DNA of 64,000 nucleotides, from positions 1,939,336 to 2,003,335 of the forward strand of contig NZ_JANTPT010000001.1 of the NCBI RefSeq assembly GCF_024753565.1, written 5' to 3'. The first letter of the stretch is position 1. Each line of letters begins with the position of its first letter. The notes beneath the pieces are model-generated. The model saw nothing but the letters and a program-made list of their open reading frames with translations. It did no database searches and was not told the DNA's origin. The DNA is from Mechercharimyces sp. CAU 1602. Its GTDB lineage: Bacteria; Bacillota; Bacilli; Thermoactinomycetales; JANTPT01. Positions 1-64,000 of this stretch are shown piece by piece. The position numbers were made by a program, and so were the translations under genes.

Positions 1-1779
1 TTCAACTCTAGTCACTATGAGAAAATGATGTTTAACAAAGACGGTTACACCACTCCGGAAGGTACTGGGGTCTTCTCGGTCAATCAATTTTACCAAGAGC
101 AATCGGGCGGATCTTGGAAGATTGATGGAGAAGCGACTGAATGGGTGGAAGCCAATCATAATGCTGAATATTATGGTGGCAATAACGAATACGGCGATAA
201 GAATCCTCGTGAGCTCGTCGTAGAAACCCTTGAATCTGTAGGGCAAATGATTAAAGGTAACGAAGCAAAATACGATCAGCGAGATCCTTATGACATCGAT
301 GGGGATGGCAATATCATGGAACCAGATGGCATGCTCGATAACTTGATGATCGTTCACTCTGGTGTAGGGGAAGAAGCAGGCGGTGGTGAACTAGGTGAAG
401 ATGCGATCTGGTCACATCGCTGGGGGTTACAGCAACCTACGGCGATTCCTGGAACTTCCTTGCTCGCTTTCGACTACATGATCCAGCCAGAAGATGGGGC
501 TCCTGGGGTCTTTGCACACGAATATGCTCACAACCTTGGACTACCCGATTTATATGATACCAGTGGACTGGGTTCCCCGGTCGGATACTGGTCTCTTATG
601 TCTGCTGGTAGCTGGGCTGGTGAAATTGGTGGTGGACAACCTTCTGGTATGGATGCCTGGTCTCGTCTCTACATGCAAGTTACCTTTGGGGGCAACTGGG
701 TAGAACCAACAGAAATTAATCTGAATGATCTTGGTCGTGGTATATTTAATAGCAAATATTACTGGCTACGTGAAGCTAATTCGACCAAAGCAAACAACAA
801 GCTTTTAAAAATCAATTTGCCTGATCTCTATCTCGATCCGCCTACCCAGCCTAAAGAGGGCGAATCGTATTTCTCCACTAAAGGAGATAACCTCAATACC
901 AAGTTGACCTCTCCCGTTATCGATCTAAGTGGGAAAACAGACGTGAAACTTAGCTTCGACAACTGGCGCGAAATCGAAACTGCCTATGATTATCTGTATG
1001 TAAATGTTATTGATCAAGCATCAAATGAAGTCACCCAAGTAAAAGTTTACGATGACACCACAGAAGGTAACTGGGTCACAGAAGAACTAGATTTATCTGC
1101 ATTTACTAATAAAAAAGTTCAAATTCAGTTTAACTATGTTACTGATGGTGGCTTAGCTCTCGAAGCTTTTTACATCGATAACATCAAGTTAACTGCCGAT
1201 GGAGAAACACTTCTGGAAGACAACGCTGATGACAAAACTGTATTTACACTAAACGGCTTTGAGAAATTTGATGGCGCCGGCGTTCCACAGCCCAACTACT
1301 ATCTAGTCGAATACCGCACCCATCACGGTATGGATCAAGGCTTAGGTAAAATCCGCCGTGGGGATAACTTCATGAGTTATGACCCTGGACTTTTGGTCTG
1401 GTACTATGATGGACGTTTTGGAGAAGATAATAGAACCAGTAATCACCCTGGTGAAGGCTTCATCGGAGTTGTTGACGCTCACCAGCGTGTACACTACTGG
1501 AACGATGATACCAGTACCCCCGCAGGAGAGCGATACCAATTAGTAGATGCCGCCTTCGGTAAAAACAAAACCAGCGGTATTCATCTTGAAAACTTCCGAA
1601 CCTTTGGGGATCTCAATTATGAAGGTTTAAGAGGAGTCTCCAGCTTCTATGACTATCGTGATTACACCCTACCAGGTGCAGAAGAGGTGGGCAAAATCCT
1701 CCCTCGTCATGGCGTAAAGATCAAAGTCTTAGAGGACTTCAATAAATCGGTAATAATCAAAGTATCTCGCGATAAGTAA
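1..1779 (+). CDS. Immune inhibitor A-type M6 metalloprotease (5' end outside window)
   Basis: This is the last 592 codons of a secreted zinc metalloprotease of the M6 / immune inhibitor A family, which degrades proteins outside the cell. The frame is open to the left edge, so the signal peptide, propeptide and start of the catalytic domain are missing, and the ATG at 25 is internal. The zinc site HEYAHNLGLPD (nt 517-549) fits the HExxHxxGxxD pattern of M6. The stretch at about nt 860-1190 (SPVIDLSGKTDVKLSFDNW...) resembles the jelly-roll/MAM-like insert of these enzymes, and the catalytic fold resumes after it (PNYYLVEYR). A strong terminator follows, so this is the last gene of its transcript. 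Family assignment is firm; the substrate is not visible. Confidence 0.93.
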   Translation, partial: FNSSHYEKMMFNKDGYTTPEGTGVFSVNQFYQEQSGGSWKIDGEATEWVEANHNAEYYGGNNEYGDKNPRELVVETLESVGQMIKGNEAKYDQRDPYDIDGDGNIMEPDGMLDNLMIVHSGVGEEAGGGELGEDAIWSHRWGLQQPTAIPGTSLLAFDYMIQPEDGAPGVFAHEYAHNLGLPDLYDTSGLGSPVGYWSLMSAGSWAGEIGGGQPSGMDAWSRLYMQVTFGGNWVEPTEINLNDLGRGIFNSKYYWLREANSTKANNKLLKINLPDLYLDPPTQPKEGESYFSTKGDNLNTKLTSPVIDLSGKTDVKLSFDNWREIETAYDYLYVNVIDQASNEVTQVKVYDDTTEGNWVTEELDLSAFTNKKVQIQFNYVTDGGLALEAFYIDNIKLTADGETLLEDNADDKTVFTLNGFEKFDGAGVPQPNYYLVEYRTHHGMDQGLGKIRRGDNFMSYDPGLLVWYYDGRFGEDNRTSNHPGEGFIGVVDAHQRVHYWNDDTSTPAGERYQLVDAAFGKNKTSGIHLENFRTFGDLNYEGLRGVSSFYDYRDYTLPGAEEVGKILPRHGVKIKVLEDFNKSVIIKVSRDK

Positions 1780-1789
1780 CTGTACAAGC

Positions 1790-1828
1790 AGCCCTGCTCA
1801 TGAGCAGGGCTGTTCTTTATTTGTTTTA
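1790..1828 (+). terminator. Rho-independent terminator after the M6 protease
   Basis: A perfect palindrome at 1790-1811 (arms AGCCCTGCTCA / TGAGCAGGGCT, no unpaired loop beyond the centre) is followed by a T-rich tail (TGTTCTTTATTTGTTTT). It begins 10 nt after the protease stop codon. Confidence 0.9.
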
Positions 1829-1904
1829 ATTCTTACCACTTCCCGTCAAAATAATAGGGGAATAGCTCCTACGAGCCACCCCCTTATCATCCTAAATTAT
1901 GTAA

Positions 1905-2486
1905 CTAATCATTCATTCCCTTTCCATTTAGGATGTGCTCTACATATTTTTCAACCCTTAACTGGCGAGTCTTCATTTGTTTTGCTTGAGAAAAATAAAG
2001 AATATATGCTCTTTGCCGTCCAGGAGTCAAGGCTTCGAAAGCAGTTTTCAAGGCAGGAATTTCATCGAATTTATTCTGAAGCTCTTCTGAAATTGTGATT
2101 TCTGTATCTCTTTTCACTTTCAAACCGGTTTTTTCAACTTCAATCGCTTCATAAATATAGGATTTCAATACGTGTTCCATTTCAAATATTTCTTGAACAT
2201 TCGAAAATCTAATCTGACGCGCAGCCTGTACATTCTCCGTTTGCTGAATGAGAATCTCGTGAGTATCTTGTAACAAGACACCTTTATGAAAGAGTAGCGC
2301 ACAATATTCTTTAAATCCATGTATTAAGACTATGTTTTTTCCGCCAAACGTATAACACGGATGCATCCACTTAAATTCTTCAGTAAGCCCACAGGCAAGA
2401 ACGATATTTCGTAACTCCACATATTCTTCATTCCACTCTTTAACTTGTCTTAAAAATCCATCAACCTTACGATTCTTATTTGTCAT
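1905..2486 (-). CDS. YdeI/OmdA-family protein with DUF1801-like domain
   Basis: A 193-residue soluble protein of the YdeI type. The N-terminal half (KEWNEEYVELRNIVLACGL...EEFKWMHPCYTF, ...LIHGFKEYCALLFHKG) matches the DUF1801 fold as I know it. The C-terminal half (EIPALKTAFEALTPGRQRAY...QAKQMKTRQLRVEKYV) carries the signature of bacteriocin-protection YdeI / OmdA-like proteins, whose biochemical role is poorly defined. The start is uncertain: GAGAGG lies 10 nt before the ATG at 2486 and 7 nt before an adjoining TTG at 2489. The gene starts just downstream of the suf operon terminator on the same strand and is probably transcribed separately. Confidence 0.82.
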   Translation of the reverse strand: MTNKNRKVDGFLRQVKEWNEEYVELRNIVLACGLTEEFKWMHPCYTFGGKNIVLIHGFKEYCALLFHKGVLLQDTHEILIQQTENVQAARQIRFSNVQEIFEMEHVLKSYIYEAIEVEKTGLKVKRDTEITISEELQNKFDEIPALKTAFEALTPGRQRAYILYFSQAKQMKTRQLRVEKYVEHILNGKGMND

Positions 2487-2504
2487 CAAAGATCATCCTC
2501 TCAT

Positions 2505-2547
2505 CCAAAAAATCACCCTTGGCATATGTGCTATACCAAGGGTGATT
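2505..2547 (-). terminator. Rho-independent terminator of the suf operon
   Basis: Arms AATCACCCTTGG (2511-2522) and CCAAGGGTGATT (2536-2547) pair perfectly over 12 bp. Read on the minus strand, the hairpin is followed by TTTTTTGG. It starts 11 nt after the sufB stop. Confidence 0.92.
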
Positions 2548-2558
2548 GCATTTTACAT

Positions 2559-3983
2559 TTATCCAATCGAACCTTCCATCTCTAGCTTGATGAGGCGGTT
2601 CATTTCCACTGCGTACTCCATCGGGAGCTCTTTCGTGAAGGGTTCAATAAAGCCCATCACGATCATCTGAGTTGCTTCTTCTTCGCTGAGACCACGGCTC
2701 ATAAGATAGAAAAGTTGTTCTTCACTCACCTTACTTACAGTCGCTTCGTGTTCAAGGGTGATATCTTCGTTTTTGATCTCATTGTACGGGATCGTGTCCG
2801 AGGTGGAGATATCATCTAGAATCAAGGTATCGCACTCTACCTTCGATTTGGAGCCTTGTGAGTTAGGTCCAAAGCTAGACAGACCTCGATACGTTACCTT
2901 CCCACCATGCTTACTAATCGACTTTGAGACAATGGTAGAAGTACAGTTAGGCGCTAATGCGGTTACTTTAGCACCTGCATCTTGATGCTGCCCTTTACCT
3001 GCAACTGCGATGGAAAGAACGTCTGCCTTTGCTCCTTCACCCTTCATCACAACAGCCGGATATTTCATCGTCAACTTACTTCCAATATTACCGTCCACCC
3101 ATTCCATATGAGCACCTTTTTCAGCCACCGCTCGTTTGGTTACGAGATTGTAAATATTAGGTGCCCAGTTTTGAATGGTCGTGTATCGACAACGAGCATG
3201 ATCTTTTACCACAATTTCTACCACCGCACTATGAAGTGAATCGGTGCTGTAGATCGGTGCGGTACAACCTTCCACATAGTGAACAAAACTTTCCTCATCC
3301 GCAATGATTAAGGTACGCTCAAATTGCCCCATGTTTTCGGAGTTAATACGGAAGTACGCTTGCAATGGCACTTCACACTTTACACCTTTTGGTACATAGA
3401 TGAAACTACCACCGCTCCACACAGCCGTATTTAAGGCGGCAAATTTATTATCGGTAGTCGGAATCACTTTACCAAAGTATTCTTTTACAAGTTCAGGGTA
3501 CTCTTTCACTGCGGTATCAGTGTCACAGAAGATAACACCCTGCTCTTCAAGCTCTTTCTGCATACTGTGATATACCACTTCAGACTCATACTGAGCCGAA
3601 ACACCTGCCAAAAATTTCTGTTCTGCTTCTGGAATACCTAAACGATCAAACGTATACTTGATTTCCTCTGGTACTTCTTCCCATGTTTTTCCTTGACGCT
3701 CCGAAGGTTTTACATAGTAGGTGATGTTATCGAAATCAAGCTCGCTTAAGTCTCCTGGTAACAAGGAAAACCATTTACTGTTCTCCGCACTCGGCATTGG
3801 CATTTTATAAAACTGCTCCAATGCTTTGAGACGAATATCTAACATCCACTCAGGTTCTTCTTTCATGCGTGAAATCTCTTCTACGATCTGGCGATTCAAA
3901 CCGCGCTTCGAACGAAACACCGACACGTCTTTATCACGAAAACCATATTGATAATCGGAAATATCCGGCATTTGTTTTGCCAT
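2559..3983 (-). CDS. sufB: Fe-S cluster assembly scaffold protein SufB
   Basis: SufB (474 aa) forms the SufBC2D scaffold complex on which Fe-S clusters are built in the cytosol. Family hallmarks are the N-terminal [19 protein letters not shown], the [24 protein letters not shown] segment and the C-terminal beta-helix core ending in [20 protein letters not shown]. Its length is close to the Bacillus protein. I start at the ATG at 3983 because AAGGAGG lies 8 nt before it; a TTG two codons upstream would be only 2 nt from that site. It is the last gene of sufCDSUB, 24 nt after sufU, and a strong terminator follows. Confidence 0.97.
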
Positions 3984-4007
3984 GCTCAATCCCTCCTTAA
4001 AGGATCT

Positions 4008-6950
<2,943 letters not shown>

Positions 6951-6963
6951 TTTTGCCACCGCC

Positions 6964-7752
6964 TTACGCCTGTTGTCCAACAGTCTCGTCTTCGATACCC
7001 AGTTCTTCTTTAATCCAATCGTAACCTTCTGCTTCCAACTTCTCTGCAAGCTCAGGTCCACCGGAGCGGACAATGCGACCTTGCATCATCACATGGACAA
7101 AGTCTGGTTTAATATAGTTAAGCAGACGCTGATAGTGCGTAATGATCAAGACACCTAACTCCGGTTTGCGCATCGCATTTACCCCATCTGCCACTACTTT
7201 TAAGGCATCAATATCTAAACCGGAATCAATTTCGTCCAAGACCGCGATACGCGGATCCAACATCATCATCTGCATAATTTCGTTCCGTTTTTTCTCTCCA
7301 CCGGAGAAACCTTCATTCAGGTAGCGAGATGCGAAGGACTCATCCATATTGAGGCTTTCCATCGTTTTATCCAACTTCTTAATGAACTTCATAATAGAAA
7401 TCTCATCGCCTTCTTCACGCTTTGCATTGATCGCGCTCCGCAAGAAGTCAGAATTGGTTACGCCGCTTACTTCGCTTGGATATTGCATAGCGAGAAAGAG
7501 TCCTTTGCGAGCACGTTCATCCACTTCCATCTCTAAAACGTCTTCTCCATCTAGAGAGACTGTACCTGAGGTGATTTCATATTTGGGATGACCCATCAGT
7601 GCGGAAGCAAGAGTACTTTTCCCTGTTCCGTTCGGACCCATGATGGCATGAATCTCTCCACCTTTTACCTCAAGGTTTACTCCTTTGAGAATCTCCTTCT
7701 CCTCGATTGTCGCATGCAAATTTTCTATTTTTAAATTTGGTGTAGTTGACAT
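6964..7752 (-). CDS. sufC: Fe-S cluster assembly ATPase SufC
   Basis: SufC (262 aa) is the ABC-type ATPase of the SufBC2D complex; it powers cluster assembly rather than transport. Visible motifs are Walker A GPNGTGKST, the signature FSGGEKKRNEIMQ and Walker B IAVLDEIDSGLDIDAL, which is the SufC form of the D-loop. GGAGG lies 8 nt before the ATG at 7752, whereas an ATG five codons further upstream has no ribosome site. It is the first gene of the suf operon, with a promoter and about 140 nt of leader upstream. Confidence 0.97.
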   Translation of the reverse strand: MSTTPNLKIENLHATIEEKEILKGVNLEVKGGEIHAIMGPNGTGKSTLASALMGHPKYEITSGTVSLDGEDVLEMEVDERARKGLFLAMQYPSEVSGVTNSDFLRSAINAKREEGDEISIMKFIKKLDKTMESLNMDESFASRYLNEGFSGGEKKRNEIMQMMMLDPRIAVLDEIDSGLDIDALKVVADGVNAMRKPELGVLIITHYQRLLNYIKPDFVHVMMQGRIVRSGGPELAEKLEAEGYDWIKEELGIEDETVGQQA

Positions 7753-7875
7753 TTGGCATTCCTCCATTTAGCTACGGGCTTCCCCCAACAGTGATTGTCG
7801 CCCTTAGATCAATCCTTTGCTATACGCAAACATTTTGATACGATAAGAGCGTTACAGCCTCTTCTCTTTTTAGAT

Positions 7876-7897
7876 TGATTATCATCTGATTCTCATT
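7876..7897 (-). promoter_or_regulatory. Fur-like operator overlapping the suf transcription start
   Basis: On the minus strand the region reads TGAGAATCAGATGATAATCA, two Fur-type hexamers (GAGAAT and GATAAT) separated by five bases. It covers roughly -4 to +17 relative to the start predicted from the promoter at 7900-7928, a position suited to repression. The sequence match is visible; the regulator (Fur, or another member of the family) is inferred. Confidence 0.45.
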
Positions 7898-7899
7898 TC

Positions 7900-7928
7900 A
7901 TTCTATCTCATGTGCACAGGTATATCAA
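7900..7928 (-). promoter_or_regulatory. Sigma-A promoter of the suf operon
   Basis: On the minus strand TTGATA (7923-7928) and TAGAAT (7900-7905) are separated by exactly 17 bp. The predicted start is near 7893, about 140 nt upstream of the sufC ATG. Confidence 0.65.
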
Positions 7929-7996
7929 GGTGAAAGCAAACAGTTTTCAATTAGATCCATAAGCCACTCCCCAAGAAGAAGGGTGGACGATTCACC

Positions 7997-8191
7997 ATGA
8001 GTGAACCAGATAAGCCTATTCGCTGTATTCAGTGTTATAAACAGCGTCCAGGTGGTCGTTGCAACTTTTGTCCTTTGCATAAAAAGAATCGTGCTCTATA
8101 TCATCATATTGGTGAAGGATGGTATTTGCCCCGCTCCTCTAAGCCCACATTAAAAAAGGGGATAACCCAAAGTGACGAAGAAAGTAGATAG
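7997..8191 (+). CDS. Small zinc-ribbon-like protein
   Basis: A 64-residue basic protein of unknown function with four cysteines in the pattern C10-x2-C13-x8-C22-x2-C25 (CIQCYKQRPGGRCNFC), as in small zinc ribbons, and PLHKKN after the last pair. GGGTGG lies 10 nt before the ATG. It is transcribed divergently from the suf operon and ends before a hairpin shared with the transporter gene. A metal-binding or nucleic-acid-binding role is only suggested by the cysteines. The start, ribosome site and flanking terminator support a real gene. Confidence 0.68.
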   Translation: MSEPDKPIRCIQCYKQRPGGRCNFCPLHKKNRALYHHIGEGWYLPRSSKPTLKKGITQSDEESR

Positions 8192-8227
8192 AGTGCACTT
8201 CATCATCTTTTCCCTTAAACATAATAA

Positions 8228-8262
8228 AAAAACCAGGATCTTGTAATCAGACCCTGGTTTTT
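8228..8262. terminator. Bidirectional terminator between the zinc-ribbon gene and the BCCT transporter gene
   Basis: Arms AAAAACCAGG (8228-8237) and CCTGGTTTTT (8253-8262) give a hairpin with T-runs on both strands, placed between two convergent genes. Confidence 0.85.
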
Positions 8263-8277
8263 ATTAATATCATCTTT

Positions 8278-9789
8278 CTACTTCTTTTTTTTCTCTGCTG
8301 CTATATCAGCTTTAAATGACTTAGCAAGAGAAATACACATCCCGATCAAAATAAAAGCAAATGGGAACGCAGCGATGATGGCTGCCATCTGCAATGCAGT
8401 AAGTCCGCCGGCATAAAGTAACACGGCAGCTGATGCCGCTTGAATAATCCCCCAGGTAAACTTAATTCGGTTTGGAGGATTAAGCTGTCCATTCGTTGTC
8501 TGCATACCTAACACAAAAGTAGCAGAGTCAGCGGAGGTAATAAAAAACGTAGTAATCAATAAGACAGCCAGCGTTGAAGTGATACCACTTAAAGGAAGCT
8601 GAGACAGGAGCGTAAAGAGAGCCACCTCTGTCCCTGAATCAGTCATCGCATTATTGATGCCGCCTTTACCAAATAACTCCGAGTAAATCCCTGCTCCACC
8701 CAGGGTAGCAAACCAAATCCCACTCAACAATGTTGGTACAGCCAATACACCGATAACAAATTCTCGAACGGTACGGCCACGGGAAACACGAGCGATAAAC
8801 ATACCTACAAAAGGCGCCCAAGAGATCCACCATGCCCAATAAAAGATCGTCCAATCCTGAATCCAGCCAGCCAAATCTGATTCAGTAAAGGGGGTTACAC
8901 GCAAACTCATCGTAGGCAATTCCTGTATATATGTTCCTATGGTTGTAGTGAAGAAATTGATAATAAAGTTAGTCGGCCCCACGAATAAAATGAATACCAT
9001 CAACGCTAACGCCAATACCATATTGGTATTACTCAAGTACTTGATTCCTTTGTTCAATCCTGTTCCTGCCGAGATCATAAATAGAACAGTAACGACAGCA
9101 ATAATCATTAACTGAGTCATTCTATCATTAGGGATTCCTGTTAAAAAGTTGAGTCCACTGGAAATCTGCATCGCGCCCAACCCGAGCGAAGTAGCCACCC
9201 CTATTACAGTTGCGTACACGGCCAACACATCGATCGTTTTCCCTATGGGACCATTAACCCGGTCACCCAAAAGCGGTGTAAACGTTGCACTGATCAGTCC
9301 CGGTGCACCCTTGCGAAATTTAAAGTAAGCTAATGCTAATGCTGTTAAAGTGTAAATGCCCCAAGGGTGAAGTCCCCAATGAAAGAAAGAGTATTTCATC
9401 GCCACTCGCGCAGCCTCAGTGGTACCACCCTCTCCTACAGGGGGACTTATAAAGTGATACATCGGCTCAGCTACGCCCCAAAAAACTAAGCCAATCCCCA
9501 TACCGGCACTAAATAACATCGCAAACCATGAAAGATAACTATACTCTGGTTCCTCATCATCTTTACCTAATCGAATATTACCCGCACGAGTAAAGATTAA
9601 AATGATAACAAACACGAGAAAAGAAGTGACAGACAGTAAGTAGAACCATCCAAACTTCACTTGCAAAAATCCTTGTACATCAGAAGTAACGGAATTTAAG
9701 CTGTCTGGATTTACTACGCCCCAGATGATCAGGAGTAGCGTAACACTGACAGACACAAGAAACACCGTTGTCCACTTTTGCTGTTGCAT
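8278..9789 (-). CDS. BCCT-family betaine/choline/carnitine transporter (OpuD-like)
   Basis: A 503-residue membrane transporter with about 12 hydrophobic segments, belonging to the betaine-choline-carnitine transporter family. These carry glycine betaine or related trimethylammonium osmolytes with Na+ or H+ for osmoprotection. The diagnostic segment is WAWWISWAPFVGMFIARVSRG, with the aromatic cage on transmembrane helix 8; GMGIGLVFWGVAEP is also typical. The C-terminal tail (FKADIAAEKKKK) is short and basic. AAGGAGG precedes the ATG by a few bases. OpuD is the likeliest relative, but the substrate cannot be settled from sequence alone. Confidence 0.92.
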   Translation of the reverse strand: MQQQKWTTVFLVSVSVTLLLIIWGVVNPDSLNSVTSDVQGFLQVKFGWFYLLSVTSFLVFVIILIFTRAGNIRLGKDDEEPEYSYLSWFAMLFSAGMGIGLVFWGVAEPMYHFISPPVGEGGTTEAARVAMKYSFFHWGLHPWGIYTLTALALAYFKFRKGAPGLISATFTPLLGDRVNGPIGKTIDVLAVYATVIGVATSLGLGAMQISSGLNFLTGIPNDRMTQLMIIAVVTVLFMISAGTGLNKGIKYLSNTNMVLALALMVFILFVGPTNFIINFFTTTIGTYIQELPTMSLRVTPFTESDLAGWIQDWTIFYWAWWISWAPFVGMFIARVSRGRTVREFVIGVLAVPTLLSGIWFATLGGAGIYSELFGKGGINNAMTDSGTEVALFTLLSQLPLSGITSTLAVLLITTFFITSADSATFVLGMQTTNGQLNPPNRIKFTWGIIQAASAAVLLYAGGLTALQMAAIIAAFPFAFILIGMCISLAKSFKADIAAEKKKK

Positions 9790-9919
9790 CGTTCCCCTCC
9801 TTGAAATTTAGGTTTTCTTCACATCAACGTTAGTTTCCCTGTTTGACCCAAAATAAAACTTAAATCTTGTTGAGACTCAGACGAGCCCCAGATAATCCTA
9901 GAGCCCGTCGTTTTTACCT

Positions 9920-11716
9920 TTATTTTTTTGTCATCTGCAAAAACAACTCCACATCTTCTGCATATACATCAATCGCTCGTTGCCAGAAATCTGGTTGAGT
10001 CAAGTCGGTCTGCAAATGCTTTTCTGCTAACTCTTCCACTTGCATACGCCCGGTGTCGCGCAGCAGATCCACATACTTTTCTGCGAACCCTTCACCATCT
10101 TCCAAAGCACGCGCATAAATGCCCATACTGAACAGATATCCAAAAGTATAAGGGAAGTTGTAAAAAGGAACTTCTGTAATATAGAAATGAAGTTTTGAAA
10201 TCCAGAAGTTATCAAATTCGTTATCCAACACCCCACTATACCCCTCTTTTTGGGCTCCAACCATTAGCTCCTTCAAACGCTCAATACTAACTGGACCAGC
10301 TTTACGCTCTTCATAAAAGCGAGTCTCAAACAAGAACCGAGCATGAATATCCATAAAGAACGCAGCCCCGCGCTGCAGCTTTTCCTCTAGAAGTGCCAAC
10401 TTCTCCTTTTCCGTTTGCGCCTGTTTCACTGAAGCATCTGCCACGATCATCTCTGCAAAGGTAGAAGCTGTTTCCGCCACATTCATCGCATAGCCTTGTG
10501 AAAAATAAGGAAGCTCTTTCATCACATATTGATGATAAGCGTGTCCCAGTTCATGCGCTAAAGTAGATACGTTAGAAGCAGTTCCAGAGTATGTCATAAA
10601 AATTCGCGATTCCTTCGCCATCGGAAAGTCAATACAAAACCCGCCTGGGCGTTTATGGGAACGATCTTCGACTTCAATCCAACGGTCACTAAACGCTAAT
10701 CTAGAAAACTCTGCCATGTGAGGATCAAAACGCTCAAAATGCTCCATGATGAAGTTTGCTCCTTCATCATAAGAAACTTTGTTCTCTTCCACACTAAGAG
10801 GCGCAAAAACATCGTAAAACTCCATCTTTTCAATACCTAGCAGCTCTTTCTTCCGCTCTAAATATTTCACCACGATGCCCTTGTTCTTCGCAATCGTCTC
10901 CCACATCGTCTGAAGTGTTTTTTCCTGCATACGATTTATAGAGAGTGGCTCTTTCAAAGCAGATTCCCATCCACGGTGCTTATACAGCTGCAAGCGGAAT
11001 CCACCTAATCGGTTTAGTGCCATTGCCGCCAGATCAGCATTCTCTTCAAAAGCCTTGTTTAAAGCAGTAAATGCTCGTTTCCGCACCTCGCGATCGCCCG
11101 CTTCTACTTTATTTGCCAATTGACCTACTGACATTATTGTGGTCTCACCATTCTCCTCATAGGGGATCGTGATACGCCCAATAATACTACTATAAAGCTC
11201 TCCCCAACCATGATATCCATCTACAGCGAGGTCGTTTGCCACTTTTTCTTGTTCGGCAGGCATCTTCTCTTTCGCTTGTCTGCGCATCTCCTCTAAGTTA
11301 AAGGAGATAGGTGCCAGCTTCGCATCTGCCAATAAATGCTTCCAATCTTCCTCTGAGACAGCTACCATTTTTTGTTCCCATACCACCAACACGGATTGAT
11401 AAGCCGCGTCCAATTGCATTAGTTGACTGCGTACCAATTGAGCCTGCTCATCACGCGTATCTGCTGAAGCGAGACATTCTACGAAAGAGAGCCCATGAAC
11501 CAGGCGTGCTCCAACCTCCTGCACTCCCTCAGCAATCTCAATCCATAAGGTATGAGCTGTCACTGTTTCTGCTGGAATGAGATCATTTACTTTTTCTTCT
11601 ACTTCTTTCAACACCTCATTCATTTCTGTTATAAACGCTTTTAATTCAGGCGATGTGCTTCCTCCTGCAAAGAAACGATCCAAGTCCCACGTTAAGCTGT
11701 AGTTCATACCCATCAT
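9920..11716 (-). CDS. pepF: Oligoendopeptidase F (M3B family)
   Basis: A 598-residue cytosolic zinc peptidase of the M3B family, which trims short peptides. The zinc motif is in STLAHELGHAYHQYVM (HExxH), with the third ligand expected in NVAETASTFAEM further on. Length and order fit the PepF / YjbG type. Three closely spaced ATGs (11716, 11713 and 11707) follow GAGGGG, so the exact start is uncertain by three residues. It stands alone between the transporter gene and a small hypothetical gene. Confidence 0.94.
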   Translation of the reverse strand: MMGMNYSLTWDLDRFFAGGSTSPELKAFITEMNEVLKEVEEKVNDLIPAETVTAHTLWIEIAEGVQEVGARLVHGLSFVECLASADTRDEQAQLVRSQLMQLDAAYQSVLVVWEQKMVAVSEEDWKHLLADAKLAPISFNLEEMRRQAKEKMPAEQEKVANDLAVDGYHGWGELYSSIIGRITIPYEENGETTIMSVGQLANKVEAGDREVRKRAFTALNKAFEENADLAAMALNRLGGFRLQLYKHRGWESALKEPLSINRMQEKTLQTMWETIAKNKGIVVKYLERKKELLGIEKMEFYDVFAPLSVEENKVSYDEGANFIMEHFERFDPHMAEFSRLAFSDRWIEVEDRSHKRPGGFCIDFPMAKESRIFMTYSGTASNVSTLAHELGHAYHQYVMKELPYFSQGYAMNVAETASTFAEMIVADASVKQAQTEKEKLALLEEKLQRGAAFFMDIHARFLFETRFYEERKAGPVSIERLKELMVGAQKEGYSGVLDNEFDNFWISKLHFYITEVPFYNFPYTFGYLFSMGIYARALEDGEGFAEKYVDLLRDTGRMQVEELAEKHLQTDLTQPDFWQRAIDVYAEDVELFLQMTKK

Positions 11717-11787
11717 TTCATCCCCTCATTTTTAAATTGTATGTATAAATACTCTCTTCATTATCCATCATACCAGAAATTGAAAAA

Positions 11788-11815
11788 GAAGACCCCCAAA
11801 AGATAGGGGGTCTTC
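11788..11815 (-). terminator. Rho-independent terminator
   Basis: Arms GAAGACCCCC (11788-11797) and GGGGGTCTTC (11806-11815) are followed on the minus strand by TTTTTCA. It closes the transcript carrying the 79-residue and AhpD-like genes. Confidence 0.9.
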
Positions 11816-11861
11816 TCACCCGATTCGACGCTACCAACGGATGCATCGCCGGTTTGCGGGA

Positions 11862-12101
11862 TTACTTTCCGGAGGCTATTAAGCGGTCTGCTCCTTGCAG
11901 TGCCTCACGTGTCATACTCCTAACCATGCGATGTTCTTGCTCACGCTTCGCTTCTACTTTCAAACGCACATCAAAATTCTCCACATACCGTGCATAAGGA
12001 ACATCATGATGGCGATACATTGCATCAGAGATCGACTGCGTGACTTCGTTGGATAAAATAAATAAGCATCTCCCTTCAGAATTCACTATCAATACTAACA
12101 A
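11862..12101 (-). CDS. Hypothetical small protein, possibly a remnant
   Basis: A 79-codon frame that I do not recognise. The C-terminal 50 residues (YRHHDVPYARYVENFDVRLK, then a charged helix EAKREQEHRMVRSMTREA) look like genuine protein, but the only upstream start (TTG at 12101) lacks a ribosome site. The first ATG, at 12020, also has none. It lies 26 nt after the AhpD-like gene on the same strand and before a strong terminator, so it may be the last gene of that unit or a decayed one. Confidence 0.45.
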   Translation of the reverse strand: MLVLIVNSEGRCLFILSNEVTQSISDAMYRHHDVPYARYVENFDVRLKVEAKREQEHRMVRSMTREALQGADRLIASGK

Positions 12102-12127
12102 AAATGAATAAAAAAATCAAATGCTGG

Positions 12128-12490
12128 TCAATGTTGCAGCGATTGCTGAGAAAACTCTTGATACGCTTCCTGTACTAGGGTAACCGCCTGCGCCATGGCT
12201 GCTCCACCACCAAAAGCTCCTGCTACGGCTGAGGCTTCTAACACCATTTTAGCACTCGCACCTTGATCCACCGCACCCTTAGTATGGTAGATGATACAGT
12301 ATTCATCATTGGTCATAACACCTAGGGCAAGCGCAATGAGGTGCTTCGTTTGCTTAGACACTTCCCCATCAGCAAAACAGGCTTGCGTAAACTGACTGTA
12401 CTCCCGTGCTACTTCGGGTAACTCCCTTTCAAATTGACCCAGACCTTCTTTATAATCGTGCAAGGATTGCTGAATAATTGAAGCTTCCAA
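12128..12490 (-). CDS. AhpD-like carboxymuconolactone decarboxylase-family protein
   Basis: A 120-residue alpha-helical protein of the CMD/AhpD-like family. Members use a CxxxH or CxxC site for peroxide- or thiol-linked reactions. The motif here is EYCIIYHTKGA, within the usual KTKHLIALALGVMTNDEYC region. I start at the TTG at 12490 because GGAGG lies 8 nt before it; the in-frame GTG at 12499 overlaps that ribosome site. With only one cysteine in the motif, it may act as an oxidoreductase-like member without classical AhpD activity. Confidence 0.85.
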   Translation of the reverse strand: MEASIIQQSLHDYKEGLGQFERELPEVAREYSQFTQACFADGEVSKQTKHLIALALGVMTNDEYCIIYHTKGAVDQGASAKMVLEASAVAGAFGGGAAMAQAVTLVQEAYQEFSQQSLQH

Positions 12491-12599
12491 CCCACACACC
12501 TCCTTTTACCCATTCCCCAAACCCAAAAAACATCGGAAAATGTGGAATGCTCTTATTCAACGTTATCCTGCACGACTTCACCCTATTTCATTCACATTT

Positions 12600-13286
12600 T
12601 TATTCGTATACAAGTGCCGACGCATAATGCTGAAAAGCGACCTCCCACTCATTCTTTTCCGCTAACGCTTCCGCTAAATCCCATTCATCTTTCACTACTT
12701 CTTTAGCGTATGGATGGAGAGTGAGGAACGTGTTTACTGCCATTCTCCAATCCTTCTCTTCCGCATAAAGGAGGGCAAGTTGATGCACTGCATACCCTAA
12801 ACCTGGGGTAACTAAATTTATGCCATCTTCTAGGGCTAGAGCATCAAACCGCTCTTTTTCACGCGCAATAATCTTTTTTAATTCTTGATGGGCCTTCTCT
12901 TTCTCTCCTGCTTGAAACCAGTAATAGCACAAATATACTTCCAGATGAACACGGCTCATCATATATCCCATTGAGATAGGATAAGCTGGCAATGCTTCCT
13001 CCATTCTTTGTGCAGCTAACGGATAGTCGCCCTTATCTGCATCCATTTCTGCCAACTCCACTAAACTGCGTACATAAGCAAAGTGACGATTTGGATTTTC
13101 CTGCGCCCCTTCTGCTGCCAGCGAAGCAAAAATCCGATAAGCTAACTCGCGTTTTCCTTGTTGCATACAGGTCACTGCCACTAACATCCGGTTATTCATA
13201 TCATGAAAGTCGGCGAAGAACCCTTTTGGTAATTGATGGGCTACCCATGACTCTGCTTCATTTTTTAAATTAGTTAACGAATCCAT
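12600..13286 (-). CDS. TPR-like helical-repeat protein
   Basis: A 228-residue soluble protein built of helix pairs with tetratricopeptide-like spacing (LAYRIFASLAAEGAQ, YPLAAQRMEEALPAYP, EKAHQELKKIIAREKERF, AVHQLALLYAEEKDWRMAV). TPR proteins scaffold protein contacts; no partner is evident here. GGAGG lies 9 nt before the ATG at 13286, while an in-frame ATG three codons earlier touches the ribosome site. It is followed by about 100 nt before the AhpD-like gene, so co-transcription is possible. Confidence 0.72.
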   Translation of the reverse strand: MDSLTNLKNEAESWVAHQLPKGFFADFHDMNNRMLVAVTCMQQGKRELAYRIFASLAAEGAQENPNRHFAYVRSLVELAEMDADKGDYPLAAQRMEEALPAYPISMGYMMSRVHLEVYLCYYWFQAGEKEKAHQELKKIIAREKERFDALALEDGINLVTPGLGYAVHQLALLYAEEKDWRMAVNTFLTLHPYAKEVVKDEWDLAEALAEKNEWEVAFQHYASALVYE

Positions 13287-13530
13287 GACTCTCATCCTCC
13301 ACTACCTATTGATCATTTGTTTTCTAGTTTACCATGAGCACATAAAGGGCAACATTCCAGTTTAGTGAACTCGACCAAGAAGGAAATAACTTACGTTCAT
13401 CATTGGAGAAAAAGATACATATGATTGTCTCAGGGACAAGTTCTCCTCACCTGTAGTCGTGGTACAATACCAATAATTTAACACACCCACTATACTATTT
13501 ACCTTTACAAACCATAGGGGAGGATTTACT

Positions 13531-13962
13531 ATGTCCACTTCTGACACTAATTTTTGTTTACCCAGCCTACAAGATGGCAAGCACTTTTGCCTAAATGAAT
13601 ACCATGGAAAGCTAATTCTACTCACTTTTTGGGTTACTTGGTGTCCTGCCTGCCAATCTGACCTTCCCAAAAAAGAGGTCTTTTATCGCTCAATGCAATC
13701 CGAGCACATTCAGTTTTTTTCAATCAATGTAAGTGGGCGCGAACCCCAACCCACAGAAGTTCCCAGTTATATAGAAGAGCACGGCTTCACGTTTCCTGTC
13801 CTCTTAGATCGTGGAAGGCAGGTATATGATCAGTATGGTATAACCTCTGTTCCTACCACGATCTTAATCGATCGGCAAGGGATCATCCAAGGTCGTTATG
13901 ATGAACATGTCCCTTTCTCTGATATCATCGCAGACTTGGGTACGCTTTTAAGTTCTACTTAA
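13531..13962 (+). CDS. TlpA/ResA-like thioredoxin-fold protein
   Basis: A 143-residue thioredoxin-fold protein with the active site TFWVTWCPACQSDLPKK (CxxC with PA) and the cis-proline segment GITSVPTTILIDRQG. The order resembles TlpA/ResA and peroxiredoxin-like oxidoreductases. No signal peptide or membrane anchor is visible, so it probably works in the cytoplasm, unlike most ResA proteins. AGGGGAGG precedes the ATG. It is followed 23 nt later by uppP on the same strand, and they may share a transcript. An extended -10 (TGGTACAAT) lies near 13460-13468. Confidence 0.87.
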   Translation: MSTSDTNFCLPSLQDGKHFCLNEYHGKLILLTFWVTWCPACQSDLPKKEVFYRSMQSEHIQFFSINVSGREPQPTEVPSYIEEHGFTFPVLLDRGRQVYDQYGITSVPTTILIDRQGIIQGRYDEHVPFSDIIADLGTLLSST

Positions 13963-13985
13963 TATGTTTGTGAGGTGTAATATGT

Positions 13986-14771
13986 ATGGGATGGTTTGAA
14001 GCGATGATACTAGGTATAATTCAAGGCTTAACAGAATTTTTACCCATCAGTAGTACAGGACATCTCTATTTGGGTCGCCATATGTTTGGTTTGGATGAAG
14101 CAGGGTTATTTTTAGATACCCTGCTCCACTTCGGAACTTTGTTAGCAGTCATCATTGTATTTAGGGAAGAGCTTTTGGTCGTCGTCAAAAATCCCCTCGG
14201 TCGACTCGCTCGTTTACTCTTTATCGGAACCATCCCCACGGCTCTTATCGGACTTACTTTCAATGACTTCTTCACTAACATTTCACAGACCGGGGAGACG
14301 ATCGGGTGGGAGTTTCTTGCTACTGGCTGTATACTTTGGATTGCCGATCGGTGGAAGGAAACCGGGTACAAAGAAATGGAACAGATTAGTGTAAGAGATG
14401 CGCTGATAATTGGAACCTTTCAAGGGGTGGCCATCCTGCCTGCGATCTCACGTTCAGGATTGACGATAGCTGCTGCCTTGTTACGTCAGATAGAGAAGAA
14501 GAGCGCAGCCTCCTTCTCTTTTCTCCTATCTATTCCTGCTATTACGGGAGCCGTTGTCCTGCAAAGCAGGGAACTTGCGGACGCATCTACTCAGTTTTCC
14601 CTACCACTCTCCTCTTTATTGTTGGCTACCGTGACGGCTGCACTCTGTGGATATTTCGCTGTAAAATGGATGATCCGCATACTATGTCAAGGGTCGCTCA
14701 AAGGCTTTGCCGTCTACGTGTGGGCACTAGGCGCCATTGTCCTGATCCTTCAATATAGTGATAATTTCTAA
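13986..14771 (+). CDS. uppP: Undecaprenyl-diphosphatase UppP (BacA)
   Basis: A 261-residue integral membrane enzyme that dephosphorylates undecaprenyl diphosphate, recycling the lipid carrier for peptidoglycan synthesis; family members also give bacitracin resistance. Family motifs are GIIQGLTEFLPISSTGHL near the N terminus and AILPAISRSGLTIAAAL in the middle. GAGGTG lies 8 nt before the ATG. Its stop is two bases from the stop of the convergent VOC gene, and no terminator is visible between them. Confidence 0.95.
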   Translation: MGWFEAMILGIIQGLTEFLPISSTGHLYLGRHMFGLDEAGLFLDTLLHFGTLLAVIIVFREELLVVVKNPLGRLARLLFIGTIPTALIGLTFNDFFTNISQTGETIGWEFLATGCILWIADRWKETGYKEMEQISVRDALIIGTFQGVAILPAISRSGLTIAAALLRQIEKKSAASFSFLLSIPAITGAVVLQSRELADASTQFSLPLSSLLLATVTAALCGYFAVKWMIRILCQGSLKGFAVYVWALGAIVLILQYSDNF

Positions 14772-14772
14772 T

Positions 14773-15186
14773 TTATGGTATAGATTGATATTTATGACTG
14801 AAAACAACCTCTATTTTCAAACGGAACGGATCCTCAAAATAAAGGGCATAGTAATCAAACTCATCATGAAAATGACCGGGGCTATCGTATAGTAGATTAA
14901 CACCGCGCTCCATCAAGAAATTCGCTATCTCTTCCACCTCTTCACGATTTTCCACTTGAAATGCGACATGGTTGAGACCAGGATGCTTGCGATGGAATGA
15001 AACCTCACTATATTGCTGTTCAACTTGTACGAGGCACCATTTCATATCTCCGTTCCCGTATGAGATCCATGTCTCTTCGTCATGGCGAAGATGAAACCCT
15101 AGCATCTCCATCAGGGGATCATAAAAGCGTTTCGCCTTTGCTAAATCTACAACTTGATAATCCAAATGAGAGAACGAAACTTTCAT
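14773..15186 (-). CDS. VOC/glyoxalase-superfamily protein
   Basis: A 137-residue protein of the vicinal oxygen chelate fold, made of two beta-alpha-beta-beta-beta halves (SHLDYQVVDLAKAKRFYDPL ... NHVAFQVENREEVEEIANFL ... YYALYFEDPFRLKIEVVF). Possible metal ligands are His near the start, His in NHVAFQV and Glu in KIEVVF. The family includes glyoxalases, dioxygenases and resistance proteins; I cannot tell which. Its ATG overlaps the stop of the upstream MBL hydrolase by 4 nt, so the two are translationally coupled. Confidence 0.85.
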   Translation of the reverse strand: MKVSFSHLDYQVVDLAKAKRFYDPLMEMLGFHLRHDEETWISYGNGDMKWCLVQVEQQYSEVSFHRKHPGLNHVAFQVENREEVEEIANFLMERGVNLLYDSPGHFHDEFDYYALYFEDPFRLKIEVVFSHKYQSIP

Positions 15187-15998
15187 GAAATCGCCCTCTC
15201 TTTAATAATTGAATCTACCAAGTGAACAGGAGACATATCACCGAGTGAAAACCACTCTAGCATCCGATTTCGCTTAAACAACTTCGATGTCATCTCTGCT
15301 TTGCTCAATCCATTCTTTTGTAGAGCTAGGGTTTCATCTACTAACCAGTAGAGAAAATCTAGCTTCTTTTTTAAAGCCTCCGCTCCGTTTTCTACTCTAC
15401 CCGCATGACCACAAAAAACGGTAGTAATCCGATACGCCAATATTTTTTCAATGGAAGCAATCATCTCTATCACAGATTCTCCTCGAATTCCTGTCGCCAG
15501 CCTTGTGCCCAAAAAGAGATCACCTGCAAATAGCCATCCGGTACTCTCTTCATATAAGCAGTGATGATCATCACAATGCCCAGGAGTATGAAGGATTTGG
15601 AATCTATAACGAGGAGTTACAACCTCTCCTGTGGTTTCTTCCCCTGTTATCCACTGTGGCGACCCCCACGCTGTACGACGATAGTATGGAATCACATCCA
15701 TCGCATGAATGGTATCAATCGTTCTCTTAGTCATATATAGAGGCACGTCAAATCGCTTAACCAACCATGATGCATTGCCCACGTGATCCTCGTGATGGTG
15801 TGTGATCATTATTTGCTTAGGTGTAACCTGACGCACAAACTCTTCCACCGCTTTCTTCCCACGAGGAGGACCGGTATCTATCATCAATCCATCTACCATG
15901 TATGTACAAAAATTCATGTAGCTGCCTAAAGATCGATAGCTACAACGCATCGAAACTACATCATCTCGATGATCCATCCGAATGATATAATCACTCAT
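15183..15998 (-). CDS. Metallo-beta-lactamase-fold hydrolase
   Basis: A 271-residue MBL-fold enzyme with the dinuclear zinc motif THHHEDHVGN, a later histidine in LHTPGHCDDHH and the aspartate in LFAGDLFLG. These features fit the glyoxalase II-like / MBL hydrolase group, which hydrolyses thioesters, lactones or related bonds. GGAAGG precedes the ATG. It is the first gene of a two-gene unit with the VOC protein, which suggests a joint small-molecule detoxification step, although the substrate is unknown. Confidence 0.88.
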   Translation of the reverse strand: MSDYIIRMDHRDDVVSMRCSYRSLGSYMNFCTYMVDGLMIDTGPPRGKKAVEEFVRQVTPKQIMITHHHEDHVGNASWLVKRFDVPLYMTKRTIDTIHAMDVIPYYRRTAWGSPQWITGEETTGEVVTPRYRFQILHTPGHCDDHHCLYEESTGWLFAGDLFLGTRLATGIRGESVIEMIASIEKILAYRITTVFCGHAGRVENGAEALKKKLDFLYWLVDETLALQKNGLSKAEMTSKLFKRNRMLEWFSLGDMSPVHLVDSIIKERAIS

Positions 15999-16192
15999 GA
16001 GTTCTCACCTTCCAATATCAATATGAATGACTGTTCAGTTTAATTTTATCACGTCCTCTTTTCTACAGGAAGATGTTTCTTAAACCACTCCATCTCTTGC
16101 TTACCTCTCTAAAGAATAACTTCCTGCCTCCATGGTAATACCCCCATACGCATCGCAGGGGGGCTAAACGCTCATTTAACTGTATTTATTGC

Positions 16193-16525
16193 TTATGGTA
16201 TTTGTCTTTTCAGGCGTGCGATCAACAACTCTTTTTCACCAATAATCTGCTTTAACACCCGGTTTTCAGCAGCAAATGCCGCATTTGTCTTCGTTTGTAT
16301 AGGAGCGCCTGCAGAAATTTTGTTTTCTTTTCCCGTATTTTTCTTGGGTGTATGAATGGGCTTTCCATCTGTAAACGCACCTTGCATATATTGACGAATC
16401 CATACACTTAATACATCAGGTGCAATTTGAAACTCACGCGCTACTTTAGCTATATCCTTTTCTGCCAATGCTTTTCGTACCGCCTGTACCTTTCTTGTGA
16501 TAGGAATAGTATTCCCTTTGTTCAT
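16193..16525 (-). CDS. Solitary HTH protein resembling IS3-type transposase OrfA
   Basis: A 110-residue protein with an N-terminal homeodomain-like helix-turn-helix (KVQAVRKALAEKDIAKVARE, then FQIAPDVLSVWIRQYMQG) and a C-terminal leucine-zipper-like helix (AAENRVLKQIIGEKELLIAR). This is the arrangement of IS3-family OrfA. No OrfB catalytic frame or terminal inverted repeats are visible nearby, so it is either a relic or a domesticated DNA-binding protein. I start at the ATG at 16525, six bases after GGGGG. Upstream ATGs lie within that purine stretch or lack a site. Confidence 0.7.
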   Translation of the reverse strand: MNKGNTIPITRKVQAVRKALAEKDIAKVAREFQIAPDVLSVWIRQYMQGAFTDGKPIHTPKKNTGKENKISAGAPIQTKTNAAFAAENRVLKQIIGEKELLIARLKRQIP

Positions 16526-16649
16526 TCTCATCCCCCACCCGCTCATCTTATTACTCGCTATTCACTCCTGCTATTTTATACAGAATAAGCTCCAGCGGTT
16601 ATAGTCTGATCTCACTATAAGTTGAAATTGAGCCAAAACCTATAAAATA

Positions 16650-16679
16650 AGAGCGTTTCCTATGAGTAAGGAACGCTCT
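16650..16679 (-). terminator. Terminator of the phenylalanine dehydrogenase unit
   Basis: Arms AGAGCGTTTCC (16650-16660) and GGAACGCTCT (16670-16679) pair with one bulged base. The minus-strand tail TTATTTTAT follows. It lies just after the dehydrogenase stop. Confidence 0.8.
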
Positions 16680-16700
16680 GAGAATTACTTGGTTATCATC

Positions 16701-17873
16701 CTAACGACGGTCAGAAAAACCTAGCAACACTCTTCGTAAATCTGCCACCTGTTGCAAACGCTGCAACACCAGCTGGTCTGCTGCTAGACATGTGGGAATA
16801 TCTTTTTCCTTTGATAATTCATAAATTTTTAATAACATGTCATAGATGGAATCCGTTTTCTCCTTTACTCGTTCCTCGTGATATCCTTGTAGCTCATCTG
16901 CAACCTGAATTAGGCCGCCTGCGTTAACCAAATAATCGGGTCCATATACAATGCCCCTCCGATGGAGCTCTTCTCCATGTCGTTCCTCCGCCAGCTGGTT
17001 ATTAGCTGCGCCAACGATAGCTGAACACTTTAGCTCATCCATGGTCTGATCATTAATCACACCTCCGCGAGCACAAGGTGAAAAAATATCACATGCAACC
17101 GCATGAATCTCTTCTACACCGATTGATTCCACCTGGTCGTGATAACGATGACTCAAGGTGTGTACATGATCCTGTTTTACATCTGCAATAATAACCTTCG
17201 CTCCTTCTTCCAGCAGAAACTCAACCAACTTATAACCAACTTTTCCTATTCCTTGAACAGCAACCGTGCGTCCGGCAAGGCTTGCATCACCCCATAGATG
17301 AGTTGCTGTTGCTCGCAAGCTCTGCAATACTCCTATAGCCGTTGGCACGGAAGTATCTCCACTCCCACCATGACTTTGGGGTAATCCAACAAATGATTCA
17401 CTTTCCCGAGCAGCATGCACAAAATCCTCTGGGTTGGTTCCCATATCCGTACCCGTAAAAAATCGTCCATTTAACCCACCGACAAAACGCCCAAGTGAAC
17501 GAAACAGCTCAGGCGTTTTTTCCGTTTCGGGATCAGCGATAATCACAGCTTTACCACCACCAAAATCAACGTCCGCCAGCCCATTTTTATACGTCATTCC
17601 GCGCGAAAGGCGCAAAACATCATCGAGAGCTTCATCCGTGTTGGCGTAAGGGAGCATACGACATCCCCCTAGAGCAGGACCCATAGTAGTATTGTGAATT
17701 GCTATAATCGCTTTTAACCCTGAGGATTGATGTCGGCAGAATATCACTTGTTCATGACCCATTCGCTCCATTTCAGCAAAAACATCTTTCATCATTTCAG
17801 ACTGTAAGAAATCAGGACTTTGTTCCGCATGCTCCTTCAAATGTTCAGCCTCTTGATCCTGTAACATCTTCAT
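16701..17873 (-). CDS. pdh: Phenylalanine dehydrogenase
   Basis: A 390-residue NAD-dependent amino acid dehydrogenase that oxidatively deaminates L-phenylalanine to phenylpyruvate. Beyond the shared Glu/Leu/Phe/Val dehydrogenase features (catalytic lysines in GGCRM...MTYKNGLADVDFGGGKAVI, Rossmann motif VQGIGKVG), it has FFTGTDMGTNPEDFVHAARE and ACDIFSPCARGGVINDQT, which I recall from Thermoactinomyces and Lysinibacillus phenylalanine dehydrogenases rather than leucine dehydrogenases. The start is uncertain: the ATG at 17873 has a weak GGATGG site, and the known enzymes begin near residue 27-28 here, where no ribosome site is seen. Two crotonases lie upstream on the same strand. Confidence 0.85.
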   Translation of the reverse strand: MKMLQDQEAEHLKEHAEQSPDFLQSEMMKDVFAEMERMGHEQVIFCRHQSSGLKAIIAIHNTTMGPALGGCRMLPYANTDEALDDVLRLSRGMTYKNGLADVDFGGGKAVIIADPETEKTPELFRSLGRFVGGLNGRFFTGTDMGTNPEDFVHAARESESFVGLPQSHGGSGDTSVPTAIGVLQSLRATATHLWGDASLAGRTVAVQGIGKVGYKLVEFLLEEGAKVIIADVKQDHVHTLSHRYHDQVESIGVEEIHAVACDIFSPCARGGVINDQTMDELKCSAIVGAANNQLAEERHGEELHRRGIVYGPDYLVNAGGLIQVADELQGYHEERVKEKTDSIYDMLLKIYELSKEKDIPTCLAADQLVLQRLQQVADLRRVLLGFSDRR

Positions 17874-17944
17874 CTAAGCATCCATCCGTTTCTTTGTCGA
17901 TGTTTTGTACTAGTGTCGAACAACAGGTCTAGCTTAATCTCTTC

Positions 17945-18730
17945 TTAATTCCCTTTAAATTTGGGGGCTCGTTTTTCTACAAAAGAGGAGACACCCTCCA
18001 GAAAATCTTGCGAACACCCTGCTTGTTGCTGTAGTTGTGCCTCTAACTCCAACGCTTCCTCTAATGACTGCTCCATCGCTTTGTAGAGGGCTTTCTTTGT
18101 CATCCCCGTACTCTTGGTCGGTCCAGCCGCCAATTTCTTTAACCATGCGAATGCTTCCGTCTCTAGCTGTTCTTGTGGCACGATTTTATTAGCCAAACCA
18201 ATCTGAATTGCCTCCTCGGCTTCGACATCACGTGCAGTCATAGCCAACTCCATTGCCCGTCCCATTCCTACTAAACGTGGCAAAAAGTAGCTCGCACCTG
18301 TGTCCGGTACTAAACCAATCCGATTAAAGGCTATGACAAAACGAGATTGATCCGAAATGATTCGCATATCACATGCGAGCGCCAAACTGGCACCAGCTCC
18401 TGCAGCAACACCATTAACAACTGCAATTACCGGTTTTTCCATCTGTGCAATCGCCATCACAATCGGATTATATTGCTCACGCACGCTTTTGCCAAAAGCC
18501 AATTCAGCAATATTGGGATCAGTATGATCCGTTAAATCTTGTCCAGAACAAAATGCCTTCCCAACACCCGTCAACATCACTGCGCGCACTTCGGGATCTT
18601 GGCCTGCTGATTGTAAAACTTGCAACAATTCTTTTTTCAGCTCTAAGTTAAGGGCATTATATTTCTCTGGACGATTAAGTGTGACAATACCTACACCTTC
18701 TTCTTTTTTAAAAAGAACTGCACTTCCCAT
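17945..18730 (-). CDS. paaG: PaaG-like enoyl-CoA isomerase/hydratase
   Basis: A 261-residue crotonase-fold enzyme. The oxyanion-hole segments are KAFCSGQDL and GVAAGAGASLALACD, followed by GLVPDTGASYFLPRLVG and SQDFLEGVSSFVEKRAPKF. The SGQDL...YNP...GLVPDTG combination is typical of PaaG (ring-1,2-epoxyphenylacetyl-CoA isomerase) rather than plain enoyl-CoA hydratase. Its neighbours are a PaaF-like crotonase upstream and phenylalanine dehydrogenase downstream, which fits aromatic amino acid breakdown. The paaABCDE, paaK and paaH genes are not in the window, so pathway assignment is inference. Confidence 0.78.
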   Translation of the reverse strand: MGSAVLFKKEEGVGIVTLNRPEKYNALNLELKKELLQVLQSAGQDPEVRAVMLTGVGKAFCSGQDLTDHTDPNIAELAFGKSVREQYNPIVMAIAQMEKPVIAVVNGVAAGAGASLALACDMRIISDQSRFVIAFNRIGLVPDTGASYFLPRLVGMGRAMELAMTARDVEAEEAIQIGLANKIVPQEQLETEAFAWLKKLAAGPTKSTGMTKKALYKAMEQSLEEALELEAQLQQQAGCSQDFLEGVSSFVEKRAPKFKGN

Positions 18731-18757
18731 ATCGAACTCCCCTTTTATCTCTATACT

Positions 18758-19531
18758 TTATTTCCCGTGAAAATGTGGTCGCCTCTTTTCTACAAACGCC
18801 CGCATTCCCTCTTTCTGATCCTCTGTAGCAAATAATAAGTAAAAGCATTTTTGTTCAAAATCCAATCCCTCTGCCAATGTGCTTTCCATCGATTTTAGAA
18901 TAGATTCTTTCGCTAACCGTACTGCTAAAGGCGCTTTATTAGCTAAGCGTTGTGCCCACTTCATCGCCTCTTCTTCTAACTGATGAGCGGGAACAACTTC
19001 ATTGATCAACCCTAATCGATAAGCTTCCTGAGCAGTAATGGGTCTGCCTAACAATACCATCTCCATCGCCTTCGCTTTACCTACACTACGAACAAGCCTT
19101 TGAGTTCCTCCTGCTCCAGGCATCACACCCAAATTAATCTCAGGTTGTCCAAACGAAGACCCTTCTGCCGCTAGGATGAGATCGCATGCCATCGCCAGTT
19201 CACAACCGCCTCCCAATGCCATCCCACTCACCGCAGCAATCATTGGTTTCTTTACTTCGCTCAGACGATCCCAGGCAGAGAATTGATCCTGCACTAACAG
19301 ATCTGTCGTTGTCGCGTCTAACATTTCAAAAATATCTGCCCCAGCGGCAAAGGCGTGTTCATTACCGCAGAGAAGGATACAGCCTACCTCGTCATCTCGT
19401 TCCATCTCGTTTAATGCATGTACCAATTCATCCATCAAAGCCAGGTTGAGAGCATTTAACACATCGGGACGATCCAGTTGAATCCGCCCCACACCCTTGA
19501 TTTTCGTTACTAATATGTGCTGGTAGGCCAT
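18758..19531 (-). CDS. paaF: PaaF-like enoyl-CoA hydratase
   Basis: A 257-residue enoyl-CoA hydratase of the crotonase fold, hydrating trans-2-enoyl-CoA. AFAAGADIFEML and GMALGGGCELAMACD supply the oxyanion hole, and the catalytic glutamates are in GGGCELAM and FGQPEINLGVMPGAGGTQR. GGAGGG precedes the ATG at 19531; an upstream in-frame ATG lacks a site. It is the first gene of a three-gene unit with paaG-like and phenylalanine dehydrogenase genes. It could equally serve fatty acid oxidation; context favours phenylacetate or aromatic degradation. Confidence 0.82.
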   Translation of the reverse strand: MAYQHILVTKIKGVGRIQLDRPDVLNALNLALMDELVHALNEMERDDEVGCILLCGNEHAFAAGADIFEMLDATTTDLLVQDQFSAWDRLSEVKKPMIAAVSGMALGGGCELAMACDLILAAEGSSFGQPEINLGVMPGAGGTQRLVRSVGKAKAMEMVLLGRPITAQEAYRLGLINEVVPAHQLEEEAMKWAQRLANKAPLAVRLAKESILKSMESTLAEGLDFEQKCFYLLFATEDQKEGMRAFVEKRRPHFHGK

Positions 19532-19664
19532 GATACCCTCCTTACACAAGTCGCCCTACAGTGATTACCACGTGAGAGCGTTTTCAATTCAGACTATATG
19601 TTCATTTTAGCAAATCTTATCCCCTTACGCAGTCGATCACTTTAAAGGGGTAAAGATGCAATGC

Positions 19665-19711
19665 AAATGTGAGAGGGGAGCGGTCATTTCAACCTCCCCC
19701 CTCTCACATTT
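19665..19711 (-). terminator. Hairpin after the AbrB-like gene
   Basis: Arms AAATGTGAGAGGGG (19665-19678) and CCCCTCTCACATTT (19698-19711) pair over 14 bp just after the AbrB-like stop codon. The T tail on the minus strand is short, so termination strength is uncertain. Confidence 0.7.
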
Positions 19712-19718
19712 TACTCAG

Positions 19719-19970
19719 CTACGATACTTCGTTTTTCGCTTCTTGTATGCAAGATTTACAAACGAGACGATCACGATAAAAGATAACCTCTTCCATGCCT
19801 TCACAAAACACACAACTTGGACTGTACTTTTGCAACACAATCGCCTCGTCACCCTTAATGAACACTTCAAAACCGTCATGGGCAGAGATGTTCATACTTC
19901 TACGTAACTCCTTTGGTAAAACCACTCTTCCTAAATGATCAACCTTGCGAACAATACCGACACCTTTCAT
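19719..19970 (-). CDS. AbrB-family transition-state regulator with C-terminal cysteine pairs
   Basis: An 83-residue DNA-binding protein of the AbrB/Abh type. Its N-terminal swapped-hairpin domain (GIVRKVDHLGRVVLPKELRR) is the classic AbrB sequence; AbrB proteins repress stationary-phase genes in spore formers. Instead of the AbrB C-terminal oligomerisation domain, it ends with CVFCEG...LVCKSC, two CxxC pairs that could form a zinc ribbon. GAGGGG lies 8 nt before the ATG at 19970. It is downstream of rsgI on the same strand with an 80-nt gap. Confidence 0.88.
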   Translation of the reverse strand: MKGVGIVRKVDHLGRVVLPKELRRSMNISAHDGFEVFIKGDEAIVLQKYSPSCVFCEGMEEVIFYRDRLVCKSCIQEAKNEVS

Positions 19971-20050
19971 GCTTGGTTCCCCTCTCAACATTAAACTTGG
20001 AAGAGGTTCAATGTAGGCGTTTGCCAAGGAAAGGAGCTAGTTCGTTAAAT

Positions 20051-21232
20051 TTATTTTGTGATGGGAGGTGACTCTTCTGTCGTCACCGGCAGAGCAGAAG
20101 AGTCTTCCTTTTGGTCTTTTTCCTTTTGTTCCGTGTTGATTTCAGATTGAGGCGGGTCTGATTCATCAACATCATTATTTGGTGGACGCGGTTCTTCATT
20201 ACCTTGATTGCCCTCATCGCTTCCTTCAGTCACTCTTTCATCCGTTGATGGGGGCTGGGAAAGATTCTCTGCATCCTTATCCACACTATCGTGATTTCCT
20301 TGCCCATCTTGCTGACCCTCTTTGGTTGCAGAAGATGAATTACTCAATTTCTCAGCATCAGCATCTTTTCCTGGGCTACCACCTTTACCACTAGCTTCTT
20401 TTCCGTTTACTGATTGGGTCTGCATTAATTTAGCTTCGTTAATCCATTTTATCCAGACTTCTTCAGGTGGCGGATTGCGTAGGATCTCGGGGTCGGACTC
20501 TTCCACTTTGGCAATCAGTTCATCCATCGAAAAATGTTCTACATCGTCTAGGGCAAGCATTAATCCGGTCCTATTGGCCACCAGCCACATGGCATACTTT
20601 CCAGGTGAAAGAGCATTCTTTTTCGCTTCCACTTGAACGACCTCAGGTAATGCCACCGTGTAGATAAACACGCCTGACTGAGATAATTCATCATCCTTTT
20701 TAATATGCTCTTGGATTTCTGAAAGCGTCTCTTCATTCACTATTTCAGATTCACGATTAGCTACACCAGAGACGACTACTTTCTCCTTGGCGTGTAATAC
20801 ACCGCCCTCTTGCGCTTTGCGCAAGTACTCCAGCACGACTTCTCCTGCATCTTTTTCTTCCCACGAGATTTCTTCCACAATCCGTTCCGCAGATGAGGTA
20901 AGAGGTCGTACCTCTACAACTTGTTCCTTCTTATCCAAACCTAGCTCAATGCCGTCTTCAATATCAATGTAGATGTAGCGTTCAGCATATGCCCTAGGGA
21001 CATCTCCCATGAAAGAGTAAAGGAATAATAGCAGAGCTAGACAAGCTGTCCCTCCTACAGCTACTAGTGGACGGAAAGAAGAGAAACGAAATCGTAGCTG
21101 TACCGGTGGAAGGTTAATCTCTTCACCTAGCTGCGCCTGTAAATCTCCGCGACGAACTTCCTTAAATTCACCCGTAGCGGTCATCACGATGATTGATTTT
21201 TGACGAACTTCCATCACGATCCCTTTTCGCAT
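20051..21232 (-). CDS. rsgI: Anti-sigma-I factor RsgI
   Basis: A 393-residue single-pass membrane protein that would hold SigI inactive. The N-terminal RsgI domain (MRKGIVMEVRQKSIIVMTAT) is cytoplasmic, a hydrophobic helix spans about residues 54-75, and an extracytoplasmic segment beginning AERYIYIDIEDGIELGLDKK matches the conserved RsgI periplasmic region. The last 130 or so residues are acidic, Ser/Glu/Asp/Pro-rich and apparently disordered, with no carbohydrate-binding module. The ATG at 21232 lies 8 nt after AGGGGG and overlaps sigI by 19 nt, so the pair is translationally coupled. Confidence 0.92.
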   Translation of the reverse strand: MRKGIVMEVRQKSIIVMTATGEFKEVRRGDLQAQLGEEINLPPVQLRFRFSSFRPLVAVGGTACLALLLFLYSFMGDVPRAYAERYIYIDIEDGIELGLDKKEQVVEVRPLTSSAERIVEEISWEEKDAGEVVLEYLRKAQEGGVLHAKEKVVVSGVANRESEIVNEETLSEIQEHIKKDDELSQSGVFIYTVALPEVVQVEAKKNALSPGKYAMWLVANRTGLMLALDDVEHFSMDELIAKVEESDPEILRNPPPEEVWIKWINEAKLMQTQSVNGKEASGKGGSPGKDADAEKLSNSSSATKEGQQDGQGNHDSVDKDAENLSQPPSTDERVTEGSDEGNQGNEEPRPPNNDVDESDPPQSEINTEQKEKDQKEDSSALPVTTEESPPITK

Positions 21233-21990
21233 TGTTGCCACCCCCCTTCAGAATCTAATTTAAAACCCAGGTAATCTCGCATCATAGGTAAATCTTCAGT
21301 TAAAATAATCGTTAAAGCTACTAGATACTTCCGATGTCGCGAAATCGTTCGACGATGACAATCCAAAAAGGGCGCTAATTCTTTTGCGGGACGTTTCTTT
21401 TCCAATAAAACCTTCAAATATCTCTTATCCTTTACAATACGCTCAGCATACTGAAATAATGTTGCTCGCGTATCTCGATGTTTCGGTGATATTTTAACCA
21501 GGTCTTTCATAGCAATGCCATACCGCGACAGCTGCTCGCTGTACTGTTCAATTTCCAGACGGCGCATGAAGGACTCTTCTTCCTTCTGGAAATTCTGCAT
21601 CGATTGTTTCGCAATCTCCTTAGGATCACCATCGTCTTCCATATGACCTTCTGTAAAGTGAACTTGTTGTCGATGTTTTTGTTCCGAGCGATAATAGTCG
21701 ATTAAGCGCCGACGAATAACCATATAAGAAAATGTTTGAAACGAGCTATTTTGATCTCTGGTATAATTCGTTATCGCTTCATCGAATCCGGTTAGTGCAA
21801 TCGAATACTCATCATCTGTCTGAGTGATTGACCGACTACAGATCCGAGATGCGACGCGCAAAATATAACTTTTATTCAAGCGAAGTAACTCTTCCCTCAA
21901 ATAAGGTGAATCTTTAGTTTGGGCCTCGATGACTGCACTTTCGATCCCATCTAACTGACCACTATACCCCTCTCCCTCAGGAATGAGCAA
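21214..21990 (-). CDS. sigI: RNA polymerase sigma factor SigI
   Basis: A 258-residue alternative sigma factor of the SigI group, which in Bacillus and Clostridium answers heat or envelope/polysaccharide signals. The region-2 sequence is visible (DEYSIALTGFDEAITNYTRD ... FQTFSYMVIRRRLIDYYRS), as is a C-terminal DNA-binding region (KELAPFLDCHRRTISRHRKY). The start is a TTG at 21990 with GAGGTG 8 nt before it. It forms an operon with its anti-sigma factor. I did not find a convincing SigI-type promoter upstream. Confidence 0.93.
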   Translation of the reverse strand: MLIPEGEGYSGQLDGIESAVIEAQTKDSPYLREELLRLNKSYILRVASRICSRSITQTDDEYSIALTGFDEAITNYTRDQNSSFQTFSYMVIRRRLIDYYRSEQKHRQQVHFTEGHMEDDGDPKEIAKQSMQNFQKEEESFMRRLEIEQYSEQLSRYGIAMKDLVKISPKHRDTRATLFQYAERIVKDKRYLKVLLEKKRPAKELAPFLDCHRRTISRHRKYLVALTIILTEDLPMMRDYLGFKLDSEGGWQQCEKGS

Positions 21991-22434
21991 TACACTGACA
22001 CCTCTTCCTACTCAGTTATTCGTAACGGCCCCGTTTTTTTAGTCCTTTTTTCTTTTATTCTAACACATCCTTAAGATTCATCCTATATCAACTATTTGAA
22101 GGTATTATTTAAAAATTCACCAAATAAATATCCCAATTTATATTCATATATGTATGCAAAAGAGCCGCACACGGATTATATTAATCATTCCAGGCGACTC
22201 CTTTCTTTCATCTTTTACCCGATACACTTTGCTGGATGAAAACCAATCATCCCGAACATATTCACTACAGCTCCATATACCAATACCTTTCTCCTGTGCC
22301 TTCCCCTCAGCCTCTTTATATTACATCCCTTGTATTGGGCGGGAATATATACGCCATCCCATTCCAAAAGCTCTCGTTGAACACTCGTATCGTTCACATA
22401 TACATGGGCTAAGAGGCGGACAACTAGTCTCCAT
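21991..22434. other. Gene-free stretch upstream of sigI
   Basis: About 440 bases without a supportable gene. Open frames exist on both strands but lack ribosome sites and recognisable protein features. A CGAA tetramer (in GTTACGAATAACTG on the minus strand, about 40 nt before the sigI start) could be a SigI -10 element, but no matching ACCCCC-type -35 is seen. Confidence 0.5.
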
Positions 22435-22481
22435 AAAACTCCGAAGCCGACTAGACCAGACCTAATCGACTTCGGAGTTTT
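22435..22481 (-). terminator. Terminator after the acyl-CoA synthetase gene
   Basis: Arms AAAACTCCGAAG (22435-22446) and CTTCGGAGTTTT (22470-22481) pair over 12 bp with T-runs on both sides. It lies about 110 nt past the synthetase stop. Confidence 0.8.
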
Positions 22482-22589
22482 CACGTGCTTTTGCTCTCAT
22501 ACCACGGTCTTACCAACAAAAGTAGACTGGAGAAAACCATCAACCGCTTTGTATAATAAAATTGATCCTCCTCGCTACTTCTCAGGATT

Positions 22590-24542
22590 TCAGCTATTTT
22601 TTAACTTTAACTGTTGAATCTCTACCAACGCCTGTTCATTTTCCAGCGAAGATACATCTCCCAGCTTCTCACCTAGATAAGCAGAGCGGATCAAACGGCG
22701 TAAAATCTTTCCGTTACGTGTCTTAGGTAGTTCAGAAACCAACATCACCTTCTGTGGTTTCAACGCTTTCCCGAGGCGGTCCGATACAAGAGTCATCAGT
22801 TCAGCTTTCACCTTTTCCGTGTCTGCAACCTTCGTTCGTAGTACAACAAAGCAGACCGCACTCTCCCCTTTAATCGGATCTGGCACGCCTATCGTAGCCG
22901 CTTCCAACACTGCAAGGTGATCTACCAGAATCGACTCCACTTCGGCCGGTCCTAATCGCTTCCCCGCAATCTTCAATGTGTCATCAGAACGTCCGCTGAT
23001 CATCCATTCCCCCTCGTCACCAATTTCCACCCAATCACCGTGTACCCATATTCCAGTTTCTGACTTCCAATAAGTCTGCTCGTATCGCTTCGGATCTCGC
23101 CAAAATCCCTTTGTCATGCCTACCCATGGTTGTCGCAACACCAACTCCCCTACCTCACCACGAACCGAATCCCCCGCCATGTTAATCACATCAGCATCCA
23201 TTCCCGGAAGTGGTCCAGAAAAGCTACACGGATATAACGGCTTTAACAGATTTCCTCCCAGGATTCCCCCTGCTATCTCTGTTCCGCCCGAGTAATTATA
23301 GATAGGGATGTTATGTTTGCCAACCTCAGCAAACAACCACCACCAAGGTTCTGGATTCCAAGGCTCCCCTGTAGACCCAATCAAACGCAAATATGAAAGA
23401 TCATGATCCGTTGCCCATGTTAACTCATACTTCATCAAGGAGCGAATCACAGTAGGTGAGATCCCAAGATGAGTAACCTGATGCCTTTCCACCAATCCCC
23501 ACAGTCGGTCAGGTTGCGGATAATCAGGTGTACCTTCATAAATTAGCATCGCACTACCGGCCAGAAGTGCAGAAAACACCATCCACGGCCCCATCATCCA
23601 ACCCATATCTGTCATCCAGAACAATACGTCCCCTTTACCTACATCCATCCCATACATAGCATCACTTGCTGCCTTAATGGGGAAGCCAGTATGTGTATGA
23701 ACCGTTCCTTTTGGTTTTCCTGTCGTTCCGGAAGTGTATATAATCATAAAGGGATCGGACGCATCCATCTCCACAGCTGGAAGCGGTTTCATTTCTCTTC
23801 TCACTTGATCCCACTCTATATCAGTACCTTCCTGCCAGGGAATTTCTCGTCCCAAACGACGTACTACCACTACATGCTCAATAGATGAAGACTGGTGCAC
23901 TGCTTTATCCGCCTCTTCTTTTAAGGGAATCACTTTTCCCCGTCGCAAAAACCCATCAGCAGTAATGACCATTTTCGCTTCACAATCCTGTATCCGAACA
24001 GCAACAGCTTCTGCACCATACCCCGAGAAACAGGGGGTAAATATCGCTCCAATCCTTGCGATGGCAAGCATGGCAATCACATTCTCTGCAATCATGGGCA
24101 AATAAATTGCCACCCGATCTCCTCGTTCTACTCCTAATGACGATAGTCCTGTTGCCACGCGCGTCACTTCGCGCCACAGTTCGTTATAAGTCCATGTCTG
24201 AACTTGACCATCATCGGCTTCCCACACCAGAGCGGGACGCTGACGCATCGCAGGATCATCTACCCACTTATCTAAACAAGATTCACTGATATTAAGGCTC
24301 CCACCAATAAACCACCGCGGCCACATCGGGCCGCCGGAGCGATCCAGCACCTGCTGATACGGTTTTTTCCACCGCAGCTCCATATCTTCTGCTACAGCTC
24401 CCCAATACCATGAGATATCCTCAACAGAGCGCTGATAAAATTCACCATAATCTTCATAGCCATTCTTTTTCATAAAGCTAAATAATTTCGTCTTCTTTTT
24501 TTGTTCTTCACTCGGTTTCCATGCAGCTTTCGATATATTCAC
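22590..24542 (-). CDS. AMP-binding acyl-CoA synthetase (acetyl-CoA synthetase-like)
   Basis: A 650-residue adenylate-forming ligase that activates a carboxylic acid with ATP and joins it to CoA. The P-loop MIIYTSGTTGKPKGTVHTH, the SGGTEIAGG region and the C-terminal catalytic lysine in PKTRNGKILRRLIRSAY are intact. Its long N terminus (FYQRSVEDISWYWGAVAEDM) resembles acetyl-, propionyl- and acetoacetyl-CoA synthetases. I start at the GTG at 24542, 8 nt after GGAGG; a GTG five codons upstream overlaps that site. It stands alone with its own terminator. The substrate is most likely acetate or a short-chain acid. Confidence 0.88.
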   Translation of the reverse strand: MNISKAAWKPSEEQKKKTKLFSFMKKNGYEDYGEFYQRSVEDISWYWGAVAEDMELRWKKPYQQVLDRSGGPMWPRWFIGGSLNISESCLDKWVDDPAMRQRPALVWEADDGQVQTWTYNELWREVTRVATGLSSLGVERGDRVAIYLPMIAENVIAMLAIARIGAIFTPCFSGYGAEAVAVRIQDCEAKMVITADGFLRRGKVIPLKEEADKAVHQSSSIEHVVVVRRLGREIPWQEGTDIEWDQVRREMKPLPAVEMDASDPFMIIYTSGTTGKPKGTVHTHTGFPIKAASDAMYGMDVGKGDVLFWMTDMGWMMGPWMVFSALLAGSAMLIYEGTPDYPQPDRLWGLVERHQVTHLGISPTVIRSLMKYELTWATDHDLSYLRLIGSTGEPWNPEPWWWLFAEVGKHNIPIYNYSGGTEIAGGILGGNLLKPLYPCSFSGPLPGMDADVINMAGDSVRGEVGELVLRQPWVGMTKGFWRDPKRYEQTYWKSETGIWVHGDWVEIGDEGEWMISGRSDDTLKIAGKRLGPAEVESILVDHLAVLEAATIGVPDPIKGESAVCFVVLRTKVADTEKVKAELMTLVSDRLGKALKPQKVMLVSELPKTRNGKILRRLIRSAYLGEKLGDVSSLENEQALVEIQQLKLKNS

Positions 24543-24743
24543 CCTGCTCGCCTCCACTTAAGTGATTATTTATAGCTAAATCATTACACCCTACTACCCT
24601 TCTCTCCTTAATCTTAGCCATCAAACTGGCTCAGGTCAAAATCTTTTCTTAAGTAGTGCACCTCCACTATTGAAATAAAAGATACATTGATTAGAATAGA
24701 CGGGTATGATAATAATATCCGATCATAAAGTGAGTGAAGTGTT

Positions 24744-25469
24744 ATGGAAAAAGAATACTTGAAACGAACCATAGTAAAGCGTGAAGTAAACAGCCAATAC
24801 CTACCTAATTCCCGCACCATCCAGATCTACCTTCCACCTGGATATGATGATAACAGTACCTACCCTGTTTTATATCTTCATGATGGAGATGATTACTTCA
24901 ACTTAGGTCGCATAGCGACTCAAGCGAATAAGATGATCATCGATGATGAAATTGAGCCGATTATTATGGTCGCCATCCCGGTAGACAAATCAGTCCGCAC
25001 CGAAGAGTATGCACCGGTACACGAGCGCAATCACGCTTACCAGCAGTTCTTCGCCCATGAATTATTGCCCGCAGTAGAAGGGGAATTTGCTATTGATGCG
25101 ACCCCCTCAGGACGGGTTGTAGGCGGCTCTTCCTTAGGTGGAACCGTATCTTTACACTTGACATTAGAGCACCCCCATCTCTTACGGCACGTTTTGTCTC
25201 AATCGGGTGCCTTCTGGGAGCCGACGATAGATGCCATATCACAACAACATTCGCTATCGGACGTAACGATATATCAAACGGTGGGAATGTCTGAGACAGC
25301 CGTCTCTACTCACCAAGGCACGTTCGATATTTTAAACCGCAACCGTGAAGTAAGCCGTCTGCTACAAGACAAAGGATGTCACCTCTATTATGAAGAAAAA
25401 GAGGGGGATCATACTTGGGGATTCTGGCAAAAAGATATTCCTGATGCTCTTCGGTATTTCTTCGGGTAA
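24744..25469 (+). CDS. Esterase of the enterochelin esterase/Fes-like family
   Basis: A 241-residue alpha/beta hydrolase of the putative esterase family (PF00756). The start RTIQIYLPPGYDD...YPVLYLHDGDDYF is typical, the nucleophile elbow is GGSSLGG, and a C-terminal histidine lies in EGDHTWGFW. Relatives hydrolyse siderophore esters, S-formylglutathione or acyl esters. No siderophore genes are nearby, so the substrate is open. It has no signal peptide and is probably cytosolic. The ribosome site is weak (GTGAAGTG). Confidence 0.86.
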   Translation: MEKEYLKRTIVKREVNSQYLPNSRTIQIYLPPGYDDNSTYPVLYLHDGDDYFNLGRIATQANKMIIDDEIEPIIMVAIPVDKSVRTEEYAPVHERNHAYQQFFAHELLPAVEGEFAIDATPSGRVVGGSSLGGTVSLHLTLEHPHLLRHVLSQSGAFWEPTIDAISQQHSLSDVTIYQTVGMSETAVSTHQGTFDILNRNREVSRLLQDKGCHLYYEEKEGDHTWGFWQKDIPDALRYFFG

Positions 25470-25496
25470 CTTCTCTACTTAATGGATTCAATTAAT

Positions 25497-25540
25497 GGGG
25501 GGTGAAGCGAAAGATTACACTTTTGCTTCACCCCTTTTAA
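25497..25540 (+). terminator. Terminator after the esterase gene
   Basis: Arms GGGGTGAAGCGAAAG (25499-25513) and CTTTTGCTTCACCCC (25520-25534) pair with one G-U or mismatch position and are followed by TTTT. Confidence 0.88.
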
Positions 25541-25659
25541 CAACCACAAAAAAGGTATTCATCCTCTATCATTTGCAATTCACTATTCTAGTGGAAGCAC
25601 ATACTCTATTACATAACAGAAATTACGAAAAACACGTATAGAGAAAGGAGAAACCTCTT

Positions 25660-26721
25660 TTGAGCCGCTCTTTGTGGAAACAACGACTAGAAGTCGCCAT
25701 GAAACCCTATATTCGACCGCTTACCAGCTTAGTCGAAAAAGATTTTATTCCACGAACACAACAATCCACCGGACAAATCAAAGCCGGTGTCCGCCATCCC
25801 AGTCGATTTAGTGGTGTTATTCTTCTTAGCTCCCTTTCACACACCCGTTCCCCACTCATTAAAACATATGGAATGCGTGATTATAAAAAATCACTCCCCT
25901 TTTCTGCTCACACCATATTCCGTCTAGCTTCTAACACCAAGATCTTTACCGGTATTGCAATCGCCCTTCTCCATGAACAAAAACTATTAAAAGTTACGGA
26001 CCCTGTTGATAAATATCTCCCACATGGACTCCCCCCCTCTCCCTACCGCAGCCAAGTGACCATTCATCACTTGTTAACCAATACTTCTGGATTAGCGCGC
26101 AACCCTAATTATCATCCTATTCAGAAGTTAGGTTTCATTGCAAAGCCTGGAAGTAAGTATGAGTACAGCAATTCAAACTACCTACTCCTTGGTTCACTCA
26201 TCGAGAAAGTGACTGGCCTATCCTATGAATCTTTTATTCGGAAACAACTGATCCTTCCCCTCAAACTACACAGAACTGGATTTAGTGATTCCATGAGAAG
26301 GATAAACGGTAAAGCAGAAGAATATGTCCAAGTAGGACCTATGCTCGTCCCTATTCATGAGGACCGCTTCAAATTAAAGTCAGCGGCCAGCATGTACTCC
26401 ACTGCGACCGATATGCTAAAGTTTAATCAACGTTGGCACACACTCGTGAAACCATCTACTATCTCGCTCATCAACGCTAAATATCAGTCCCACTATAGCC
26501 AGCTCCCAGAAGGCCGTTACGGGTATGGACGGATCTTAGCAGCCGATCACTCGTATTGGCGCCACTCAGGCGAATTGGGAGGGACGTATAGCATGAATGC
26601 TGTTTTCCCCCAACACAACGTGTGCCTTGTCTTCTTTTCCAATATCCGCCCGATGTTCTCACAAACTCTCCCACTGGAACTTCTGCGTCATCTAAAGCAG
26701 CATGTGATTGATAAAAATTGA
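25660..26721 (+). CDS. Beta-lactamase-fold serine hydrolase
   Basis: A 353-residue class C beta-lactamase/penicillin-binding-protein-like hydrolase. The SxxK motif is in FRLASNTKIF, the YxN motif in KYEYSNSNYLLLG, and an HSG motif in YWRHSGELGGTYS replaces KTG. Such proteins are often esterases or D-aminopeptidases rather than true beta-lactamases. No clear signal peptide is present, although the N terminus is basic. The start is a TTG at 25660 with AAAGGAG 8 nt upstream. The SRPBCC gene follows after 51 nt on the same strand. Confidence 0.86.
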   Translation: MSRSLWKQRLEVAMKPYIRPLTSLVEKDFIPRTQQSTGQIKAGVRHPSRFSGVILLSSLSHTRSPLIKTYGMRDYKKSLPFSAHTIFRLASNTKIFTGIAIALLHEQKLLKVTDPVDKYLPHGLPPSPYRSQVTIHHLLTNTSGLARNPNYHPIQKLGFIAKPGSKYEYSNSNYLLLGSLIEKVTGLSYESFIRKQLILPLKLHRTGFSDSMRRINGKAEEYVQVGPMLVPIHEDRFKLKSAASMYSTATDMLKFNQRWHTLVKPSTISLINAKYQSHYSQLPEGRYGYGRILAADHSYWRHSGELGGTYSMNAVFPQHNVCLVFFSNIRPMFSQTLPLELLRHLKQHVIDKN

Positions 26722-26772
26722 TACCTTTTACGCTTAAATCCCTTTAATACACCGTACTATGAGGAGGAAAAA

Positions 26773-27225
26773 ATGAAATCGTGGACGGAAGAAATCAAAA
26801 TTAATGCTCCTATCACACAAGTGTGGACACTTTTTGATGGTTCCATCGAAAACATGCAAAAGATTATGCCTCAAGTTGTAGACAACCAACCCAAATCCAT
26901 TACTCCTGATATAGAAGGCAGTACCTACTTGCAAAAGTATCGCGAGGGAAAACGAGTAATGGAATACGAAGTTGAAATCCTATCTTGGAAAGAAAAAGAG
27001 GAATATAAAAAGATGAAGGTGGGTTTTACGATAGCCAAGATGTTTAGCATCACTGCCGAATATGAGCTGTTTCGCTTAGATGATCAGCATACTCGCTTTC
27101 GTTATACCGCTACCAATAAACCACTCACCTGGCTAGCACGTCTCTTTCTTCTTTTTGCCAATAAACGAGTCGTTGTCCAATTTGTTGAGCGTGTAAAAAA
27201 TGTAGCTGAATCAGAGAGATCATAA
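26773..27225 (+). CDS. SRPBCC-superfamily protein
   Basis: A 150-residue START/Bet v1-fold protein (SWTEEIKINAPITQVWTLFD at the start, FRYTATNKPLTWLARLFLL near the end). The fold encloses a hydrophobic cavity for a small ligand; the function of this member is unknown. GAGGAGG precedes the ATG. A near-C-terminal hydrophobic stretch (WLARLFLLFA) may touch the membrane. It ends at a bidirectional terminator shared with the convergent AIM24 gene. Confidence 0.82.
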   Translation: MKSWTEEIKINAPITQVWTLFDGSIENMQKIMPQVVDNQPKSITPDIEGSTYLQKYREGKRVMEYEVEILSWKEKEEYKKMKVGFTIAKMFSITAEYELFRLDDQHTRFRYTATNKPLTWLARLFLLFANKRVVVQFVERVKNVAESERS

Positions 27226-27226
27226 A

Positions 27227-27279
27227 AAAACTGACCCACCTTACACTCGTTCCCGAGTAAAAGTGGGTCAGTTTTCTTA
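27227..27279. terminator. Bidirectional terminator between SRPBCC and AIM24 genes
   Basis: Arms AAAACTGACCCAC (27227-27239) and GTGGGTCAGTTTT (27263-27275), with an inner stem ACTCG/CGAGT, and T-runs on both strands between convergent genes. Confidence 0.92.
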
Positions 27280-27939
27280 TCTACTCTCTCCAAAAGAGAC
27301 CAACTCTGCCGGCTGAACCAATACTTTTCCTTTTCCTTGGCAGTGAAGTTGAAAGGTTTCCCCTGACGAGCGCCCCATCAAGGTTTTAAGGTTTATGTCT
27401 GCTTTTGCTTTCGGGGATACCCCAGCCGTCCATCCAATCACTGCATTAGGATCAACCACAACTGGTGTATCTAGCGCGATCGGCTCACCATGAGAGCTAA
27501 TCGCCACATACCCTGTGCCAAAAAGTCGACAAGTAAATAATCCTCCTGAAGCCATCCCTGCTCCTTTTATCATCGATATATCCCATTCGATCGTCTTCTC
27601 AAATGCGAGTAGATGTCTTCCTTCCACAAACAATGTTTCGTTATTTAACTTTAAGATCGTAATTTCTGCAGCGTCATCCGCGAGAAAGAGATCACCCTCC
27701 CCTTCTGCTTTCATCAGCGGCACACCTTCACCGGTCATTTTCTTCTTAATCCACTTACTAAAGCCGCCTGACGTACTTTCAAAGCGAATGTCCCCTTGAT
27801 AAGCGATCATGCTTCCCGCTCGACAAAAAACCGAATCCTTCACACAAATTTTAAGTGCTTTTCCGTTTTGTAATACAAATGATTCTTGTGCTTCTACTTC
27901 TTCCGCTTCCTGTAGTAAATGATCTAGTGATTGAGGCAT
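27277..27939 (-). CDS. AIM24-family protein
   Basis: A 220-residue beta-rich protein of the AIM24 family (PF01987, TRAP-like beta barrel). Typical stretches are CVKDSVFCRAGSMIAYQGDI, GEGDLFLADDAAEITILKL and FGTGYVAISSHGEPIALD. The family is widespread and its role is not settled; the yeast namesake is mitochondrial. AAGGAGG lies 6 nt before the ATG. It is upstream of no obvious partner and ends in the shared bidirectional terminator. Confidence 0.88.
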   Translation of the reverse strand: MPQSLDHLLQEAEEVEAQESFVLQNGKALKICVKDSVFCRAGSMIAYQGDIRFESTSGGFSKWIKKKMTGEGVPLMKAEGEGDLFLADDAAEITILKLNNETLFVEGRHLLAFEKTIEWDISMIKGAGMASGGLFTCRLFGTGYVAISSHGEPIALDTPVVVDPNAVIGWTAGVSPKAKADINLKTLMGRSSGETFQLHCQGKGKVLVQPAELVSFGESR

Positions 27940-28003
27940 CGTATTCCTCCTTTATTCATTCACCCCTGGCAAACTTTATTCTTCACAGAGGGAGCGATCC
28001 TCC

Positions 28004-29248
28004 TCAAGATGTATGAACACTTTCTTCTTCTTCAAGTAGGATTCCTGCTGGACCAAAGAATTCATAATGTAGATGCTCTTCCTTGACCCCCATCTGAAGA
28101 AGCATTCTATATATCGCCTTCATGAAAGGCACAGGCCCACAGAAATATACTTCCACTTCCCGACCTGGCCAAATACTTCGGAGCTGCTCTTCCTTCACCC
28201 GTCCGACGAACTGGCAATGTTCCCATTCATCATCCCCCACTGGAACCTCATACCATGTAAAAGAACTCACTTGCGAATGCTCATCTGCTAGTTCTTTCAC
28301 TTCCTTACGAAAAACATGGCTTTGTCCATTTTGAGTGGCGTGAATAAAAGTAACTTGACGGTGAGGCTGCTTTTCGATCACCGTATTTAGCATAGCCATC
28401 ATCGGCGTAAGACCGACACCACCACTAATGAGCACAACCGGTTTCTCTATTTCCATATTAAGCACAAACTCCCCTGCCGGTGCGCTTAACAGCAAAGTAT
28501 CTCCTTCGCCGACCTGTTCGTGCAGATAATGAGAAACCTGACCTGCTGGCGTTTGTTCCGTCTCCCCTTCCTTCTTAACAGTAATGCGGTAGTACTTTCT
28601 CCCGGGAGCGTCAGATAAGCTATACTGGCGAATATGGGTATTCTTCTGACCCGGTATCTCCATCTTAACACTAATATATTGCCCAGGTTGGAACGTAGCC
28701 AGTTCCGCCCCGTCTACTGGACGAAGATAAAACGAAGTAGTGGTTTCACTTTCACTCACCTTTTTTTCTACTGTAAAAGGCTTAAACCCTTCCCATCCCC
28801 CGGTCTGCGTTTCCGCTTGCTGGTATAATTCTTGCTCTACCTGAATAAACACTCCAGCGATCACTCCGTACGCTTCTTCCCATGCTTCCATAATCTCTGG
28901 TGTAGCATCCTCTTGTAATGCTTCTTTGATGGCAAGGAGTAAATATTTCCCTACAATCGGATATTGCTCTGGCTTTACCCCTAAACTACGGTGCTTTTGC
29001 GCCGCAACCATCACTTGTGGCAACACCTCTTCTAGTCGGTCTATATGAAGAGCGGCATTGTACACCATATTGGCTAACGCCTCTGGCTGTCTTCCCCGCT
29101 TTTGATTAGCATGATTAAAAATATTAAGAAGCTCTGGGTGTTCTGTAAACATGCGTTCATAAAAATTTTTAGAAATCGTTGTGCCATGCTTTTTTAGTAC
29201 CGGTGCAGTCGCCTTAATCAACTCAATCGTATGTGCTTGTAACATCAT
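28004..29248 (-). CDS. hmp: Flavohaemoglobin, nitric oxide dioxygenase
   Basis: A 414-residue Hmp that converts nitric oxide to nitrate with NADH and O2. An N-terminal globin domain (distal region FYERMFTEHPELLNIFNHAN, proximal histidine in AAQKHRSLGVKPEQYPIVG) is followed by a ferredoxin-reductase FAD domain (HIRQYSLSD) and an NAD domain (ISGGVGLTPMMAML, YFCGPVPFM). By comparison with Bacillus Hmp the protein begins at MLQAHTIELIK. Two adjoining ATGs (29248 and 29245) follow GGGGCG; I give the first. The promoter carries a CRP/FNR-type operator. Confidence 0.96.
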   Translation of the reverse strand: MMLQAHTIELIKATAPVLKKHGTTISKNFYERMFTEHPELLNIFNHANQKRGRQPEALANMVYNAALHIDRLEEVLPQVMVAAQKHRSLGVKPEQYPIVGKYLLLAIKEALQEDATPEIMEAWEEAYGVIAGVFIQVEQELYQQAETQTGGWEGFKPFTVEKKVSESETTTSFYLRPVDGAELATFQPGQYISVKMEIPGQKNTHIRQYSLSDAPGRKYYRITVKKEGETEQTPAGQVSHYLHEQVGEGDTLLLSAPAGEFVLNMEIEKPVVLISGGVGLTPMMAMLNTVIEKQPHRQVTFIHATQNGQSHVFRKEVKELADEHSQVSSFTWYEVPVGDDEWEHCQFVGRVKEEQLRSIWPGREVEVYFCGPVPFMKAIYRMLLQMGVKEEHLHYEFFGPAGILLEEEESVHTS

Positions 29249-29300
29249 TGATCGCCCCATTCATACTGGTTGGCAAGGATTGTATTCCCTGCTTTCCTAT

Positions 29301-29343
29301 ATTGTACGAGAGCGATTCACTTTCCTATGTGATGAGAATCACA
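29301..29343 (-). promoter_or_regulatory. CRP/FNR-type operator and -10 element of hmp
   Basis: TGTGATGAGAATCACA (29328-29343) is a perfect TGTGA-N6-TCACA dyad, within a 9-bp inverted repeat with a 4-nt centre. On the minus strand a -10 TACAAT lies at 29301-29306. No good -35 is present, and the dyad is centred about 41.5 bp before the predicted start near 29294. That is the spacing of class II activation by CRP/FNR proteins. Confidence 0.75.
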
Positions 29344-29371
29344 TAGCAGGTGACGAAATAGTGACAGTGAC

Positions 29372-30388
29372 TCAACTGCTACCACATCCTCCTCCACCGC
29401 AGCTACTACCACAACTACTGCCACTATCTCCACAGTCAACACCACTACAACTACTACCGCATCCGCTCGTCGAGTTCAATCCAGAGTCCGATCGGGGTGA
29501 ATAACCACCCAGCGCATACACAGTGTTGTATATACTGTTATACTGATTCGCATGATGTAAGGAGAGGAAGAGACACATTGAAAGTGTGCCGATCACTCCT
29601 TCTGTCACGGGGAGCGTAGAATGATATTGTTTCGGGTTAATACCACTTTGTTCCACCCTCACTTTCATATCTTCGTATACTTTTATCTGGTAACGACCCA
29701 TTTCTTCGGCCAGCACTCTTGTATCTACTACACCTTCTGATGAACGCCAAGCTATAGGAACAACCCCTGTATTGTTATGAGCGAACCCAGCTAACCACTC
29801 CTCAGGCATAGGAATGGCAAAAAACTTCCCCCATGTCTTATTACTAAACTTAGTGGGGAAATAGAGATAACAATAAACCAAATCAAAACAGAGTCGCTGT
29901 TCAGGAGTAGATGCCTCCCCTTTCGCATGGGGTTCGTGGTGGAGATATGTACCGAGAAAGGCATGTGTAAATTTTTCGTATTCACGGGTAAACATCAACA
30001 TCTCATGCCAGATTTTATCAACATCAGCACTATACATTTCAACCGAGCGTAGTACAGCTGTCATGACAAAAAAACGCTTCGTCTCAAACCAAAAGTTTTC
30101 CCATTCGCTATCTGTCCACTTCTGCTCAGCTTGAACGCGCTTACGCACCTTCGCTATGTATTCTTCATCCAAGGAATTTTCCAGTCGAGTAACTATCGCA
30201 TACATCTCATCGTAAAATTTAATACTATGCTGTTGAATACCCAGATTCTCCATAGTGTATAAACGAGCCCGTTCAGCTAGTATAGCCCCCTCGCGTCGAG
30301 CACGCTCATCAGATATATATTTGACCACACTGATAACCACAATGATCATAAAGAAAATAACGAATACAAGCATCATCATCCATTCCAT
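29372..30388 (-). CDS. Membrane-anchored GRDP-like protein with Cys/Gly-rich tail
   Basis: A 338-residue protein with an N-terminal membrane anchor (MLVFVIFFMIIVVISVVKYI), a helical charged region, and a motif VDKIWHEMLMFTREYEKF then FLGTYLHHEP that matches the pattern DxxWH...TxxY...G.(x)HHxP of glycine-rich domain-containing (GRDP/DUF1399) proteins. The C terminus is a low-complexity Gly/Cys/Ser tail with eight Cys residues in about 29. Function is unknown; the tail could bind metal or form disulfides if extracytoplasmic. GAGAGG precedes the ATG. It lies upstream of hmp, which has its own promoter. Confidence 0.7.
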   Translation of the reverse strand: MEWMMMLVFVIFFMIIVVISVVKYISDERARREGAILAERARLYTMENLGIQQHSIKFYDEMYAIVTRLENSLDEEYIAKVRKRVQAEQKWTDSEWENFWFETKRFFVMTAVLRSVEMYSADVDKIWHEMLMFTREYEKFTHAFLGTYLHHEPHAKGEASTPEQRLCFDLVYCYLYFPTKFSNKTWGKFFAIPMPEEWLAGFAHNNTGVVPIAWRSSEGVVDTRVLAEEMGRYQIKVYEDMKVRVEQSGINPKQYHSTLPVTEGVIGTLSMCLFLSLHHANQYNSIYNTVYALGGYSPRSDSGLNSTSGCGSSCSGVDCGDSGSSCGSSCGGGGCGSS

Positions 30389-30565
30389 CTTTTACATCCT
30401 CTCATAATACCATTTGTTCTTTCTATCTATTCATACTGTTTTTCTATAAAACTAGGTAAATCCTCTTTTGCTGCTATAATTCATGTTTCTTCGTCTGTTT
30501 TCAAATAACCGTCATAACCTCTACTCTCTACATCGTGATATAGTGAGAACAGGAGGTGCGATAGC

Positions 30566-30868
30566 ATGAGTTCACCCTTAAATCGCTTTCGTTTCATCAG
30601 TACATTAGAAGGGATATCATTCTTATTATTACTAGGGATCGCAATGCCCTTAAAATATATCGCCGACTGGCCGTATGGTGTCACTGTCGTTGGCTGGGCG
30701 CACGGCGTTCTGTTCATCCTTTATTTTATGGCACTTGCACATGTTTGGTTTACCGAACGATGGTCATTAATCCGTCTCTTTCTTGCTGGGGTCGCATCGG
30801 TTCTCCCATTTGGAACATTTATCTTTAATGCTCGCATAGCAAAGAACGAGGGGGATTTACGTTCTTAG
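30566..30868 (+). CDS. DUF3817 integral membrane protein
   Basis: A 100-residue membrane protein of the DUF3817 family. The N-terminal FRFISTLEGISFLLLLGIAM then PLKYIADWP and the central GWAHGVLFILYFMALAHVW are its conserved signatures, and about three transmembrane helices are visible. The domain also occurs at the end of some MFS-type transporters; alone, its role is unknown. GGAGGTG precedes the ATG. The gene is divergent from the GRDP-like gene. Confidence 0.86.
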   Translation: MSSPLNRFRFISTLEGISFLLLLGIAMPLKYIADWPYGVTVVGWAHGVLFILYFMALAHVWFTERWSLIRLFLAGVASVLPFGTFIFNARIAKNEGDLRS

Positions 30869-31187
30869 ATCTAGTAGCGCTCTAAAAACCAGAGTGCTCC
30901 CCATCCCTATGAAAAGAGACAAGGAACAAAGCGACTAGTCCATCAATATTCATAGCTACTTTTTTATTGCACATTAATATGATCACCGACCAGAATATTA
31001 GGACAACCTGCATTTTTTGAAGAAAGAATACTGAAGAACCACATTCGGGTACGTGCGCTATTATGCCTCTAAACGATAGTGGTTCTTTCCTTTCTGCTTA
31101 CAATTACTTATGAAGTAAGTCACTCATTTTCATGAATAGCCGCTCAAAAAGAATATTAAGCTATATCGATCAAGTTTCACAATGATT
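30869..31187. other. Gene-free stretch, start of an AT-rich island
   Basis: No supportable gene. It holds a weak 8-bp hairpin (AGCGCTCT at 30876 with AGAGTGCT at 30891) lacking a T-run, and a near-perfect 10-bp inverted repeat GAAGAACCAC (31033) / GTGGTTCTTT (31079) with a long spacer. I assign neither a function. Confidence 0.5.
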
Positions 31188-31709
31188 TCAATCATAACAC
31201 TCATCAATCGGCTTAGTTTTTTTCAAAATTCGCATGAGTATATAGTCTACTAACCAAAACACCATTGCAAAAAAAATGAAGAAAATATAAATCGGATTAT
31301 ATATCATCATAGTGTAAAATCCATATGAATCTTTTGTTAGAAGTCCTATAAAGATAACAAGCAAATATGGAATAAGAAAAAAAATCCACCATCTCCCCTT
31401 AGGAATCATCTTAATTAGTATCAAAATTATTACTACCAGTAGATAGATTGATAAGATTACTAATGTCTCTTCAAAATATTCTTTAAAAGTGACAAAAGTA
31501 AATGGAAGATGAATACCTCCAACTATATGTAGCACGAAAGTTGGTAAAGTTTTTTCCTTAGTTATTCTTTCAGCAAAATACGATCCCAATCCCCCATATA
31601 TAATAAAGATCGGAAGCAAAACGCCACACACTACGAGTATGATTTCGTGAAAAGAAGAAAAAAACATAAATCCACCTAACACGAGGTAGCAACATAGAAC
31701 AAAAAACAT
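31188..31709 (-). CDS. Orphan multi-pass membrane protein
   Basis: A 173-residue very hydrophobic protein with five to six likely membrane helices (for example ILVVCGVLLPIFIIYGGLGS, VILSIYLLVVIILILI, WIFFLIPYLLVIFIGLL) and a charged tail KKTKPIDE. I do not recognise the family. The ATG at 31709 has no ribosome site. The frame stays open upstream, and GAGGAG (31759-31764) lies 7 nt before an in-frame ATT at 31751, giving MNLLLRKIITGSIL, so translation may start there. The gene lies in an AT-rich island with decayed sequence, suggesting recent transfer. Confidence 0.6.
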   Translation of the reverse strand: MFFVLCCYLVLGGFMFFSSFHEIILVVCGVLLPIFIIYGGLGSYFAERITKEKTLPTFVLHIVGGIHLPFTFVTFKEYFEETLVILSIYLLVVIILILIKMIPKGRWWIFFLIPYLLVIFIGLLTKDSYGFYTMMIYNPIYIFFIFFAMVFWLVDYILMRILKKTKPIDECYD

Positions 31710-31779
31710 TAATATAGATCCAGTAATTATTTTCCTTAATAATAAGTTAATCTGATTACTCCTCAGTAGAATAATGTAA

Positions 31780-32266
31780 TTTTGTAAAATAAAATATACT
31801 ATAATTAGGATTCAGGATTGGTCACCTGAAGGATCAATCACTTATCATAATGATCAAGTTTTAACTACAAAATTAACAGAGAGTAGAATAACTACCATTT
31901 TCAAAGTGATAAAACACTTCCAATGGAATGATTTTGAGAGTGATGATGGTTTATTCGAAAAACATAGAAATGGTAACAACATATAGATACCCAAAGATAA
32001 TACGTATATCGATAACAAAATAAATCCTACTAAATAAATATATAACATGCAGTATCCATTCAAAAAGGCGGGTCCCCAGAAAATAATTAGAAAACAATAA
32101 ATAGTGTGGTGTAGAGATAAATGATGAATTAAAAGAAACCATTCCCTATAAACCAATGGAATTAGAAACCATTGTACTTAATGGAAGATATGAGAATAAT
32201 CGTTCCAGGAGCACTACTACCATTCCTGCAAAAAACCAGATTATCCTAGGATTAGGTCGTTTGTAA
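31780..32266 (+). pseudogene. Decayed plus-strand gene of unknown family
   Basis: Three hydrophilic, protein-like stretches lie in order on the plus strand. The first (31780-31983) reads IQDWSPEGSITYHNDQVLTT..., meets TAG at 31984 and continues in the same frame as IPKDNTYIDNKINPTK to a TAA. A second short piece follows at about 32047-32100 (MQYPFKKAGPQKIIRKQ). The third (32105-32266) reads EINDELKETIPYKPMELETI... with an ATG at 32156 and a TAA at 32264. No start codon with a ribosome site exists at the 5' end. This looks like one gene broken by stops and frameshifts, but no family is recognised. Confidence 0.4.
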
Positions 32267-32330
32267 GATATGCTTCCTTTATCCCTCTTGACAAAGCACC
32301 TAACCCACTCTGCTTTATGTTTACCAATTT

Positions 32331-32340
32331 ATGCTATAAT
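32331..32340 (+). promoter_or_regulatory. Extended -10 promoter element
   Basis: TGCTATAAT at 32332-32340 is a perfect extended -10 (TGnTATAAT). A TTGACA at 32288-32293 is too far upstream to pair with it. The element lies 34 nt before a strong hairpin. Confidence 0.45.
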
Positions 32341-32346
32341 TTTTAT

Positions 32347-32424
32347 AACCACCAACCCCTTTTCAGAAGCAATTAAGCAACCTCAGTTCGATTGTGATCG
32401 AACTGGGGTTGCTTAGTCTCTTTT
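32347..32424 (+). ncRNA. Candidate small RNA ending in a terminator hairpin
   Basis: From the start expected after the extended -10 to the end of the T-rich tail is about 75 nt, with no ORF of note. Most of it is the terminator hairpin plus about 27 nt of pyrimidine/A-rich leader (AACCACCAACCCCTTTTC). It might equally be the tail of a lost gene's transcript. Confidence 0.3.
32374..32424 (+). terminator. Strong terminator hairpin
   Basis: Arms TAAGCAACCTCAGTTCGAT (32374-32392) and ATCGAACTGGGGTTGCTTA (32397-32415) pair with a G-U/mismatch in the middle and a TGTG loop. TCTCTTTTGTTCTT follows on the plus strand. Confidence 0.75.
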
Positions 32425-32494
32425 GTTCTTACAGTCTACTTTGCAAAGGTAAGTTCAGCCATACCTGTACTTGTCTTTTATTCACTTTATATCC

Positions 32495-32938
32495 TTAACC
32501 GCAGTACTTGTCATACGCAGCTGTCAAGTCACTAGCTATCGCCTCTAAGTCACGATTTTCGATCTCAAGACGATGAATCATATGAACCAATTTCCCATCT
32601 TTCATCAACACAAATGAAGGTGATGATGGGGGCATATCAACAAAGTATTCACGCGCCTTTGCTGTCGCCTCTTTATCTTGACCAGCAAACACCGTGAACA
32701 AATGGTCCGGTGTTTTTTCATGTTGAAGTGAATGGGCAATCGCTGGACGGGCTAAGCCTGCCGCACAACCACATACTGAGTTAACCACGATCAGGGCGGT
32801 ACCTTTTGCACCTTCTCCTTCCAGTGCTGTCGTTACCTCTTCTGCGGTCGTTAATTCTGTAAAGCCTATACGTGTTAATTCATCCCGCATCGGCTGAACC
32901 ATCATTTGCATTTGTTGAATATAAAAGTTTTGCGCCAT
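32495..32938 (-). CDS. Bacilliredoxin BrxA/BrxB-family protein
   Basis: A 147-residue thioredoxin-like protein of the YphP/YqiW family. Its CGC active site in VVNSVCGCAAGLARPA removes bacillithiol from S-bacillithiolated proteins after oxidative stress. The downstream FAGQDKEATAKAREYF and PPSSPSFVLMKDG segments are also conserved. AAGGAGGAGGG precedes the ATG. It lies 64 nt after the IclR-type regulator gene on the same strand and could be transcribed with it. Which of the two bacilliredoxins it is cannot be told here. Confidence 0.93.
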   Translation of the reverse strand: MAQNFYIQQMQMMVQPMRDELTRIGFTELTTAEEVTTALEGEGAKGTALIVVNSVCGCAAGLARPAIAHSLQHEKTPDHLFTVFAGQDKEATAKAREYFVDMPPSSPSFVLMKDGKLVHMIHRLEIENRDLEAIASDLTAAYDKYCG

Positions 32939-33002
32939 CGTTATCCCTCCTCCTTCTTCTCTCTTATTGTATCCATTCCCATAGCCAACGTCTACCTGCC
33001 AC

Positions 33003-33749
33003 TTACCTGACCGCCATCTTCTCCATACGCTTAGCGGCTTCGGTCACCTCAGTCGAGATTTCCTTCATTCTATCCACTGTTAAACGGCTAACCGGACCTG
33101 ATACGGCTAAAGCCGCAATAATATGCCCTGAACGGTTGCAGATGGGTACCGCGATCGCTGATGCTCCTGCCTCCCGTTCAGCTACACTGGTTGCATATCC
33201 CGTTTTTCGGATATCCTTTAACTGAAGCAAAAACAATTCCTTCTCACCCTCATTTGCCCACTCAATCCGCTGTAAAATCATATCTTGTGTCGGTTTATCT
33301 GCATAGGTGAGCAACACTTTACTGGATGCACCAACCGATAGTGGCATTCGTTCACCTACTGGTGCAACACGACGAATCGTCTGCTTGCTTTCCACCGCTT
33401 GTACTCGAATACGTTCAATTCCATCCCGTACATATAAACTGACCGTTTCGTCCAAAGTATCTCTTAAACGCTCCATTTCGGGTAAGAATAAAACAGCCGG
33501 GTCATGAGCTTGTGTCAAATTGGAGGAAAGCTCCCATAGTCGGAAACCGAGTCGATACCGTTCATTCTCTTGATTCCGAATAAGAAAGCCCTTTTTCTCC
33601 AACGTTGTCAGTAAGCGGTACACGGTACTCTTGTTTAGCCCTGTTTTTCTCGCAATCGCTGTCAAACTTAATTCGGACTCATCAATAAAGCAACATAATA
33701 TGTCCAAGGCCCGCTCAGCCGCTCGAACCGTCAATTTGTTATCTTCCAA
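33003..33749 (-). CDS. IclR-family transcriptional regulator
   Basis: A 248-residue IclR-type regulator: an N-terminal winged helix (RALDILCCFIDESELSLTAI, then ARKTGLNKSTVYRLLTTLEK) followed by a GAF-like effector domain (MPLSVGASSKVLLTY, ATSVAEREAGASAIAVPI). IclR proteins control small-carbon-source pathways in response to a metabolite. The start is a TTG at 33749 with AAGGAGG about 10 nt upstream; that ribosome site lies inside a small hairpin. It is divergent from aconitase, with a Fur-like box between them. Confidence 0.9.
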   Translation of the reverse strand: MEDNKLTVRAAERALDILCCFIDESELSLTAIARKTGLNKSTVYRLLTTLEKKGFLIRNQENERYRLGFRLWELSSNLTQAHDPAVLFLPEMERLRDTLDETVSLYVRDGIERIRVQAVESKQTIRRVAPVGERMPLSVGASSKVLLTYADKPTQDMILQRIEWANEGEKELFLLQLKDIRKTGYATSVAEREAGASAIAVPICNRSGHIIAALAVSGPVSRLTVDRMKEISTEVTEAAKRMEKMAVR

Positions 33750-33751
33750 AA

Positions 33752-33767
33752 CAAGGAACCCTCCTTG
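33752..33767 (-). promoter_or_regulatory. Hairpin covering the iclR-type gene's ribosome site
   Basis: CAAGGA (33752-33757) and TCCTTG (33762-33767) form a 6-bp stem with a 4-nt loop. On the transcript the AAGGAGG ribosome site lies within it, so translation could be dampened when it folds. Confidence 0.4.
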
Positions 33768-33820
33768 TGTTTCACTCTGTGAAATTCGTTTTCTCCTCTC
33801 ATTATACGCCTCAACGCTCT

Positions 33821-33826
33821 ATTATA
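33821..33826 (-). promoter_or_regulatory. -10 element of the iclR-type gene
   Basis: TATAAT on the minus strand at 33821-33826. A second TATAAT-like element lies at 33801-33806. No good -35 pairs with either; the region 33844-33849 overlaps the Fur-like box. Confidence 0.4.
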
Positions 33827-33847
33827 AAAGAGGGTACTAATGAAAAA

Positions 33848-33862
33848 TGATAATCATTCTCA
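33848..33862. promoter_or_regulatory. Fur-like box between iclR-type gene and aconitase
   Basis: TGATAATCATTCTCA matches the 7-1-7 Fur consensus TGATAATnATTATCA at all but one base. It would overlap the -35 region of the iclR-type promoter and lies about 90 bp upstream of the aconitase start. Which gene it controls is inference. Confidence 0.6.
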
Positions 33863-33916
33863 TTGAAATCAAGGCTTTTCTCAATAAAAAAGTAGCCTTC
33901 ATTCCCATTTAGGGTC

Positions 33917-33945
33917 TATACAAAATGAAATCACAGCGATATAAT
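33917..33945 (+). promoter_or_regulatory. Sigma-A promoter of aconitase
   Basis: TATACA (33917-33922) and TATAAT (33940-33945) are separated by 17 bp, with the predicted start near 33952 and a leader of about 75 nt. Confidence 0.6.
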
Positions 33946-34026
33946 ATTACTGGAAAAGAAACATCGTTTCATCTAATGAAACTTATCGGGATGTAGTGTG
34001 AATTCAAAAACAAGGAGGATATCCTC

Positions 34027-36741
34027 ATGAACAAAGATGCTTATGGCATTCGCTCTTCATTAGAAGTTGGCGGTAAAAAGTATACCTATTACAGCCTACC
34101 TGAACTTGAAAAACAAGGTTTGTCCAATGTAACCCAACTTCCTTACTCTATCCGCGTTCTCTTGGAAGCGGCAATTCGTCAATACGACGGTACCACCGTA
34201 ACCAAAGAACATGTTGCGCGCTTACTTAACTGGTCCGATTCAAAAGATACAAAAGAGATCGCTTTCAAACCAGCACGGATCGTATTACAAGACTTTACAG
34301 GTGTGCCCGCAGTAGTTGACCTTGCTGCTCTCCGTTCTGCGATGGAACGTGTAGGTGGAGATCCAGAACGAATCAATCCACTTATCCCTGTAGACTTGGT
34401 TATCGACCATTCCGTTATGGTAGATCGCTTCGGTACCGACGATGCGCTCGAATACAATATGAATATTGAATTCGAACGGAATGCAGAACGTTATCGTTTA
34501 TTGCGTTGGGCAAAAGAAGCTTTTAATAACTTCCGTGCTGTTCCGCCAGCAACTGGAATTGTTCACCAAGTAAACTTGGAATACTTGGCTTCTGTAGCTG
34601 CTACCCGTGAGGTAGACGGTGAACTTGAAGTGTTCCCTGATTCTCTCGTCGGAACAGACTCCCACACCACCATGATCAATGGTTTAGGTGTTGTTGGTTG
34701 GGGCGTAGGCGGAATTGAAGCAGAAGCGGGCATGCTCGGACAGCCTCTCTACTTCCTTACCCCTGAAGTAATCGGCTTTAAATTGACCGGTAAGTTGGCA
34801 GAAGGGGCAACCGCCACTGACCTAGCGCTTACGGTTACCGAAAAGCTGCGCCAAAAAGGTGTAGTTGGGAAGTTCGTCGAGTTCTACGGTCCAGGACTAA
34901 ATAGCTTAACCCTCGCCGACCGCGCCACCGTTTCCAACATGTCCCCTGAGTACGGGGCTACCATCGGCTTCTTCCCTGTAGATGAGGAATCCCTCAACTA
35001 CTTACGTATGACCGGTCGCGAAGAAGAGCAAATCGAATTAATCAAAGCTTATTATGAAGCACAAGGTATGTTCCACACCCCAGAAGCTCCAGAACCTACC
35101 TTCACAGACACACTGGAACTTGACTTGGGCGATGTTACACCTAGCTTGGCAGGACCACGCCGTCCACAAGATCGCATTGAGCTCACCCATATGAAAGAGC
35201 ACTGGAACGAAATCATTACCAAACCACTCAGTGAAGGTGGTTTTGAGCTCACCCCTGAAGATCTCAAGAAGAGTGCGAAAGGGATCAACCGTGATGGCGA
35301 AGAGTACGAGCTTAACAACGGCTCTGTCGTAATTGCTGCTATCACTAGCTGTACCAATACCTCCAACCCTTCGGTTATGCTAGGGGCGGGTCTGGTTGCG
35401 AAAAAAGCTGTCGAACTCGGAATTAAGCGTGCTCCTTATGTAAAATCCAGCTTAACTCCCGGTTCCAAAGTAGTTACAGACTACCTTGAGAAATCCGGTT
35501 GTTTAGAAGCCCTAGAAGAGCTTGGATTTAACCTTGCCGGTTATGGTTGTGCTACATGTATCGGTAACAGCGGTCCACTTCCACAAGATGTAAGCGATGC
35601 TATCAACGAAGGTGACCTGACTGTGGCATCCGTCTTGAGTGGTAACCGTAACTTCGAAGGACGTATTCACCCAGAAGTGAAAGCAAACTACCTAGCTTCA
35701 CCACCATTGGTTGTTATCTATGCCCTAGCTGGTACAGTCGATATTGACTTGGAGAAAGATCCGATCGGATACGGTCATAATGATCAGCCCGTCTATTTCA
35801 AAGATCTGTGGCCAACCACCAAAGAAGTACAAGAAACGATGGAACATGCTGTTAGCGCAGAGCAATTTAAGGAAAAATACGCACGTGTCTTTGATGAAAA
35901 CGAGCGTTGGAACCAAATGGAGACCCCTACCGGCACCATGTACGACTGGGATGAATCCTCCACCTACATTCACGAGCCACCATTCTTCGTGGATATGGCA
36001 CCGGATATGGAGAATATCAGTGAAATTAAAGGCGCTCGTCCCCTCGCCATGTTGGCTGACTCGGTTACAACTGACCATATCTCACCTGCAGGTGCGATTG
36101 CCAAAAACAGCCCAGCGGGACGCTTCTTGCAAGAACGGGGTGTAGAACTAAAAGACTTTAACTCATACGGTTCTCGCCGCGGAAACGACCTAGTGATGAC
36201 ACGTGGAACCTTTGCCAATATCCGCATCCGTAATCAAATGGTTCCTGGCACAGAAGGTGGGGTAACCAAACACATCCCATCAGGTGAAACGATGGCCATC
36301 TTCGATGCAGCGCAAAAATACAAGGAAGAGAACACTCCATTGATCGTGCTTGCCGGTAAAGAATACGGTACCGGTAGTTCCCGTGACTGGGCGGCTAAAG
36401 GAACACTTCTTCTCGGTGTGAAAGCAGTTATTGCAGAGAGCTTTGAGCGAATTCACCGTAGCAACCTCGTAGGCATGGGAGTATTGCCGCTCCAATTTGC
36501 AAACGGAGAAAGTTGGAAATCTCTAGGTTTAAATGGTGAAGAAACATTTGACATCATCGGTCTTGATAACAACATCCAACCACAACAAACACTAAAGGTC
36601 CTTGCTACACGTGACGGCAAATCTACCGAGTTCGAAGTGATTGTACGGTTAGACAGCCAAGTGGACATCGAGTACTACCGTAATGGAGGTATTCTTCAAA
36701 CCGTTCTTCGTCAAATCTTCAACGAATCAAAAGAAGCGTAA
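34027..36741 (+). CDS. acnA: Aconitate hydratase (AcnA/CitB type)
   Basis: A 904-residue aconitase that interconverts citrate and isocitrate in the citric acid cycle using a [4Fe-4S] cluster. Cluster cysteines are visible in [15 protein letters not shown] and in [13 protein letters not shown]. The substrate-binding SRR-type sequence is in [20 protein letters not shown], and [16 protein letters not shown] is in the swivel domain. Its length fits the CitB/IRP1-like class, whose apo form can bind RNA. CAAGGAGG precedes the ATG. A VOC gene abuts its stop codon. Confidence 0.97.
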
Positions 36742-37107
36742 ATGAATATCAATCGACTACACCATGTGCAGATCACCATACCACAAGGGAATGAGTCGTT
36801 AGGAAAACATTTTTACTGTGAAATTCTTGGTTTACCAGAAGTAATAAAACCCGCGTCCCTTCAAGGACGCGGGGGATTCTGGCTCCAATTAGGCCCTCAG
36901 CAAATTCATATCGGTACTGAAGCCCATGTAAATCGTCTCGCTACCAAAGCACATATCGCCTACGAGGTAGATGATCTTAAAACTTGGCATACTCACTTAA
37001 AGCAACATCAAGTTGAAATAATAGAGAGTGTACCCATCCCCGGGTTTGCCCGTTTTGAGTTTCGTGATCCCTTTGGTAACCGTATCGAAATGATACAATC
37101 GATTTAA
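36742..37107 (+). CDS. VOC/glyoxalase-superfamily protein downstream of aconitase
   Basis: A 121-residue vicinal-oxygen-chelate protein (NINRLHHVQITIPQGNESLG ... FYCEILGLPEV ... FRDPFGNRIEMIQ). The C-terminal DPFGNRIE motif and His residues near the start are typical metal-site positions of this fold. Its ATG directly follows the aconitase TAA, so translation probably depends on ribosomes leaving aconitase. The substrate is unknown. The unit ends at a strong bidirectional terminator. Confidence 0.86.
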   Translation: MNINRLHHVQITIPQGNESLGKHFYCEILGLPEVIKPASLQGRGGFWLQLGPQQIHIGTEAHVNRLATKAHIAYEVDDLKTWHTHLKQHQVEIIESVPIPGFARFEFRDPFGNRIEMIQSI

Positions 37108-37149
37108 TATGTCATCAGTGGATTTTCATATAAACGGTTTACCTTACAC

Positions 37150-37188
37150 AAAGGGGTGCCTTCAGTTGAAGGCACCCCTTTGTTTTTT
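37150..37188. terminator. Bidirectional terminator after the aconitase-VOC unit
   Basis: Arms AAAGGGGTGCCTTC (37150-37163) and GAAGGCACCCCTTT (37168-37181) with TTTTTT following on the plus strand; the convergent ABC ATPase gene ends here too. Confidence 0.92.
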
Positions 37189-38116
37189 ATTTCGATTCTC
37201 GTTCCTGTGGTGAAAATCGCTGCATCGTTTGATACCATGATACGACTTTTCCATCCGATACACTAGCGCTCAACCACTTGCGCTTCCCAATACGCCGGCA
37301 CGATCCTGATTCCATCAGCAATAAATTTTCTGCACATTCCGCCAATGGAAAGTCATGCGTTGCCATCAATGTAATGCGCCGCTCTGGTCGATCATTCAGT
37401 TCTTCCCATAAAATTTCTCGTCCCACTTGATCTAAGCCTACCGTTGGATCATCTAATACCCAGATCAATGGGTCTACTAATAAACTTTGCGCAATTCGGT
37501 ACCTTGCCAGCTCCCCTTGGTTTAGATCAGCCAATAAAGTGTGACGCTTTCCCCCCAACCCCCACCTGGCGATCAATTCCATCACCTTTGCTTTCGCACC
37601 GGGAACTTGTCTTCGTTGTGCCAAGTAATGCATCGCTTCCCCTAAGGTGATGCCACCTTCAAAACGGAGCCCTTGTGTCACATAACCCACACGACCACGT
37701 AACACCTCTAAATTGCTAGACCCATTTATCGCATGTGAGCGCGACCAGGCACATACTTCTCCCCGATCGGTTTGGATCATCATTCGCCCATCATCAGGCG
37801 CTAACCGTGTAGCCGTAAGACGAAGCAGTGTACTCTTTCCCGCACCTTTTGGTCCTAAGACTACCGTAACCCCTTGACCTACTGAACTATTAAAATCTAA
37901 CAGACCGATCGCCTGGATATTGCGTTTTGAATGAGGCCTCTGTATTCTTCTGTTCTTCTCATCTACTTTATACACTTTATTAATATGTAGCCAGTCAATT
38001 CGCAACCCAGTCCCCCACTCTCCCACTATATTTTCACATGCTAATAATCTTTCAATTTGATCTATTACATATATTGATCTCCGACAAAATCCTCCACTAA
38101 CATTCTTATTTTTCAC
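37187..38116 (-). CDS. Orphan ABC-type ATP-binding protein
   Basis: A 309-residue ABC ATPase. Walker A is GPKGAGKSTLL, Walker B LIWVLDDPTVGLD and the switch histidine lies in MATHDF. The signature motif is unusual: LNQGELARYRIAQ instead of LSGGQ. The first 65 or so residues before the ATPase domain are unlike the usual family. No permease gene is adjacent, so its membrane partner must be encoded elsewhere, or it does a non-transport job. The start is uncertain because I see no strong ribosome site near 38116. Confidence 0.75.
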   Translation of the reverse strand: MKNKNVSGGFCRRSIYVIDQIERLLACENIVGEWGTGLRIDWLHINKVYKVDEKNRRIQRPHSKRNIQAIGLLDFNSSVGQGVTVVLGPKGAGKSTLLRLTATRLAPDDGRMMIQTDRGEVCAWSRSHAINGSSNLEVLRGRVGYVTQGLRFEGGITLGEAMHYLAQRRQVPGAKAKVMELIARWGLGGKRHTLLADLNQGELARYRIAQSLLVDPLIWVLDDPTVGLDQVGREILWEELNDRPERRITLMATHDFPLAECAENLLLMESGSCRRIGKRKWLSASVSDGKVVSWYQTMQRFSPQERESK

Positions 38117-38194
38117 TCTATACTATGCAGGCAGGATTGTCAATTACCATTTATTCCTTCAATCTATTTTTAAACAAGTGCCTCTCATCAACAA

Positions 38195-38225
38195 GAAGTT
38201 AAGGTGCCATTCATACCTTAACTTC
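38195..38225 (-). terminator. Hairpin after the CRP/FNR-type gene
   Basis: Perfect 11-bp arms GAAGTTAAGGT (38195-38205) and ACCTTAACTTC (38215-38225), 36 nt past the stop. The tail on the minus strand (TTGTTGATG) is only weakly T-rich. Confidence 0.6.
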
Positions 38226-38261
38226 ACATCTTACTCATATACTAATTATTACTTTTATACT

Positions 38262-38960
38262 CTAATCCCCCTTTTCTTTCTGTACTTCATGAGCTAATCC
38301 TTCTACATTAGCAATACAAATCCACCCCCGTCCTGTAATGATAATTCCCCGCTTTTTATACTGCTTTATTAACCGAGTCACTCCTTCACGGGATACCCCC
38401 GCTACATCGGCCAAATCTTGGTGGGTGATGGGGAAATGGATATTTACACTTCCACCTTCCTCCATTTCCATTCCCTCTACCAATTGTAATAACGCGCGAG
38501 CTACACGGTAGGAGCTGCTATGATGAGATTGATCGCGCAACGCACGCTGAAGATCTTGCAATTTTTTTCCCATCACTCGCATCACCTTAATCGCAATGGT
38601 AGGAGATTGTGTGAGAAGAGCTTCAAAATCGTGCATAGGAATCACAAATAGTCGGCTTTTCTCTAAGGCGATTGCCGTTCCCGGATAAGGAGCGGAATCA
38701 AAAAAGCCGATATGGGGGAACATTTCCCCCGCCTTAATAAATGACATCACTTGCTCGTGTCCATTTGCATCCGTCTTAAACGCTTTAACAAACCCCTCAT
38801 ATAAAAAATAGATGAAGGCGCGTTCCCCGCCCTCATTAAAAATAACTTCTCGTTTATGATATTCTTTCATTAATGCTAATCCAGATAAAGATTGAAGCTC
38901 CCGTTCTGTCAGTGTTGCAAAAAAGGGAAGTGAGCGTAAAATGGGAAGAATTGAGGCCAA
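38262..38960 (-). CDS. CRP/FNR-family transcriptional regulator
   Basis: A 232-residue regulator with an N-terminal cyclic-nucleotide-binding-type beta barrel (FNEGGERAFIYFLYEGFVKA), a long dimer helix and a C-terminal winged helix (THQDLADVAGVSREGVTRLI). The recognition helix has the S-R-E-x-V-x-R spacing used by CRP to read TGTGA. It lacks the cysteine cluster of Bacillus or E. coli FNR; a single Cys sits near the C terminus, so it is probably not a [4Fe-4S] sensor of that type. The start is a TTG with AAAGGTG 8 nt upstream. The hmp operator is a plausible target. Confidence 0.9.
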   Translation of the reverse strand: MASILPILRSLPFFATLTERELQSLSGLALMKEYHKREVIFNEGGERAFIYFLYEGFVKAFKTDANGHEQVMSFIKAGEMFPHIGFFDSAPYPGTAIALEKSRLFVIPMHDFEALLTQSPTIAIKVMRVMGKKLQDLQRALRDQSHHSSSYRVARALLQLVEGMEMEEGGSVNIHFPITHQDLADVAGVSREGVTRLIKQYKKRGIIITGRGWICIANVEGLAHEVQKEKGD

Positions 38961-39130
38961 GATAAATTCACCTTTCTCTCACACATCATTATGTGGCTAC
39001 CGTTTCAAACATAGACGCTTAGTGCCAAATGAAATTAAAATGAAGCGATCTCATGAAGCCCTACCTTTTCCTCAGGGTGTCGTTAGAGTTCCTTACGAAA
39101 ATAGCACAGGGGACGATAAATCTCCTTCCC

Positions 39131-40126
39131 TCATCTCTCTACCCCTTGCAGTCGTTCCGTATAGCCAGCTAGGAACGAGAGCATCGTATGGGTGCCCGTT
39201 TTCACTGACAACTGCCCGACGTCGCGGAAAGGGTCTAAACAAACCAAGTCAAATGCCCCCACCTTTTCTTCTAACCCCAGCGTATAAACAGCTTCAAACA
39301 GATCCCAAGACACCATCCCACCTGGTGACGGTCCTGGTGAGCCTGGCATAAAAGAAAGATCAAGCACATCAATATCAACAGTGACATAAATAAGGTCTAC
39401 TTCTTGCTTCAGTTCTTCAATACAACTAGACAAAATGTTCTGTAAACCTCTTCTGCGTACCTGATTCATCGTATAAAATGTAATGCCCTTTTCTACAACA
39501 TACTCTTTGTAAGCTGCCGAGTTGGCAAAACTATGAATACCCAGTTGATAAATATGCTTCCCTTCAATCACACCATCTTCCTCGATCAATCCTCGAATAG
39601 GGGTACCATTGCTGGCGCCTTGATCGAGCACCCGTACATCAAAATGAGTATCAAACTGGATAAGTCCTACCTTTTTGTCATTGTTGGCACGCACAAAAGC
39701 ATTAAAGGATGGGCGCGTAATCGAATGGTCGCCCCCTATGATCAAAGGCATAAAGTGAGGAAAATGCTTGGTCTGCTGATACAACTCATACAATCCCTCT
39801 GCAATGTTACGATGACACTGTTTAATATCCGTGGTATGCATACGTATATCACCGATATCCCGCACACACAGAGAAGATAGATCCACATCGTGATCAGCAT
39901 CATAAGTAGCAAAAGACTTCCAACTAGCACGAAGAGCATTAGGAGTTTCACTTGCAGCTGAAGCGCTAATCGACGATCGTGACAAAGGTAACCCTATAAA
40001 ACCGGCATGTAAACTCTCTTGATAATCCCATGGTTGTATCCACTCACTCACTTTATGATCGAGTCGATCTCCACTTGCTCGATTGACAAGAGCAGGTGGA
40101 ACAATATTTACAAATGGAGACTTCAT
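39131..40126 (-). CDS. hutG: Formimidoylglutamase-like ureohydrolase (HutG)
   Basis: A 331-residue arginase/agmatinase-fold enzyme. Mn2+ ligands are in LIIGGDHSITRP, LIQFDTHFDVR and VTVDIDVLDLSFMPGSPGP. Note DTHFD in place of the usual DAHxD. With hutU and hutI upstream, the expected reaction is N-formimidoyl-L-glutamate to glutamate plus formamide, the last step of histidine degradation. Arginase or agmatinase activity is the alternative from sequence alone, but context decides for HutG. Confidence 0.9.
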   Translation of the reverse strand: MKSPFVNIVPPALVNRASGDRLDHKVSEWIQPWDYQESLHAGFIGLPLSRSSISASAASETPNALRASWKSFATYDADHDVDLSSLCVRDIGDIRMHTTDIKQCHRNIAEGLYELYQQTKHFPHFMPLIIGGDHSITRPSFNAFVRANNDKKVGLIQFDTHFDVRVLDQGASNGTPIRGLIEEDGVIEGKHIYQLGIHSFANSAAYKEYVVEKGITFYTMNQVRRRGLQNILSSCIEELKQEVDLIYVTVDIDVLDLSFMPGSPGPSPGGMVSWDLFEAVYTLGLEEKVGAFDLVCLDPFRDVGQLSVKTGTHTMLSFLAGYTERLQGVER

Positions 40127-40170
40127 ATTAAATATACCTCCTACATCAACTAACGGTTGTTACGATAAAA

Positions 40171-40404
40171 TTAAGAGTCATCCTCTTGCTCACGTTTCAC
40201 TAATCTACGTGCAAGAATGGACTCAATCTCTTTCATCGCTTCATCTACTTCACGTTTCCTATTTTCTACATTTCTCTTGGCAGAATCCAAAGAGTGTAGC
40301 GTATACCCATCACGATCTTGATCTTGACTGAGCCGACGTCGCAAGCCTTGCAGCTTTACTTTCTCTTCTATAAACGCTTCCCATTCTCTATTTCTCAGCT
40401 TCAC
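40171..40404 (-). CDS. Small coiled-coil protein within the hut operon
   Basis: A 77-residue, highly charged, alpha-helical protein (REWEAFIEEKVKLQGLRRRL ... DSAKRNVENRKREVDEAMKE) with no recognised domain. I start at the GTG at 40404 because AGGAGG lies 8 nt before it; frames further upstream have no usable ribosome site. It sits between hutI and hutG in the same direction and may be co-transcribed with them. A structural or regulatory role is conceivable, but nothing in the sequence shows it. Confidence 0.65.
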   Translation of the reverse strand: MKLRNREWEAFIEEKVKLQGLRRRLSQDQDRDGYTLHSLDSAKRNVENRKREVDEAMKEIESILARRLVKREQEDDS

Positions 40405-40527
40405 TCGACTCCCCTCCTCTTTAAACAACATCCCCTTACCCTTATATTCGGAACACGCTCTCATTTTTAGACCACATGTGTTTATATTGTACAGGGGAGG
40501 TCCCCGCAGGGACCATATACCTATATA

Positions 40528-41826
40528 TTATACACGTTGTCCACCACGAATGAACACCTGTCCATTTTTCACAACTGTATCAACAAGATTTACTCCAAAA
40601 TTGTACTGAAGGTATGGATAGTTGGGGGCATCCATCATCAACAAATCTGCTTTCTTGCCTACTTCGAGACTACCCACTTCCTCTGCTTTCCCAATTGCAT
40701 GAGCCGCATTAATGGTCGCTGCTGTAATAACCTCAGCAGGGGTCATCCTCATATTGAGACAAGCTAAATTCATAATCGTCCACAGTGATTCTGTTGGGGA
40801 CGAACCCGGATTACGATCCGTCGACAACGCTACCGGAACTCCGGCTTCGATCATATCGCGTGCACGTGCATACTCCGCCATAAGGAAAAAGGCGGTACCT
40901 GGAAGCAACACAGCGATGACACCCGCTTCAGCCATCGCTACAATTCCTTCATCTGAGCTGCGCAAAAGATGATCGGCCGAAATGGCACCCACACGTGCCG
41001 CCAACTCCGCACCCCCAAGTGCTACTATTTCATCAGCATGAACCTTAGGAGTAAGCCCTACCTTCTTTCCTGCTTCCAAGATGCGCTCACTCTGCTCAAT
41101 CGTAAACACTCCTTCTTCACAGAACACATCACAAAATGAAGCTAAATTTTCTCCTGCTACAATAGGTAGCATCTCCTCTATCACCAGGTCCACATAATCA
41201 TTAGACCTTCCTTTATACTCTGGAGGAATAGCGTGAGCACCCATAAAAGTGGATATAACATCGACTGGATGTTGTTCACCCAATCTTTTTGCTACTCGTA
41301 ACTGCTTCAGCTCATCTTCAAGAGTTAACCCATATCCACTTTTCGCTTCCACGGTAGTTACTCCGTGCTTAAGAAATTGATCTAATCGCTTCGTCGATTG
41401 TTCTATTAGATCTTCTTCGCTCGCCGCGCGTGTCATACGGGTACTTGCTAGAATCCCTCCTCCTGCTGCCAAAATGTCTAAGTACTTAGCACCGTTTAAT
41501 CGCATCTCTAGTTCATATTCACGCGTTCCACCAAAAACTAAGTGCGTATGTGGGTCGACCAATCCTGGCATTACTAAGCGACCATCCGCATCGATCTGTT
41601 CAATCTCCTCATCTGTGTGCCACTGGCTTCCCCACTGTTGATCCAGCACCCCCTCGACATCTGCTTGTGTTCCTACAGCTAGGATACGTCCACCTTCAAT
41701 CGCAACAGCCCCATTTTCGATCAATCCTAATTCATTCATCTCTTCTTTTCTCTTAGGCGCCTTACTTGCTCCTGCCAACGTAAGTAATTGACCTGCTCGT
41801 TTAATCACAACTCGCTTTTGTGCCAT
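40528..41826 (-). CDS. hutI: Imidazolonepropionase (HutI)
   Basis: A 432-residue metal-dependent amidohydrolase that opens 4-imidazolone-5-propanoate to N-formimidoyl-glutamate. The metal motif is VDPHTHLVFGGTREYE, then EAKSGYGLTLEDELK, HADEIVALGG and ALSTDRNPGSSPTESL, all characteristic of HutI. GGAG lies 8 nt before the ATG at 41826; a GTG three codons upstream overlaps that site. It follows hutU by 24 nt in the same operon. Confidence 0.97.
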   Translation of the reverse strand: MAQKRVVIKRAGQLLTLAGASKAPKRKEEMNELGLIENGAVAIEGGRILAVGTQADVEGVLDQQWGSQWHTDEEIEQIDADGRLVMPGLVDPHTHLVFGGTREYELEMRLNGAKYLDILAAGGGILASTRMTRAASEEDLIEQSTKRLDQFLKHGVTTVEAKSGYGLTLEDELKQLRVAKRLGEQHPVDVISTFMGAHAIPPEYKGRSNDYVDLVIEEMLPIVAGENLASFCDVFCEEGVFTIEQSERILEAGKKVGLTPKVHADEIVALGGAELAARVGAISADHLLRSSDEGIVAMAEAGVIAVLLPGTAFFLMAEYARARDMIEAGVPVALSTDRNPGSSPTESLWTIMNLACLNMRMTPAEVITAATINAAHAIGKAEEVGSLEVGKKADLLMMDAPNYPYLQYNFGVNLVDTVVKNGQVFIRGGQRV

Positions 41827-41850
41827 TTTTGTCACTCCATTTCTATCGTT

Positions 41851-43518
41851 TCAGTTTTTCTTCTGGCCTGCCAGAGGAATATGAATCCCTTTTTCTTCCG
41901 CTACTTTTTCCGCTAGATCGTAACCTGCGTCCACATGACGAACGACACCCATGCCTGGATCAGAAGTAAGAACACGCTCTAAACGTTTACCTGCTGCCTC
42001 AGTTCCATCAGCTACGACTACCATACCTGCATGTATAGAGTATCCCATACCTACACCGCCACCATGATGAACAGACACCCAGCTTGCACCATTGACAGCA
42101 TTGATCATCGCGTTGAGAATAGGCCAATCCGCAACCGCATCACTCCCATCTTTCATTCCTTCTGTTTCGCGATTAGGAGAAGCAACTGAACCACAGTCCA
42201 AATGATCGCGTCCTATCACAATCGGGGCAGATAATTCTCCGTTTTTTACCATTTCATTAATAATTCGTCCAAACTTCGCCCGTTCACCATAACCAAGCCA
42301 ACAAATGCGTGACGGCAATCCTTGAAATTGTACTCGCTCCTGTGCCAACTTAATCCAACGCACCAAATGCTTATTATCAGCAAACTCACGTAAAATCACT
42401 TCATCCGTCTTATAAATATCCTCCGGATCACCAGATAGCGCCACCCAGCGGAATGGCCCCTTCCCTTCACAAAACTGTGGACGAATAAAAGCAGGTACGA
42501 ACCCCGGGAAGTTAAAAGCATCTTCTATCCCTTCATCTAAAGCAACTTGACGAATGTTGTTCCCGTAGTCAAAAGCGATTGCCCCTTGTTTCTGCATCGC
42601 TAGCATCGCCTGCACATGTTGTGCCATGCTCTCCTTTGCCCGCCTCATATACTCCTCAGGTTTACTCTCTCGCAGCTCTTTCCCTTCTTCAAGCGAAAGA
42701 CCTACAGGTAAATAACCATGAAGCGGATCATGTGCGGATGTTTGATCCGTTACTAGGTCAGGGATTTCACCGCTTCGTACCATCTGAGGTAAAATCTCAG
42801 CTGCATTTCCCAACAGAGCGATGGACAAGCCTCTTCCCTCTTCCTTCGCTTTCTTTGCCAACTGTAACGCTTCTTCCAAGGTATCCGCTTTTACGTCAAC
42901 ATAGCGCGTATCTAAGCGGCGCTGAATACGAGTCTGGTCGCATTCAATCGCGATCACCACACCATCATTCATCGTCACTGCTAGCGGTTGCGCACCACCC
43001 ATGCCACCCAATCCTGCTGTTACGGTAATCGTTCCCCGCAAGGACCCTGAAAAGTGCTGGCGCGCCGCTTCGGCGAAAGTTTCATATGTGCCTTGCAGTA
43101 TCCCCTGTGTACCAATGTATATCCAGCTTCCCGCTGTCATCTGCCCGTACATCATCAGTCCTTTTTCCTCAAGTTCACGGAACGTCTCCCAATTAGCCCA
43201 TGCGGGAACCAAGAGCGAATTAGCCAATAAAACTCGTGGTGCGTCTTCATGTGAACGAAATACCGCTACAGGCTTCCCCGATTGTACCAGCAGGGTTTCA
43301 TTATTTTCTAGATTTTTCAATGTATCCACGATGGCATCAAAGCTCTCCCAGTTCCGAGCCGCTTTTCCAATACCTCCATAAACCACAAGCTCTTCTGGGC
43401 GTTCTGCTACTTCTGGATCTAAATTATTCATCAACATGCGCAGTGCAGCCTCTTGCACCCACCCTTTACACTCCTTTTCCGTTCCTCTTCTTGCACGTAC
43501 CATTGACGACCTACTCAT
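41851..43518 (-). CDS. hutU: Urocanate hydratase (HutU)
   Basis: A 555-residue NAD+-dependent urocanase that converts urocanate to 4-imidazolone-5-propanoate. Its signatures are [35 protein letters not shown] and the active-site region [20 protein letters not shown] with a catalytic Cys, followed by the [17 protein letters not shown] segment. Length matches the family. GAGGG lies 6 nt before the ATG. It is the first visible gene of the hut operon; hutH and hutP are not in the window. Confidence 0.97.
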
Positions 43519-43631
43519 TCCAATCCCTCATTTCTCCCATTAGATATTTCATCTTCCTTAGCGTAACGGAGCACTTCTTCTCATTCAAGCACGGACATTA
43601 AGACTTTAAAGAACTAAAACACTCTAAACAT

Positions 43632-43678
43632 AAAAAAAGCCCCTCACACCCACCTTCTTCATGAACTTGGGCGAGGGA
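43632..43678 (-). terminator. Terminator after the mini membrane-protein array
   Basis: On the minus strand CCCTCGCCCA pairs with TGGGTGTGAGGG (one bulge), followed by CTTTTTTTAT. It closes the transcript that includes the three tandem small genes and may include the glycosyltransferase pair. Confidence 0.8.
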
Positions 43679-43770
43679 TACTCAATATGAATGGAACCAA
43701 TCTTTAATTTAGATATCATGCCACTATTTATGGTCAATAAGCATGTAATATATAGGGGTAACTGCAACAT

Positions 43771-43923
43771 CTATCGATTCCTTGATTGAGATTCTTTACT
43801 CTTCCTTAGCTTATAGTCGATATAATATCTAATCCAGCTCTTCACTACCAGATTTACTCCCACGACTATACCTACTAATAACAGAATCGACATAATGATC
43901 CCTGGCCAATGAATACTCACCAC
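43771..43923 (-). CDS. Mini membrane protein, tandem copy A
   Basis: A 50-residue protein with one long hydrophobic helix (PGIIMSILLLVGIVVGVNLV) and a basic tail beginning VVKSWIRYYIDYKLRK. GGAGG lies 7 nt before the GTG at 43923; the frame is open further upstream but without a site. It is the last of three related small genes in tandem on this strand, and its DNA from 43817 to about 43860 closely resembles copy B. I do not recognise the family. Confidence 0.65.
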   Translation of the reverse strand: MVSIHWPGIIMSILLLVGIVVGVNLVVKSWIRYYIDYKLRKSKESQSRNR

Positions 43924-44029
43924 CACAATTCCTCCCTTCATCCATATCACTTTCAAATTTGTTAGTACTACCCATTCCACTCAGGCGGATCCGTGCACTT
44001 GTTTTCCCAACAGATAGATGGAATCGTCA

Positions 44030-44158
44030 TTAATCACCATTAATCCTCATCATCTTCCTTGACCTATCATCGATATAATAACGAATCCACCTCTTCACTA
44101 CCATATTTATCCTCTCAGCTAACCCTATTAAAGAAACAATCAAAATGCAAAATAACAC
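44030..44158 (-). CDS. Mini membrane protein, tandem copy B (possibly decayed start)
   Basis: A 42-residue frame from the GTG at 44158, with a hydrophobic helix (LFCILIVSLIGLAERI) and the tail MVVKRWIRYYIDDRSRKMMR, clearly a sister of copy A. The frame is open for eight more codons upstream to an ATT, matching the extra N-terminal residues of copy A. No ATG or good ribosome site is present, so the copy may be poorly translated or non-functional. Confidence 0.5.
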   Translation of the reverse strand: MLFCILIVSLIGLAERINMVVKRWIRYYIDDRSRKMMRINGD

Positions 44159-44288
44159 GAACTCGAGCTGCTCACCATCAATTATATCGTATAATAAGAA
44201 AACAAGATCTCTAAGAGCAACTTTGAACCTGCGTTCATCGTTCGCACAGAGATCTCGCTGTCATATCATGAAAGCCTTTTATTCACAC

Positions 44289-44441
44289 TTACTTCCTTAC
44301 AGGTGACTGTTCCTGACGAGCCCTGTTGTAGCGCACCCATCGATTTACCGCCATGTCAACTACAACAATGAGCCCAATCATCCCGAAGATCAAGAGAGCG
44401 ATCTCCACTGTTCCGAAGCCCACCACGGTTTCCCCCCGCAT
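44289..44441 (-). CDS. Mini membrane protein, tandem copy C
   Basis: A 50-residue protein with a hydrophobic helix (VEIALLIFGMIGLIVVVDMA) and the tail VNRWVRYNRARQEQSPVRK, sharing the V-x-R/S-W-(I/V)-R-Y pattern of copies A and B. The ATG at 44441 follows AAGGAA; GTG codons at 44426 and 44423 after GGGGGG are alternatives and mirror the arrangement of copy A. It begins 61 nt after the glycosyltransferase stop on the same strand. Confidence 0.6.
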   Translation of the reverse strand: MRGETVVGFGTVEIALLIFGMIGLIVVVDMAVNRWVRYNRARQEQSPVRK

Positions 44442-44502
44442 TATCATTTCCTTCTCTTTTCTACCATTCTGCTCTATTCAACCAATCCCCTTTCTCTATG
44501 TC

Positions 44503-46029
44503 CTATTCTTTCCATTCTACTAATCGTGGATTTTTATCTAGGATAGACTGATATTGAGCCATACTACCATATTTCCCTTCAGGATCCATTTCTAGATAGC
44601 GTAAATACTTCTGATAACGCTCCTTCTCATCTCCCGCCCACCCCAAGTGCTTCACTCTTAAATCAGTTACCTTACCCGGCAACTGCTGATAGATGAGCGG
44701 TATTTTGGGCACATGGTGATTCATCTGCGGGAAGGTATAAGCGAGCTCTGGTATGTAGCGCACCAATGTCACTTTCACGTGTGGAGAACGCCACAAGTGG
44801 TCTTGGCGATAATGAGTATACCCATCCCAAAAATCATAAAACTGAAACCCGTACCAATCATACTCCCCCTGGTTTATCAATTCACGTAACTTGTGAAGCG
44901 CTTGCTCCTCATAAATCTCATCCGCATCAATAACTAAAATCCAATCTGGCTTACAATCACACGCCGTTTCCCATACCAATTGGCGCAATTTCCATTCTTC
45001 CTGAAAAGAAGAAGTGGATAGTTCCACTACTTTCTTCACTTTGTCAAAAGAGCGGCATATCGAAACTGTGTCGTCAGTACTAGCATCGTCAACAATTACA
45101 ATCTCATCTACCACTGGAGTTATACTGTGTAATACTTGTTCCAGATAGCGATCCGCTTCGTTCCGCACTTGCATCACTGCTATCAAGCGATTATCCCGTA
45201 TCTTCCGCCGCACCTGTATCTGTTTAACAGGGCTCAGATTCTCTACCGTTCGCTGACACCACTCCAGATAGCGAGACAAATCAGCGATCTTCAACTGATT
45301 ATATAAATGAAAGACGGGAAAGTGAGTATCCGCATAGAGCTTAAAGTTGTGCACTACTGCTCTGATAGCAAAATGGCGCTCTGGATCTCTAAAAGAAAGG
45401 GAGGGAATTTTTGTGTAACGCACCTCTGATAGAAGTACCTTACGACTCAGCAACGTGCACTTCGCCACTCCCCCCACCTCGTAAACCCCCGGTTTTTTCA
45501 TTTGCTCCATAAAGGATTGAGTCAAGTGAGCCTGTTTCTCTCTCGTAGGCATACTCCCTTGGTCTAACTGATACTGCCTTCCATCATCCTCTAACCATAC
45601 TTGCGGACGCTCACACTCCCCTTCTTGCCACCGTGTCCAGCACAACGTACATACAATATCTTGATCGTTACAAAGCAGTTGTTCTACAGTGTAAGGATGA
45701 AGTACCACGTCAGCATCTACCAAGAGGAGATGATCATAATGATGATCGCGCGCATAGTCGAGAATAATATTTTTTAGCCGTGCCATTTTCCACTCATGGA
45801 CTTGCCCCTCATCAGCACGATCATCGTTATTAGACATACGCAGGATCGTATTCTCATATTGCTCTGCAAATAAAGCCAACTCTTTCTTACTATCCTCATG
45901 AAGCTGGTAATCGTAAAAAAAGTAATCAATCGTACAACTTAATGTAACCAGTTTCTCCACGGACTGAAGAAATGGACTTACTACTTCTTTTTTCGTCCCC
46001 ACAATACTGGCAATAAGAATTTTCTTCAC
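44503..46029 (-). CDS. Two-domain glycosyltransferase
   Basis: A 508-residue cytosolic protein with two glycosyltransferase-like halves. The N-terminal half (about residues 1-230) has a Rossmann-like start and the acidic motif HLLLVDADVVLHPYT. The C-terminal half (about 285-508) is a GT2 domain: LIAVMQVRNEADRYLEQVL, EIVIVDDASTDDTVSI and the DxD motif WILVIDADEIYEE. AAGGGG lies 8 nt before the GTG at 46029, while the ATG at 46035 touches that stretch. It follows a sulfotransferase by 12 nt, suggesting both modify one surface glycan. Donor and acceptor are unknown. Confidence 0.86.
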   Translation of the reverse strand: MKKILIASIVGTKKEVVSPFLQSVEKLVTLSCTIDYFFYDYQLHEDSKKELALFAEQYENTILRMSNNDDRADEGQVHEWKMARLKNIILDYARDHHYDHLLLVDADVVLHPYTVEQLLCNDQDIVCTLCWTRWQEGECERPQVWLEDDGRQYQLDQGSMPTREKQAHLTQSFMEQMKKPGVYEVGGVAKCTLLSRKVLLSEVRYTKIPSLSFRDPERHFAIRAVVHNFKLYADTHFPVFHLYNQLKIADLSRYLEWCQRTVENLSPVKQIQVRRKIRDNRLIAVMQVRNEADRYLEQVLHSITPVVDEIVIVDDASTDDTVSICRSFDKVKKVVELSTSSFQEEWKLRQLVWETACDCKPDWILVIDADEIYEEQALHKLRELINQGEYDWYGFQFYDFWDGYTHYRQDHLWRSPHVKVTLVRYIPELAYTFPQMNHHVPKIPLIYQQLPGKVTDLRVKHLGWAGDEKERYQKYLRYLEMDPEGKYGSMAQYQSILDKNPRLVEWKE

Positions 46030-46041
46030 CTTCATCCCCCC

Positions 46042-46869
46042 TTAATGTCCTTTCATTTTCATCTGTTCTACCATCCACTCTACTTCTCTCTTTATCTTTT
46101 CTTGCTCAAGTAAAGCAGGTTCTTCTGCCACTCGTCGATATAAACAATATAGGTTGTATATAGCAGGATGAGTATATGCTAGTTTTTCCCATTGTTCCGT
46201 CCCCGTTCGATGATGGTGTAGCTTAGGATTAACCACCTCTGATGTTTTCCTAGCCAACCACTCATCCCCTTCCGACGGTATATCCAAGGCGTCCCATAAT
46301 CGTTTAACTTCTGCCACTGGATGAGACAATAAGCGGTCATATTCGACCACATATCGGGACTCACCTTCAGTCATATATAAATCTAACAAAGCATGCAATT
46401 TCCAGTAAAAAAGAGCTCCCCCATCTGAACTTCCCCACGACTCCCTCATTGAATACGTCACATCGAGTGGGTTGCGAACCATTACCACATACTGCAACGT
46501 AAAGTTCAACTCTTTAGCAATTTCTTTCCACATGGCCACATACTCAGATGTACGTGGATCCTTCCAGCCCCAGAGAGGATGCTGAATGAAGTCGGACTTT
46601 ATGTAAGCAGTTATCTTCTCTTTGATTTCCTTACCATAAGGTGTCTGCACCCACTCCGGGTGAAGAAAGGGGAGCGGACTCCCATAACGTTGGCGAATTG
46701 ACCGATGCATGCCAATGATCTCACGATCTTCCCAGTACCCCCCTTCATTATTTCGATCTGCCGGCAACAAATTTATTCCCCAATATACTCCCAGATTACA
46801 AAGCAGGTGTGCCATCAGTGAGGTTCCACTACGCCCCGTTCCCAAGATACAGATCGCACGGCTAGACAT
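46042..46869 (-). CDS. Sulfotransferase-family protein
   Basis: A 275-residue P-loop protein of the sulfotransferase family, which moves sulfate from PAPS to an acceptor. The 5'-phosphosulfate loop is ICILGTGRSGTSLMAHLL, the 3'-phosphate motif is YVVMVRNPLDVTYSM, and WGWKDPRTSEYV is typical of bacterial carbohydrate or lipid sulfotransferases. AAAGGAG lies 8 nt before the ATG. It is the first gene of a unit with the two-domain glycosyltransferase. Sulfation of a surface sugar is a reasonable inference but is not shown. Confidence 0.85.
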   Translation of the reverse strand: MSSRAICILGTGRSGTSLMAHLLCNLGVYWGINLLPADRNNEGGYWEDREIIGMHRSIRQRYGSPLPFLHPEWVQTPYGKEIKEKITAYIKSDFIQHPLWGWKDPRTSEYVAMWKEIAKELNFTLQYVVMVRNPLDVTYSMRESWGSSDGGALFYWKLHALLDLYMTEGESRYVVEYDRLLSHPVAEVKRLWDALDIPSEGDEWLARKTSEVVNPKLHHHRTGTEQWEKLAYTHPAIYNLYCLYRRVAEEPALLEQEKIKREVEWMVEQMKMKGH

Positions 46870-47101
46870 GAACAGCTCTCCTTTGCTTCCTTCTTACGTA
46901 CATTACATTCCATCGAGGTATCAGATAGTACAACTCTATCTCGGTCACGCTTGATTATTTTATAATTAGGAATAAATAAACGGAAAGGAAGGTATTACTT
47001 CTGTGCGGCTGGTGATACCTTTCACACTAAGATTTGCTTCCCGCATATCTAACATCACATCGTTAATTTTATCAATCTAAGGGAATCTATGTATGACTAT
47101 A

Positions 47102-47110
47102 TGGTATAAT
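47102..47110 (+). promoter_or_regulatory. Extended -10 promoter of the lipoprotein gene
   Basis: TGGTATAAT (47102-47110) is a perfect extended -10, 48 nt before the lipoprotein ATG. No TTGACA-like -35 is needed or seen. Confidence 0.55.
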
Positions 47111-47157
47111 CACATCAGATAGATGAAATGGGTTACTATATTTGTAAGGAGGATGTC

Positions 47158-47808
47158 ATGATGAAAAAAAAGAATATTCCTTATATAATTATATCGATCT
47201 GTCTTCTATTGTCTGCTTGTACAAATCAAACAGAATCTGAAAGCGAAATTCAGGCTGATACGAATCAAACAAAGTCCAGCGAACCTACTGCAAAGGCACG
47301 AGAGTACAATGAACCTCTAACACAGGTGGGGAAGGAAACAAAGCATCCCCTAGGAACGTTCGTTTTAAAACAGATAAGTGAGCCTAATGTAACACTGGAA
47401 ACAGATTCTCTTCGAATACAAATAGAACGAATTAAGATCGTACATAGTACAAAGTTAAGTGATATCGCCAAGTACAACCTGAAAACAAGAGGACTAAATA
47501 CAAAGGAAATGAACGCCATTCAGTTAACAACAACATTAGAGAACACCTCAAATCAACAGTTAAACTTAGAAAAAGGACCGATAAAGAGACTTGTACTAAG
47601 TAATGGAGAAGAAGTAGATGTAGAAAGTATGAATGCAGATCCAAAAATCATGAGCTTAAAAGCAAATGAGAAAGAGGAATTCACACTAATATGTTTTCTC
47701 TCTCAAGAACCTAATCAGTTAAACTATGTGAAGATTATACCCGAAGTACAAACCCAGTCCATCCAAGACAACACAAACAAAACGGAAACCTTCAAGGTTA
47801 AAATGTAA
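47158..47808 (+). CDS. DUF4352-like secreted lipoprotein
   Basis: A 216-residue lipoprotein with signal peptide IPYIIISICLLLSAC ending in lipobox LSAC, a Glu/Ser/Thr-rich linker and a beta-rich domain. The pattern ...LTTTLENTSNQQLNL...LSNGEEVDVES...LKANEKEEFTLICFL resembles telokin-like DUF4352 domains. It would sit anchored on the outer face of the membrane. GGAGG precedes two adjoining ATGs; I give the first, 5 nt away. Function is unknown. Confidence 0.78.
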   Translation: MMKKKNIPYIIISICLLLSACTNQTESESEIQADTNQTKSSEPTAKAREYNEPLTQVGKETKHPLGTFVLKQISEPNVTLETDSLRIQIERIKIVHSTKLSDIAKYNLKTRGLNTKEMNAIQLTTTLENTSNQQLNLEKGPIKRLVLSNGEEVDVESMNADPKIMSLKANEKEEFTLICFLSQEPNQLNYVKIIPEVQTQSIQDNTNKTETFKVKM

Positions 47809-47903
47809 GCTTTAAACGCCTTAATATCCTAATTTCCTTTGGTTGTTGGTTATCACTTACCATCTATAGCTTTATATTGGATATTTACTCTTTGTAAGAA
47901 TAT

Positions 47904-47934
47904 AAAAACAGCCGCTTATGAAGCGGCTGTTTTT
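47904..47934. terminator. Bidirectional terminator between lipoprotein and SH3-like gene
   Basis: Arms AAAAACAGCCGCTT (47904-47917) and AAGCGGCTGTTTTT (47921-47934) give a perfect 14-bp stem with T-runs both ways between convergent genes. Confidence 0.95.
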
Positions 47935-47948
47935 ATATTGAAACTAAG

Positions 47949-48302
47949 TTAAAAGCTACAGTACTCAACTACAGGCTGGCTTGTCCCTGTATAGATAAAG
48001 TAGTCGGGAGCGTAACCATAATCCCAATTACCACCATAATTATTATCATCCACCCAGTTCCACACCGTACTGCCAAAGTAAGATTGACCATTTACGTAAC
48101 AATACAAATAAAGGTAATTCCCATCCGGAATATTGGTTTCTGATCGTGCTCCGTTAATTGTTGGACTACTAGCACGCAGATCCAAGCCTGAACCTGTCTT
48201 CTGAATCTTGTATAGCCCATCTGCATAAGTCGCTTCAGTTCCTACGAACACAGACAAAGCCATTGCCAATGAAACCACAGCTATTGCAGTCTTCTTGATC
48301 AT
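47949..48302 (-). CDS. Small secreted SH3-like protein
   Basis: A 117-residue exported protein. The signal peptide KKTAIAVVSLAMALSVFVGT ends near ATYADG. The mature part (GLDLRASSPTINGARS ... YLYCYVNGQSYFGSTVWNWV ... GYAPDYFIYTG) resembles small bacterial SH3-like domains of secreted inhibitors or wall-binding proteins. Two cysteines, in YCYV and at the C terminus (EYCSF), could form one disulfide. GGGGAG lies 6 nt before the ATG at 48302. The role is unknown. Confidence 0.75.
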   Translation of the reverse strand: MIKKTAIAVVSLAMALSVFVGTEATYADGLYKIQKTGSGLDLRASSPTINGARSETNIPDGNYLYLYCYVNGQSYFGSTVWNWVDDNNYGGNWDYGYAPDYFIYTGTSQPVVEYCSF

Positions 48303-48569
48303 CAAAATCTCCCCTTAATAATCAATTTTTAGGTCTCAACTACAATATACACAACCGAAAGTATCATGGCAATAATATGAATTTATGATAAATCAAAGGA
48401 ATCGTACATCTAGAAATAACATATAATCTTTGATTTCATACTATTAATCTTACGATCCGATCAAATCATTCGTCTTCTCTCTACTATCATTTTTAAACGT
48501 ATTTAGTAAATTATTATTAATTCTAAATGAGTTGATCTAGATAGACTGCTCCCCATTCAGATTAAAAAG

Positions 48570-49313
48570 TCAGGCATTCTTTTCATGTAACTCTAAATGA
48601 AGAAAGGTGCAAGAACATTTAGCCGTAGCAACCTCCACCGAAATCTTGCTATCATGTGCTAATAGTTCATTTAGATAGGAAAGGCGATCATTAATTTCAG
48701 TTAAAATCTTCTCTCTCCCTTTGAGCAAAATACCGTGGCCGAGAATCATGGTGTAATCACAATAATGTTTTAATGCTTCAAGCGATTTGACATGACTCTG
48801 AACTGTATTTGTAATGAACGGCAAAATAGGGCTTCCATCATTAGAGGTCATAATTTCGTCTGCCACATGCACAAATTGACCATTAATATCTATTATCATC
48901 GTACAGATAGAGTGCCCAGGTAACGGAATCATCACTAGCTCAAAGTTACCAAATTGGATTTTCGTCTTTTCGCCTATCTCAAAAGTAGGAACAATATGAG
49001 GATGCTCTTCTTTTGCTGTCCATTTATCTAACGTGATTTGCGCATTCGCATGCCCATAACGAGGTACAGGAGGCAAGCTTTTCAAACCACTTATATGATC
49101 AGGATGAAAGTGACTAATCACAACGCTGTCCAGTTTTAGATCGTTTTTTATTAAGTCAGTAAATACTTGATGCGCATGATCTTCAAAAGCTGTATCAATC
49201 AAGAGTGCCTTATCTTCGTGAGTAAGTGCAAGTATATTAAACCCGAAATGTCCTCCTGGATTAGGTGCAAATTGATATAAGTAGATTCCGTCAGCTATCG
49301 TTTGTTTAAGCAT
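48570..49313 (-). CDS. Metallo-beta-lactamase-fold hydrolase
   Basis: A 247-residue MBL-fold enzyme with zinc ligands in ISHFHPDHISGL, IPLPGHSICTM and VHVADEIM, then LGHGILLKG. The C-terminal CSCTFLHLELHEKNA is unusual. Substrates of this broad family range from lactones to thioesters to nucleic acids; none is indicated here. The ribosome site is weak. The gene lies 105 nt downstream of a WYL-type regulator on the same strand, which might control it. Confidence 0.84.
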   Translation of the reverse strand: MLKQTIADGIYLYQFAPNPGGHFGFNILALTHEDKALLIDTAFEDHAHQVFTDLIKNDLKLDSVVISHFHPDHISGLKSLPPVPRYGHANAQITLDKWTAKEEHPHIVPTFEIGEKTKIQFGNFELVMIPLPGHSICTMIIDINGQFVHVADEIMTSNDGSPILPFITNTVQSHVKSLEALKHYCDYTMILGHGILLKGREKILTEINDRLSYLNELLAHDSKISVEVATAKCSCTFLHLELHEKNA

Positions 49314-49418
49314 GATGTGGACCCCTTTTCTTTTCTCTCATCATAACTGAAAATGGCTGACAACAGGTGGTCAGCCAAGATTGTAAACAATCATTATTTA
49401 TAACCTGCATGAGCTAGC

Positions 49419-50357
49419 TCATGTTTTTTCCTCATAGGAACCGTAATGTTTTATCATCTCTTCAAGGTAATTTTTCATTTCTAACCTTAGGAACGCCGGT
49501 TCCATCACTTCACACTCTTTCCCAAATGATAATATAAAGCGAAGCAAACCCTCCTCATAAGGATAATCTTCCTCTACAATAAAGCCTCCCTCCTCATCTG
49601 GCTGGATACTAGTCAGCGGAAAATACTCCTGTAAGTGTGGTCCTATGTGTATAGAGAACTTAAGTTTCACTTTTATACTGTTCCGAATGTAGCCCTGTTC
49701 AAATACTGCTTGCAATGCCTCAGCGGAAATAGGTTGGCTATAAAACTTTTCACCCAAAGAGACATTCTGCATGCGGCTCAATTTAAAGCGACGATAATCT
49801 TTTCTCAAGTGACAAAACGCTATCACAGACCAATATCCATGATGGAAATCAATCTGAATTGGTTCAACACATCGTCTCTCCTTTATAAAACGTCTATTTG
49901 TATAATCAAATTGGATTAAAAGTTTATTCTGCAAAGCTTTATTAATCAATCGAAAATAAGATTTTGTTTTCTCCTCCATATTGAGTTGCGAAATATTAAT
50001 GTGAATATTATTTTCCCCACTGCTTGGACTCTGGTCCTGAAGCGCTAGCTTATGTAGAATTTTTTCTGGAATTTCATTTCTACCAACCAATGAAGATAGC
50101 GACGCCATAATCGGCAAGAGTACCTGAACCTCTGACGAATTAAAAAACATCTCACTCAACCTATATTGCTCCATGAGTGAAAAGCCTCCTCCATGACCTC
50201 CTTCTGCAACGATAGGAACACCTGCTTCACATAGCTTGTCAATATCGCGATAAATGGTTCTTAACGAAACCTCAAACTGATCAGCAAGCTCTTTACCCGT
50301 CATGACATCTCTTTTTAGAAGTAATAAAATAATAGATAATAGTCTTTCTACCCTCAT
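49419..50357 (-). CDS. YafY-type HTH/WYL transcriptional regulator
   Basis: A 312-residue regulator with an N-terminal DeoR/HTH_11-like winged helix (RVERLLSIILLLLKRDVMTG, FEVSLRTIYRDIDKLCEAGV), a conserved GGHGGGFSL bridge and a C-terminal WYL-type domain (FDYTNRRFIKERRCVEPIQI, GYWSVIAFCHLRKDYRRFKL). WYL proteins sense ligands or nucleic acid. I start at the ATG at 50357 after GGAGGAG; the frame upstream is open but lacks protein-like sequence. Its target may be the neighbouring MBL or reductase gene. Confidence 0.88.
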   Translation of the reverse strand: MRVERLLSIILLLLKRDVMTGKELADQFEVSLRTIYRDIDKLCEAGVPIVAEGGHGGGFSLMEQYRLSEMFFNSSEVQVLLPIMASLSSLVGRNEIPEKILHKLALQDQSPSSGENNIHINISQLNMEEKTKSYFRLINKALQNKLLIQFDYTNRRFIKERRCVEPIQIDFHHGYWSVIAFCHLRKDYRRFKLSRMQNVSLGEKFYSQPISAEALQAVFEQGYIRNSIKVKLKFSIHIGPHLQEYFPLTSIQPDEEGGFIVEEDYPYEEGLLRFILSFGKECEVMEPAFLRLEMKNYLEEMIKHYGSYEEKT

Positions 50358-50423
50358 CCCATTCGTTCTCCTCCGCCAATAGCCTTCTAATCTTCTATAT
50401 GCGGCACACACCCCGCACAAAAT

Positions 50424-50452
50424 AAGGAACGGGGCCATCAAACCCCCTTCCT
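50424..50452 (-). terminator. Terminator after the YhdH-type reductase gene
   Basis: On the minus strand AGGAAGGGGG pairs with CCCCGTTCCT (one mismatch) around an 8-nt loop, followed by TATTTTG. Confidence 0.7.
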
Positions 50453-50551
50453 CACCTTATAGATCTAGCTAATTTCACAGCTAACTTGCTCATTATGCGT
50501 CCCTCTGTCATCTCACACAAACCTTGTCAATTACTTACTTTCTTTTTTAGA

Positions 50552-51544
50552 TTACAACGCTAATACGGCCCTTCCTCTCATCTTACCTGCTAAAATTTGT
50601 TCCAAGGTTGTCGGTAATTGATCAAGGGAAATCTCAAACGCAATTCTATCCGCTACATCTTCGATTTTAAGATCAGTCGCTAATCGCTTCCAGATTTGCT
50701 CCCGATACTCCCGTGAGATATGCGCCGTATCAATTCCAAGCACGTTGACCCCACGTAAGATGAGCGGATATACCGTTGATGAATACGTTGCACCACCAGT
50801 AAGTCCGCTCACAGCGATCGAACCACTATAATCCATCGTCCGTAAGAGATAACTTAAGGTATTACCACCGACAGGATCGACGGCTCCAGCCCAGGTACGC
50901 TTCGACAGGGGGCCTACCTTCTCTTCACCGTCTACGCTTACTCGTCCTATTACATCACTTGCCCCTAGTTCGCGTAAGAAAGTGTGTTCACTCTCCTTGC
51001 CTGTACTTGCTACCACATCATAACCCCGTTGCGAAAGCATCGCAATAGCCGTACAACCCACCCCACCAGTAGCTCCCGTCACGAGTACAGGTTCTCCTCC
51101 TGGTCTTAATCCATTCTCTTCTAAACGCTGAATTGACATCGCGGCGGTAAATCCAGCTGTTCCCAATGCCATTGCATCCTTTAGTGACAATCCCTGTGGG
51201 AGGGGAATCACCCACTCTGCCGGGATACGGGCCACTTCACTAAACCCTCCCGTATGAGATACTCCCAAAGCCCCATTCCCCGCAATCACTTCATCTCCCA
51301 CTTGATAACGATCATCTTGAGATTCAAGCACGATACCCGCTAAATCAATTCCAGGTACCATCGGATATTTCTCTAAGATACGCCCATTAGGAATACTAGC
51401 AAGTCCATCTTTAAAGTTGATACTCGAGTACTTAACCTCGATAATCACTTCACCTTCATCTATATCCGCCAATGTCAAAGAACGAATCTCACTTGTAAAC
51501 TCCTCTTCACCCTTATGTACATATAAAGCACGAAAGGTTGTCAT
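50552..51544 (-). CDS. YhdH/YhfP-family quinone oxidoreductase (acrylyl-CoA reductase-like)
   Basis: A 330-residue medium-chain dehydrogenase/reductase lacking the catalytic zinc ligands. YSSINFKDGLASIPNGRILE, MVPGIDLAGIV and LVTGATGGVGCTAIAML (NADPH Rossmann loop) are the hallmarks of the YhdH/YhfP/AcuI group, which reduce acrylyl-CoA or quinone-like double bonds. GGGAG lies about 5 nt before the ATG at 51544; codons upstream overlap the site. It has its own terminator. The exact substrate is not visible. Confidence 0.9.
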   Translation of the reverse strand: MTTFRALYVHKGEEEFTSEIRSLTLADIDEGEVIIEVKYSSINFKDGLASIPNGRILEKYPMVPGIDLAGIVLESQDDRYQVGDEVIAGNGALGVSHTGGFSEVARIPAEWVIPLPQGLSLKDAMALGTAGFTAAMSIQRLEENGLRPGGEPVLVTGATGGVGCTAIAMLSQRGYDVVASTGKESEHTFLRELGASDVIGRVSVDGEEKVGPLSKRTWAGAVDPVGGNTLSYLLRTMDYSGSIAVSGLTGGATYSSTVYPLILRGVNVLGIDTAHISREYREQIWKRLATDLKIEDVADRIAFEISLDQLPTTLEQILAGKMRGRAVLAL

Positions 51545-51741
51545 ATGATCTCCCCCCACTGTTCATAGAAAAACAAACGCTTAAAAACTTTATTCCCACG
51601 TCACCTATATTCGACACAGATATCTTCGCCTCCTATCATATACGGCATACTCACTGTTTAGATCGTTCACAACCCCATTATAATACTAGTGGCTAATCCT
51701 GCACTTGCTTACCACCCTTTCCTTTCATTTATTTCACTCTA

Positions 51742-51771
51742 TTGACAATAACCTTTCTATTTAGATAGAAT
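51742..51771 (+). promoter_or_regulatory. Sigma-A promoter of the M28 aminopeptidase
   Basis: TTGACA (51742-51747) and TAGAAT (51766-51771) are separated by 18 bp, about 43 nt before the start codon. Confidence 0.65.
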
Positions 51772-51813
51772 AATAACGGAACAAACATTCACATTATTCC
51801 GGGAGGTTATAGG

Positions 51814-53217
51814 ATGAAACGTAAGAAGAGTAGCATTATTGTGTTACTTGCTCTATCCTTGTTGCTGGTGTTCTCAAGCTCTGTAAGTGCGGCACCTTTG
51901 ATGCAGCCGATGCAGAAAGTAAAAACCATTGCAGATAAAATCGACAAGAATCGTATTCAAAAACATATCGAACGCTTAGCAGACGCGGATAATCCTCGCC
52001 TCACAGGCTTTGACGGTGAGCATAAAGCCGCCAACTACTTAGAGAAGCGACTTAAGAACTACAAACTGAAAACTGACCGTCAAATCTTTCCGGTACTCGC
52101 CTATATTGCTCGTGGTTCAGAGATTACGATCAACAGCCCCGAGTCCAAACAACTAGAATCAAATACCTTCGAATACACTCCTGCCACACCGGCTGAGGGA
52201 ATCACCTCAGATATTGTTTATGCCGATCTCGGGAAACCTGAAGATTTCGAAGGGTTAGATCTAGAGGGGAAAATCGCTTTTATCAAACGCGGTGAACTCT
52301 CCTTCTATGACAAAGTACAAAACGCTGCTGCTGCAGGTGCTATTGGTGCCATCATCTTTAACCATAGTGATGGTATCATAAGCGGTACGCTCACTCAAAT
52401 CAGTGATATCCCCGCACTCGCCATGAACAAAGAAGAAGGTGAATGGGTGAAATCATTGCTTGATGAAGGACAAACCGTCTCCATGACAATCAAAGCAGAT
52501 GCCGAATACAAACCGAGCTACTCACAAAACGTCATCGCTGAGCTTCCAGCGAAAATCGCCAAGAAAAAAGCAAAGACGATCGTCATCGGTGCTCACTATG
52601 ACAGCATTGACGGTCCAGGAGCAAATGATAATGCTTCCGGTACCGCTACCTTGCTCGAAGTAGCCAAAGCATTATCCAAAGAGAAATTTCGTCACAACAT
52701 TCGCTTCATCTTCTTCGGTGCAGAGGAGTCTGGTTTAATTGGTGCCGAAAAATATGTCGAATCGCTTAGCGATGAAGAGAAGCAGGATATCGCTGCCATG
52801 ATCAACCTCGATATGGTGGGGGTAGGTGATACACTCAATATCATGACCGCCGCTGAAGATAGCTCTTCCTTCGTTGCAGACCTAGCAGAAGAATATGTAT
52901 CTACCTATGGATACAACTACGAGCGGGGTGCCTCTACTCGTAGTGATCACAAACCATTTGAAGATGCCGGTATCCCAGTAGCCTTCTTCCATTACTCGGA
53001 AGATCCTTACTACCATACTGATGAAGATACCCCCGACAAAATAGATAAGGACAATCTCTATCGCGTGGGTACACTCACCGCTCTGCTTATCAATCATCTC
53101 GGAAACCAGAAAAAGCTGCCCGAGCGTGAAGAAGCCCCAACGATGAAGATTGAAGGCTTTACCCCCGGTAAAGTAAACAGCAAAGATCCCCTACCTGCAC
53201 CCGCAGCGAAAAAATAA
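51814..53217 (+). CDS. Secreted M28 aminopeptidase with PA domain
   Basis: A 467-residue exported zinc aminopeptidase. The signal peptide IIVLLALSLLLVFSSSVSAA is followed by a PA domain at about residues 120-215 (GKIAFIKRGELSFYDKVQNA, AAAGAIGAIIFN). The M28 catalytic domain then supplies zinc ligands and catalytic Glu in VIGAHYDSIDGPGANDNAS, FFGAEESGLIG, NLDMVGVG and FHYSEDPYYHTDED. It resembles Bacillus YwaD. GGGAGG precedes the ATG. It acts outside the cell, releasing N-terminal residues from peptides. Confidence 0.95.
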   Translation: MKRKKSSIIVLLALSLLLVFSSSVSAAPLMQPMQKVKTIADKIDKNRIQKHIERLADADNPRLTGFDGEHKAANYLEKRLKNYKLKTDRQIFPVLAYIARGSEITINSPESKQLESNTFEYTPATPAEGITSDIVYADLGKPEDFEGLDLEGKIAFIKRGELSFYDKVQNAAAAGAIGAIIFNHSDGIISGTLTQISDIPALAMNKEEGEWVKSLLDEGQTVSMTIKADAEYKPSYSQNVIAELPAKIAKKKAKTIVIGAHYDSIDGPGANDNASGTATLLEVAKALSKEKFRHNIRFIFFGAEESGLIGAEKYVESLSDEEKQDIAAMINLDMVGVGDTLNIMTAAEDSSSFVADLAEEYVSTYGYNYERGASTRSDHKPFEDAGIPVAFFHYSEDPYYHTDEDTPDKIDKDNLYRVGTLTALLINHLGNQKKLPEREEAPTMKIEGFTPGKVNSKDPLPAPAAKK

Positions 53218-53225
53218 TAGGGAAA

Positions 53226-53273
53226 AATAAAATCCACCAGGCGACAGTAAGGACTGTTGCCTGGGATTTTATT
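53226..53273 (+). terminator. Terminator after the aminopeptidase
   Basis: Arms AATAAAATCC (53226) and GGATTTTATT (53264) with inner pairs AGGC/GCCT and ACAGT/ACTGT form one long interrupted hairpin ending in T-rich sequence. Confidence 0.85.
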
Positions 53274-53350
53274 CATTAACACTAAACCAAATTAGATTAC
53301 ATCTTGCAATTAAAGTAACAGAGAAGTATACCACGTTTACTCACCCTCAG

Positions 53351-53764
53351 TTATTCCAATATCCGCTCTCGCCATTCCTTCGGATAGGTTTTACATGTTG
53401 AAGGCTGAGGAAAAATTTGCTGACGATATCGAGCGATCACATCGTATACGCTGTCACGCCATCTACGGGGTACAATGTAAAAAAACCTCAGCAGCTTCCA
53501 CATTCCCTGTAAAGAACCAGCTACTCGTAGCGCCGCTTCAGATTTTATATAATACTTCCCCTGATCAATCAAAACAAACGTATTAAAATCCCGATCATCT
53601 AATCCTCCCGCACGTAATAGTGCTCTCCCCCTATCCGATTGTAAAGAAATAAAGCGAAATACTCCTTGACGATCACGTGGAATCACAAATTGGACAAGTG
53701 CATGGCAGAGACCGCATTCTCCATCGTATAAAATATAAGCATGAGAATCAGTGATTATCATCAT
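53351..53764 (-). CDS. DCC-family thiol-disulfide oxidoreductase
   Basis: A 137-residue thioredoxin-like protein of the DCC/DUF393 family. The N-terminal motif ILYDGECGLCHALVQFVIPR includes the DxxCxxC redox site, and FISLQSDRGRALL and FNTFVLID follow. It is cytosolic with no signal peptide. Its start overlaps the response-regulator gene by 17 nt, so the two are translationally coupled, which makes a redox link to the two-component system plausible though unproven. Confidence 0.88.
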   Translation of the reverse strand: MMIITDSHAYILYDGECGLCHALVQFVIPRDRQGVFRFISLQSDRGRALLRAGGLDDRDFNTFVLIDQGKYYIKSEAALRVAGSLQGMWKLLRFFYIVPRRWRDSVYDVIARYRQQIFPQPSTCKTYPKEWRERILE

Positions 53765-54392
53765 AACCCACTCCTTGCCTCACTCCATTTATCTTGGCAA
53801 CGGCTTCACGACTTGTGCGTACCCTCAGCTTCTTCAAAATCCGATTCACTTGATTCTTAACTGTACTTTCCGCTTTATATAGCTTTTTCATAATCTGCGT
53901 CTGTGTATATCCCAATTCTAACAGGGTAAAAATCTCTCGCTCAGCAGGGGTAAGCGAGTGAAGCGCTTCCTCTCTTCGAAGCCGTGCTAATTCCTCCTGT
54001 AAAATGTTTAAAGGACGGGCATTGCGAAAAACCGCTCGAATAACGTGCGGAAGCTGGACATAGTCTGCTTTTTCTACATAGTTGAGGGCACCTGCCGCAA
54101 ACGAGTCCATGATCGCCTTATCTTCAGCCAATGAAGTAAGCATCACTACATGTGTAGGACGTATCGCTTGAATAGCCATTACCCCTTCGATTCCAGCCCC
54201 CTCATCATCTCCTAACACGATATCCATCACCACCACGTCATACGAATCCGCTCGAACGGCCGCAATTGCATCTTCCTTAGTAGTAACTGCCTTCACTACG
54301 TTTAAATCTACTTCTCTACTCAAATATATGGTTAAACCGTCTATCCAATCGTGGTCATCTTCCACCAATAATAGCTTAATTCCCTCCACCAC
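53748..54392 (-). CDS. NarL/FixJ-type response regulator
   Basis: A 214-residue response regulator. The receiver domain has the acidic pocket LLLVEDDHDW, the phosphoacceptor aspartate in YDVVVMDIVLGDDEG and the lysine in NYVEKADY. A C-terminal LuxR-type HTH follows (LTPAEREIFTLLELGYTQTQ, AESTVKNQVNRILKKL). Two adjoining GTG codons (54392 and 54389) follow AAAGGAGG; I give the first. It lies 15 nt after its cognate kinase gene. Confidence 0.92.
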   Translation of the reverse strand: MVEGIKLLLVEDDHDWIDGLTIYLSREVDLNVVKAVTTKEDAIAAVRADSYDVVVMDIVLGDDEGAGIEGVMAIQAIRPTHVVMLTSLAEDKAIMDSFAAGALNYVEKADYVQLPHVIRAVFRNARPLNILQEELARLRREEALHSLTPAEREIFTLLELGYTQTQIMKKLYKAESTVKNQVNRILKKLRVRTSREAVAKINGVRQGVGYDDNH

Positions 54393-54407
54393 GCGCCCCT
54401 CCTTTCT

Positions 54408-55802
54408 TTAAAGAGACATTTTTTCTTCCTGTTGCATAGCTATTAGCCTCTCAGGGGAAAATTGCAGACGCACCTCTGTTCCTTGAGGCTGATGTTGCTG
54501 CAAACTTATTTTCCCATTCATTTCACGTACCACTTGATACACATAAGACAAGCCCAAACCATAATTAGTCTTTTTTCCCTTCGTCGTAAAAAACGGCTCG
54601 TGTGCTCGCTCAATATGCTCCGCAGCGATTCCAGCACCTGTATCAGTCACAGTAAGAACTGCATGACGCGCTGTTCTCTCCACTCTGATTTCGAGCGTAG
54701 CTGCCGGGGTCGCCGCTTCAAATGCGTTCTGCACTAGGTTGGTTAGTACTTCTCTCATATGCACCGGATCACAATAAAACAATAAAGGCTTCTCACCTAC
54801 TACTACTGTTCGCATTCGAGCTTCCTTCCATTGATCTGCAAAAGAAAGGCGTACATCATCAAGGAGCAAATCGATAACAACCCACTCTTCTAACAATGCT
54901 ACCTTTTGTGTAAGAGAATGCATTCGTGCTGCCATCTCCTTCATATGTTGCGCGGACGAAGCGATAATTTCCAATTGACGTCGTGCCACCCTCTCCTCTC
55001 CACTTAACATACCCCGTAAGTTATCTGCTCCCAATGAGATCTTACCAATCTCCCCCTTAATTGTGTGATGAAATAAGCTTGTCCCAGACTCTGCTGAACG
55101 CAAGGTTCGTTCCAGCTGTTCTCTTTCCACCCGGATACGAATGCCAAGTACTCCGTACAAAAAGAGCGAAATAATCCCCAATAAAAGAGAATAACCAATG
55201 AGAAGTGAAACATATGGAAAAAAATCAAAATTGGGTCGAATCAGTCTCATACCATTGATCAATACCAAGATACCCAGAACGGTAGGGACAACGATCGCCG
55301 TCATCATCCAGCGTTTGCGACGCTGTAGCGGATTCGGTTCACGTAGTGTAGAGCGCAATAACACATAACAAGCGAGTACATAATAGGGGCCCACCCACAT
55401 GATTAGAAACAAGGCAGCAACTTTCCCCTGAGGTAGGAACGGATACAATATCCATGAACAGATAACGGGGAACAACCACCATCCATATTCATTTTTCCGA
55501 GCTGGTTTCCAGCCTGCATAGGCATACGCAAACATAAGCACACCGAAAGGAGTCCATGTCTGATTAGCCCATTCTATCCATCCTGGAAGAGCATGACCTG
55601 CTCTAACCCATTCTTCTATCGTAGGAACGAGCCCACCTAGACTAGCGCTTATTAAAAAGAATGCTGCCCATCGATTGACTATGCTTTCTGGACGCACTCC
55701 TGCTATAGCAATTGCCACCACTAACAGTACGATAAAATAATAAAGCATACTCCCCTTCCCTTCGTTCTTTAACATATCTAATACTGATAACCATCTTTTC
55801 AT
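54408..55802 (-). CDS. Membrane sensor histidine kinase
   Basis: A 464-residue kinase with six to seven hydrophobic helices in the first 225 residues and no large extracellular loop, suggesting intramembrane sensing. The dimerisation region has a histidine in SLFHHTIKGEIGKISLGADN. The HATPase motifs are N box LTNLVQNAFEAAT, G1 VTDTGAGIAAEHI and G2 NYGLGLSYVYQVV. The start is uncertain: the ATG at 55802 has no ribosome site, and an ATG at 55748 follows a purine run. It pairs with the next gene's NarL-type regulator; the signal is unknown. Confidence 0.88.
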   Translation of the reverse strand: MKRWLSVLDMLKNEGKGSMLYYFIVLLVVAIAIAGVRPESIVNRWAAFFLISASLGGLVPTIEEWVRAGHALPGWIEWANQTWTPFGVLMFAYAYAGWKPARKNEYGWWLFPVICSWILYPFLPQGKVAALFLIMWVGPYYVLACYVLLRSTLREPNPLQRRKRWMMTAIVVPTVLGILVLINGMRLIRPNFDFFPYVSLLIGYSLLLGIISLFLYGVLGIRIRVEREQLERTLRSAESGTSLFHHTIKGEIGKISLGADNLRGMLSGEERVARRQLEIIASSAQHMKEMAARMHSLTQKVALLEEWVVIDLLLDDVRLSFADQWKEARMRTVVVGEKPLLFYCDPVHMREVLTNLVQNAFEAATPAATLEIRVERTARHAVLTVTDTGAGIAAEHIERAHEPFFTTKGKKTNYGLGLSYVYQVVREMNGKISLQQHQPQGTEVRLQFSPERLIAMQQEEKMSL

Positions 55803-55831
55803 CGTTGATTTAGAGCACTTCGTTTCTACCC

Positions 55832-56269
55832 TTACTCTTCTTCTGATGATTCGTTATCTGTTGGTATTTTTTTACGAGCATGAAACCCTTCCCACACATG
55901 ATGCCAGTGAGTAACTTCTTTCTCACCATATTGCCAGCAATAAAACGCTTCGCCGTGATCGATCCAAGCAGGGAAGTCAACCACACCGTGATCTATATCT
56001 TTTAAGATTGCGCCTGTTTTTTTCACCTCTTCTATCCCGGATCTCATCTGGATATGAAGAAACTCCAACTCTACTTCATGAGCAAAATAAGGATCTCGTG
56101 GTTTTTCACTCTCCACTATCTCGCGCATCGCCGTTTGTAGTTGCTGCAGTTCGAGATAGCTCAAATATTGTTGCTGTTTCAGCATCCGCAAGTGATCCAA
56201 GACCACACTCAGTTCTGGAAGCAATTGATTAGCTTCATCCCGTGTAAATACTTTTTGTTCGCTATTCAT
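55832..56269 (-). CDS. DUF2203 protein
   Basis: A 145-residue soluble protein of the DUF2203 family. The N-terminal FTRDEANQLLPELSVVLDHL and the C-terminal GAILKDIDHGVVDFPAWIDH then AFYCWQYGEKEVTHWHHVWE GFHAR are the conserved parts; His and Glu residues there could bind metal. Its function is not known. GGAGA precedes the ATG. The kinase gene follows after 29 nt on the same strand, so it may belong to the same transcript. Confidence 0.86.
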   Translation of the reverse strand: MNSEQKVFTRDEANQLLPELSVVLDHLRMLKQQQYLSYLELQQLQTAMREIVESEKPRDPYFAHEVELEFLHIQMRSGIEEVKKTGAILKDIDHGVVDFPAWIDHGEAFYCWQYGEKEVTHWHHVWEGFHARKKIPTDNESSEEE

Positions 56270-56534
56270 CCGTTATCTCCACCCATCTTTCTCTTTTAGC
56301 TGTTAAATCTCTTGTTGTTATTAATGTGATACCGGGACCATCCTTTACTTCACCACAATGTTTCTTTCAAACATGATAAGTGTTTAGTCCTAATACTACT
56401 TTGATATAAATAAAGCATGTATGTACATCTGAATACTCGTATTTCAGAAGAGAAACTGCCCTATCATTTTTCTTTAAATTTCATTACAATGGAATAAGGA
56501 CCGACGGATGAATTGGAAAAGAAGGAGCGATCCT

Positions 56535-56771
56535 ATGAATCTAGGAGAACCAAATAAAGAGAATATGCATTTTATGATTGAAAACATGAAAACCAACCTA
56601 CGTGTGGTTAATGGCAGTATCATCTCGGCCGAAGATTTCAATCTGGATCAATACGAGGATATTTACGATCTCTATCGCCTAGTGGAAAAGAAAAAAGGAA
56701 AGATGACGACGATGGAGTTAGAAGGAATTTTAGCTGAACTTGCATCAATGCGTAAAATAACGGATGCATAA
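56535..56771 (+). CDS. DUF1128 (YfkK-like) protein
   Basis: A 78-residue acidic helical protein matching the DUF1128 pattern (ENMHFMIENMKTNLRVVNGS, FNLDQYEDIYDLYRLVEKKK, LAELASMRK). It is found in many Bacilli, with no known function. AAGGAG lies 7 nt before the ATG at 56535; codons upstream overlap that site. A terminator follows directly. Confidence 0.88.
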   Translation: MNLGEPNKENMHFMIENMKTNLRVVNGSIISAEDFNLDQYEDIYDLYRLVEKKKGKMTTMELEGILAELASMRKITDA

Positions 56772-56780
56772 TTGCGACGT

Positions 56781-56804
56781 GCCGCCCATAGAGGCGGCTT
56801 TTTA
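56781..56804 (+). terminator. Terminator after the DUF1128 gene
   Basis: GCCGCC (56781-56786) pairs with GGCGGC (56793-56798), followed by TTTTTAA. The convergent thioesterase gene ends just beyond. Confidence 0.85.
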
Positions 56805-56808
56805 ACTC

Positions 56809-57201
56809 TCAGGTGAAAAGTTGCCGCAACTGCTCCGGCAGAGGAACACCTTTGCGCGCTTCCAGATCAATCGTCACACTTGTTACTTCTGCATCTGCTA
56901 CCCGTTCACCCGCTTCATTCTCAATGATATGCTGTAGTACGAAGCTGGTTCGCCCCGCTTTCACTGCATGAGTACGAATAGTTAAATGTTGATTGAGCAA
57001 AGCCTCTTTCCGATAATTGATCGCAATATGCACAGTAACTGTACCAATCCCCATCTCTGTAAATAAATCAAAGGGGAGCCCCACTTGATTGTACCAATCT
57101 TCTCGTCCCCACTCCATATATTCGAGGTATTTGGCATTATTCACATGTCCCATCGCGTCGATCTCTGTCGGGCGAACGATAATCTTAATTTCGCTTTCCA
57201 T
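56809..57201 (-). CDS. Acyl-CoA thioesterase (YbgC/FadM-like)
   Basis: A 130-residue hot-dog-fold thioesterase. VRPTEIDAMGHVNNAKYLEY holds the 4HBT-type catalytic Asp and His-Asn motif, and FDLFTEMGIGTVTVHIAINY is also typical. It hydrolyses acyl-CoA thioesters; chain length is not predictable. It lies upstream of no clear partner, and the pdhD terminator precedes it on the same strand. Confidence 0.9.
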   Translation of the reverse strand: MESEIKIIVRPTEIDAMGHVNNAKYLEYMEWGREDWYNQVGLPFDLFTEMGIGTVTVHIAINYRKEALLNQHLTIRTHAVKAGRTSFVLQHIIENEAGERVADAEVTSVTIDLEARKGVPLPEQLRQLFT

Positions 57202-57287
57202 CCTCTAACACACCCTCTTCATGATCTCAATCGTCTCACATATTCATTACTTTCGACAATATTCTACTTATACCCTCTCTGTAAGCA

Positions 57288-57318
57288 TGAAAATCCCGAC
57301 ATTACGCCGGGATTTTCA
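57288..57318 (-). terminator. Terminator of the pdhABCD operon
   Basis: Perfect 11-bp arms TGAAAATCCCG (57288-57298) and CGGGATTTTCA (57308-57318), 18 nt past the pdhD stop. The tail on the minus strand is short (TGCTTACAG). Confidence 0.75.
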
Positions 57319-57335
57319 GGTGGATAACGTACTTA

Positions 57336-58754
57336 TTATTTTTTGTTCACCATATGGATGGCATGTCCCATAATACCTTCCGCTGCTTCCATCAATGCTT
57401 CTGGTAGCGTAGGATGAGCATGAATTGTTAAACTGAGATCTTCAGCATTTGCTCCCATCTCAATCGCAAACACAGCTTCTGCAATGAGTGAAGATGCTTC
57501 TGGCCCAACAATCTGTACACCGAGTAAACGGTTGCTCCCTTTCTCCGCCACTACTTGTGCATAACCATCTGCACCTTCCATTGAAAGCGCGCGCCCGTTG
57601 GCATGAAAAGAGAAGCGACTGGTTACGGTTTCATATCCTTCTTCTTTCGCTTCTGCTTCTGTCAATCCAGTATATGCGATCTCTGGATCACTAAAGATAA
57701 CATACGGCATCGCTTGATAGTCAATCACACTTGGTTCGCCCGCGATGGTTTCGGCTGCTACCTTACCCTCGTAGCTGGCTTTATGTGCCAACATAGGACC
57801 TGAGACCACATCACCGATCGCATACAAGTGTTCATTTTCTGTGCGGCAATGCTTATCTACAGGAATTAATCCTTTATCATCCAGTTTGATTCCTGCTTGA
57901 TCCAATCCTAGCTCGTCAGTATTCGGGGTGCGCCCTACAGAAACAAGCACATAATCTGCTTGATAGGTTTCTTCTTTTCCTTTCACCTCTGCGGTTACGG
58001 TTACCTCGTCACCATTGGTTTCACTAGACTGTACAAATGCATTGGTTACGACATTGACGCCGATTTTCTTCAAGTTCCGCTTTACCATTCGGACCATAGC
58101 AGGGTCGGTTCCTGGTAACAAGCTCTCTGTCCCCTCAAGAATCGTAACATCGCTACCCAACTTGCCATACACCGTTCCCAACTCAAGACCAATGTAACCG
58201 CCACCCACCACAACTAAGCGTTTCGGAATTTCTTTTAGTGAAAGTGCCCCTGTAGAAGAGAGGATGCGCTTATGATCGAACGGAACTGCTTTAATTTCAC
58301 GAGGGCGTGAACCTGTTGCAATTACACAATCTTTAAATTGATACGTTTGGCTATTATTTTCTGTCGCGATTCGAACAGAATCTTTACCTGTAAAGTATGC
58401 TTCTCCCTGAATAACCTCTACTTTATTGCCTTTTAGGAGTGTTTTCACACCACCTGTCAGCTTATTAACTACAGAGTTTTTCCAATCCATCATCTTGGAA
58501 AAATCAATCGACATGCCTTCCACTTCAATCCCCATGGTGGAAGCTTTCTTTATATGAGCCACTTGCTCTGCCGCACTGATCATCGCCTTGGATGGAATAC
58601 ACCCTACATTAAGGCATACTCCTCCCACTTCAGCTTTATCCACAAGGGTTACACTTTTCCCCATTTGTGCTGCACGGATCGCCGCGGTATATCCCCCCGG
58701 ACCTCCACCTATGACGAGCACATCTACTTCTGTTGCAAAATCTCCTACGACCAT
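57336..58754 (-). CDS. pdhD: Dihydrolipoyl dehydrogenase, PDH E3
   Basis: A 472-residue flavoprotein that reoxidises dihydrolipoamide with NAD+ in the pyruvate dehydrogenase complex. The FAD loop is VLVIGGGPGGYTAAIRAAQM, the redox-active disulfide is in GGVCLNVGCIPSKAMI, the NAD loop is VVVGGGYIGLELG, and the C-terminal catalytic HxxxxE is in TIHAHPTLPEALMEAAE. Its ATG directly abuts the pdhC stop, and GGAG lies 9 nt upstream, so translation is coupled. Confidence 0.97.
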   Translation of the reverse strand: MVVGDFATEVDVLVIGGGPGGYTAAIRAAQMGKSVTLVDKAEVGGVCLNVGCIPSKAMISAAEQVAHIKKASTMGIEVEGMSIDFSKMMDWKNSVVNKLTGGVKTLLKGNKVEVIQGEAYFTGKDSVRIATENNSQTYQFKDCVIATGSRPREIKAVPFDHKRILSSTGALSLKEIPKRLVVVGGGYIGLELGTVYGKLGSDVTILEGTESLLPGTDPAMVRMVKRNLKKIGVNVVTNAFVQSSETNGDEVTVTAEVKGKEETYQADYVLVSVGRTPNTDELGLDQAGIKLDDKGLIPVDKHCRTENEHLYAIGDVVSGPMLAHKASYEGKVAAETIAGEPSVIDYQAMPYVIFSDPEIAYTGLTEAEAKEEGYETVTSRFSFHANGRALSMEGADGYAQVVAEKGSNRLLGVQIVGPEASSLIAEAVFAIEMGANAEDLSLTIHAHPTLPEALMEAAEGIMGHAIHMVNKK

Positions 58755-60077
58755 TTAGCTCATCTCCATCATTAATAATTTGGGATTCTCTAACAGCCCC
58801 TTCACGCGTGTCACAAATTGAGCCGCGATATCACCATCCACTAAGCGATGATCGACGCTGAGTGAAATTGCCATCACAGGACGTACGACCACTTCTCCGT
58901 CGATAGCGACAGGTCGATCAGCAATTTTCCCCACGCCTAAGATCCCTACCTCAGGATAGTTAATGATTGGGGTGAAGAAGGTACCTCCAAATGAACCGAT
59001 ATTGGTAATCGTAAAGGTGCTCCCTTTGAGCTCATGTGCTTCTACTTTGCGATTCCGCGTGCGCTCAGCCAGGTCTCCTACTTCTTGCGCAAGATCAAAG
59101 ATTGACTTACGATCCGCCTCTTTAATCACGGGCACAATCAAACCATCGGCCGTCGATGTCGCCATTCCCAGGTGATACTGTTTCTTAAGTACAATCTCTT
59201 CCGCTTCCTCATCAATCGAGGCATTAAGCGTAGGAAATTCCTTCAAGCAAGCAAGAACCGCTTTCATGATGAACGGCAAGTAAGTTAGTTTGATATCACG
59301 CGCTTCCGCCATCGGTTTGGCCCACTTACGCAGGGCGATCAGTTCAGAGGCATCCAATTCCTCCATTATTGTAACATGAGGAGCGGTAAATTTGCTCTCC
59401 GCCATCCGTTTTGCAATGGTGCGACGCAAACCTCGCAGCGGAATACGTTCTTCCGTATCGACAGAGATAGCCGCCGGTGCTTTTTGCTCTGTATTCGCTT
59501 TTTCAGCACTGCTCTCTTGTGGCTTCGCTTCTGTTCCTTTTTCAGATGTGTTTTCCGCCTGCGTTCCTTCGCCTCGCTCCAAATCCTCCAGTAGAATTCG
59601 ACCGTCTCGTCCAGTTCCTTCTATCTTTGCAATATCGACGCCCAACTCGCGCGCCTTTTTCCGTACAGATGGCATCGCTTTAACGGCTCGCTTCTCTTGA
59701 GCACTCTCCCCACTATCTGAAGAGTCTACCGCTCCCTTATTCTCAGATGTAGAAGAGGATTCATCAACACTCTTCTCCTCTTCTTCTGGCTCCGCTTGTG
59801 TAACTTCCTCTTCACTGCTCTCCCCGCCAGCTGGCGCATCCTCAGTATCGAAATCTACCATCACCGAACCAACTTCTAATACTTCTCCTTCTTGGGCATA
59901 AATCTTCTTGATTGTTCCCGTCACAGGAGAGGGGATTTCTACAACGGCTTTATCCGTTTGTACCTCAGCAACAACATCATCTTCCTTGATGTCATCCCCT
60001 TCCTTCACATACAACTTAACGATTTCACCTTCATGAATGCCTTCGCCGACATCTGGCAATTTAAATGAATAGGCCAC
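58755..60077 (-). CDS. pdhC: Dihydrolipoamide acetyltransferase, PDH E2
   Basis: A 440-residue E2 core of the complex. One lipoyl domain sits at the N terminus (lysine in [16 protein letters not shown]), followed by an acidic Glu/Ser/Thr linker, a peripheral-subunit-binding domain ([20 protein letters not shown]), a second charged linker and the catalytic domain ending in [18 protein letters not shown] (HxxxD site). It transfers the acetyl group to CoA. It follows pdhB by 22 nt; GGAGG precedes the ATG. Confidence 0.96.
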
Positions 60078-60099
60078 TGTTTTGCTCCTCCTTTAACGG

Positions 60100-61080
60100 T
60101 TAAAAATCGAGCACTTGATTGATGCCAGCCACAATCCGATCTACCGATGGCAACCACTCATCTTCCAAAGAAGAAATCGGATAGGGGGTGTCAAAGCCGG
60201 TGATGCGCATCGCTGGCGCTTCTAAGTGAAGGATTGCCTCTTCGTTAATCCGAGCAATCAACTCTGCCCCTACACCACCAGAGCGTACCGCTTCATGCAC
60301 AATCACCACACGGTTTGTCTTCTTCACAGAGGCGAGTACCGTCTCCATATCCATCGGAGCAATCGTACGTAAATCAATCACTTCTACCTTCGTTCCACGC
60401 TCTTTCTCCGCTTGTTCGGCCGCTTTCTCTGCCATCGGTACCATCGCACCGTAGGAGATCACAGTTACATCTGACCCTTCCCGCACAACATTTGCTTTCC
60501 CGAGCGGTACGGTATAGGCTTCTTCTGGCACTTCTCCTTTAACCGAACGATACAACTTCATCGGCTCCAAATAAATAACCGGGTCAGGATCACGCATCGC
60601 AGCGATTAACAACCCTTTCGCATCATATGGATTGCTAGGAATAACCACCTTTACACCTGGGGTGTGCAGAAATAGAGCTTCTAAGCTATCCGAGTGCATC
60701 TCTGGTGTTTTCACTCCACCACCATAAGGAGAGCGCACAACGAGCGGAACCGTAAATCGCCCATTAGAACGGAAACGAGTACGTGCTGCTTGTGTACAGA
60801 TCTGATCCATCGTCTCGTAGACGAAGCCAAAAAATTGGATCTCCGCTACCGGGAGCAACCCAGCAGCTGCCATGCCCACTGCGGCGCCAATAATCCCCGA
60901 TTCTGCTAATGGAGTGTCAAACACACGTTCTTCGCCAAACTGTTCATGTAACCCTTCGGTCGCACGAAATACACCACCATTTACACCTACATCTTCACCC
61001 AGAACGATAATGCGCTCATCCTGCTCCATCTCCGCACGCATTCCATCCGTAATCGCTTTAATAAGGGTCATCGTAGCCAT
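60100..61080 (-). CDS. pdhB: Pyruvate dehydrogenase E1 beta
   Basis: A 326-residue transketolase-like E1 subunit. MTLIKAITDGMRAEMEQDER, VLGEDVGVNGGVFRATEGL and FDTPLAESGIIGAAVGMAA are the usual N-terminal signatures, and the C-terminal domain carries IAPMDMETVLASVKKT. With PdhA it decarboxylates pyruvate and loads the lipoyl group. Its ATG overlaps the pdhA stop by one base (TAATG), so the two subunits are made in step. Confidence 0.96.
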   Translation of the reverse strand: MATMTLIKAITDGMRAEMEQDERIIVLGEDVGVNGGVFRATEGLHEQFGEERVFDTPLAESGIIGAAVGMAAAGLLPVAEIQFFGFVYETMDQICTQAARTRFRSNGRFTVPLVVRSPYGGGVKTPEMHSDSLEALFLHTPGVKVVIPSNPYDAKGLLIAAMRDPDPVIYLEPMKLYRSVKGEVPEEAYTVPLGKANVVREGSDVTVISYGAMVPMAEKAAEQAEKERGTKVEVIDLRTIAPMDMETVLASVKKTNRVVIVHEAVRSGGVGAELIARINEEAILHLEAPAMRITGFDTPYPISSLEDEWLPSVDRIVAGINQVLDF

Positions 61081-62165
61081 TATTTATTTTCCCCTTTCCA
61101 ACGAACATACGCTTCTTTCTGTGCGCTTAAATCTGCATGTGATTCCGCATATACATCATCAATCACATCTTCGATCGCTCCCTTAGACATGCCCTCTACC
61201 TTCTTAATCGCCTCGGACATGCGTTGCAGCACAGATTCTTCATGCTCTTTTTCTTGCTCTTCCGACCATAAATCGTTCCGCTCCAAGTGTTGACGCATCC
61301 GTTTTAGTGGATCGCGTTCTTTCCACGTACTCTCTTCATCTTCCTGACGGTACTTACGAGGATCGTCGCCCGCCATTGTATGCGGACCAAACCGATACGT
61401 AACCGCTTCTATCAATGTAGGACCCTCACCTTTGCGTCCCCGTTCTGCCGCTTCTTTCACAGCTTGATAGACCGCAAAGATGTCGTTGCCATCTACTTGT
61501 ACACCTGGAATTCCATAAGCGATCGCCTTTTGTGCGATCGTCTCACTTTTCATCTGTTTTTCAATCGGAACACTGATAGCGTACTGGTTATTTTGACAAA
61601 AGAAAATGGTAGGAGCATCATAAACAGCTGCAAAATTAAGTGCCTCGTGGAAGTCACCTTGCGACGTTGCTCCGTCTCCAAACATAGAAATCGTCACGTG
61701 TTCTTCCCCTCGCAGTTTAAATGCCCACGCTGTTCCCATCCCATGCAAAAGGTGACCGGCAATAATAATTTGTGGGGGGAACACATTTACATCTTCCGGC
61801 ATCTTTCCTCCACCTATTTGACCACGCGAATATAAAAATACTTGCTCCATCGGTAAACCATGATACATAGCCGAACCCATATCGCGATAGCTGGGATAAA
61901 GCCAGTCCGTTTTGTTAAGTGCCGCTACTGCTCCAATCTGACAAGCCTCTTGCCCACCCAAAGGGGCGTAAAAACCGAGTCGACCTTGACGGTTTAACTT
62001 AATCGCTCGTCCATCAAAGGTACGAAGAGTAAGCATCCATCGATAAAGATCTACCATCTCTTCATTTGATAAGTTAGGTAGCTCTTTCCCTTTATTAATC
62101 TCTCCATCGGGATTTAAGATTTGAAACATCTCTACTTCTGGTTTTGGCTGAATTGTATAAGCCAT
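61080..62165 (-). CDS. pdhA: Pyruvate dehydrogenase E1 alpha
   Basis: A 361-residue thiamine diphosphate-binding E1 subunit. The TPP motif is FGDGATSQGDFHEALNFAA ...NNQYAISVP. LNRQGRLGFYAPLGGQEACQ and YRFGPHTMAGDDPRKYR (a regulatory-loop region in relatives) agree with Bacillus PdhA rather than branched-chain E1. GAGGTG precedes the ATG at 62165, while the frame upstream touches that site. It is the first gene of pdhABCD, behind a leader of about 250 nt. Confidence 0.95.
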   Translation of the reverse strand: MAYTIQPKPEVEMFQILNPDGEINKGKELPNLSNEEMVDLYRWMLTLRTFDGRAIKLNRQGRLGFYAPLGGQEACQIGAVAALNKTDWLYPSYRDMGSAMYHGLPMEQVFLYSRGQIGGGKMPEDVNVFPPQIIIAGHLLHGMGTAWAFKLRGEEHVTISMFGDGATSQGDFHEALNFAAVYDAPTIFFCQNNQYAISVPIEKQMKSETIAQKAIAYGIPGVQVDGNDIFAVYQAVKEAAERGRKGEGPTLIEAVTYRFGPHTMAGDDPRKYRQEDEESTWKERDPLKRMRQHLERNDLWSEEQEKEHEESVLQRMSEAIKKVEGMSKGAIEDVIDDVYAESHADLSAQKEAYVRWKGENK

Positions 62166-62174
62166 ACCCGTCAC

Positions 62175-62423
62175 CTCACCTCTATGATGATTTTCATACC
62201 ACGCCTGTGGTAGAGCGCATATCGCCGTTCTTTACACACATTCCCTCTTATGCTTTCAAAATGAGCACTACTTCATGCATGAAACTGGTTAGGTTCTTCT
62301 CATACCATTCCCCTATCCCCTTATAGACAAACGCCGGCATGCGTGATTCGCGTATATCTTATGCTTCGTCTAAAACTGTATTAGTTAATCCTCAACATCT
62401 GTTAACATGCTAATATCACTTAT
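62175..62423 (-). other. Long leader of the pdh operon
   Basis: About 250 nt between the predicted start and pdhA without a gene. It holds a 6-bp hairpin with a 4-nt loop (TACCAC 62197, GTGGTA 62207) just before the ribosome site, and a TTCATGCATGAA palindrome. I recognise no known riboswitch. Confidence 0.5.
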
Positions 62424-62452
62424 ATTATCAATCATAACTCATTATCAGTCAA
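62424..62452 (-). promoter_or_regulatory. Sigma-A promoter of pdhABCD
   Basis: On the minus strand TTGACT (62447-62452) and GATAAT (62424-62429) are separated by exactly 17 bp; the predicted start is near 62417. Confidence 0.65.
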
Positions 62453-62586
62453 TATCTATCATCAATTTTAAATAACTGTATTAATCTCTGTTTCCTGTTA
62501 TGCATCAGTTATGCTCTCTACTCAAAAACAGAAAGAAAGATGACTACCACCACCGTAGCCATCTCCTAATACCCTCATTCAGATAT

Positions 62587-63459
62587 CTATTTGTTTTCCG
62601 TCGCTTCTCTCACTTTCTGTGGAACTGTGATCTCCTCCACAAATTCTCCTTCATACGTAATCGTCATTTTTTGCCTACCCGACAACTGTATCTGCTTATT
62701 TTTAATCTCTATCTCCATCGTCTTGTCCAGCTTCTCTTGTTGCAAGTTCTCTTTATTGATATAAATCCTCTCATTAACTTTCTCTAATTTGACCTCTTCA
62801 TCTTTTACCGGAAGTTGTGCTTGTCGCAGCTGTGGACCCAGCATTTCTACCACTTGTCGCTCGAAATAGTCCAACATATATTGATCCTCACTACCTGCTA
62901 ATGAAATATCGATAATAAAATGTTGGTCAGTCTCTTCCATAGTGATTGCTTCGCTTTCTTCTTTCTGAATTTCTTCTAAGATTGTCTGCACATGTTGTAG
63001 ACTATCAGAGGCTGTTTGCGCTTTGGCCTGCGATTCGGTTCCCACACCCTTCATTTTCATCCACTTACCCTCAGGCTGTTTTTGATATACATCTCCACCC
63101 ACCATATACGCCTCTACTGGGATCTTTTTCTCATCTGCACTCACTTCACCCTTCATGCTAAGCGCCAATGGGTTTTGCGTATAATTCATCTTCATATCCG
63201 TCATGGTCTTAATCTTCTTCTGTTGCTCGTCCACTTTCACATCAAACATCTGCTCACCCACTACACTGTACCGGGCACCCTCCAATTTCGCCATCTCCGC
63301 ACTGGCTCGCTTCACTACTTCCTCCAAGGTACGCGGAGCATCTTCTTTTACTTCTGTAACTTGTTCTTTTTTGCTCTCCTTTGCTTCCTCATCCGCCGAA
63401 CAGCCCACCCCTACCGCTAACATAAAAATCAACATCATCATTTTACCTAACCACTTCAT
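62587..63459 (-). CDS. DUF6612-like lipoprotein
   Basis: A 290-residue lipoprotein: signal peptide MLIFMLAVGVGC with lipobox GVGC, a Lys/Glu-rich linker, then a LolA/LppX-like beta domain (MKMNYTQNPLALSMKGEVSA, MVGGDVYQKQPEGKWMKM, QKMTITYEGEFVEEITVPQ). Such proteins sit on the outer membrane face and may bind lipids or hydrophobic ligands. AAGGAGGAG precedes the ATG. It is transcribed toward pdhA, but the pdh promoter lies between them. Confidence 0.82.
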   Translation of the reverse strand: MKWLGKMMMLIFMLAVGVGCSADEEAKESKKEQVTEVKEDAPRTLEEVVKRASAEMAKLEGARYSVVGEQMFDVKVDEQQKKIKTMTDMKMNYTQNPLALSMKGEVSADEKKIPVEAYMVGGDVYQKQPEGKWMKMKGVGTESQAKAQTASDSLQHVQTILEEIQKEESEAITMEETDQHFIIDISLAGSEDQYMLDYFERQVVEMLGPQLRQAQLPVKDEEVKLEKVNERIYINKENLQQEKLDKTMEIEIKNKQIQLSGRQKMTITYEGEFVEEITVPQKVREATENK

Positions 63460-63677
63460 CTCTACTCCTCCTTCACCTTCCCCATATTCTCGTTCTCATT
63501 CACATCATTGTACAACAAAGATAAGCAGACTATTCCAACTAACCGTATTCAGAATATCATATTACAGCTTATCACTACATCCACTACTGCAATCAAACTC
63601 ATCTCGATTTTTACTGAAACACCGAAGAATCAGATGAAAGACTTCACCTAATTTAGAAAAGAAAAGTCCACATAAAG

Positions 63678-63721
63678 AACAATAGAAGGGATAGCCTGAG
63701 TGGGCTATCCCTTCTATTGTT
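63678..63721 (-). terminator. Terminator after the ferritin-like gene
   Basis: Arms AACAATAGAAGGGATAGCC (63678-63696) and GGCTATCCCTTCTATTGTT (63703-63721) pair perfectly over 19 bp with a 6-nt loop; TTCTTTATG follows on the minus strand. Confidence 0.92.
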
Positions 63722-63745
63722 GTATCTTCTATACGGACCCTTCAC

Positions 63746-64000
63746 TTACAAACGCGGGTCTTTTAAAAGTCGCTCCAATTCTTCCTTATGATTGGTTTCA
63801 TCGGCGATCATATCTTCCAACTGAATCTTGAGTGCGATTTCCCCAACTGCTTCTGCTTGATCCATTCGCTCTTTGTAACGTTTAATGGTAGCCGCTTCTT
63901 CATCGCGCGCATGTTGGAGCATCGTACGAACATCACTGATCATCTTAACAGGTTTCGGTTCTACTACTGGGTCTCCCCCAAGAGTAGCAATCTTTTCAGC
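63746..64000 (-). CDS. Ferritin-like/bacterioferritin-type protein (5' end outside window)
   Basis: The last 84 codons of a ferritin-like four-helix protein. The frame is open to the right edge, so the start is not in the window and the ATG at 63943 is internal. AEKIATLGGDPVVEP before it and HARDEEAATIKRYKERMDQA then DMIADETNHKEELERLL match the last two helices of bacterioferritin-like proteins, with EE...E and DExxH metal ligands. It probably stores iron or acts as an oxidase. A strong terminator follows. Confidence 0.82.
   Translation of the reverse strand, partial: AEKIATLGGDPVVEPKPVKMISDVRTMLQHARDEEAATIKRYKERMDQAEAVGEIALKIQLEDMIADETNHKEELERLLKDPRL

Follow-up and report, generated by a model that had tools for sequence, protein, structure and literature searches.

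A putative class II CRP/FNR-dependent promoter for the flavohemoprotein gene hmp in the Bacilli

Control of hmp in Bacillus is, in the textbook account, exerted by NsrR together with ResDE. NsrR, as described in Bacillus and Streptomyces, acts on the same gene in the same bacterial class as the locus presented here, often from an adjacent gene; however, it is an Rrf2-type Fe-S repressor with a different operator, and among the loci examined, NsrR and a perfect CRP dyad are mutually exclusive. The Fnr protein of Bacillus subtilis offers a second point of comparison, since its class II promoters place the binding site at -41.5. The promoters of narGHJI and narK carry the same TGTGA-N6-TCACA consensus (PMC8151001 Table 1) as the present locus, but here the target is hmp, the regulator is without the Fe-S cysteines, and the regulon looks like a single gene. 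DNR, NnrR and HcpR are also CRP/FNR activators of NO-detoxification genes and have norB, hcp and hmp among their neighbours (PMC1274295; for HcpR, PMC12750200). They differ in belonging to other CRP subfamilies, and work on them has centred on Gram-negative or anaerobic bacteria. HcpR and DNR detect NO through heme, a mode of sensing that is hypothetical for the regulator considered here. CooA, a heme CO sensor (1ft9), shares the CRP fold and is recognized by a His77-type ligand in a GDMFCMHS loop together with bound heme; its targets are the coo genes, in contrast to hmp as the presumed target here. The open-access literature yielded no prior report of hmp being controlled by a CRP/FNR protein in Paenibacillus, Brevibacillus or the Bacillales.

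The locus lies in a 64-kb window, which is the whole stretch of DNA that was analysed. The hmp gene occupies 28004–29248 on the minus strand and encodes an NO-inducible flavohemoprotein with globin, FAD and NAD domains, matching the NF009805 equivalog with 552 bits against a cut-off of 432. The reading frame is open up to 29260; however, an alignment of Hmp proteins (MLxxxTIEIIKS) indicates that translation probably starts at the ATGATG at 29248/29245, which would leave a 5' leader of about 46–49 nt. Just 5' of hmp and on the same strand, 29372–30388 (minus) encodes a 338-aa membrane-like protein with a Gly/Cys-rich carboxy terminus for which no match was found in Pfam or NCBIfam.

The initial annotation had described, upstream of hmp, a perfect TGTGA-N6-TCACA dyad centred about 41.5 bp before the predicted start, a TACAAT -10 element without a good -35, and hence class II CRP/FNR geometry. 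All of these features were recovered. The dyad core (29328–29343, centre 29335.5, no mismatches) is contained within a perfect 9-bp inverted repeat, CTATGTGAT-GAGA-ATCACATAG, at 29325–29346. The TACAAT element reads from 29306 to 29301 on the minus strand, 21 bp 3' of the dyad, and predicts a transcription start near 29294, relative to which the dyad centre falls at exactly -41.5. The -35 position is occupied by CATAGG, and no -35 element is present there. A class II promoter is identified by a two-fold CRP/FNR site with its centre at -41.5 and a -10 element with no functional -35, and the hmp sequence has this combination. The core is the sole match without mismatches in the window; two dyads with one mismatch, at 15560 and 62626, are both intragenic.

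Conservation of this arrangement was examined in 121 genomes, consisting of the window's own genome and its relatives, 63 of which encode Hmp. Within 300 bp upstream of a first set of 65 hmp genes, a perfect dyad was present in 30 and a dyad with at most one mismatch in 45, compared with 0.03% and 1.2%, respectively, when hmp upstream regions were shuffled. The same dyad conservation was seen in another set of 80 named loci, which came from Brevibacillus, Paenibacillus, Cohnella, Neobacillus, Cytobacillus, Fictibacillus, Alicyclobacillus, Alkalihalophilus and others. When the 91 distinct hmp dyads were considered, a -10 element (at least 4 of 6 positions) was found at a gap of 20–22 bp in 82, as against 10–29 at other gaps, while only three had a -35 element of at least 4 of 6; together, these counts are the signature of class II activation. 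Judged from this recurrence, the class II geometry at hmp is not the coincidence of one sequence. Several hmp promoters in Neobacillus and related bacteria (L253, L255, L259, L261, L262, L264 and L290) have an asymmetric dyad, TGTGATTTNNATCACTTA, with the usual -10 spacing and no adjoining regulator gene; this form is probably read by another CRP/Fnr protein.

A candidate reader of the dyad is encoded within the window at 38262–38960 (minus strand), 9 kb from hmp and not adjacent to it. The 232-aa product contains a cNMP-binding domain (PF00027, 1.8e-20) and an HTH_Crp_2 domain (PF13545, 1.4e-17; also PF00325), and the predicted model (pLDDT = 86), which best matches GlxR and MtbCRP in the PDB, shows a full CRP fold including a winged helix-turn-helix. 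The attributes of the CRP/FNR family, namely the cNMP sensor domain, the dimer helix, the winged helix-turn-helix and an R-E-x-x-x-R motif for TGTGA recognition, are all present. The recognition helix proposed in the initial annotation was found as SREGVTR, and its remark that FNR-type cysteines are missing also held, with one Cys in the entire protein. Since the Fe-S FNR proteins of the E. coli or Bacillus type have at least three cluster cysteines, located at the N- or C-terminus, the product is not an Fe-S FNR, and it scores 70.9 bits against the NCBIfam Fnr model (cut-off 228). Assignment as a cAMP-CRP was likewise rejected: where the Glu72/Arg82-Ser83 pocket would be, the aligned stretch GEMFPHIGFFDSAPYPGTAIA has neither the Glu nor the Arg, and the score against the NCBIfam CRP model is 74 bits (cut-off 266).

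The protein, which has a GEMFPH motif, is a member of a "GD/EMFPH" subfamily of CRPs often encoded beside hmp or other NO/N-oxide genes. Its nearest relatives, at 37–43% identity, include CRPs beside or near hmp in eight genomes (G096, G009, G030, G004, G016, G026, G033 and G008). A quick tree placed it in a supported clade (SH-aLRT 98) with those of G096, G009, G030, G016 and G026, several of which are beside hmp. The neighbours of other members include genes for hemerythrin, NorB, Hcp, a Cu-oxidase, NarI and NirJ-like proteins. The feature by which DNR, NnrR and HcpR-type regulators are known, NO genes as targets and neighbours, is thus also seen here, with hmp as the presumed target and relatives beside hmp, NorB, Hcp, hemerythrin and Cu-oxidase genes. 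The 38262–38960 product was the only cNMP-domain protein and the only strong HTH_Crp_2 match found in its genome; other apparent HTH_Crp_2 matches are GntR, CodY-like, MarR or ArsR proteins. With no other CRP/FNR-type protein found, it is the natural candidate for reading the dyad, although the genome is 97.9% complete and another regulator could be missing.

The genome scan suggested in the initial annotation was performed by pattern searches of the 2.93-Mb genome with the reversed pattern as a control. The perfect dyad occurs five times (control, one), and the full pattern of dyad, 21–22 bp and TANNNT once, at hmp (control, none). In six relatives (G009, G015, G018, G030, G037 and G040) the full pattern also finds only hmp. 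The looser searches gave 74 matches against 56 in the control at one mismatch and 146 against 134 at three; because these counts barely exceed the control, weak sites were left uninterpreted. None of the other perfect dyads was retained as a member of the regulon. The dyad before cydA (L002, G000:C1:573305) is without a class II -10 element and is half Rex-like, that at nadB overlaps the ribosome binding site and start, a third (L005) sits within a coding frame, and the last (L003) is intergenic with no clear target. The dyads before or at nadB (L001, G000:C1:35817 and 35978) and the cydA dyad resemble Rex sites more than class II CRP sites. No dyad was found before the regulator gene itself. 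One relative, G034, has 13 perfect class II patterns at 13 loci (L358–L381), many of which are TGTGAYCAAARTCACA; these could belong to an expanded regulon or to a family of repeats.

These data are probably accounted for by a class II CRP/FNR-dependent hmp promoter whose operator, the dyad, is read by the 38262–38960 protein, which switches on Hmp. A dimer of the protein would bind TGTGAT-N4-ATCACA at -41.5, where it would substitute for the absent -35 element and bring RNA polymerase to the TACAAT -10 element. Activation would then switch on Hmp, an NO dioxygenase. The signal may be NO or nitrosative stress, judging from the target and from relatives whose neighbours are hmp, norB, hcp, hemerythrin or copper-oxidase genes.

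The reader might instead be a CRP/FNR-family protein that, like B. subtilis Fnr, responds to oxygen or redox state and controls a general anaerobic regulon. Class II placement is a feature of the B. subtilis Fnr targets as well. The box at hmp equals their consensus TGTGANNNNNNTCACA (PMC8151001 Table 1). The window protein, however, is without the C-terminal Cys set of the Bacillus-type Fnr-like relatives (for example L145 and L146), and a general anaerobic regulon is at odds with a full class II pattern that occurs in this genome at hmp only. This alternative is considered unlikely.

Another alternative reader is Rex, the core of whose site is likewise TGTGA-N6-TCACA. As an NAD+/NADH-responsive repressor, Rex would act on hmp at low NADH through sites resembling TTGTGAA-N4-TTCACAA. 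Rex is encoded in the window's genome, where the cydA and nadB dyads have a Rex-like appearance, and the interval between the ldh1 and hmp genes of Staphylococcus aureus contains a Rex site (PMC2883068). TGTGA-N6-TCACA sequences before anaerobic genes of S. aureus, some of which are bound in vitro by the CRP/FNR protein ArcR, proved to be Rex sites (PMC2883068). In each arm of the hmp site, however, positions 1 and 7 deviate from the Rex consensus, and substitutions there weaken S. aureus Rex binding (PMC2883068). In 61 perfect hmp dyads, A occupies position 6 once and T occupies position 11 three times, whereas the CRP-like T6 and A11 are present in 44 and 52, respectively. A repressor would also leave the fixed -41.5 spacing, the absent -35 element and the linkage to CRP genes unexplained, so that Rex is very unlikely to be what this dyad serves.

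The identity of the gene adjoining hmp also bears on its control. In relatives, this gene may code for NsrR or for a CRP, which is either full-length or compact; at other loci it codes for neither. A dyad with at most one mismatch precedes 51 of 52 CRP-linked hmp genes and is perfect in 39 of them; for NsrR-linked hmp genes, the corresponding numbers are 4 of 39 with one mismatch and 0 of 39 perfect. The difference in perfect dyads (Fisher P = 8e-15) is a guide only, since related genomes are not statistically independent and at least one strain occurs in both hmp sets. In these loci, the presence of the dyad appears to track an adjacent CRP/FNR gene and to exclude an adjacent NsrR gene. That hmp is under NsrR with ResDE as in B. 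subtilis, the dyad being incidental, is highly improbable: NsrR/hmp pairs are common in Bacilli (PMC1274295; the 39 loci of this comparison) and a ResD orthologue is present in the genome, yet none of the three Rrf2 proteins encoded there has the NsrR cysteine motif C-x7-C-x5-C or is beside hmp, and CRP-linked hmp genes retain the dyad, which is never perfect in the 39 NsrR-linked ones. Within the limits of an assembly that is 97.9% complete, NsrR control of the window's hmp thus appears to be excluded. The initial annotation had considered CRP/FNR control of hmp to be notable; its reading of activation is supported at the level of sequence, but in this part of the Bacilli such control seems to be general and not peculiar to this genome.

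Many relatives pair hmp with a compact CRP of about 165 aa in place of the full-length protein (hmp-linked loci L151–L163 and L249–L324; for example, L249:5185–5691). Forty-five such sequences, taken from open frames of mostly 165–200 aa, form one branch with a support of 100. The sensor domain and the long helix are both retained, together with a helix-turn-helix ending at (S/R)RETVNRLLR; the wing strands are absent, and an AlphaFold model of a compact CRP stops at the recognition helix. Eight genomes (G018, G025, G015, G023, G031, G034, G037 and G040) encode no cNMP-domain protein other than the compact CRP, and in four of these (G015, G018, G037 and G040) the single full class II pattern is at hmp. 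The two CRP subfamilies therefore appear to use the same operator. A PHHSL loop is invariant in 23 aligned compact CRPs, and its second His aligns with His77 of CooA (sequence according to 1ft9). The His of GEMFPH in the window regulator, which is common to the compact CRPs, is located one residue earlier (GEMFPH-I). With a shared His at or near the position of CooA His77, heme-based NO sensing by these CRPs is a fair hypothesis, not a result.

The hmp promoter has a second phased element, TCAC-N7-TCAC, a direct repeat with an 11-bp period at 29350–29364 (minus strand; about -56 to -70). TCAC is found exactly at dyad -21 in 49 of 91 hmp promoters, often repeated 11 bp on, compared with 0–3 occurrences at nearly all other offsets. 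At divergent loci, the element overlaps the ribosome binding site of the compact CRP gene; it is also found where there is no divergent gene, as in Paenibacillus, G009 and G030. A repeat spaced in this way would fit an OmpR-type regulator, and ResD is a candidate: it controls hmp in B. subtilis, its box TTTGTGAAT corresponds to ATTCACAAA on the opposite strand, and the genome encodes an orthologue with 70% identity. As a lead only, the repeat is possibly a ResD-type box for a second activator of the same promoter, and ResD may still act there alongside the CRP site.

Class II activation by CRP/FNR proteins is itself known; its application to hmp in Bacilli by a protein that is neither an Fe-S FNR nor a cAMP-CRP appears to be new. 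A wider scheme is offered tentatively and may well need revision. Many Bacilli may have replaced NsrR repression of hmp by a dedicated, near single-target CRP/FNR activation, in which full-length "FPH" and compact wingless CRPs of about 165 aa would share an operator. Both would sense NO, perhaps through heme on the GExxPH(H) His, and many of the promoters would be co-controlled by a phased ResD-type box.

The comparisons indicate that a large part of the Bacilli, including Paenibacillus, Brevibacillus, Cohnella, Neobacillus and the order of the window, may use CRP/FNR-type activation of hmp in place of NsrR with ResDE. Such control predicts a logic of activation instead of derepression, as well as a new group of CRP proteins that are candidate NO sensors. 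Since several genomes appear to have a single target promoter, ligand, binding and activation could be cleanly testable. The wingless minimal CRP, in turn, would be simple enough for probing the limits of CRP-DNA recognition.
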